Virus record (IMG/VR): IMGVR_UViG_3300027797_000122
Span: 1-26,011 of that record
Origin: a virus
Direction: 5' to 3' (one strand)
Length of the DNA: 26,011 nucleotides
Of the stretch, positions 1-26,011 are shown in pieces. The notes beneath the pieces were generated by a model, which was not told the origin of the DNA, made no database searches, and worked only from the letters and a program-made list of their open reading frames with translations. Each line of letters begins with the position of its first letter. Within the stretch, counting starts at the first letter, position 1. The position numbers and the translations under genes were made by a program.

Positions 1-3000
1 GATCTTCTGGTACAAGTGGATCAACAGGATCTTCCGGTACAAGCGGTTCTTCTGGATCATCAGGAACAAGCGGTAGTGCAGGATCATCTGGAACAAGAGG
101 ATCATCGGGCAGTTCTGGAACTTCGGGATCAAGTGGCTCTTCAGGAACGTCTGGATCAACGGGCACGTCAGGATCAACAGGAAGTTCTGGGACAAGTGGT
201 ACATCAGTCACCGTTCCAGGATCCAATGATCAAATACTAACATCGAACGGAAGTGGATCATTGGTAGCCGAATCCTTATTAACTTTTGATGGTACAAAAT
301 TAAGTCTATTATACCAATCAGGTGACGAAGGTGGTGAGATGCTTCTGAATAAACCGGTAACAAATACAACATTAGACGGTGGTGTTACGATTGATGTTTA
401 TCAAAATAAACTTCGTTTTTTCGAACAAGGTGGAAGTGCTCGAGGGTTCTACATAGACATAACAACGGGTGGTGGTGCCGCAAGTACTAATTTAGTAGGC
501 GGTGGTGGCAGTGGGACTTCTGGGTCAAGTGGATCTGCGGGGACGGCCGGTTCCAGTGGATCTACGGGGACTTCAGGTAGCAGTGGTTCGAGTGGAAGTG
601 CAGGATCTTCAGGAACGAGAGGTTCGTCTGGTACATCTGGATCGGCGGGTTCATCTGGAAGTTCAGGGTCATCTGGAACATCAGGAAGTTCTGGATCCAC
701 CGGTTCATCTGGAAGTTCAGGGTCATCTGGAACATCAGGAAGTTCAGGTTCGACCGGTTCATCAGGAAGTTCTGGATCCACCGGTTCATCTGGAAGTTCA
801 GGGTCATCTGGAACATCAGGAAGTTCAGGGTCATCTGGAACATCAGGAAGTTCAGGTTCGACCGGTTCATCAGGAAGTTCAGGTTCGACCGGTTCATCAG
901 GAAGTTCTGGATCATCTGGGTCATCCGGAACATCTGGGTCATCTGGAACCAGAGGGTCATCTGGAACATCAGGTCTTCTAAGCTTAACCGGAACCACAGA
1001 CAACGGGTTAATAACACTCAACGGTTCTCAACCGAACGGAACGGTGGAAACCAACCTTACATTCGACGGAAACACGCTGAGAGCCATCGCAAACACGACC
1101 ACAGTACCGCTCATAATCGCATCAGGTTCGTCCACTCAAGACTTGGTCAGGATAACGCAGGTAGGAACAGGAAACGCATTTGTGGTGGAAGATTCGACAA
1201 ATCCAGATTCTACACTGTTCGTTGTAAATGCAAATGGTGCCGTCGGAATCGGTGGAGCACCTAATGCATCATACAAACTAGATGTTATTGGTGGGACTCT
1301 ATCTGCAGCCATAAACACATCATCCACCACAGGTGACGGATTAGTTGCATCTGGAGGAGGCCCTGGTAGATACGGAGTTTGGGCGTCAAACGTAGGAGAC
1401 GCCAACGGAACATATGTGGCAGTCTATGGTCAGGCATTCTACGCAGATACTGCATATGTAACAAGTACTTACATTGGTGGAAATTTCGTCGCGGATGGTG
1501 GTGAAAACGCAAAAGCTTACTCAGTGAGGCTGTCGGACGGAACACAGGGAATCAACAAACTACTTGTTGATACAACCGGAAATGGAGATGCTAACTGGAC
1601 TAGCTCTATAAATGTAACATCAATAATAGCTTCCGCGTCCAGCACAGGAGATATAGTAAGGATAACACAGACCGGAACAGGAAACGCATTAGTTGTTGAA
1701 GATAGTTCTAATCCAGACCTAACACCTTTCGTGATTGACGCATCAGGTAACATAGGTGCAGGAACGGCGTCACCATCAACAAAGCTACACGTATTCTCTA
1801 CGACGAGTGGTGCTGTAAGGATAGTCGACGGGACACAACAGGCCGGATATGTCCTAACTTCTGACGCGAATGGTGTGGCAACATGGCAGGTGAGTACTGG
1901 TGGTGGATCTTCACTGAGTGGAACCGTAAACTACGTTCCGCACTACACGTCCACGACGACACTTTCATCAACAAGTTCTATACAAGTCTCAGGTGACACC
2001 GTTGGGATTGGATTGTCCTTTTCGAATACAAGTGGTCCTAGCACAGACCACAGACTACACGTTCACTACGGATCAGGAACCTACGGCGTTCTCATAGAAG
2101 GTGGTGGTGCAATATCGGAAAATATACCTCTGAGACTTTGGGACACCGGAACGGGTGCAAGTAACACAAACGTGCTCGAGTTCGCTCACGCAACGGGTAG
2201 TACGCCGAAATCGTACGTTCCTGCGGCCAGGGTGAAATCAGTAAACCCTGCGTCCGGTGCGACTACTGGTGCTAACCTGATACTCGAAACATCATCTTTG
2301 TCCGACCCTACCTCGACAACGTGGAACTCGAACCAACTATACCTCAGAAATGATGGAAACGTCGGTATAGGAACGAACACACCTTGGTCTTACCTGACCA
2401 TAAACACTCCAGGTGGAACATTGTACAGTGACGGCACGACCGGACAACACGGACTCATAATAGGAAGCCACTCGACCGGATTCAACCTTCTCTATATGGG
2501 AAGTGATGAAACAAACGATGTTGCATACCTTCAAGCTTCTGTTAGAGGAGGAAGTACATTACCGATAGTAATAAATCCAAGTGGTGGAAACGTCGGTATA
2601 GGGACCGTAACTCCAGCAGCAAAACTGGACGTAAGAGGGAGCTCAGGAATAATAATACTAGCATCCGCATCCACAACATCCGACCTGGTTAGGATTACTC
2701 AGACCGGTACAGGAAACGCTTTAGTAGTAGAAGATAGCGCGAATCCGGACTCGACTCAGTTCGTAATCAACTCGATTGGAAACGTGGGTATAGGTGCGAA
2801 TCCTTCAGGAGGTCGTCTATACGTACAAGACTCTACAAACACAGCGATATACGCTCTCTCATATGGTAATGATGGTATCACTGGTCAGAGCGTTGCTGGA
2901 GTAGGATTTGCGGGAGTGAAAGGAACGGGTCAGATAGGAGTCTATGGTTTGGCAAGTTCGGAGACGGGAACAATGATTGGTGTTCAGGGTTTTGCAAGCG

Positions 3001-3452
3001 AGATAGAGACAGGTAGTGGGACCTATATTGCTGGATACTTTGGGGCATTCTCAACGAACGGAACGAACTATTCACTAAGGTTATTAGACGGTACGGAAGG
3101 TGTTGACAAGTTACTCACGTCGGTAACGGCGGACGGCCATGCCAACTGGAAAAGCGACATAAAGGTTACGTCCATAATAGCATCAGCATCGAGTACAGGT
3201 GATCTTGTTAGGATAACACAGACTGGAACAGGAAACGCACTTGTGGTAGAAGATAGTGCGAACCCTGACGCGACACCTTTCATCGTTCACACGACAGGAA
3301 ACGTCGGTGTGGGTACGGCATCTCCGACAAACACACTACACGTACAGGGCTCGATGAAGCTGACCGGAACGTTCTCAGGAAACAACACAAACTTCGTACA
3401 GTCCGAGCTCATAACACAGACAGTTCTACTCTATATGTCTAACAACACATAG
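1..3452 (+). CDS. Collagen-like tail fibre/adhesin protein, 5' end outside window
   Basis: The reading frame is open from base 3 to the TAG at 3450-3452 (1149 residues visible) and has no start in the window, so the gene begins upstream. A TTG at 261 lies inside the frame and is not the start. Order seen: a G-X-Y tract (G every third residue, X/Y mostly S/T), a ~97-residue spacer, a second G-X-Y tract of 159 residues, then ~825 residues of beta-rich sequence with recurring VGIG(T)-type motifs followed by a K/T-L-x-V strand. That layout is familiar from phage tail fibres and from proteins carrying an endosialidase-type chaperone, but no S74 chaperone domain is visible at the C-terminus. The tracts have no proline, unlike many collagen-like phage fibres. 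The role in host attachment is inferred from architecture and from the adhesin-like genes downstream. Confidence is high for a fibre-type virion protein, low for its exact position in the tail. Confidence 0.8.
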   Translation, partial: SSGTSGSTGSSGTSGSSGSSGTSGSAGSSGTRGSSGSSGTSGSSGSSGTSGSTGTSGSTGSSGTSGTSVTVPGSNDQILTSNGSGSLVAESLLTFDGTKLSLLYQSGDEGGEMLLNKPVTNTTLDGGVTIDVYQNKLRFFEQGGSARGFYIDITTGGGAASTNLVGGGGSGTSGSSGSAGTAGSSGSTGTSGSSGSSGSAGSSGTRGSSGTSGSAGSSGSSGSSGTSGSSGSTGSSGSSGSSGTSGSSGSTGSSGSSGSTGSSGSSGSSGTSGSSGSSGTSGSSGSTGSSGSSGSTGSSGSSGSSGSSGTSGSSGTRGSSGTSGLLSLTGTTDNGLITLNGSQPNGTVETNLTFDGNTLRAIANTTTVPLIIASGSSTQDLVRITQVGTGNAFVVEDSTNPDSTLFVVNANGAVGIGGAPNASYKLDVIGGTLSAAINTSSTTGDGLVASGGGPGRYGVWASNVGDANGTYVAVYGQAFYADTAYVTSTYIGGNFVADGGENAKAYSVRLSDGTQGINKLLVDTTGNGDANWTSSINVTSIIASASSTGDIVRITQTGTGNALVVEDSSNPDLTPFVIDASGNIGAGTASPSTKLHVFSTTSGAVRIVDGTQQAGYVLTSDANGVATWQVSTGGGSSLSGTVNYVPHYTSTTTLSSTSSIQVSGDTVGIGLSFSNTSGPSTDHRLHVHYGSGTYGVLIEGGGAISENIPLRLWDTGTGASNTNVLEFAHATGSTPKSYVPAARVKSVNPASGATTGANLILETSSLSDPTSTTWNSNQLYLRNDGNVGIGTNTPWSYLTINTPGGTLYSDGTTGQHGLIIGSHSTGFNLLYMGSDETNDVAYLQASVRGGSTLPIVINPSGGNVGIGTVTPAAKLDVRGSSGIIILASASTTSDLVRITQTGTGNALVVEDSANPDSTQFVINSIGNVGIGANPSGGRLYVQDSTNTAIYALSYGNDGITGQSVAGVGFAGVKGTGQIGVYGLASSETGTMIGVQGFASEIETGSGTYIAGYFGAFSTNGTNYSLRLLDGTEGVDKLLTSVTADGHANWKSDIKVTSIIASASSTGDLVRITQTGTGNALVVEDSANPDATPFIVHTTGNVGVGTASPTNTLHVQGSMKLTGTFSGNNTNFVQSELITQTVLLYMSNNT
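3..206 (+). repeat. G-X-Y (GSSGTSG-type) coding repeat, tract 1
   Basis: About 68 codons with glycine at every third position and Ser/Thr (rarely Ala/Arg) elsewhere. The tract continues past the left edge of the window and ends just before the VTVPG segment. A collagen-like triple helix is the likely structure, inferred from periodicity only. Confidence 0.85.
498..974 (+). repeat. G-X-Y (GSSGTSG-type) coding repeat, tract 2
   Basis: This tract has 159 codons with strict glycine periodicity after an initial GGGG. At DNA level it contains near-identical longer units. For example, the segment starting GGATCCACCGGTTC at 693 recurs at 774, an 81-base (27-codon) offset, which suggests growth by slippage or unequal recombination. 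Two Arg residues (GTRG) interrupt the Ser/Thr pattern. Confidence 0.85.
1113..3344 (+). repeat. Four dispersed 57-58-codon modules in the fibre gene
   Basis: Copies lie at 1113-1286, 1623-1793, 2655-2825 and 3174-3344. Each reads roughly IIASxSST-xDLVRITQ-GTGNAxVVEDSxNPD-xxFVV-GNVGIG-xxL-V. The second and fourth are each preceded by a further shared block (S-RLxDGT-G-KLL...ANW), from about 1517 and 3069, so a larger ~90-codon unit was duplicated. The copies differ in codon choice, so they are old relative to the G-X-Y tract repeats. Confidence 0.8.
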
Positions 3453-3474
3453 CGGAAGAGAGCGTTCTTTGTAA

Positions 3475-3480
3475 TATATA
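3475..3480 (+). promoter_or_regulatory. TATATA element before first adhesin-domain gene
   Basis: TAATATATAAAAG lies in the 43-base gap after the fibre gene, with 15 bases between TATATA and the ATG at 3496. It could be a T4-like late promoter box. Identical A/T strings can arise by chance in such A/T-rich gaps. Confidence 0.35.
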
Positions 3481-3495
3481 AAAGAAAAAACGAAG

Positions 3496-3930
3496 ATGGC
3501 AAGTAACCTAACGTTCACGAGTGCACCATTCCTACAAGGACTTACTGCATCTGCAGCAAACTCGACAACAAACACAAGGTACACTATACTAACAGCGGAC
3601 GCGGTAAACGACCGTAGGGTTTACGGCATATCGATAGTAAACACATCCGCCGCATCGGCACAGACTGTAACAATATGGCTCAACGACGGAACAAACCCTT
3701 ATCAGGTATTCGTAATAAGTGTGCCACTGAGTTCGGGTAACACGACTGCGGTTGCCTCAGTGGATATAATGGGCTCGGTTGTCGGTGCCGCTGTGCTACA
3801 AAAGCAGAGGGACGCGAACGGTGTACCATACTTCAACCTACCGAAGACCTGGTCTATACAGTACCAGTACAACACCGCGTTATCCGCGTCGGGACTTTAC
3901 ATACTGGTATTCGGAGAAACATACGCATAA
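3496..3930 (+). CDS. Repeated adhesin-type domain protein, copy 1
   Basis: This 144-residue protein has no recognised family. It opens MASNLTFTS and contains NDRRVYGISIVN, a short LNDGT motif, RDANGVPYFNLPKTWSI and a C-terminal VFGE-Y. The same landmarks occur in the next gene and twice in the one after, so these four domains are paralogues. The alternating hydrophobic pattern with many T/S/N residues suggests an all-beta fold, as in small virion decoration or fibre-tip proteins. The gene sits 43 bases after the fibre gene and 3 bases before its paralogue, on the same strand. A receptor-binding or fibre-associated role is inferred from context only. The start is the ATG after an A-rich leader. 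Confidence 0.75.
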   Translation: MASNLTFTSAPFLQGLTASAANSTTNTRYTILTADAVNDRRVYGISIVNTSAASAQTVTIWLNDGTNPYQVFVISVPLSSGNTTAVASVDIMGSVVGAAVLQKQRDANGVPYFNLPKTWSIQYQYNTALSASGLYILVFGETYA

Positions 3931-3933
3931 AAT

Positions 3934-4368
3934 ATGGCAGGAGCACTGACTTTCACATCCGGATCGTTCATGCAGTGCACGGTCTCATCACAAGCGACCA
4001 GAACGGGCGGAACCGTTTTCGACATACTTACAGCGACGTCGTCGGTTGACAGGAGAGTATACGGCCTTTCGATAGTGAACAACGACAACAACGCTAACCC
4101 GGTTAGGATATTCCTAAACGACGGAACTACAGACATACAGGTGGCCAACGTCAACGTCGTTACGAACTCAGGAAACGCCGTGGGCACTCCACTAACAGAT
4201 GTGTTCTCGAGCACGTTGGCGGAGTCTGTTTTTGCCAAGACCAGGGACGCGAACGGTGTGACCTACTTCAACCTACCAAAGGGTTGGTCAATCAGGATGT
4301 CGTACCTCACCACGCACACCATACCAGCGGAGAGGCTATTCACCTTCGTGTTCGGAGAAAACTATTAG
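3934..4368 (+). CDS. Repeated adhesin-type domain protein, copy 2
   Basis: This 144-residue protein is the same length as its upstream paralogue and aligns with it end to end: MAGALTFTSGSF, VDRRVYGLSIVN, FLNDGTTDIQVAN, RDANGVTYFNLPKGWSI, FVFGENY. The family is unknown. The gene starts 3 bases after the upstream stop and ends 5 bases before the next start, so the group is almost certainly cotranscribed. Divergence between copies is substantial outside the shared motifs, which argues for specialised rather than redundant roles. A virion surface or fibre-tip function is inferred from its place behind a collagen-like fibre. Confidence 0.75.
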   Translation: MAGALTFTSGSFMQCTVSSQATRTGGTVFDILTATSSVDRRVYGLSIVNNDNNANPVRIFLNDGTTDIQVANVNVVTNSGNAVGTPLTDVFSSTLAESVFAKTRDANGVTYFNLPKGWSIRMSYLTTHTIPAERLFTFVFGENY

Positions 4369-4373
4369 ACGAG

Positions 4374-5234
4374 ATGGCAAACCAACTGACACTAACTAAC
4401 ACACCGTACCTGTACAGTATATCGTTGACATCGTCAAGTGTGACAAACACAGCATACACGATAGTTCCTGCAGACAGCACGCACGACAGGAGGATATACG
4501 GAATGATTGCTACCAACACCTCCGCGGTGAACCATAACGCATGCACACTGTGGCTCAGCGACGGAACCACCGACTACCAGATGGGCAAGGACGATATAAG
4601 TGCGAACGCTGGAAACAACGTCTCGACCGGATCGATCGACATTTTCACCAGTTCCGACTTCTCAGGCCTTCTGACCTACGCGATGGGTGACAATATGGGA
4701 GTGTGGTACTTCAACCTACCGAAGACATGGTCTATGAAGTTCACGTACACAAACACGTTATCGGCGGGTAACGCGATGACCTTCACCACCTTCGGCGAGA
4801 AATACGGCGGAGTGACGCAACGGTTCACGTCTCGACATTTTCAGCAGACCGCGACTTTCTCCAACGCAGGAGGTACTACAAGACGTGATATTGTTAGTAG
4901 CGTCGCATACGACAGGAGAATCTACGGCATAGACGCCGCGAGTACAGACTCAACTGCCAGGACACTGGCAATAAGTCTAAACGACGGAACCACAAACTAC
5001 CTAATATACACAATCTCGATACTAGCGAACTCAGGAAACACTACGGCGATATCAGCACAGGACCTTTTCTACGACGCGTTCATACAGGGCCTATTCGTCA
5101 GGACGGCGGATCCTGAAGGCATATCTTACTACTTCAACCTTCCCGCAGGATGGAGTTTAAATGGCATATTCGCAGTGGCACCTGCTATAGGATCACAGAT
5201 AAACATAAAAACGATAGGCGATACGTATGAGTAG
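4374..5234 (+). CDS. Fused tandem pair of the repeated adhesin-type domain (copies 3 and 4)
   Basis: This protein has 286 residues from the ATG at 4374. That start encodes MANQLTLTNTPY, which matches the N-termini of both upstream paralogues; a longer frame from 4284 would overlap the previous gene and is unlikely. Residues 1-~145 repeat the landmarks HDRRIYGMIATN, LSDGTTDYQM, WYFNLPKTWSM and TTFGEKY. Residues ~150-286 repeat YDRRIYGIDAAS, LNDGTTNYL, YYFNLPAGWSL and KTIGDTYE. The junction GEKYGGVTQRF replaces the stop-plus-start seen between the separate genes, so the protein arose by fusion of neighbouring copies. Function is unknown; a fibre-associated role is inferred. Confidence 0.75.
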   Translation: MANQLTLTNTPYLYSISLTSSSVTNTAYTIVPADSTHDRRIYGMIATNTSAVNHNACTLWLSDGTTDYQMGKDDISANAGNNVSTGSIDIFTSSDFSGLLTYAMGDNMGVWYFNLPKTWSMKFTYTNTLSAGNAMTFTTFGEKYGGVTQRFTSRHFQQTATFSNAGGTTRRDIVSSVAYDRRIYGIDAASTDSTARTLAISLNDGTTNYLIYTISILANSGNTTAISAQDLFYDAFIQGLFVRTADPEGISYYFNLPAGWSLNGIFAVAPAIGSQINIKTIGDTYE

Positions 5235-6126
5235 GAACGGAATAAACAGCGGCCTAAATCAAGGATGGTTGCAGGGGTACAAATCAGGTTTCGGTTTCTC
5301 TCGTATGGAGAGCGGCATGAAAAAAGGGCTGGTTAGTGAGCCAGGGATACACACAAAGGTACAGGATCCTACGTTACTACAGGGTAACAAGCAGCCTTCT
5401 TCGTTCTTTATCGCAGACTTCAACACAACGAGAACCGCGGGAGGAACCATAGCCGGACTTACCCAGCTATCCCCCGGAAAGACAGCATACACCATTGGAT
5501 CTTCTCCTGCGTACCAGCCACCATACAGAGGAAACGGAGGAGTCTACAACACACGCGCATACATAGACTTCAACTCCTCGGCCGATGTTGTATCGACGAC
5601 GAACACGTTGATGGGTTCTGGAAAGAACGAGTTAACCGTAATGATGGTATTTCGTATATCTAGTGCCACTGATGGAAGAATATTATTTTATAGTGTCGAT
5701 TCAACAATTACAAATACGATTGGTGATATACAAATAACAACACAAGGTGGCAACAGAGTTAGAGTTTCCTTTATAGGTAACCCAACGACAACCAGTGCAG
5801 TCTACGACACATACGATCCGTTAGTAGAGGGTCTGCACCACTGGCACATACTAACGGTGAAGTTCAGACTTTACCAACCGAACGGACCAGGATCCGAAGT
5901 TGAGATGCACCTGAACGGTAAACTAAATATGAGACCGATTACAACGACGTTCGGTGCGTCGACTGGAAACTTCGTCGGAAACAACTACTACTTCGGAAAC
6001 AACTCTTCTACAACTTCTGGTGGATCTCAGATTGCAAGTGCAATAACATTTGACTATTGGCTTAACTCATCCGAGCAAATAAGAATGGAAAATTTTTACA
6101 GATGGTATTATGGTAGGAGATTTTAG
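5227..6126 (+). CDS. LamG/concanavalin A-like lectin-fold protein
   Basis: This protein has 299 residues. The first ~50 are Gly/Lys-rich with repeated short motifs (SGLNQGW, YKSGFGFSRMESGMKKG), possibly a virion-attachment segment. From about residue 60 the sequence fits a LamG/concanavalin jelly roll: an IDFNSSADVV strand, ELTVMMVFRIS, GRILFYSV, RVRVSFIG, HHWHILTVKFR and EVEMHLNGKL, ending with DYWLNSSEQIRMENFYRWYYG. Such domains on phage fibres usually bind or process surface glycans. That is family knowledge, and catalytic residues were not identified. The start codon overlaps the previous gene by 8 bases (ATGAGTAG), a sign of translational coupling. A stretch around 5640-5760 uses markedly more A/T-ending codons than its flanks. 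Confidence 0.65.
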   Translation: MSRNGINSGLNQGWLQGYKSGFGFSRMESGMKKGLVSEPGIHTKVQDPTLLQGNKQPSSFFIADFNTTRTAGGTIAGLTQLSPGKTAYTIGSSPAYQPPYRGNGGVYNTRAYIDFNSSADVVSTTNTLMGSGKNELTVMMVFRISSATDGRILFYSVDSTITNTIGDIQITTQGGNRVRVSFIGNPTTTSAVYDTYDPLVEGLHHWHILTVKFRLYQPNGPGSEVEMHLNGKLNMRPITTTFGASTGNFVGNNYYFGNNSSTTSGGSQIASAITFDYWLNSSEQIRMENFYRWYYGRRF

Positions 6127-6322
6127 CAACGTACCCACTTTCGATCAACTAACACATAGACTCGAACTGAAGCCTGAATATTTGGGTGTGGGTGAAATAG
6201 TAAGTATGGCAGGTCAGTTACTCGTCACATTCAACACAGAAACGACAGAGAAAGAGATGTATCCGTACTTCTTCGCCAACGGGTTGTACTACCTTTTCGA
6301 TATAGTCGAGATAGTGATATAA
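6110..6322 (+). CDS. Small protein overlapping the lectin-fold gene
   Basis: This 70-residue protein is unrecognised. It is acidic with a hydrophobic C-terminus (YYLFDIVEIVI) but has no clear transmembrane segment. The chosen ATG at 6110 overlaps the end of the upstream gene by 17 bases; no later ATG would keep most of the protein. Its length and position at the end of the fibre run suggest a small accessory virion or chaperone-like protein, without direct evidence. Confidence 0.55.
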   Translation: MVGDFSNVPTFDQLTHRLELKPEYLGVGEIVSMAGQLLVTFNTETTEKEMYPYFFANGLYYLFDIVEIVI

Positions 6323-6336
6323 CGGTTTCCTGTTTT

Positions 6337-6344
6337 TATATATA
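6337..6344 (+). promoter_or_regulatory. TATATATA element 4 bases before an ATG
   Basis: TATATATA is followed by GTCT and then the ATG of the nucleotidyltransferase-like gene. The same TATATA-N4-ATG geometry occurs before the genes at 8322 (plus) and 16763 (minus). If it is a promoter, the mRNA would be nearly leaderless. It could instead be a translation-start signal. Confidence 0.4.
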
Positions 6345-6348
6345 GTCT

Positions 6349-7131
6349 ATGAGACTGGACAAATACTACGAATTCGTGCAGGCCGACTTCGAGGCCATAA
6401 GCTCATTCCACATAAAGGACGAGCTCAACCAAAAGATTTGGGAAAACGGCGACCTCGACGACGAGGTCAGGAGAAACCTACTTATGATAGGACAGGACTT
6501 CTACGCGGAATCCGACCTGAAAGCCGACGTGGTCGACGTGGTACTATGTGGATCACTCTGCAACTACAACTGGTCAGAGAGATATTCAGACTACGATTTA
6601 CACGTGATAATACACTACAAAGACATAGACGATGATCTCGAGCTTGCTGAGAAAGTCTGTGACCTAAGTAAGAAGATATGGAACCTCAAACACGACATCA
6701 AAATCGCAGGATACGAAGTCGAGGTGATGATACAGGACGAGGACGATATGAACGATGCCATAAAAGGTGGCAGAATGGGAGGAGTCTACTCACTGATGAA
6801 GGACAAATGGATAAGAAAGCCAGAGAGAAAGGACTTCGTACCAGACGAGAAGCTCATCAGGTCAAAAGCAGAAACCGTTATGTCTCAGATAGACGAACTC
6901 GAGGAGCAACTAAACGAGGATAAATACGAAGAATTCGTCAAAAAACTCGACGCGGTATGGAAGAGAATCAAAGACTTCAGAAAGTCGGGCCTCGATAGCG
7001 AGAGTGGTGAATTCTCGATAGGAAACCTCGTGTTCAAGCTTCTCAGGAGAAACGGATATACTGACAAAGTAATGAAGATGAAGAGAGTGGCCTACGACAG
7101 ACAGTTCGAGAAAAAACAGAACGAGTTATGA
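6349..7131 (+). CDS. Nucleotidyltransferase-fold protein with capsid-targeting-like N-terminus
   Basis: This 260-residue protein carries the polymerase-beta-type nucleotidyltransferase signature: CGS at residues 67-69, then after 11 residues D81-Y-D83 in YSDYDLHVII, with a possible third acidic residue at E123/E125 in GYEVEVMIQ. Such enzymes transfer NMP groups to RNA, protein or small molecules; the substrate here is unknown. The C-terminal ~100 residues are charged and helical (EELEEQLNEDKYEEF and following). The N-terminus MRLDKYYEFVQADFEA resembles the T4 internal-protein targeting peptide (MKTYQEFIAEA), so the protein may be packaged in the head and injected. It is first in a coupled run, overlapping the next gene by ATGA. 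Confidence 0.65.
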   Translation: MRLDKYYEFVQADFEAISSFHIKDELNQKIWENGDLDDEVRRNLLMIGQDFYAESDLKADVVDVVLCGSLCNYNWSERYSDYDLHVIIHYKDIDDDLELAEKVCDLSKKIWNLKHDIKIAGYEVEVMIQDEDDMNDAIKGGRMGGVYSLMKDKWIRKPERKDFVPDEKLIRSKAETVMSQIDELEEQLNEDKYEEFVKKLDAVWKRIKDFRKSGLDSESGEFSIGNLVFKLLRRNGYTDKVMKMKRVAYDRQFEKKQNEL

Positions 7132-7829
7132 AGATAAAGATTTCCGAAGTAGAAGAGATATTCAAAGAGGTCTTCCAAGAAGAGGAGGGAGTTGTTACAA
7201 CCGTAGAAACTCTCTACGAAAAACCGAAGACAAAAGACGGATTCCTGAAGCTGGTTATTTCCATACACGGACTATCAACTACAGACTCGAACATAATACA
7301 CACAAAGTTCATATTCAAAACTGACCTCGAAAAACGAGAGATAATCGAGAAAGAATTCATCTACCTATACGACATAAACTGTGTCTACCACAAAGTAGAG
7401 TTCGACAACACGATAGACCTGAAGGAAAAGATAGAGGGAATAATCGAGTCTAACAACTTCGGTGAGGACTTAATAATACTCTCCGACTTCATCGAGGCAC
7501 CTGCTATGTTCCTCAACTACTATATGAAGCGTGCCAAAATTGAGGACTACTCGATATTCGACGTGGAGTACGAACCGAAGTTCAAGACGACTCCGTGCGG
7601 AGACACGACATTCGACTTCAAGATAAACATCAACAACAACTACAACGTGGAACTTTCGATATACAAAGTTGACAGGGAAGACGACGATGACATCGACCAC
7701 TACAAGTTCCAGTTCAGGTTTATGGACGAGATAAAGACCTTCGAGACCGAAGACCTCAAGAACATACACTACTTCATCGGATCACACCTGGCGAAGATGC
7801 TCGACGACAAACTGAAGAGTGCACGATGA
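7128..7829 (+). CDS. Acidic protein of unknown function in the coupled run
   Basis: This 233-residue protein has no recognised family. It is rich in Asp, Glu, Lys and Ile, with an acidic insertion near residues 188-195 (REDDDDIDHY) and mixed alpha/beta predicted character. The start overlaps the previous stop (ATGA) and its own stop overlaps the next start the same way, so it is translationally coupled between the nucleotidyltransferase-like and ADP-ribosyltransferase-like genes. Its N-terminus, MKIKISEVEEIFKEVF, fits the capsid-targeting pattern only weakly. It may work with its neighbours, but nothing in the sequence names a function. Confidence 0.65.
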   Translation: MKIKISEVEEIFKEVFQEEEGVVTTVETLYEKPKTKDGFLKLVISIHGLSTTDSNIIHTKFIFKTDLEKREIIEKEFIYLYDINCVYHKVEFDNTIDLKEKIEGIIESNNFGEDLIILSDFIEAPAMFLNYYMKRAKIEDYSIFDVEYEPKFKTTPCGDTTFDFKININNNYNVELSIYKVDREDDDDIDHYKFQFRFMDEIKTFETEDLKNIHYFIGSHLAKMLDDKLKSAR

Positions 7830-8308
7830 GAAGAATAAGGCTTTTCGAGGAGTTCAACTACAACGAAGCAGGCGCAGCCGTGGTCTATCACGGAACTCAG
7901 GACGAACACGAGTTCAACAACAGAGGCAACCTCGCCAACGGAACCTTCTTCTCGACAAGCTCCAACGAGGCAAGTTCTTACGGAAAACATATCTATAGGA
8001 TTGAACTCAAAAAGGATTTGAACATACTAGACACAAACAAAATCGAAGATTGTCAGAAGATAATCGACGAATTTGGACCATTAGAAGATCCGTATTATAA
8101 TTCCGACGAACCAGAATACTTTGTGAACACAGCGGAACAACTCTGGCACCATAGTGATAGTTGGTCTCCAATCGAGGCAGACGAACAACTCATGTCCTGG
8201 CTAGATGGTAACTACGACGGAGTGTGGGTATATGAAGGTGGCACTCGCAACCTGTTACTATTCAAACCAGTGGCAGAAAAGATTGACAAAACCTTTAAAG
8301 TGAAATAA
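7826..8308 (+). CDS. Putative ADP-ribosyltransferase (ART fold, H-Y type)
   Basis: This 160-residue protein has the layout of small ART domains seen in phage polyvalent proteins. YHGT at 21-24 supplies the first-motif His (H22). GTFFSTSSNEASSYG at 39-53 supplies the second-motif aromatic (Y52). A C-terminal NYDGVWVY...RNLLLFKP at 129-148 matches the last strand pair. The third catalytic position is usually Glu; here it would be N142 or the nearby E137, so activity is uncertain. Only ~18 residues precede the fold, MRRIRLFEEFNYNEAG, which resembles a T4-type capsid-targeting peptide ending in an E-A junction. T4 Alt is a known head-packaged, injected ART, and the analogy is inference. The start overlaps the upstream stop by 4 bases. 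The second half uses more A/T-ending codons. Confidence 0.6.
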   Translation: MRRIRLFEEFNYNEAGAAVVYHGTQDEHEFNNRGNLANGTFFSTSSNEASSYGKHIYRIELKKDLNILDTNKIEDCQKIIDEFGPLEDPYYNSDEPEYFVNTAEQLWHHSDSWSPIEADEQLMSWLDGNYDGVWVYEGGTRNLLLFKPVAEKIDKTFKVK

Positions 8309-8310
8309 TA

Positions 8311-8317
8311 ATATATA
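8311..8317 (+). promoter_or_regulatory. ATATATA element 4 bases before an ATG
   Basis: ATATATA, then CGAG, then the ATG at 8322. Spacing and sequence match the elements at 6337-6344 and 16768-16774. It lies 2 bases after the stop of the ADP-ribosyltransferase-like gene. Confidence 0.4.
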
Positions 8318-8321
8318 CGAG

Positions 8322-9020
8322 ATGAAACTTCATAAATTCTACGAATTCATAAAAGAGGCTGCAGAGTGGGACCAATCCGCAATAGACGAGATGCTTCTAC
8401 CAATCAAAGACCTCGGTTTTGAAGTACAGATATCAGAACCAAATCCTGTAACGGATGCGTCGTCACATCTCTACAAAAAGATGGTTCGTGAAATAACAAT
8501 ATGGATCAAAAACCAGTACGAGGATAAACTAAATTCCGACGTAAATACTTTCATATTCAAAGATGGTGGACAATGGGATAGAATCTACACAAACGACACA
8601 AAAGTTTTTGATTTGATGATTGAGTTCGGAAACCTCGGTCACAGACTTAGTGAGGACGGTACAGCGATAAATATATTATGGCAGGACTCCACAATGAAAC
8701 TAAAACTATTGCATGTGGTAGACGACACAACGTCCACAGACAAAGAGATTGAACTGAAAAACACATTCGCTGCACTCAGGAACAAATTCATGAGAACAAG
8801 TACGGACTTTTCGAGAGGTATGCTATGGGAACCTCGTACCGTAGAGGGGGTTACAGATAGTTTCTCTATAAGATGTAGTGGTACTTTAGGCGCTTTCACA
8901 AATAGAAAATGGTCCGCTTTCGTCAAAGGTATCGACCTATCGAATTTCAAAGTAACGTTCGAGAAGGACGAGGAAGACAAAGATGTGGTAACAGTGCATA
9001 TATCATTACAGAAAGACTAA
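8322..9020 (+). CDS. Unknown protein with strong T4-type capsid-targeting N-terminus
   Basis: This 232-residue protein is not recognised beyond its first residues. MKLHKFYEFIKEAAEWD matches the T4 internal-protein targeting sequence (MKTYQEFIAEA) closely. FIKE followed by A fits the gp21 cleavage rule, hydrophobic-x-Glu then small residue, so cleavage after E12 is predicted. The rest is alpha/beta with no visible catalytic motif; a Trp/Ile-rich segment (REITIWIKNQYEDKL) lies near residues 57-70. Packaging into the prohead core and injection are inferred from the N-terminus and from a gp21-like protease being encoded in the same window. Confidence 0.65.
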   Translation: MKLHKFYEFIKEAAEWDQSAIDEMLLPIKDLGFEVQISEPNPVTDASSHLYKKMVREITIWIKNQYEDKLNSDVNTFIFKDGGQWDRIYTNDTKVFDLMIEFGNLGHRLSEDGTAINILWQDSTMKLKLLHVVDDTTSTDKEIELKNTFAALRNKFMRTSTDFSRGMLWEPRTVEGVTDSFSIRCSGTLGAFTNRKWSAFVKGIDLSNFKVTFEKDEEDKDVVTVHISLQKD

Positions 9021-9036
9021 TAAAATAAATAAAGAT

Positions 9037-9285
9037 ATGAACGAGGAAAAAGGAATGAAAAAGTTCAGTAAGATTGTAGAATCTTTACAACAACCGGGTC
9101 TCGAACCAATCACATTCGAAAGATGCCGAGTCGAAATAGAGAGACTTCTAGGTGAGGACGGACACGACACCGGAGAGACAGCGGCTGACATAGACGCTAT
9201 GGCAGAGCAAATAATGAAAGAATTCAACTTCACATTCACGTTACTCGAGAGAAGAATATTCGGATGGAAGAAAAACAAAATATAA
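9037..9285 (+). CDS. Small unknown protein
   Basis: This 82-residue protein is unrecognised. The ATG at 9037 is preceded by AATAAAGAT, the same context as the next gene's start (ATAAAGATATGAAC), which favours it. An in-frame ATG at 9055 would give MKKFSKIVESLQQ, reminiscent of a capsid-targeting peptide, so the true start is open. The body is acidic and helical (RCRVEIERLLGEDGHDTGE). It lies 16 bases after one gene and 4 before the next. Confidence 0.55.
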   Translation: MNEEKGMKKFSKIVESLQQPGLEPITFERCRVEIERLLGEDGHDTGETAADIDAMAEQIMKEFNFTFTLLERRIFGWKKNKI

Positions 9286-9289
9286 AGAT

Positions 9290-9784
9290 ATGAACAGGGA
9301 TAGCCAACCAGTATTCAACGCGAACAGAAAAGTCGCCAACTACAAAGACTTCAGTGCCGATGTTGAGAAGGAAAAACTCGGAAAGGTGAGAAGAAGCTTT
9401 CAGCCTAACTCTGACAGACAGAATTTTCCATCCAACGATAGAAACGAGTTCGATCCTATCACGAGAAAGGTGACACAGGTCACGCTTCCAGAGGTCGAGG
9501 ACAAAATCGACGCGATTGAGCAAGACGAGGAAAAGAACGAAAACAAATCATTCGAATCCAATTTAGATATACCGTTGAAATTAAGATTAGCGTATCAAAA
9601 ATGGATTGAGTCGGAACAACCAGATTATTTTGGTGGTGATAGAGATCAAGAATTGAGAATGAAGGCATTTATGAAAGAACTTGGTGGGTATAGTTCCGCC
9701 GAGACAAGAAGTAAATTTATTAAAGCATTGGATTCACAATATGGTGAAATCCCTAAAAGATTTAGATCACATTTTTTGAGATAA
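9290..9784 (+). CDS. Unknown protein, last gene of the plus-strand run
   Basis: This 164-residue protein is unrecognised. The first ~90 residues are polar and probably disordered (many N, D, Q, K, R), followed by an acidic stretch (EDKIDAIEQDEEKNENK). The last ~70 look like a compact helical domain (LDIPLKLRLAYQKWIESEQPDYFGG and following). Codon choice changes at about base 9540: the tail half is far richer in A/T-ending codons, which may mark a domain acquired separately. The gene is followed within 5 bases by a strong bidirectional terminator. Confidence 0.6.
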   Translation: MNRDSQPVFNANRKVANYKDFSADVEKEKLGKVRRSFQPNSDRQNFPSNDRNEFDPITRKVTQVTLPEVEDKIDAIEQDEEKNENKSFESNLDIPLKLRLAYQKWIESEQPDYFGGDRDQELRMKAFMKELGGYSSAETRSKFIKALDSQYGEIPKRFRSHFLR

Positions 9785-9788
9785 TATA

Positions 9789-9814
9789 AAAAGAGAGACT
9801 TAGGTCTCTCTTTT
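9789..9814. terminator. Bidirectional intrinsic terminator between convergent genes
   Basis: A perfect 11-bp stem, AAAAGAGAGAC / GTCTCTCTTTT, encloses the loop TTAG. It has a T run on the plus strand and A's that give a T run on the minus strand. It lies between convergent genes ending at 9784 and 9817, so it probably serves both. Confidence 0.85.
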
Positions 9815-9816
9815 CG

Positions 9817-10554
9817 TTATGCGAAAATCCTCTGTCTTGCACGTTTGTAGTTCTCTAACTCATTTTCCAAACTCTCTCGCTCACTACCCTTCTGCATCCT
9901 GTTGATTTGCTCCTGACGAAGCTTTATCTTCTCGTCCAACTTTCTCAGCTTGTCAGCCTTCTTCGGATCCAAATCCGAATATTCATCCTTCTTTGTCTCA
10001 GTGTAAGATGATTGCGTGTAGTCACTATATGCTCGTTGGTTACTATTGTAGTCCTCACGATACTCATGCCTACCGATGGTCTGGTAAATATCATTACAGA
10101 CATACCTTATGTCCTTAATCTTATTCAACAACTCAACCGCAACATCTTTGGTCTTCTTTACATCAATCTCCGAAATCTTCTTATTGGATCGGTCCAACAA
10201 AACTATACGACACCTGTCGTCACCAACGTAGTAACGCAATTTGTATCCGTTCTCGAATGAGTACGAGTACTCGTCACAGAATCCATATTCACTGTCGTAA
10301 AAATAAGACTTCTTTCTGGCCTTCATACACCAGTAGAAAGAATCCATCTTCATTTTTTTGTTGATTGACACATTCTTTGTAGAAATCCAGTCACGCTCGA
10401 CCAAATCAAGTATCTTGACTATCCTATAAGTCTTATTCTTCCTTTTTGAAAACAAAGTACCATCTGTCCATCTGTCCATTACACCACTTCTACTTATCAG
10501 TCTATAAAGGAATAACATAAACACCGTAAGTAATAAGAACATCGCGAAAACCAT
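9817..10554 (-). CDS. Membrane-anchored protein with C-terminal coiled coil, unknown function
   Basis: This 245-residue protein begins MVFAMFLLLTVFMLFLYRLISR, one strong N-terminal membrane helix with a basic flank and no clear cleavage site, so a signal anchor is likely. Residues ~25-150 are Lys/Tyr-rich and could form a beta domain (YRIVKILDLVERDW, YKLRYYVGDDRCRIVLLD). A Ser/Tyr-rich linker leads to a charged coiled coil at ~200-243 (KADKLRKLDEKIKLRQEQINRM). No family is recognised. It may act at the host envelope. A TATATTTG box lies 14 bases upstream of the start. Confidence 0.65.
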   Translation of the reverse strand: MVFAMFLLLTVFMLFLYRLISRSGVMDRWTDGTLFSKRKNKTYRIVKILDLVERDWISTKNVSINKKMKMDSFYWCMKARKKSYFYDSEYGFCDEYSYSFENGYKLRYYVGDDRCRIVLLDRSNKKISEIDVKKTKDVAVELLNKIKDIRYVCNDIYQTIGRHEYREDYNSNQRAYSDYTQSSYTETKKDEYSDLDPKKADKLRKLDEKIKLRQEQINRMQKGSERESLENELENYKRARQRIFA

Positions 10555-10568
10555 AGAAAATTTTTATA

Positions 10569-10576
10569 CAAATATA
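10569..10576 (-). promoter_or_regulatory. TAnnTTTG-type -7 box
   Basis: On the minus strand this reads TATATTTG, 14 bases before the ATG at 10554. It matches the Bacteroidota -7 consensus TAnnTTTG. No clear -33 TTG is visible because the region overlaps the upstream terminator hairpin. Confidence 0.45.
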
Positions 10577-10602
10577 AAAAGAAAAGCCGCGATAACCGCG
10601 GC
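10571..10602 (-). terminator. Intrinsic terminator after the small gene at 10606-10890
   Basis: Stem GCCGCG (10586-10591) / CGCGGC (10597-10602) with a 5-base loop. On the minus strand it is followed by CTTTTCTTTTT. It lies 3 bases beyond the stop of the upstream minus-strand gene and probably ends the NADAR-Dam transcript. Confidence 0.8.
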
Positions 10603-10605
10603 CTC

Positions 10606-10890
10606 TCATAAAATCTTGTCGATACCCATGTTCCGACGGACTCGTTTGGTTATGTCTCCTATAAACTCCCAAGAAACGTGATCAGGAAGTCTACTCGAAT
10701 TTTCGTACCAGTCGTCGAATATGTCCAGACACTCCTCAACCATCTTTGTATACGGAACTCCTATGTCCTCGTAGTTGCAAGTGAGAACCTTCTCATCACT
10801 TCTCATATCGTAGATTGCAAACCAGTCCAACCATTGTAGCTGTACCTCGAAACCCATCTTGTGCAACTCGTCAAACCGTTCCTCGAACAT
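10606..10890 (-). CDS. Small unknown protein downstream of Dam
   Basis: This 94-residue protein is unrecognised. It is acidic and aromatic-rich (LQWLDWFAIYD, CLDIFDDWYENSS), with a basic C-terminus (KRVRRNMGIDKIL). It starts 3 bases after the methylase stop and is followed by a GC-rich terminator, so it is the last gene of the methylase transcript. A regulatory or partner role for the methylase is possible but unsupported. Confidence 0.6.
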   Translation of the reverse strand: MFEERFDELHKMGFEVQLQWLDWFAIYDMRSDEKVLTCNYEDIGVPYTKMVEECLDIFDDWYENSSRLPDHVSWEFIGDITKRVRRNMGIDKIL

Positions 10891-10893
10891 AGA

Positions 10894-11826
10894 CTAAACT
10901 CTTTTTCCAGTTTCAGGATCGTAGTTCATAATAAGAAGCTCGATACCCTTCTCTTTCTCCACACCCTCTGTTTTGATAACAGCAGAAGGTCTGTGAAACT
11001 CCTTCGATGTCCAGATATACTTATCCTTCGGAAGAATCTCCTCAAGTAACGGGAAGTAGTAGTATGACAAAGACCACCTAGACTTAGTAGTCTTCAACAA
11101 CTCGAGCAACCTTCTGTGCGAAGCAACACCAAACGTGTTCTCGTCGTCACATCCGTACCAAAACAAACGTCTACCATCATCATCGTTCTTAACGTCGTTG
11201 AATCGAGCGTAAGGTGGGTCCAAGTAGATGTAAGTGTCCTCGGAGTCGTACTTACGAATGACCTCCTCGAAGTCCAGGTTGTGGAAGTTTGTGATGTTCT
11301 TCAGACGCTCGGTGTATTTGTTCTTCTCAAGCTTGTTAATCAAGATACTAAGGTTCAGCTTATCCTTCTTCTTCTTGTAACCGGTGAATCCACCACCACG
11401 AGGGTACACACTCGAGAATGAAGAAGTGATCAAGAACGCATACATCGCAGCTTTGTCGAAGTCACCAATCTCGAAGTCCATATCGTCCAGGAAGTCGTTT
11501 TGTACGTATTCCCTATAGATTGCCTTATAGAAGTCCCATTTGTCATCCACAGACGTTTTGGTGCAGTGTAGTTTACCACCTGGTGCAAGTAACGCCTTCA
11601 AAACTGGAAGAAAATTCTCAGGATCCGCACAACACTTCATCAGGTTCGCCTGGTGTCTGTTGCGGTCGTTGAAAACAACTGTGTTGAACTCCATTTTGGA
11701 GTCAAGGTAGATTGCGAACGATCCTGAGAACGGCTCTAGGTAAGTTGTACACTCCTCGAACGGAATGTTCGGGGTGATGAAAGATTGAAAAGCGGCCTTT
11801 CCGCCAAAATAAGAAACTATCGACAT
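10894..11826 (-). CDS. dam: DNA adenine N6-methyltransferase (Dam/D12 class)
   Basis: This 310-residue protein shows the D12-class signatures: YFGGK at residues 6-10, the SAM-binding YLEPFSGSFAIY at 29-40 and the catalytic DPPY at 203-206 (YLDPPYARF). Length is close to the usual 260-310 for Dam-type enzymes. It should transfer a methyl group from SAM to adenine N6; the recognition site cannot be read from sequence. No partner restriction enzyme is visible, so protection of phage DNA from host restriction is the likely job (inference). It has its own 54-base leader with a TATATA box and lies downstream of the NADAR gene on the same strand. The SAM motif is FSGSF rather than the common F-x-G-x-G. 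Confidence 0.9.
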   Translation of the reverse strand: MSIVSYFGGKAAFQSFITPNIPFEECTTYLEPFSGSFAIYLDSKMEFNTVVFNDRNRHQANLMKCCADPENFLPVLKALLAPGGKLHCTKTSVDDKWDFYKAIYREYVQNDFLDDMDFEIGDFDKAAMYAFLITSSFSSVYPRGGGFTGYKKKKDKLNLSILINKLEKNKYTERLKNITNFHNLDFEEVIRKYDSEDTYIYLDPPYARFNDVKNDDDGRRLFWYGCDDENTFGVASHRRLLELLKTTKSRWSLSYYYFPLLEEILPKDKYIWTSKEFHRPSAVIKTEGVEKEKGIELLIMNYDPETGKRV

Positions 11827-11856
11827 TTTATTTGATTTTATTAGTTTTATGTCTAT

Positions 11857-11862
11857 TATATA
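11857..11862 (-). promoter_or_regulatory. TATATA element upstream of the methylase gene
   Basis: On the minus strand the sequence reads ACGTATATAATAGAC, with 30 bases between TATATA and the ATG at 11826. Spacing is like that before the protease (29) and capsid (35) genes, consistent with a late-promoter box and a short leader. Confidence 0.4.
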
Positions 11863-11880
11863 CGTGTTCCGACGCGAAGT

Positions 11881-12369
11881 TTACCTTATTCCAAGTATCG
11901 CTTCCAAACCTGTCCTCTGTATACCACGTAACTCGTCTCTAACTTTCATAAGTATCTTTCCGAGGTGGTTCTGACCCTTTCCTTCACAAACTCCCCAGAA
12001 GGTGTCGTTCCAGCTATTTCCCTCTACGATTTCTTCTTCTCCAGTATCAAGTAACATCTCTGCGAGTTTTTCATCTTTGAATTTCTCACGGACTGCCCAG
12101 TTCATAAACTCGAGTTTTTTGTCGTCCCAGTCTTTCCTGACGGAAATCTTCCTACCCAACTTCTTCACCGTTCCTGGATGTGCTATTTTAGCAACCATCT
12201 CACGGAAGTCGATAGGCGTGTACTGACTTCCATTCATAAACTGAGGTCCATTACACTTCATCGCAACGTAGTAGTGCTCTACAGATGGGTACACTATACC
12301 CTGATGTACTATTTCACACGTGTAGAAGTTTGACAGGAAACCGTACCTGCCGTCGAATTTTTGTATCAT
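11881..12369 (-). CDS. NADAR family protein (YbiA-like)
   Basis: This 162-residue protein has the NADAR core: GRYGFLSNFY at residues 7-16, YPSVEHYYVAMK at 27-38, a DW..KL..M segment near 80-89, IVEGNSWNDTFWG at 114-126 and NHLGK at 134-138. Family members include E. coli YbiA, linked to N-glycoside hydrolysis of a riboflavin-pathway intermediate, and DarT-associated proteins that remove ADP-ribose from guanine in DNA. Which reaction applies here is not decidable from sequence. In a phage, reversal of DNA ADP-ribosylation by host defence or NAD-derivative metabolism are both plausible. It starts 4 bases after the preceding small gene and is followed by the Dam gene. Confidence 0.85.
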   Translation of the reverse strand: MIQKFDGRYGFLSNFYTCEIVHQGIVYPSVEHYYVAMKCNGPQFMNGSQYTPIDFREMVAKIAHPGTVKKLGRKISVRKDWDDKKLEFMNWAVREKFKDEKLAEMLLDTGEEEIVEGNSWNDTFWGVCEGKGQNHLGKILMKVRDELRGIQRTGLEAILGIR

Positions 12370-12373
12370 ATGT

Positions 12374-12661
12374 TTACCAGTAGCTCCAGGCCGCGTCCTT
12401 GTAGTTGTCGTAGAACTCGGCGTCTATTCCTTTTAGTATCTTGATTAGTATTTGTTTGTTGTGTGCACGTCTGCCACGGTTGAGCATCTTACGGTAATGT
12501 TTAGGTGCGGAGTTGTAGTAGACGTTCCACTCGTAGAAGTTCCGGTCTAGGTATTTGTCGATCCAAGCCTCACGGGATTCAGACATTTCGCGGCCGAGGT
12601 ACTCCATACGGAGTGCCCTGAACAGCTTCTCTCTTTTCCAGTATTTGTTACCGTGCTTCAT
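12374..12661 (-). CDS. Small basic protein upstream of NADAR
   Basis: This 95-residue protein is unrecognised. It is strongly basic and aromatic (MKHGNKYWKREKLFRALRMEYLGREM; APKHYRKMLNRGRRAHNKQ), which suggests nucleic-acid binding without naming a fold. It ends 4 bases before the NADAR start, so the two are probably cotranscribed. A TATCTTCG box, a near-match to TAnnTTTG, lies 5 bases upstream of its ATG. Confidence 0.6.
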   Translation of the reverse strand: MKHGNKYWKREKLFRALRMEYLGREMSESREAWIDKYLDRNFYEWNVYYNSAPKHYRKMLNRGRRAHNKQILIKILKGIDAEFYDNYKDAAWSYW

Positions 12662-12679
12662 AATGGCGAAGATACGAAA

Positions 12680-12709
12680 TTAAATAAGAAAGCCCTCTTA
12701 TGAGGGCTT
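12680..12709 (-). terminator. Terminator at the 3' end of the tmRNA-like gene
   Basis: Stem AAGCCCTC (12690-12697) / GAGGGCTT (12702-12709), loop TTAT. On the minus strand it is followed by TCTTATTTAATTT. It starts 4 bases beyond the tmRNA 3' end and precedes the next minus-strand gene, so it should end the tmRNA transcript. Confidence 0.75.
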
Positions 12710-12713
12710 CTTT

Positions 12714-13085
12714 TAGTGGAGATGATCGGGCACTGACCCCGATGTACTAATCGGCTACCAATAGGTGCTCGTTCACAGGCTTAGAGAGTTTTTCGAAGCT
12801 CACAAAATAGTTAGTTGAACTGACCTATCACTCTAACAATCTGGTTCCGCATTTGTGGACTGCACGGGACAGCTTGGAGAATTTTTGTTCGTCGGTATAT
12901 TTCTACGCCAACTCGAGTTCTTTCGAACCGATCTTTGTGAGGGCCGCTACTAAATCTTCACGGGTTCCTACTTCATTTGTTTTGCCATTTACGACAGTTT
13001 ACCGTCTAATTTGTTAATCGGACATTCGACAACCCGATACCTGCACAACTACCTGTATTCCGCTAGGCGAATCCATGACATCCCC
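12714..13085 (-). ncRNA. ssrA: tmRNA-like RNA (transfer-messenger RNA)
   Basis: This ~370-base gene sits in an otherwise protein-free interval between two terminators. Its 5' end GGGGATG (13085-13079) pairs with CATCTCC (12724-12718) to form a 7-bp acceptor with one G-U, followed by discriminator A and CTA in place of an encoded CCA. GGATTCG at 13074-13068 matches the conserved D-domain of tmRNAs (TCTGGATTCGAC). A long-range P2-like helix is visible: GCAGG (13044-13040) with CCTGT (12779-12775), GTT with AAC, AGGT (13054-13051) with ACCT (12766-12763). A T-arm stem ATCGGG/CCCGAT encloses GTCAGTG, which departs from the usual TTCRANN loop. A resume frame follows (separate entry). tmRNA with SmpB frees stalled ribosomes and tags the nascent protein. 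No smpB is in the window, so the host's may be used. Confidence 0.8.
12903..12986 (-). other. Proteolysis-tag reading frame of the tmRNA
   Basis: From GGC at 12986-12984 (context GTAAATGGC) the frame runs 27 sense codons to TAG. The peptide begins GKTNEVGTREDL and ends GSKELELA. The ATGGC...AAAACAA context resembles Bacteroidota tmRNAs, whose tag is GENNYALAA. At 27 residues it is long, and it ends ELA rather than LAA. An alternative frame from GCA one base later gives only 5 codons, so it is less likely. Which codon resumes translation is inferred. Confidence 0.55.
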
Positions 13086-13098
13086 GTTGTGTGTTTGT

Positions 13099-13104
13099 TA
13101 TATA
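13099..13104 (-). promoter_or_regulatory. TATATA element before the tmRNA
   Basis: The minus strand reads GATTATAATATATAAC, with 13 bases between TATATA and the predicted mature 5' end at 13085. It follows the upstream terminator directly, so the tmRNA may have its own promoter. Overlapping TATAAT also fits a sigma70-like -10 box. Confidence 0.4.
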
Positions 13105-13121
13105 TTATAATCAAAGAACTG

Positions 13122-13160
13122 AAAAAAGTTGATTCGGGCAGGGCAACCCACCCGAATCAA
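13122..13160 (-). terminator. Terminator after the SPFH gene
   Basis: A 10-bp stem TTGATTCGGG (13129-13138) / CCCGAATCAA (13151-13160) with an inner GGG-CAA-CCC stem. On the minus strand it is followed by CTTTTTT. It begins 5 bases beyond the SPFH stop. Confidence 0.85.
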
Positions 13161-13164
13161 TGTG

Positions 13165-14109
13165 TTATTTTACGTTTACCAACGTGTTACTGCCGTTACC
13201 AAGAACCGTGCTTGAGTTACGACCATCCCATTTCTCGACTTTCTTGTACTCTACGTACAATGGTGTAAGTTTTTGTTGTGTAAGCTCCATCGCCTTAGCC
13301 TTAGCAGATGCGTTGATTACCGTTTCCGCAGAGTCTGCCTTTGCTACAGCAATCTTACGTTGTCCATCTGCTTGTGCCGCTATTGCTTGTTGCTTAGAAG
13401 CCTCGGCTTGTTGGACTGATCTAGTTTTTGCAATGATAGCTTCTTGTAAAGGCTCTGGTGGAACGATGTTGGATCTCATTTGAGATACAGCAAACCATTT
13501 TGATAGACGAATGTTACACTCGTTCACGATAGCAGTTTCGAATGCCTGACGGTGTCCAAAGATAGAGTCGACCTCCCAGGTGTTGGCAACGTCGTTCACT
13601 GCACCTACAATCGCATTCTTTAGCCATCCTTGCTCAACATCTTTGATAGGTAAACGAAGGTTCACGAACATATCTCCAACCGCCATAGGTTTCAAAGAGT
13701 AGTTGAATGATGGTTTGATGTCTGCCGGGAATCCACCTTTTGTGATTACCTGTTGCTGGTCGAACTCGATGTGTTGCTGGAACGTCGGGAACTCGTAAAG
13801 GTTCTCTGTCCAGGTATTATAAACAACCCAACCTGTTTTGTACTGGTATTTCGACACACCTCTGTTGTCACCAGTAAGGTTCACTTTAATTCCGACGTGA
13901 CCTGCGTCTACTCTTTCGATTGCGAACGGCTGGATGAACGCGAAGATAATTAGTCCGACTCCTCCTACGATACCGATTGTGACCGACTTCCGACCTTCGG
14001 CCTTCTGTGTAGTGTTGTTGTAACCCGCATCCTGGATCGTCCTGATTCCTGTGATGATTTTGTAGGCTGCGAAGCCTAAGGCCGCTAGGACCAAAATTGT
14101 AGTTATCAT
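13165..14109 (-). CDS. SPFH/band-7 (prohibitin-like) membrane protein
   Basis: This 314-residue protein has two N-terminal hydrophobic segments (residues ~2-20 and ~44-63, TIGIVGGVGLIIFAFIQPF). FAIERVDAGHVGIKV follows, the typical entry strand of band-7/prohibitin domains, and the SPFH domain runs to about residue 215. A helical, Ala/Gln/Lys-rich stretch (AEASKQQAIAAQADGQRKIAVAKAD) is the usual SPFH coiled coil. Bacterial relatives (HflK/HflC, flotillins) form membrane microdomain assemblies and control the FtsH protease. In a phage it could alter the host membrane, superinfection or lysis; this is inference. The stop is followed by a strong terminator, and the start abuts the stop of a small two-helix membrane protein, so the two are coupled. 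Confidence 0.85.
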   Translation of the reverse strand: MITTILVLAALGFAAYKIITGIRTIQDAGYNNTTQKAEGRKSVTIGIVGGVGLIIFAFIQPFAIERVDAGHVGIKVNLTGDNRGVSKYQYKTGWVVYNTWTENLYEFPTFQQHIEFDQQQVITKGGFPADIKPSFNYSLKPMAVGDMFVNLRLPIKDVEQGWLKNAIVGAVNDVANTWEVDSIFGHRQAFETAIVNECNIRLSKWFAVSQMRSNIVPPEPLQEAIIAKTRSVQQAEASKQQAIAAQADGQRKIAVAKADSAETVINASAKAKAMELTQQKLTPLYVEYKKVEKWDGRNSSTVLGNGSNTLVNVK

Positions 14110-14307
14110 TTATTTGTTTTTATTGGTTATACGAGTGTAAATATAGTGAATAAATCCCAAAGTATACAAACTTATGAAAATAATTATTCCTGTCTGTATG
14201 ATTGGATTTGTTGGGCGGCTTATGAAATGATCCAAAAGAAACGATGTCAATGAAATCCAGGTTACGAAACCAACAAAAGGCACGGCGATGTTAAAAAACT
14301 TTCTCAT
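14110..14307 (-). CDS. Small two-helix membrane protein
   Basis: This 65-residue protein has two hydrophobic segments, about residues 5-27 (FNIAVPFVGFVTWISLTSFLL) and 37-57 (IIQTGIIIFISLYTLGFIHYI), with a basic C-terminus (TRITNKNK). It has no recognised family. It ends immediately before the SPFH start, so a membrane partner for the SPFH protein is a reasonable guess. A holin is an alternative because of size and topology, but nothing else supports lysis genes here. Confidence 0.6.
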   Translation of the reverse strand: MRKFFNIAVPFVGFVTWISLTSFLLDHFISRPTNPIIQTGIIIFISLYTLGFIHYIYTRITNKNK

Positions 14308-14311
14308 TTTT

Positions 14312-14500
14312 CTATTTTTTTATTTTAAAGTATTCATATTCTACGTTGTAAATCTCACAGATCCTCTCCGTGGAAAGAGTTGTGAATAGTTCTGGCGTAA
14401 GACCATGCAGGAAGTAGCCATCTATGTACCAAAAACAACGTTGTCTAGCCTCGTATAACGCGGCGTCAACGTCGAAGGTACTTATTACATTCTGTTTCAT
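14312..14500 (-). CDS. Small unknown protein
   Basis: This 62-residue protein is unrecognised. It is soluble-looking, with an aromatic-rich centre (RCFWYIDGYFLHGLTPELF) and ERICEIYNVEYEYFKIKK at the end. It is preceded by a promoter-like TTG-N19-TATATTTG only 4 bases from its ATG, and ends 4 bases before the next gene on the strand. Confidence 0.55.
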   Translation of the reverse strand: MKQNVISTFDVDAALYEARQRCFWYIDGYFLHGLTPELFTTLSTERICEIYNVEYEYFKIKK

Positions 14501-14504
14501 GATA

Positions 14505-14534
14505 CAAATATAGTGAAAATCTATTTATCTACAA
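14505..14534 (-). promoter_or_regulatory. Bacteroidota-type promoter TTG-N19-TAnnTTTG
   Basis: On the minus strand, TTG (14534-14532), 19 bases, then TATATTTG (14512-14505) match the Bacteroidota consensus TTG-N17-23-TAnnTTTG. The ATG at 14500 follows after only 4 bases, so the transcript would be almost leaderless. The -33 part lies in the end of the upstream gene. Confidence 0.5.
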
Positions 14535-14979
14535 CGTCGTTTATTCTTATCTGACGGAGTATGGTCTTCATCTCGTCGTCGTGTGAGTGCTCCCATCCTC
14601 CCATAACCGGCCATATTTTGGGATGAAGTCCGTTGTAGGGAACATCGCGGTGAGTATCGTCCCACTCCGTGCCATCGAACATCTCGATTATAAGCAATGG
14701 CGTCATTCTTTTCTGTAGACTCTGAATGAGCTGTATATGTCTTGCTACCAGGTCGAAGTTAGACCATCTATCACACCATTTGGTTACGATCCAAGTATCA
14801 ACAAAATCGGTGGTTATTGCGGGTGGTTTAGAGTTTCCGAAATAGGAGTGCCACTTCTCTAATAAGTAAGTGGCATCCATATCCTCAATCCTACTATCCA
14901 TAAGACGGTTGAAGTGGAACGCGAACCTTATCATGTTCCTGAACCTCGTCTCTGTAAGTGAATCTATAAAATCTACCAT
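14521..14979 (-). CDS. Unknown protein
   Basis: This 152-residue protein starts at the ATG at 14979 (MVDFIDSLTETRFRN). A TTG two codons upstream is also in frame but lies inside a TACCTTTG promoter-like box, so it was not chosen. It is Trp-rich and mixed-charge (WIVTKWCDRWSNFDL; WPVMGGWEHSHDDEM), with no recognised domain or membrane segment. It is separated from the upstream peptidase operon by about 20 bases containing the promoter-like box. Confidence 0.55.
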   Translation of the reverse strand: MVDFIDSLTETRFRNMIRFAFHFNRLMDSRIEDMDATYLLEKWHSYFGNSKPPAITTDFVDTWIVTKWCDRWSNFDLVARHIQLIQSLQKRMTPLLIIEMFDGTEWDDTHRDVPYNGLHPKIWPVMGGWEHSHDDEMKTILRQIRINDVVDK

Positions 14980-14982
14980 ATA

Positions 14983-14990
14983 CAAAGGTA
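14983..14990 (-). promoter_or_regulatory. TAnnTTTG-type box 3 bases before an ATG
   Basis: On the minus strand TACCTTTG, then TAT, then the ATG at 14979. The geometry matches the box at 14505-14512. No clear -33 TTG is visible. Confidence 0.35.
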
Positions 14991-15001
14991 GTGAATAAAA
15001 T

Positions 15002-15262
15002 CTAAACGTAAAACTCGAAAATGAAATTTCCGTCGTCTTCCTGCCAGGTCACGTCAGTAAATTGTTTCTCTATATCAGAAACCTGTGCGAACAGAGACTC
15101 GAGTTTTTCGAGATCTATGTTACCGGAAAGATTTACAGTGAGTACAATCATATCACCCTCGTCATCGACCGTCGTATCGAAACCCTTTATCTCAGAGAGC
15201 ATTCCGACAAGTTTGTCGTTTTGGTTCGACTCGATGAACTTTTTATATCTACTAAGTCTCAT
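15002..15262 (-). CDS. Small acidic protein with capsid-targeting-like N-terminus
   Basis: This 86-residue protein has the N-terminus MRLSRYKKFIESNQND, which resembles the T4 internal-protein targeting peptide: basic, aromatic, then F-I-E. A cleavage after FIE would fit the gp21 rule loosely. The rest is a small acidic alpha/beta domain (DGDMIVLTVNLSGNIDLEKLE as a strand-helix unit) with no known family. The start overlaps the peptidase stop by 4 bases (ATGA), so the two are translationally coupled. Confidence 0.6.
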   Translation of the reverse strand: MRLSRYKKFIESNQNDKLVGMLSEIKGFDTTVDDEGDMIVLTVNLSGNIDLEKLESLFAQVSDIEKQFTDVTWQEDDGNFIFEFYV

Positions 15263-16290
15263 AGTACCATTATATTTATTATTAGGTATCCGTTGTCCAT
15301 ATAGCCAGCACCCATCAGTCCGTGTTTTTCAACCAGTTGATTTATATCCTGTAACTCACTTAGAACTTCAGATGGTTTCCAACCCTCGAGGTCGAAGTAA
15401 AGTGACCATTTACCATCTTCCTCTTCGATACCAGAGAATGTATCTAACTTTTTCGCGTCTTTTACCAGGTCATTGTAACTATCCGGATAATCTTTATCAC
15501 CTTTCACTGCCTCCTGTAGGTCTCTTTTAGTCGGAAGTGAATCCCAGTCTACCTCACAGCTAGCCTTACAAAGCTGCTCGAGATGTGTTATGTTCTGAAC
15601 CTCCTTACCGGTGTGTTCGTTCATATATCCAACAGAAACGTTGGTACACTCAGGTATAAGACCCATAAGCATAGCAGAGTCTGTGAATATACCCGTTGGG
15701 TCCGGAGCCATCTGCATACCGAGTCCATTGTATTGTTCACATAGTGCGTTTGCGAATTCATCAGAACAACATTGTCTACCGAGTTGTTTTGTTATTATTG
15801 ATCCAGTACCTCTTCTATCGAATGATACACATCTTACTATCTCACTAACGTGTTCGGTCTCCTCAAAACCGTTCGCCAACTTCTTAGATCCTATACCTCC
15901 TCTTTCTTCACCTATGAAAAAGTAGTAAAGGCCAGGAACCTTTTTCTCCATCATATAAAGCATCACTGTTACGCCGGCCTTATCGTCTGCACCGAGTATG
16001 GTTTCACCACCGGTTGTGATGTTCTCAATACCATTATCGATAGTTGAGTATCTCTCTGTTTTGTTCTGTCTGTGATCCGCAGTGTCGAGGTGTGACGTGA
16101 ACATAGTAGTTGGTCTATCACCTATTATGCGGTAGTAATTACCGAACTGGTCGTTCATAAGTTCTGGAAGAAGGCCAAGTACCTCTTCCTCGTGACCGTG
16201 TGGGTAGGTTTTGGTAGTCAAGGAAAGGAATGTATCTCTAACTTTTAGGTAGTCACGTTCGTACTCTCTATCTTCTATTCGTTTTCTCAT
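15259..16290 (-). CDS. Zinc peptidase of the M20/M28 (PepT/glutamyl aminopeptidase-like) type
   Basis: This 343-residue protein shows all the metal and catalytic landmarks of the clan: TSHLDT (H67, D69), GADDKAG (D102), GEERGGIG (E128-E129), FDRRG (D158) and NEHTG (H226), which supports an active dinuclear zinc exopeptidase. The usual family length is 350-420, so it is compact. After residue ~245 comes an extra ~95-residue C-terminal region (GKWSLYFDLEGWKPSEVL and following) of unknown role. Substrate is unknown. It is the middle gene of a three-gene operon with 4-base overlaps on both sides, and both neighbours have capsid-targeting-like N-termini. The peptidase itself does not. It may act on host peptides or on head-packaged proteins; both are inference. 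Confidence 0.8.
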   Translation of the reverse strand: MRKRIEDREYERDYLKVRDTFLSLTTKTYPHGHEEEVLGLLPELMNDQFGNYYRIIGDRPTTMFTSHLDTADHRQNKTERYSTIDNGIENITTGGETILGADDKAGVTVMLYMMEKKVPGLYYFFIGEERGGIGSKKLANGFEETEHVSEIVRCVSFDRRGTGSIITKQLGRQCCSDEFANALCEQYNGLGMQMAPDPTGIFTDSAMLMGLIPECTNVSVGYMNEHTGKEVQNITHLEQLCKASCEVDWDSLPTKRDLQEAVKGDKDYPDSYNDLVKDAKKLDTFSGIEEEDGKWSLYFDLEGWKPSEVLSELQDINQLVEKHGLMGAGYMDNGYLIINIMVL

Positions 16291-16763
16291 AATGTAAATC
16301 TAATGTTTCCTGGTGAGAAATGTATCTTACCTGAATTATTTTCATCGACGACAATCTCGTTCGATTTGACCGAAACGAAGTAGCTCTTAACGAAATCAAC
16401 AGTATCAATCTCCTCTTTGTGTGTCTCTGCCATACGTCTCAGCGTCATTGCCACTTCAACAAGTACGTCCTTAGTAACTATGTCGTCTTTGTTTGTTTTG
16501 ACGACTGCCACGTATTCACCTTTACATAACCATATATCGTTCGTACTGGGTGCATATCCACCAAGATCGAGTGCATGCTTTCCAACGTAGAGACGTGTAA
16601 TCTTTTTCGAAGAATCAATATCTTTCGCAATCCACACGTTGAATATTTCACCGGTTGAGGAAGGAATGAGCTTGTGTCTGACCTTACCGTCGAACTTCTT
16701 CAGGTCAACTTTAACTGGATTGACGTAATTCTCGAAGTATGCGGAGTATCTCTTAATAATCAT
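16287..16763 (-). CDS. Unknown protein with capsid-targeting-like N-terminus, first gene of the peptidase operon
   Basis: This 158-residue protein starts MIIKRYSAYFENYVNP, a basic-aromatic N-terminus similar in spacing to the other targeting-like starts. The body is alpha/beta (NVWIAKDIDSSKKITRLYVG; EYVAVVKTNKDDIV), with no recognised family. It ends in a 4-base overlap with the peptidase start. The ATG is preceded by ATATATA-ACGT, the same 4-base spacing as at 6349 and 8322. Confidence 0.6.
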   Translation of the reverse strand: MIIKRYSAYFENYVNPVKVDLKKFDGKVRHKLIPSSTGEIFNVWIAKDIDSSKKITRLYVGKHALDLGGYAPSTNDIWLCKGEYVAVVKTNKDDIVTKDVLVEVAMTLRRMAETHKEEIDTVDFVKSYFVSVKSNEIVVDENNSGKIHFSPGNIRFTL

Positions 16764-16767
16764 ACGT

Positions 16768-16774
16768 TATATAT
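16768..16774 (-). promoter_or_regulatory. ATATATA element 4 bases before an ATG
   Basis: On the minus strand, AATATATAACGT then the ATG at 16763. It lies directly after the capsid-gene terminator, so it could restart transcription for the peptidase operon. Confidence 0.4.
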
Positions 16775-16810
16775 TAAAAAAGAAAAGCCACTCTTTCGAG
16801 TGGCTTTTCT
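16774..16810 (-). terminator. Terminator after the major capsid gene
   Basis: A perfect 13-bp stem AGAAAAGCCACTC / GAGTGGCTTTTCT (16781-16793, 16798-16810), loop TTTC, followed on the minus strand by TTTTTTAAT. It lies about 17 bases beyond the capsid stop. Confidence 0.9.
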
Positions 16811-16826
16811 GTATTCAGTACTTGTA

Positions 16827-18521
16827 TTAGTTCAGCAATTGAGCTGCATCTTTTACACTGATAGTCATGAATTGTTTTTGTGGGAACCATCCAACTTCAG
16901 CAACAGCGTACCTAGATCTCAAGAGCATTCTTGGAGCGAAAGTCGCCTCAGAAATAACTGAGATAGATTGAGCCATAAGGTAAGGAACGAAGATGATACC
17001 TGGTTGATCAGCGTTGTTTTTCCTACCAAGGACGATTCTGTTGTCGTTGTATCTCATGTAAGGATCAACATAGATAGCGATGTCGCCTATTGAACCTACA
17101 GGGTAAAGTTGACCTTGACCGTTGAGTTTAGATTTCACAGGGTTGATTGTGTAACCAGCGATGTCTTGAAGAGCTGCAGCAAGACCTCCGTTTGTGATAA
17201 GGTATTGAGCAGGACCTACACGACCCTCAGTAGCGATAAAGTTAGAAGCATGAGCAATTTTCGTGATCAATTTTCTTTGTACAGCGTGAGTAGTCTCACC
17301 ACCAGGTGCGTTAGTAGTAGCGTAAGCAGTATCAAGGTCGAAGATAGTGTGACCAGTGATAGTAGCAGTACCAGCGAAAGCAGGTGCAGATGTTCTGTTG
17401 AGGTCACCCATTTCGAAAATCTTAGCAACGATTTGCTTAGAGATTGTTTGGGAAAGCTCGTTCACAAGGATAGATTCCATCTTTTGTACGATGTCCATAC
17501 CTGTGTTAGCTTTGATATCCTCGATTTCAGTTCTTCTGAGTGCTGAAGATACTTCGATAGTACCAACTGCGATAGTCTTAGAAGAAATCTTAGGTCCGAT
17601 TACACCAGCGTAGCTATCATCATCATCTTGACGTGACATTGGATAATCACCAGATTGAATGTTAGATGTCCAGTTTGCAGAGAAACCTGGGATGTGATCC
17701 TCAAGTGCAGAAATCAACTGAATCTCTTGTGGCGTTACAGATGCAGTACCAATGTACGTAATCTGGTCAGACATAGAAGCTGTTGGGTTGAATGTGTTTT
17801 TAGTTTGATCGTAAACGTAAAGTGTGTTAGCACTTGAACCAGCAACGTTAGCTTGTCTCCATGCTCTGAACATTGGATAACCGTCTACCCTTGAGAAACC
17901 TAAGAACTCAAGTTTTTTGTACTTAGTAGTAGCAATTCCTGCAGCAGATTCAGTAGTCTTTAGATCTGAGCTACCTTGTATGTTATCTACGAAAAGTCTT
18001 CCTTCAGCAAGACCGCCAGTTGTAAGAACTGCAGAACCAATGAATTTAGCAACAGTATCTTTAACTTCTTGAAGATCCGTAGCACCCAATTTTACTTTGA
18101 ATACTTGTGGTCTTTCGTCTGTTCCGTTTGTAGATCTTGAATCATCGTATTGGAAATCGATGTAAAGAAGGTCGATTTTCGGACCTGGTGATGGTTTAAC
18201 AGCTACGAGGTCAAGACCGATAGTCTGAGCAGCGATTTTCATCGCAACTGGAAGAAGGTTTTGTCCTACGTCACCTGAACCAGCAACTGGTGAAAGTACG
18301 TTACCTGTTCTTGGGTTACCTGCGAGGTCACCCACAACTGGATTCAATACAGCGCCCATACCTCCTACGTTAGAAGCATTTACGTACGCATTTTCGTTGA
18401 TTGAGTGGAACTCAGCGTATTCCGCCATCCATTCTACTCTATCACCTGTGACACCCATATTCTCGAGAACTGGTGCCCATTTTTTAGTGGCTTTCGCCTT
18501 GTCTATCCTAATGTGTGACAT
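16827..18521 (-). CDS. 23: Major capsid protein, T4 gp23-like
   Basis: This 564-residue protein is close to T4 gp23 (521) in length. The N-terminus (KATKKWAPVLENMGV, then WMAEYAEFHSINE) parallels gp23's leader (LLNKWKPLLEGEG...). A gp21-type cleavage site is visible at I41-N42-E43 followed by NAYVNASNVGGMGAV, matching gp23's LTE-A...YNATN. Later segments fit the HK97-fold capsid core: a long N-arm, SAALRRTEIEDIKANTGMDIVQKMESILVNELSQTISKQIVAKI as the spine region, and IFVPYLMAQSISVISEATFAPRMLLRSRYAV near the end. The gene lies directly downstream of the protease-scaffold gene, as in T4, and ends at a strong terminator with its own TATATA box upstream. Codons are more T-rich than those of its neighbours. 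Confidence 0.9.
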   Translation of the reverse strand: MSHIRIDKAKATKKWAPVLENMGVTGDRVEWMAEYAEFHSINENAYVNASNVGGMGAVLNPVVGDLAGNPRTGNVLSPVAGSGDVGQNLLPVAMKIAAQTIGLDLVAVKPSPGPKIDLLYIDFQYDDSRSTNGTDERPQVFKVKLGATDLQEVKDTVAKFIGSAVLTTGGLAEGRLFVDNIQGSSDLKTTESAAGIATTKYKKLEFLGFSRVDGYPMFRAWRQANVAGSSANTLYVYDQTKNTFNPTASMSDQITYIGTASVTPQEIQLISALEDHIPGFSANWTSNIQSGDYPMSRQDDDDSYAGVIGPKISSKTIAVGTIEVSSALRRTEIEDIKANTGMDIVQKMESILVNELSQTISKQIVAKIFEMGDLNRTSAPAFAGTATITGHTIFDLDTAYATTNAPGGETTHAVQRKLITKIAHASNFIATEGRVGPAQYLITNGGLAAALQDIAGYTINPVKSKLNGQGQLYPVGSIGDIAIYVDPYMRYNDNRIVLGRKNNADQPGIIFVPYLMAQSISVISEATFAPRMLLRSRYAVAEVGWFPQKQFMTISVKDAAQLLN

Positions 18522-18556
18522 TTTTAAATTTTTATTTTTTTTTGTGAATAGTAATC

Positions 18557-18562
18557 TATATA
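18557..18562 (-). promoter_or_regulatory. TATATA element upstream of the capsid gene
   Basis: The minus strand reads ACAAATATATAGATT, 35 bases before the ATG. The leader between them is A-rich (CAAAAAAAAATAAAAATTTAAAA). It is a candidate late promoter giving extra capsid mRNA. Confidence 0.45.
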
Positions 18563-18608
18563 TTTGTCTACTTTTCCTTATTTTTGTACTTAGTGGATTT
18601 TTTACAGA

Positions 18609-20777
18609 TTACACGTTTTTGAACCTCTCCATTATAGCGGTCATCTCGCCATCAGAAAGTTTATCCTCTTGGATGATCGAGTCGTGAGAAACGAGCTTCT
18701 TAGTGGATTCGTTCTTTTTGAGATTTCTAGTAGACCAGAAGTGCTCGATTTGAGATTCAGTCATCAACATTTCCACAGGGTAAAGTCTAGCTTGTGAAAG
18801 TATAGACTTCTTAGCTGATTCGTTGAACTGATTCCAGATAGCCTTGGTGTTTTCAGGCATCATCCTGATAACTCTCTCTTCAAGAGATTCAGATTTTGTA
18901 GAAAGCGCCTCGGAGATGAGTGTGAGTACATCCTTCGGTGTGAAGTAACTTCTTTCGTTTATGTGAAGTTTAACTGTATCTTGCTCTTCGTTAGTGAGTG
19001 CATAGTAGCTGTCTACTTGTGATTTTGACAAGAACTTAAGGAAGTTCAGGTCAGATGTCTCAGAAACTTTACGTTTTTTAGCTTCTTCGATCAATATGTC
19101 GATTTGAGATGAAAGCTCAGACTCGTTGTGTCCAGATACCTCACGGTTCCAGTTGTCAGCGTCATCGTCGTCATCATCATTGTCGTCGTCTTCGTGTTTA
19201 ATATGTACTGCCTCAGGAGAAACCTCAGCGATACCCGCAGGTCCACAGACAGCATCATCATCGTCATCATCCATATTATGTGCCATATCAGCATCGTCAT
19301 CGTCATCATCCTCTACAGCTTCAAAACCGTGTGCATTAAGTGATGGGAAGTTATCCTCAACAGATTCGAAAATTTTTCCACCATTGAGTTTCTCAGTAAT
19401 CATACCTGAGTAAGAGATAGATTTGTCGAGGTTCTCAGCGATATACTCAGAATATGCGATGTTGTCATCAAGATGCTCAGCAAGGTATTCAGAGTAAGCA
19501 ATGTTACCTTCTACGTGCTCAGCAAGGTACTCAGAGTAAGCGATAGAATTATCTACGTGCTCTGCGATGTATTCAGAATAAGCGATGTTTTTATCCAAAT
19601 TCTCAGCGATATACTCAGAATATGCGATGTTCTTATCCAAATTCTCAGCGATGTACTCAGAATATGCGATGTTTTTATCCAAATTCTCAGCAAGATACTC
19701 AGAATAAGAAATGTTCTTATCTAGGTTTTCTGCGATATACTCAGAGTAAGAAATGTTCTTATCTAGGTTCTCGGCAACATACTCAGAATATGCGATGTTT
19801 TTGTCAAGATTCTCAGCAACATACTCAGAATATGCGATGTTTTTGTCAAGATTCTCAGCAAGGTACTCAGAATAGTTTACTGCTTTCTCAAGGCTCTCAG
19901 CTAGGTAGTCGTTGTGTTTGATAAGCTTGTCAGTAGTCTCTTTCAAAGACTTGTTCTCGTTTACCATAATCTGAACTTTCTCAGCTAGGTAGTCTAGGTA
20001 TTTCACAACTTGTGAATTTGTCTTGTTGAGCTCCTCATAGTACTCGAGAAGTTGTTCAAGCCTCTTAGGGTTCATGTTGCCCTTTGTAATGGCACTCTTA
20101 ACCTCCTTCTTAGTAGAAGCCAACTCCTTGACCAAATACTGAGAGTAGTCAGTCAACTGTTGTTTAGTAACGTACTCGTTTTTGTTCATGTTGAATAAAT
20201 CGTTGATTTTTGACTCATCGGACATCTCATATATCCTAAAGTTAGATTTCGGGTCAGCGAAGCCAAGCGACTCATTAAGAACTTTAACACTCATTTTAGC
20301 CGATGCAAATCCTGGATCTGCAACAATGTCGTAAGTGAATAATTTCTTTAATGAGACCGTACCATCAGACTCTGTTATACCTGCGGCGCGTGAAGAAACA
20401 AAAAGAGGACATCCGTCGTCGACGAGTGCCTTTGCTTCTTTACCCCAATAAGTACTTAACAGTCTGATTTCGCCCGCAACTAGGTTCTGCTCCTTGATAT
20501 AATCAGCCTTAGTGATTATGTGTGAAGCCCTAGAAAGAGAAGTATCGAAAACATCCGGGTGGTCGAACTCGCCGTAAACGACTCCGAGGTTATTCATCCT
20601 CTCGTTCATCTCGCCAAGCGCAGGAAGGAACCTATCAGCAGTGTACACTCTCTCATTTCTGTTCTTTATATCGAACTCAGTGAATGTTCCGTTTAATACG
20701 TAATCCTTCTTACCAGTCCCGCCACTTTCCCTCACAAGGGAATTAGTAGAGTTTTCTACAATCAATACTGGTTTCAT
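18609..20777 (-). CDS. 21: Prohead protease (gp21-like) fused to a repeat-bearing core/scaffold protein
   Basis: This protein has 722 residues. Residues ~25-165 match T4 gp21: IKNRNERVY (38-45), GEFDHP (69-74, H73 catalytic), VSSRAAG (127-133, Ser nucleophile at S128/S129) and TYDIVADPGF. T4 gp21 is only 212 residues. Here ~550 more follow: a helical region (~200-290), 11 tandem 14-residue repeats of the form YSEY(L/V/I)AENLDKNIA, acidic Asp runs (DDDDDDADM; DDNDDDDDDAD), and a ~130-residue helical C-terminus. A helical, acidic, repeat-rich protein next to the capsid gene suits a gp22-type assembly core, so protease and scaffold appear to be one polyprotein. The order portal-protease/scaffold-capsid follows T4. 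A TATATATAT box lies 29 bases upstream. Confidence 0.85.
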   Translation of the reverse strand: MKPVLIVENSTNSLVRESGGTGKKDYVLNGTFTEFDIKNRNERVYTADRFLPALGEMNERMNNLGVVYGEFDHPDVFDTSLSRASHIITKADYIKEQNLVAGEIRLLSTYWGKEAKALVDDGCPLFVSSRAAGITESDGTVSLKKLFTYDIVADPGFASAKMSVKVLNESLGFADPKSNFRIYEMSDESKINDLFNMNKNEYVTKQQLTDYSQYLVKELASTKKEVKSAITKGNMNPKRLEQLLEYYEELNKTNSQVVKYLDYLAEKVQIMVNENKSLKETTDKLIKHNDYLAESLEKAVNYSEYLAENLDKNIAYSEYVAENLDKNIAYSEYVAENLDKNISYSEYIAENLDKNISYSEYLAENLDKNIAYSEYIAENLDKNIAYSEYIAENLDKNIAYSEYIAEHVDNSIAYSEYLAEHVEGNIAYSEYLAEHLDDNIAYSEYIAENLDKSISYSGMITEKLNGGKIFESVEDNFPSLNAHGFEAVEDDDDDDADMAHNMDDDDDDAVCGPAGIAEVSPEAVHIKHEDDDNDDDDDDADNWNREVSGHNESELSSQIDILIEEAKKRKVSETSDLNFLKFLSKSQVDSYYALTNEEQDTVKLHINERSYFTPKDVLTLISEALSTKSESLEERVIRMMPENTKAIWNQFNESAKKSILSQARLYPVEMLMTESQIEHFWSTRNLKKNESTKKLVSHDSIIQEDKLSDGEMTAIMERFKNV
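19413..19874 (-). repeat. Eleven tandem 42-base (14-residue) repeats in the scaffold region
   Basis: The 462 bases hold exactly 11 units of YSEY(L/V/I)AE(N/H)(L/V)(D/E)xxI(A/S) with no spacers. Degenerate units flank them (HNDYLAESLEKAVN before, YSGMITEKLNG after). Fourteen residues is two heptads, fitting a regular helical rod. Neighbouring units are nearly identical in DNA, so copy number probably varies between related phages. Confidence 0.9.
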
Positions 20778-20806
20778 GTAATTGTTTATTTTTTGTGCGT
20801 TTAGTG

Positions 20807-20815
20807 TATATATAT
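20807..20815 (-). promoter_or_regulatory. TATATATA element upstream of the protease-scaffold gene
   Basis: The minus strand reads AAAAGATATATATACAC, 29 bases before the ATG at 20777. It is the longest TATA run in the window and a candidate late promoter. Confidence 0.45.
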
Positions 20816-20827
20816 CTTTTCTTTGAC

Positions 20828-20835
20828 TACTTTTG
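20828..20835 (+). promoter_or_regulatory. TACTTTTG box in the divergent intergenic region
   Basis: TACTTTTG matches the Bacteroidota -7 consensus TAnnTTTG, 76 bases before the plus-strand ATG at 20912. No good -33 TTG at the right distance was found. The 134-base divergent gap holds nothing else recognisable. Confidence 0.35.
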
Positions 20836-20911
20836 TAAATGGGTGGTTTTTTTATAGTAGGACACGAAACAAAACCGTTTTACTAAATAGAACAGAAGAG
20901 GATTTTTTACG

Positions 20912-21298
20912 ATGATAACAACAAGGGAAATACCCGTAAAGATTACAGACCACAATTACCAGTACTACGACGACCTGGGCTACGACACCACACTCGGCGA
21001 AACTATAGTAATACCTGTGGAACTGCTACCAAAAGGATCACACTACAAAATAACCTGTAAGTGCGATGGCTGCGGCATTGAGAAGCAAGTAATCTACAAA
21101 AATTACCTAAGATACGGGAATAACTTCGGTGAATACTACTGCAGAAAGTGTTCAGAACACAAAAGGATAAAAACGCTAAGAAAGAACTTCGGCGTAGACT
21201 ACCCAATACAAAACAAAGGAGTACTGGGTAAAATGAAGAAAACAATAATGGAGAAGTACGGCGTAGACAACATCTCCAAAAAAGAAAAAAAGAAATGA
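20912..21298 (+). CDS. Zinc-finger protein, possibly a truncated homing-endonuclease-like protein
   Basis: This 128-residue protein has a zinc-binding arrangement CKCDGC (C49, C51, C54) and CRKC (C77, C80). Two copies of a (F/Y)GVDxxxxxK-type motif follow (NFGVDYPIQN, KYGVDNISKK). The KYGVxNxSxx motif with a leading zinc ribbon is common in free-standing phage endonucleases, where a nuclease domain usually follows. Here the protein stops right after KYGVDNISKKEKKK, and its last bases overlap the RNase R start (ATGA), so the nuclease part seems lost. It may now be a DNA- or RNA-binding protein coupled to RNase R. This is inference from motif style only. Confidence 0.55.
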   Translation: MITTREIPVKITDHNYQYYDDLGYDTTLGETIVIPVELLPKGSHYKITCKCDGCGIEKQVIYKNYLRYGNNFGEYYCRKCSEHKRIKTLRKNFGVDYPIQNKGVLGKMKKTIMEKYGVDNISKKEKKK

Positions 21299-23193
21299 GT
21301 AAATACACAGAGGGCGACACGATAGAAGCCCAGATAGAGTTCGCCGGATCAGGCAACGCAACAATCAAAATCGACGAAAGAGAGTTCTTCGTACACAAAA
21401 AGAAGACCGCAAATGCCCTGCACCTGGATAAGGTCAGGGCAGTTCTGTTCAAAGGAGAACGAAAAATGGAAGCAAAAGTCGTAGATGTTCTCGAAAGACA
21501 CAAGACAACATTCGTAGGAACAGCACAGGTCGGAGCGAACCACACATTCGTAATACCAGATAGTTCCAAGATGGTCGTAGACTTCTTCATAAAAGGAAAC
21601 CACGAGGCACAGAACGGACAGAAAGTCATCGTAGAGATGATAGACTGGGAAAAGGAAAGGAAATCACCAAGAGGCAAAATCACCAAAGTTCTCGGACTGA
21701 AAGGAGAAAACGAGACAGAGATGAACGCCATTATGTACGAGTACAACCTACCAATAGACTTCCCACAAGAAGTACTAAACGAAGCCGAGCTAATATCCGA
21801 CGTGATTCCAGAATCCGAAATCAAAAACAGAAGAGACATAAGATCATGGACCACCATCGGTATTGATCCACACGACTCGAAAGACGCAGACGACACAATC
21901 GGAATGCACTTCGAAAACGGAAAGAGACTAATATCCATAAACATAGCAGACGTATCACACTACGTCAGACCAGGCAGTGAACTCGATAAAGAGGCATACA
22001 AAAGGTCTAGCTCCGTTTATTTAGTAGACAGATGTGTACCTATGATACCACACAAACTATCAAACGGAATATGCTCACTCAAATCCGGAAGTGACAAGCT
22101 ATGCTACTCAGTAATCGTAGAACTGAACAACGACGGAAGAATCGAAGACAGCTGGTTCGGAAGAACTGTCGTCAGAGTCGACAAAGACTACTCATACGAA
22201 ATGGCACAAGAGGTCATCGAGAGAGGAACTGCCGAGGTAGACACCGAGAAGGTAATACTCGAACTCGACAGACTCGCCAAAAAGATGAGGAAACGAAGAA
22301 TGAACGGCGGTTCTATGGAAATCGGCGGAGTAGAGGTGAAGTTCAAGCTAGACGGAGACGGAAAGAAACCAGTCGGTGTCTACCTAAAAGAACAGAAAGA
22401 TGCGAACCACCTCATAGAGGAGTATATGCTTCTCGCAAACAGAGAGGTCGCAAGATTCATCAAATCGAGACACCTTCCGTGTGTCAACAGAATACACGAA
22501 GAACCAGGAGAAGAGAAACTTGAACACGTGAAGACATTCATCGCCGGACTCGGATATATGATCAACTACGGAAGTACCGCCGAAAAAACAAAACTCGCAA
22601 TCAACCAACTGATGAGAGACTCGAAGGGCACACCAGAGGAGAACATCATAACAACACTGGTGATAAGAGCACAACAGAAAGCGAAGTACTCTACAAAAAA
22701 CATCGGACACTATGGTCTCGGTTTCGAGAACTACTCACACTTCACCTCACCAATCAGAAGGTATAGTGACATATTGGCACACAGGTTATTGTCTAAGGCA
22801 CTGAACGCACAAGGATATAACAAAGAAGTAAACCATAGTGAACTGGATAAGCAGTGCGAGTGGATCTCCAAACAAGAGATGGTTGCTACAAAGGCACAGA
22901 GAGACTCCGTCAAATACAAACAGGCAGAGTACCTACAGGACAGGATCGGACAGGTTTTCGACGGAGTCGTTTCAGGCGTTCTCGAAAGAGGAATATATGT
23001 AGAGCTCACAGAAAGTAAATGTGAGGGAATGATAAGGATATCAGAGATGGGTGGAAAGTGGACAGCATACCCAGACAAATATGCAGTTATGAACGAGTTC
23101 GGCGAGACGATTCGATTAGGGGATCCAATCAAAATCGTAATAAAATCGGTAGACTTAGAAAAGAAACAGATTGACTTCATAAAATTCAACTAA
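21295..23193 (+). CDS. rnr: Exoribonuclease R (RNase II/RNB family)
   Basis: This 632-residue protein contains a cold-shock-type OB region (~1-135, with KVVDVLERHKTTFVG and GKITKVLG), the RNB catalytic domain (~175-515) and a C-terminal S1 domain (~540-630, GQVFDGVVSGVLERGIYVEL). The metal-binding aspartates are present with RNase II spacing: D191, D197, D199, D200 in IDPHDSKDADDTI. HFTSPIRRYSDILAHR at 482-497 carries the conserved arginines. E. coli RNase R has 813 residues; this one lacks the N-terminal extension and the basic C-terminal tail. The family degrades RNA 3' to 5', including structured RNA, and in bacteria works with tmRNA on nonstop mRNAs. The gene is coupled to the zinc-finger gene and followed 2 bases later by an unknown gene. 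Confidence 0.9.
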   Translation: MSKYTEGDTIEAQIEFAGSGNATIKIDEREFFVHKKKTANALHLDKVRAVLFKGERKMEAKVVDVLERHKTTFVGTAQVGANHTFVIPDSSKMVVDFFIKGNHEAQNGQKVIVEMIDWEKERKSPRGKITKVLGLKGENETEMNAIMYEYNLPIDFPQEVLNEAELISDVIPESEIKNRRDIRSWTTIGIDPHDSKDADDTIGMHFENGKRLISINIADVSHYVRPGSELDKEAYKRSSSVYLVDRCVPMIPHKLSNGICSLKSGSDKLCYSVIVELNNDGRIEDSWFGRTVVRVDKDYSYEMAQEVIERGTAEVDTEKVILELDRLAKKMRKRRMNGGSMEIGGVEVKFKLDGDGKKPVGVYLKEQKDANHLIEEYMLLANREVARFIKSRHLPCVNRIHEEPGEEKLEHVKTFIAGLGYMINYGSTAEKTKLAINQLMRDSKGTPEENIITTLVIRAQQKAKYSTKNIGHYGLGFENYSHFTSPIRRYSDILAHRLLSKALNAQGYNKEVNHSELDKQCEWISKQEMVATKAQRDSVKYKQAEYLQDRIGQVFDGVVSGVLERGIYVELTESKCEGMIRISEMGGKWTAYPDKYAVMNEFGETIRLGDPIKIVIKSVDLEKKQIDFIKFN

Positions 23194-23195
23194 AA

Positions 23196-23642
23196 ATGGG
23201 AAGGCTAAAGTCGAAAGAAATGGTCGTATATACCTTAGAGGTCGAGTTGGATGATGATGAATCACTCGACTACTACGAAGGTCTACTCAACAGGTACAAC
23301 CAATGGAAGGTGTTCAAAAGAGAGGTCAGACTAACCGGCCTACTGAACTCCGGCAAGAAGGTACAGTTCGACATAGAAGACGCGAACCTGCTAATATCCA
23401 CGGATATGGATGCCATACAATACATACACAAAGCTGTCTTCCGTGCCGACAACATAACATTCATACTGAAGGACGAAGAAATCGTCAGTATGTCATTGTC
23501 TGGTGAGATAATTGAAAATACATTGGGTAACGCTATAAAAGGAATACTGGATGAAGGAATACCACTAAAGATAAAGAAGTATAATGACAAACGAGGTAGA
23601 ATAACTTTCTACATAGACATAGAAGACGACAACGCTGCATAA
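23196..23642 (+). CDS. Unknown protein downstream of RNase R
   Basis: This 148-residue protein has no recognised family. It is a mixed alpha/beta acidic protein (VYTLEVELDDDESLDYYEGLL; EEIVSMSLSGEIIENTLGNAIKGILDEG). It starts 2 bases after the RNase R stop, so it is very probably cotranscribed and may be a partner. It ends at a strong bidirectional terminator. Confidence 0.65.
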   Translation: MGRLKSKEMVVYTLEVELDDDESLDYYEGLLNRYNQWKVFKREVRLTGLLNSGKKVQFDIEDANLLISTDMDAIQYIHKAVFRADNITFILKDEEIVSMSLSGEIIENTLGNAIKGILDEGIPLKIKKYNDKRGRITFYIDIEDDNAA

Positions 23643-23671
23643 AAAAACCTCTCAATTTGAGAGGTTTTTTT
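23641..23671. terminator. Bidirectional terminator between convergent genes
   Basis: A 13-bp stem AAAAAAACCTCTC / GAGAGGTTTTTTT, loop AATTT, with T runs on both strands. The last codons and stop of the minus-strand gene (ending 23652) lie inside the hairpin, and the plus-strand stop overlaps its first bases. Confidence 0.9.
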
Positions 23672-23843
23672 GTATATCTTCTTTTATTCTACTTAGTGCA
23701 TATTCCCATTTTTCTTTGACAGACTTATATTTATGTTTATCCTGAAACTCCATTTTAGAAAGCTGCATATTAAACTCTTCATTTAGGTTATTATTTGTAA
23801 CCTCATCATAAATCTCATAAAATAAATCTTCATATTGTCCCAT
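23652..23843 (-). CDS. Small acidic protein downstream of the portal
   Basis: This 63-residue protein is unrecognised, helical and charged (YEDLFYEIYDEV; YKSVKEKWEYALSRIKEDIQ). It starts 12 bases after the portal stop. In T4 the small prohead-core genes 67 and 68 occupy this place after gene 20, so a core-protein role is possible by position, with no sequence support. Its stop codon lies in the stem-loop of the terminator. Confidence 0.6.
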   Translation of the reverse strand: MGQYEDLFYEIYDEVTNNNLNEEFNMQLSKMEFQDKHKYKSVKEKWEYALSRIKEDIQKNLSN

Positions 23844-23855
23844 AATCTCAAAAAA

Positions 23856-25592
23856 TTAAAACTCGAACTCAGCACCACCCTGTGCACCACCTTGTGCCGG
23901 AGGAGGAGCTTGAGCACCACCCTGTGCTGGAGCCTGAGCCTCACCACCCTGTGCTGGAGGAGCTTGAGCACCACCCTCGGTACCGGCCTCGCCACCACCT
24001 TGAGCACCCATCTCACCGCCACCACCCTCGGCACCGGCTTCACCAGGAACACCGGATCCGATAGCTGTGGCATCCTTCGCCCAGTATCTGGCGTTCTCTG
24101 CCTTCTCTTCTGGAGATAACTTGAATATGTTATCCATTATCCACTCTATGTGGAAATAAGGTTTCTCACCATTCATAACACCTAAAAGTGTACCGACTAT
24201 TCCTGCCTTCTTCTCGAGGTTACCGAGCTTCTTCCATTCCTCGAAGACTTGGTTTGAGTAAAACTCTATATCCATTTCGTTGAGGAACTTATCGTCGTCT
24301 ATGAGCTCAGGAAACTCTATTAGCATCTGAAGCTTCAACGGCTTCACAATAATCTCTTTGAAGTTGGCACGAAGCCTTCCGATGAAGTTGTGAAACTTTA
24401 TCTCGTCTCTCGTCATCTCTGCAGCATCAGTTACCAGGTTTCCACCACCAGCTTCACCCTCGAAACGATTCAGAGGAATCTTCGACGCTCTCTTCAATGC
24501 CTGGTGAAACCACTTTAGCATTCCATCCTCGTTTAGATCGTGACCCTGTGGTGACTTCAACTCCATAGACGGAGATCCAGCATCTCCCTCTGGAAACCAT
24601 ATCTGCTTGTTGAAAGGAAGGTGCTTTGAACCATTTATAGTAAGAGTACCCAGTGTGTCGTCCCACTCGACCTCCTCAGAGTAGTCGTGTATTAGCTGAC
24701 CAATCTGCTCTTCTGCTCTTTGTCTGGATAAACCTTTGATTGGAATTTTGAACTCCTGGTAAAGAGTAGCGTTGATGATGTTGAACATTATCTTAGTCTG
24801 CTCAAGTATCTTCAACTGGTTATAAGGCTTTATAAGACCCTCGACATAAGAAGTCTCCGAGAAATCGTTCTGAGTCGAATATGATATGAATACTATTTGT
24901 GAATCGAGGAATATCCTTCTGAGTTGTGGATCCTCAGGATATTGTATCCAGAGGTGACCAACGTTAGGCTCGTACGCAGGAACTATCGTCTCAGGTCTTA
25001 ACCTGTTGAATGCGATTATGTTCTTCTTTTTGTCATCGTAAACTATCTCCATCGCGACGTATCCGTCCACAAGGAAGTCTTTTATAAGGTTGAATGCGGT
25101 AACACTATCAGAGAATCCATACCTGTTGTATATCCTTTCGAAGTACTCAATGTACTTATCCTGTATCTCTTTACTATATCCAGTAGAAAGTGACCTGAGC
25201 GAGCAGAAATCCCTGTCGTCGTTGTAAACTACACACTCATCTGCCACCTGACTGATGAAGTCTCTTATCTCGTCCTTTATAGAGTACTCACGAAGTATCC
25301 TTCTTTTGTCAGGATAAGAACGATCCAAATAAGGTATAGATTTTCTACCAAGAACTGAGGCTACTGCCCGTTGGCTAAAGAAATCATACATCGAATTTCC
25401 TTTAGATGCATACGGATCCTCGTTTATTCCGACACCGACCTGATTACGGATAATCATATCATCATAATTCATTCCGTGATTCGATAAGTTCCTCAATATC
25501 CTATTGAAGAAACCTTTGTTCTCACCGGAATTCTGTAGACCGAATGCCGCGTTGTTATTATCGTTGTTGTTAAAATAGTTATAAGAGGCCAT
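23856..25592 (-). CDS. 20: Portal vertex protein, T4 gp20-like
   Basis: This 578-residue protein is near T4 gp20 (524) in length. Portal-type features are an N-terminal helical region, a beta-rich wing (YVAMEIVYDDKKKNIIAFNRLRPETIVP), LEQTKIMFNIINATLYQEFKIPI, then WFHQALKRASKIPLNRFEGE near residues 360-380, matching gp20's conserved LKKLYKSLNVP-x-R-x-E segment. Later comes EIIVKPLKLQMLIEFPEL. The C-terminal ~64 residues (from about 515) are a Gly/Ala/Gln/Pro/Glu low-complexity tail ending AEFEF, which T4 gp20 lacks. Twelve subunits should form the DNA entry vertex. The start overlaps the upstream HNH gene by 14 bases. Confidence 0.85.
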   Translation of the reverse strand: MASYNYFNNNDNNNAAFGLQNSGENKGFFNRILRNLSNHGMNYDDMIIRNQVGVGINEDPYASKGNSMYDFFSQRAVASVLGRKSIPYLDRSYPDKRRILREYSIKDEIRDFISQVADECVVYNDDRDFCSLRSLSTGYSKEIQDKYIEYFERIYNRYGFSDSVTAFNLIKDFLVDGYVAMEIVYDDKKKNIIAFNRLRPETIVPAYEPNVGHLWIQYPEDPQLRRIFLDSQIVFISYSTQNDFSETSYVEGLIKPYNQLKILEQTKIMFNIINATLYQEFKIPIKGLSRQRAEEQIGQLIHDYSEEVEWDDTLGTLTINGSKHLPFNKQIWFPEGDAGSPSMELKSPQGHDLNEDGMLKWFHQALKRASKIPLNRFEGEAGGGNLVTDAAEMTRDEIKFHNFIGRLRANFKEIIVKPLKLQMLIEFPELIDDDKFLNEMDIEFYSNQVFEEWKKLGNLEKKAGIVGTLLGVMNGEKPYFHIEWIMDNIFKLSPEEKAENARYWAKDATAIGSGVPGEAGAEGGGGEMGAQGGGEAGTEGGAQAPPAQGGEAQAPAQGGAQAPPPAQGGAQGGAEFEF

Positions 25593-26011
25593 GCTCTAAG
25601 TTATTTTTCTTTATATCCCTGTTCACCTTACTACAAAGTGGCTGAAGATTCGTGTAGTGAGAAAGTCTTATTAGGTCTTCTTCACTTTCCGCAGTAGACA
25701 ACGGTACTATATGGTCTATATCCCAACCATAATCAAACTCACCGTTGTATACGCCTTTGTTATCCCAGGTCATCCAATGTTCGAACCTGACTTCCAAATG
25801 ACTCTTCAGTTCCTCGAACGAACATCCTAAAATCTCATGTGTCCTAGATTTTTTGACATATCCGTTGTAGTAGAACGAGTTATATATTAAGTTCCTGATA
25901 CTAGTAATCAATCGAAACATAGGGTCGTTGTTCCTTCTCTCTACGAGGTAGGCATTTCTCTTATCTTTATTATTTGCTTGGTACTCCTTCTGATATTTTA
26001 GCTTCTTATCC
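25579..26011 (-). CDS. HNH endonuclease, 5' end outside window
   Basis: The minus-strand frame is open to the right edge (144 residues visible). An ATG at 25920 is internal: the sequence upstream (KKLKYQKEYQANNKDKRNAY, then RRNNDPMFRL) is typical of the Lys-rich N-terminal part of phage HNH enzymes, so the gene starts beyond the window. NDPMFRLITSIRNLIY, THEILGCSFEELKSHLE, YGWDIDHIVPLSTAES and HYTNLQPLCSKVNRDIK give the beta-beta-alpha metal site (DIDH, then N...N). Such free-standing enzymes often act as homing endonucleases or nicking enzymes. It overlaps the portal start by 14 bases. Confidence 0.85.
   Translation of the reverse strand, partial: DKKLKYQKEYQANNKDKRNAYLVERRNNDPMFRLITSIRNLIYNSFYYNGYVKKSRTHEILGCSFEELKSHLEVRFEHWMTWDNKGVYNGEFDYGWDIDHIVPLSTAESEEDLIRLSHYTNLQPLCSKVNRDIKKNNLEHGLL

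What the first reader, a model, noticed from the sequence alone, without database searches (positions are those of the whole stretch)
7826..8308. Short ADP-ribosyltransferase-like protein with a packaging-type N-terminus: possible Alt analogue
The ART landmarks YHGT, FFSTSSNEASSYG and YDG...NLLLF start right after an 18-residue leader ending in E-A, a plausible gp21 cut site. T4 Alt is a packaged ART that modifies host RNA polymerase on entry. The third catalytic residue is not a clear Glu, so target chemistry may differ.
Basis: partly seen in the sequence, partly recalled or inferred. Interest (0 to 1): 0.65.

Follow-up and report, generated by a model that had tools for sequence, protein, structure and literature searches.

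The report
Packaging-tagged ADP-ribosyltransferase of a huge phage
A giant bacterial virus carries a small enzyme of the ADP-ribosyltransferase fold that bears the same kind of short 'pack me in the head' tag as the injected proteins of phage T4, so it is probably delivered into the bacterium with the viral DNA to modify a host protein at the start of infection.

Summary
Confirmed as a real, conserved 160-aa gene (7826-8308 +) of a 600-700 kb-class huge phage. It is an ADP-ribosyltransferase (ART) by fold. Pfam ART-PolyVal matches at E 9e-6, and NCBIfam AcrIF11 matches all three orthologues (best 9e-5), both below curated cut-offs. Its AlphaFold model's best PDB match is the anti-CRISPR ART AcrIF11 (6kyf), followed almost only by ARTs. 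It belongs with the histidine-type (H-Y-D/AcrIF11-like) ARTs, not with T4 Alt, which is Arg-Ser-Glu. The likely acid is the invariant Asp131 of YDG, as in polyvalent-protein ARTs. The leader is supported as packaging-type. The T4 capsid-targeting pattern M[KR]x-hydrophobic-xx-aromatic hits only IPI, IPII and IPIII among 66 T4 ORFs. It matches this ART and its relatives, and is enriched at gene starts across the clade (29% vs 2.7% of M[KR] sites). The proposed E14|A15 cut is not conserved; LFE8 or FEE9 is likelier. Best reading: a head-packaged, injected ART, an Alt analogue by delivery but an AcrIF11/PolyVal relative by enzyme. Packaging, activity and target remain untested.

The parts
7826..8308 (+). 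160-aa single-domain ADP-ribosyltransferase-fold protein with N-terminal leader
   Evidence: start codon overlaps the upstream stop (ATGA, 7826-7829)
7826..7852 (+). Leader MRRIRLFEE (residues 1-9): T4 capsid-targeting pattern (hydrophobic at 4, Phe at 7) ending in hydrophobic-x-Glu; best candidate cut LFE8|E or FEE9|F
   Evidence: PMC9026906 for the T4 residues; residues 1-8 disordered in the model
7865..7870 (+).
7886..7897 (+). YHGT (21-24), ART strand 1, His22 = nicotinamide-binding His by family alignment
   Evidence: invariant Y-H-G
7940..7960 (+). GTFFSTS (39-45), ART strand 2; Phe41 at the Tyr position of H-Y-[EDQ] ARTs
8213..8221 (+). YDG (130-132); Asp131 = likely acid of the H-Y-D active site
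   Evidence: invariant D-G; PMC5512222; one distant homologue (L112) has Ser
8234..8251 (+). EGGTRN (137-142): hairpin with invariant Glu137, Gly139 and Asn142; Asn142 where classical ARTs have the catalytic Glu
6349..7131 (+). Operon neighbour with a similar leader (MRLDKYYEF) and a nucleotidyltransferase-like GS...DxD motif
   Evidence: motif by eye; phrog_36119
7128..7829 (+). Upstream partner gene, no family, stop overlaps the ART start
8322..9020 (+). Downstream gene with a similar leader (MKLHKFYEFIKEA), unknown function
16287..16763 (-). Leader-bearing gene (MIIKRYSAYFEN) next to the capsid gene
16827..18521 (-). Major capsid protein; conserved propeptide site SINE|N
18609..20777 (-). 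Prohead (head maturation) protease, T4 gp21 / phrog_207 type, fused to a repeat-rich acidic scaffold-like part

Best explanation
The gene encodes a single-domain mono-ADP-ribosyltransferase of the histidine (diphtheria-toxin/PARP-like, H-Y-D or AcrIF11-like) type. It carries a 9-14 residue T4-type capsid-targeting leader. Late in infection the leader docks the protein on the prohead core, and the gp21-type protease probably trims it after a hydrophobic-x-Glu site. The mature ART is packed with the DNA and injected. In the new host it uses NAD+ to put ADP-ribose on a host protein, either a defence component (as AcrIF11 does on Csy1) or the transcription machinery (as Alt does). Shown by computation: gene, ART fold, leader type, protease and capsid cleavage motif in the same cluster. 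Inferred: packaging, trimming, injection, catalysis (His22, Asp131), target.
For: ART-PolyVal E 9e-6 / 1.5e-5 / 7.5e-5. AcrIF11 model matched by all three orthologues, best 9.2e-5. AlphaFold model best PDB match 6kyf (AcrIF11) E 2e-4, prob 1.00, then MbcT, RhsP2, SAIP, diphtheria toxin and tankyrase, all ARTs; viral library led by ART-PolyVal proteins. A second huge-phage family (194 aa, 23 contigs) is homologous (hhalign 96%, E 8e-9); its confident model (pLDDT 87) also finds 6kyf and MbcT among its top three, and its leader is disordered. Leader: T4-derived pattern at 92/313 M[KR] gene starts vs 19/696 internal sites, and in T4 only IPI-III. Clade leader on at least 27 unrelated bodies. Hydrophobic-x-Glu in residues 6-17 of 91% of leader proteins vs 38% (52% of M[KR]) of other starts. 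Leader genes densest 0-4 kb after the capsid gene.
Against: Both family models score below their curated cut-offs (27 vs 31.2; 22.4 vs 50 bits). Model confidence of the window protein is moderate (pLDDT 71, pTM 0.68). The strand-2 Tyr is Phe and the classical Glu is Asn, so it could be a weak enzyme or a pseudoenzyme; one distant homologue has Ser for Asp131. No virion proteomics exists for this clade in what I could reach. Two distant homologues (L116, L117) lack the leader. Exact cut site is not conserved. The 194-aa family's fold match to 6kyf is weak (E 0.05).
Confidence: 0.62

Rival explanations
1. Active ART of the AcrIF11/PolyVal type made inside the infected cell (early or late) and not packaged; the leader serves another purpose, such as localisation or core-independent regulation.
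For: AcrIF11 itself is made in the cell (PMC12421852); no proteomics here; leader function is inferred from T4 only.
Against: The leader matches the T4 positions known to direct packaging (PMC9026906), sits on many unrelated proteins and is densest beside the capsid gene.
Confidence: 0.2
2. Packaged pseudoenzyme: the ART fold is kept as a binding module, without NAD+ chemistry.
For: Asn at the classical Glu place and Phe at the Tyr place.
Against: Tyr-His-Gly and Asp131-Gly are invariant across distant relatives. AcrIF11Pae1 is active with H-F-H-D and lost CRISPR inhibition in D115A (PMC12421852). Strong purifying selection on the body.
Confidence: 0.13
3. True T4 Alt orthologue acting on host RNA polymerase alpha subunit.
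For: ART with a short leader in a phage with a T4-like head cluster.
Against: Alt is R-S-E class (PMC5512222); here strand 1 carries His, not Arg. Length 160 aa. No Alt/VIP2 family match in Pfam, PHROGs or NCBIfam.
Confidence: 0.03

Closest known systems
AcrIF11 (anti-CRISPR ADP-ribosyltransferase; 6KYF, NF052490)
   Same: Best PDB fold match; profile match in all three orthologues over residues 20-125; small single-domain phage ART; His in strand 1, Phe at the strand-2 Tyr position, acidic residue near strand 5.
   Different: Below the family cut-off (22.4 vs 50 bits); no packaging leader is described for AcrIF11; Csy1 target not tested; the classical Glu loop holds Glu137/Asn142 here.
ART-PolyVal / Tox-ART-HYD2 domains of polyvalent proteins (PF18760)
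   Same: Profile match E 9e-6; His-Gly-Thr, strand 2 and Asp-Gly motif align; predicted to be injected with phage DNA.
   Different: Stand-alone, not part of a large multidomain protein; 27 bits vs cut-off 31.2; Tyr replaced by Phe.
T4 Alt
   Same: ART with a short N-terminal leader in a phage with T4-type portal, capsid and prohead protease; likely injected.
   Different: Alt is R-S-E class; different size and leader; not homologous at family level here.
T4 internal proteins IPI/IPII/IPIII (capsid-targeting sequence)
   Same: Leader has hydrophobic residue 4 and aromatic residue 7 (the T4 targeting positions), basic residue 2, and hydrophobic-x-Glu afterwards.
   Different: Cargo is an enzyme; exact cut residue not conserved among orthologues.

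Membership tests
ART superfamily | ART fold (split beta-sheet NAD-binding core) | tested here: met
   AlphaFold/Foldseek: top PDB hits nearly all ARTs; viral library likewise
ART superfamily | NAD+ binding and ADP-ribosyl transfer | not testable with these tools
   needs protein
ART-PolyVal (PF18760) | Score over the curated cut-off | tested here: not met
   27, 26.3 and 24 bits vs 31.2, although E 9e-6 to 7.5e-5
ART-PolyVal (PF18760) | H (strand 1) - Y (strand 2) - D (strand 5) | tested here: inconclusive
   H22 and D131 present, Tyr replaced by Phe41; two known polyvalent (vRNAP-fused) members also have Phe there
ART-PolyVal (PF18760) | Part of a multidomain polyvalent protein | tested here: not met
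   160 aa, single domain
AcrIF11 family (NF052490) | Score over the equivalog cut-off | tested here: not met
   22.4 bits vs 50, E 1.8e-4
AcrIF11 family (NF052490) | Modifies Csy1 of type I-F CRISPR | not testable with these tools
   needs assay
T4 Alt / Alt-VIP2 clade | R-S-E active site | tested here: not met
   His22 in strand 1; no Glu at strand-5 place
T4 Alt / Alt-VIP2 clade | Packaged in the head and injected | not testable with these tools
   leader consistent; needs proteomics
T4-type capsid-targeting sequence | Short N-terminal leader with hydrophobic/aromatic residues 4 and 7 | tested here: met
   I4/F7, I4/F7, V4/F7 in the orthologues; pattern selects only IPI-III in 66 T4 ORFs
T4-type capsid-targeting sequence | Prohead-protease site hydrophobic-x-Glu after the leader | tested here: inconclusive
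   LFE8, LFE8, FDE9 available, but no single site fits the L/I-x-E motif in all three
T4-type capsid-targeting sequence | Directs the protein into the head | not testable with these tools
   needs leader-reporter assay

The most novel reading that the evidence does not exclude
Huge phages of the 600-735 kb class use a T4-type capsid-targeting leader as a general address label for an arsenal of injected proteins. Among these is an AcrIF11-like ART that would be a virion-delivered, enzymatic anti-defence protein (for example an anti-CRISPR acting before any phage gene is expressed).
Probability: 0.25. Interest if true: 0.8.

Novelty: new variant of a known kind. Interest (0 to 1): 0.55.

Why it matters
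For the largest known phages almost nothing is known about which proteins enter the cell with the DNA. A leader that can be recognised from sequence alone would give a testable list of injected proteins, and this ART would be one of its few members with a predictable enzyme chemistry. It joins two known ideas, T4's packaged Alt and the anti-CRISPR ART AcrIF11, in one small protein.

Tried and rejected
Pairing of the ART with the NADAR (ADP-ribose hydrolase-like) gene at 11881-12369 as a modification/reversal pair: rejected as specific, because NADAR is in 45 of 50 records of the clade while this ART is in three contigs. T4 Alt membership: rejected on the strand-1 residue. Relatives in annotated phages, plasmids and bacterial genomes by sequence: none convincing. 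PDB relatives by sequence: none. First leader pattern (tuned on this clade) missed the T4 internal proteins; a pattern built on the T4 targeting residues was used instead. Rfam and tRNA scans of the window: nothing. PADLOC: no defence match for the ART.

Full report
What is there. The window is a 26-kb virus record whose major capsid protein is 72-73% identical to those of 635-642 kb huge phages and 52% identical to that of the 735 kb phage. The ART has two orthologues at 89% and 80% identity, in the same gene order, in contigs of 249 and 118 kb. It is under purifying selection: in the body, window against L001, 4% of nonsynonymous sites differ against 69% of synonymous sites, while the leader changes faster (14-26% of nonsynonymous sites). 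Its start codon overlaps the upstream stop (ATGA), so it is probably translated with its neighbours.

Fold and family. Pfam ART-PolyVal matches all three orthologues (E 9e-6, 1.5e-5, 7.5e-5), just under its curated cut-off. The NCBIfam model of the anti-CRISPR ADP-ribosyltransferase AcrIF11 also matches all three (best 9.2e-5; window 1.8e-4, 22.4 bits against a cut-off of 50). An AlphaFold model from 18 sequences (pLDDT 71, pTM 0.68) has as best PDB match 6kyf (E 2e-4, probability 1.00), identified as AcrIF11Pae1 in PMC12421852. MbcT, RhsP2, SAIP, diphtheria toxin and tankyrase follow. The viral library returns ART-PolyVal proteins. Profile searches in related phages found a second family of 193-197 aa proteins in 23 contigs. 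It is homologous to the window family by profile comparison (95.8%, E 8e-9), and its confident model (pLDDT 87) has AcrIF11 and MbcT among its top three PDB matches, weakly. The ART fold is therefore well supported.

Active site. Y21-H22-G23, A49 and D131-G132 are invariant across the window family, the second-family members aligned there and three reference ART-PolyVal domains from Dickeya phage JA11, Roseovarius podovirus 1 and a Dinoroseobacter phage. The polyvalent-protein ARTs are described as H (strand 1), Y (strand 2), D (strand 5), and T4 Alt as R-S-E (PMC5512222). AcrIF11Pae1 is described as H-F-H-D, with D115 needed for activity (PMC12421852). Here the set is His22, Phe41, Asp131. 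At the place of the classical Glu there is Asn142, invariant in both huge-phage families, with an invariant Glu137 five residues earlier. One distant homologue (L112) has Ser there, so a degenerate or differently working enzyme is not excluded.

Leader. In T4, ten residues of IPIII suffice for packaging. Positions 4 and 7 matter for targeting and positions 8 and 10 for trimming; an Asp at 10 blocks trimming but not targeting; the protease motif is L/I-x-E (PMC9026906). The pattern M[KR]-x-hydrophobic-x-x-aromatic, built on those positions, selects exactly IPI, IPII and IPIII among 66 ORFs of a 49-kb T4 stretch, and none of 84 ORFs of Roseovarius podovirus 1. It fits the window ART, both orthologues and members of the second family. 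Across the fetched huge-phage loci it is found at 92 of 313 gene starts with M[KR] against 19 of 696 internal M[KR] sites (odds ratio 15; related sequences inflate the significance). A clade-tuned pattern gives 102 of 1412 gene starts against 10 of 6911 internal Met and occurs on at least 27 unrelated bodies. Of these leader proteins 91% have hydrophobic-x-Glu within residues 6-17, against 38% of other gene starts (52% of those with M[KR]) and 17-27% further along the same proteins. Leader genes are densest in the 4 kb after the capsid gene start (38 of 197 genes). The capsid protein carries a conserved SINE|N (31 of 32), and the window encodes a gp21-type protease (phrog_207 E 4e-31). The packaging reading of the leader is therefore strong by sequence, and untested by experiment.

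Cut site. LFE8, LFE8 and FDE9 are alternatives. No single site fits a strict L/I-x-E in all three. Given the T4 finding that Asp blocks trimming but not packaging, trimming may vary between these phages.

How it most likely works. The ART is made late, docks in the prohead through the leader, is trimmed, packed and injected, and ADP-ribosylates a host protein. Head-packaged phage ARTs are predicted to be common (PMC9503650, PMC5512222). The closest experimentally known enzyme is AcrIF11, which suggests a defence target. Alt suggests the transcription machinery. The evidence does not choose between them.

Companions. Three genes of the + strand cluster carry such leaders: 6349-7131 (with a nucleotidyltransferase-like motif seen by eye), the ART, and 8322-9020; of these only the ART fits the strict T4-derived pattern. 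The NADAR gene at 11881-12369 is a clade core gene (45 of 50 records) and is not tied to this ART.

Verdict. A real, conserved ART with a T4-type packaging leader: an Alt analogue in delivery, an AcrIF11/PolyVal relative in enzyme class. Novelty lies in the combination, and in the leader as a readable address label in the largest phages.

Noticed in passing
6349-7131 (+), and orthologues in L001, L002, L039: Leader-bearing protein with a nucleotidyltransferase-like motif (GS...DYD) and no known function (phrog_36119); a second candidate injected enzyme beside the ART.
   Followed up: partly
18609-20777 (-): Prohead protease fused to about ten tandem 14-aa repeats (YSEYIAENLDKNI) and an acidic tail, apparently a protease-scaffold fusion.
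   Followed up: no
11881-12369 (-): NADAR-domain gene (E 6.5e-29) kept in almost all related huge phages (45 of 50 records), often near the capsid gene; why it is a core gene is unexplained.
   Followed up: partly
Loci L004-L119, N-termini of at least 27 unrelated protein families: T4-like leader (for example MKYLKLFESF, MKLKKYNNYLNED) on many unrelated proteins, predicting a large set of head-packaged proteins in these huge phages.
   Followed up: partly
13165-14109 (-); 21295-23193 (+): SPFH/Band 7 membrane protein, conserved in L001 and L002 but without a leader, and an RNase R-like gene (by eye) in the window.
   Followed up: no
L112:3001-3585: Member of the second ART family with YSG instead of YDG; possible degenerate copy.
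   Followed up: no

Follow-up and report, generated by a model that had tools for sequence, protein, structure and literature searches.

In the T4-type head cassette of a 26-kb virus fragment, the 26,011-nt stretch of DNA analysed here as a whole (the window), a single gene encodes both the prohead protease and a scaffold-like region. This gene, a single ORF with an ATG start, encodes 722 aa and occupies 18609..20777 of the minus strand, on which all features described below lie unless marked (+). The first-pass annotation had proposed the fusion and had allowed that a frameshift in the reads might split the gene. In fact, a frameshift or assembly artefact is excluded because the ORF is uninterrupted in about 100 related contigs and genomes. 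The architecture, the catalytic residues, the cassette, the cleavage motifs, a nucleotide element at the domain junction and an internal ATG are all conserved. We favour a model, to which we give as a whole a probability of roughly 0.55, in which the gene acts as a nested pair in the manner of herpesvirus UL26/UL26.5, giving rise to a protease-scaffold form and to a scaffold-only form.

The fusion gene lies between two other genes of the cassette: the gene of the major capsid protein, of the gp23 family (16827..18521; Pfam Gp23, 8.6e-28), and that of the portal protein, of the gp20 family (23856..25592; Pfam Portal_T4, 2e-58). A TWATATATA box is present ~20-26 nt upstream of the portal, fusion and capsid genes, and in the window late-promoter-like boxes precede the fusion gene (ATATATATA, 20807..20815) and the capsid gene (ATATATA, 18557..18563). 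The window also contains, on the opposite strand, an RNase R/RNB exonuclease gene (21295-23193, +) that separates the portal and fusion genes; these two genes directly adjoin each other in a few Mahaphages and in the LR756500 clade. Close to the contig end, a 1063-aa collagen-like protein with GSSG repeats resembles tail fibres (261-3452, +).

How widespread is this arrangement? One search returned 80 related contigs and a second one 22, to which are added genomes of 634, 636, 642 and 735 kb and one of 462 kb; because many relatives are near-identical, sequence counts overstate their independence. The four largest genomes are complete and belong to the Mahaphage clade, Lak phages included, and replication in Bacteroidetes is predicted for five genomes >634 kb (PMC7162821). 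The fusion is kept from the Mahaphages (634-735 kb) to the LR756500 clade, the Lak phages and the cultivated Tenacibaculum phages PTm5 and pT24, and the same C-terminal domain is found in Lak-C1 (584 aa) as well as in PTm5 and pT24. Fusion-bearing phages form a large clade of jumbo phages, mostly infecting Bacteroidetes, and the capsid gene directly follows the fusion in nearly all loci that reach it, with one gap >400 nt among 101. The two genes are separate in T4, cyanophages, RaK2, Paride and the Campylobacter, Rhizobium, Erwinia and Vibrio relatives. The fusion is already present in databases, because Lak, PTm5 and pT24 records carry it: PTm5 and pT24 annotations read "prohead core scaffolding protein and protease" or "prohead core scaffold", and predicted-structure databases list such proteins as "Peptidase U9, T4 prohead protease", "Prohead core protein serine protease" or "Prohead core scaffold". 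We found no paper discussing it in the open literature searched. In PTm5 and pT24, as in the window, the S77 protease is fused to the helical C-terminal domain and the capsid gene comes next, but these phages lack both this type of 14-residue repeat rod and a Met at the domain junction.

By profile, alignment and predicted fold, residues 1-170 (20268..20777) are a T4 gp21-type S77 protease with its catalytic triad intact. The PHROG 207 head maturation protease profile matches the N-terminus of the fusion at E=3.9e-31, and the Pfam S77 match is weak (E=0.0019, 18.1 bits vs a gathering score of 27). T4 gp21 (5JBL), also matched by sequence profile, is the best fold match in Foldseek (E=3e-6, TM 0.61 by target length) for an AlphaFold model of moderate confidence (mean pLDDT of 58 for the full-length fusion and 74 for the C-terminal domain). 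The predicted triad, His73, Ser128 and Asp150, aligns with T4 His85, Ser140 and Asp168 and is invariant across the 12 sequences compared, from T4 to the window. Two huge-phage genomes, LR756501 (11437-11790) and LR756500 (154858-155151), each contain a second and shorter protease-like match to PHROG 207. The window shares with T4 a homologous protease with the same triad, the same gene order before a gp23-type capsid gene and a scaffold region enriched in L/I-x-E. T4 differs in that protease and scaffold are separate genes and gp22 has no 14-residue repeats; counterparts of genes 67 and 68 were not seen here.

L/I-x-E is the cleavage motif of T4 gp21, and the cut follows the Glu (PMC9026906). 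After the protease domain of the window this motif occurs 23 times vs 10 expected from composition (z=4.8), and in T4 gp22 16 times vs 5.7 (z=5.1). At the very end of the protease, L167-N168-E169↓S170 (20268..20279) aligns its Glu169 with T4 Glu187, and [LIV]NE[SA] is present there in 105/109 fusion sequences, some of them redundant. We consider this (L/I)NE↓S a candidate autocleavage and release site, where the protease may cut. The capsid protein carries one conserved I-N-E↓N near its N-terminus (69 loci), in the window a candidate propeptide site at residues 41-44 (18390-18401).

Further on, AlphaFold predicts with low to medium confidence a long helical region (residues 205-465, 19383..20165), along which eleven 14-residue repeats follow each other in register (consensus YSEYIAENLDKNIA; residues 302-455, 19413..19874), with degenerate copies at 260, 288 and 456. 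The first-pass annotation had described exact two-heptad repeats: the two heptads hold as a length only, and the copies are near-identical, not exact (Tandem Repeats Finder, 10.5 copies of 42 nt, 82% match). Nine of the eleven contain (I/L)-A-E and the other two V-A-E, outside the strict L/I-x-E. Among 1066 repeats of relatives, the motif Glu is 98.4% conserved and the other Glu of the repeat 82.5%; position P3 of the motif is I, L or V in all 1066 and P1' is mostly Asn. Because most repeats bear an L/I-x-E motif, the rod looks as if it were built to be shredded by the protease.

An earlier suggestion was that repeat number sets rod length and hence head size. Repeat number does vary, mostly 10-15 among Mahaphage genes, but phages of 634, 642 and 735 kb all have 12 repeats, those of 636 and 597 kb have 10, and a 540-kb Lak phage has none. 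Across five genomes the correlation of repeat number with genome size is 0.58 and not significant. No useful relation emerged, and we judge such a ruler very improbable. Small unrelated proteins of two complete Mahaphages contain 1-3 copies of the fusion's 14-residue repeat (L222:1450-1701, L223:1120-1743, L226:1510-1740), which might serve as tags for bringing proteins to the core.

Beyond the rod, an acidic Asp-rich linker (19137..19328) is predicted to be disordered (pLDDT <50), and the Asp runs noted earlier are indeed present at about residues 488-546. The helical tail described with them is backed by the AlphaFold model, in which the C-terminal domain (~170 residues, 18612..19127) is all-helical. 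This domain appears to be an internal duplication, since its observed profile score is reached in 0/200 column shuffles. A PDB search with the domain gave no match.

The scaffold half occupies the position of gp22, between the protease and the gp23-type capsid gene. We rank it as a positional and architectural analogue of gp22 with no demonstrable homology to it, because hhalign finds none (probability 0.4%) when the profile of the entire C-terminal region is compared with 18 representatives of gp22. Of the proposed union of protease and core, the single gene is supported and the core half as a gp22 homologue is not. When the second half of the duplication was compared with the C-terminal segment of gp22, a weak signal appeared over one 26-column segment; it is a lead only, because the segments were chosen by eye. 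The PHROG 237 (gp22) profile has no match in the window fusion protein, and at E<=1 phrog_237 is absent from eight genome-scale fusion-bearing records (LR745206, LR756501, LR756502, LR756504, LR756500, Lak-C1 and two contigs of 597 and 476 kb); the positive controls T4, P-TIM40 and pv27 gave matches. A separate gp22-family gene, which would have spoken against a fused core, was therefore found in none of these eight relatives. RaK2, whose scaffold position is occupied by a different protein, gave no phrog_237 match either, so an absent match leaves room for a divergent scaffold.

The protease and the C-terminal domain are found apart in Sphingomonas phage PAU (gp151 and gp155), which has the S77 protease and, unfused and just before the capsid gene, the C-terminal domain (E=1e-9). 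The domain is unannotated there and directly follows gp155 in another frame, across a run of nine A (L211:7291-8318); the frame shift at this run reflects a sequencing indel or else a site of slippage or frameshifting. Both states are thus available in culture, fused in the Tenacibaculum phages and unfused in PAU.

The strongest constraint on synonymous change in the fusion gene falls at the junction between its two halves. Codons 179-190 have the top score, 106 vs 44 for the next window, and the maxima elsewhere are 61 for the capsid gene (at its own start) and 14 for the portal gene; shared ancestry inflates these binomial scores, which are meaningful solely for contrasts among windows and genes. 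The constraint persists in ten diverged members (45 vs 14). It reveals a 37-nt element, AACTTTAGGATATATGANNTRTCCGAYGAGTCAAAAA (20207..20243), present in most relatives as one near-exact copy per genome, at the junction; two divergent members (L070 and L084) lack an intact one. Of 35 sequences, nearly all allow the element to fold into a 4+5 bp hairpin, but there is only a single compensatory change. It lies ~30-66 nt upstream of an in-frame ATG (20187..20189) whose product, Met197, is Met in 60/60 distinct Mahaphage sequences, and the junction linker of the LR756500-clade and Lak fusions also bears a Met. From the element and Met197 we propose a nested scaffold-only frame of 526 aa (residues 197-722, 18609..20189).

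What could this element do? An RNA hairpin, a promoter and a start signal are three candidate functions. As an ordinary late promoter it is a poor match in Mahaphages, where it reads ATATATG and promoter sites end in A in 96/96. A good match, GGATATATAGA, is found at the junction in part of the LR756500 clade only, in a different reading frame and 37-40 nt before that clade's own junction Met. T4 does have a late promoter at its protease/scaffold junction: TATAAATA spans the stop codon of gene 21, 27 nt before gene 22. In most complete relatives, the late sigma factor family of T4 is matched weakly. An Rfam search with the element returned no credible match, and a programmed frameshift at the junction was set aside as no conserved slippery heptamer was seen by eye.

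These features bear on how protease and scaffold are rationed. In the T4 prohead, ~72 copies of the protease face 576 copies of the scaffold (PMC9026906), and the first-pass annotation had reasoned that a fusion would fix the ratio at 1:1 unless extra initiation or cleavage occurred. A fixed 1:1 ratio is unlikely: the candidate release site, the conserved junction element and the internal ATG, which is invariant, all speak against it, and the sequences suggest instead that extra scaffold is made beyond the full-length protein. A precedent exists in herpesvirus UL26/UL26.5, where an N-terminal protease is followed by a release site, a short linker and an in-frame start for a scaffold-only product (PMC4498786). 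The window has its candidate release site at 169 and its candidate start at 197; it differs in its protease family (S77 vs S21) and in that its internal product is deduced from sequence, and we claim no homology between the scaffolds. Taken together, the element, Met197, the LR756500-clade promoter match, the T4 junction promoter and the UL26/UL26.5 analogy favour a separate scaffold product.

What follows on the nested pair, from its internal product and its cleavages to its role in the core and its contacts, is inferred. The full-length protease-scaffold would bring the protease into the core. The scaffold-only form (residues 197-722) would initiate at Met197 under the control of the upstream element and make up the bulk of the core, its long helical region forming rods and its helical C-terminal domain touching the shell or the portal. 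Once the capsid-protein shell closes, the protease would free itself at LNE169↓S, trim the capsid-protein propeptide at INE↓N and cut the rod at the repeated (I/L)xE sites, producing peptides of ~14 residues able to exit the head.

Other readings have to be weighed against this one. It could be that only the full-length protein is made, at a fixed 1:1, so that every core subunit carries a protease which later cleaves itself off. The conserved release motif would fit, as would the Tenacibaculum fusions that do without a junction Met and the two Mahaphages that do without the element; yet the strong synonymous constraint on the element and the invariant ATG in Mahaphages, as well as the 72-to-576 imbalance of T4, make this reading unlikely in our eyes. 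We hold it equally unlikely that the bulk scaffold is some other, unrecognised protein and that the fused tail is an extended protease propeptide for core targeting. In work on SPN3US, the C-terminal propeptide of the protease was proposed to have such a targeting role (PMC7411985), gp22 counterparts are difficult to recognise in giant phages (PMC5694885), and stray proteins with the same repeat occur elsewhere in some Mahaphage genomes. The tail, however, measures ~550 residues, includes a long rod and sits at the gp22 position, and PAU has the C-terminal domain at the scaffold position apart from the protease. Moreover, several Mahaphages and the LR756500 clade have the portal gene 25-110 nt upstream of the fusion and the capsid gene adjoining it, so there is no space for further core genes.

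The junction element could also have nothing to do with a second product and serve, for example, as a site where a regulator binds or mRNA is processed, or as a signal for packaging or replication. Its poor fit to late promoters in Mahaphages, its foldability and its uniqueness in the genome are consistent with this; against it stand the position exactly at the domain junction, a short distance before an invariant ATG, and the promoter-like GGATATATAGA that part of the LR756500 clade has there in a different frame. We find this reading doubtful, though less so than the two above.

A bolder proposal can be made, which we advance tentatively and at somewhat less than even odds: huge phages would have independently evolved a herpesvirus-like nested protease-scaffold gene. 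In it, a dual-coding element at the protease-scaffold junction, RNA or promoter, would govern the proportion of core subunits with and without the protease, and the rod would be a tandem row of protease sites, to be shredded into peptides of 14 residues. A parallel open to testing is thereby drawn between the ways in which T4-type phages and herpesviruses link protease to scaffold and ration the two, and the 37-nt element offers a short and specific target for experiments. Weaker dips in synonymous diversity were also seen in the C-terminal domain (18843-19097), at codons 561-575, 603-617 and 631-645.
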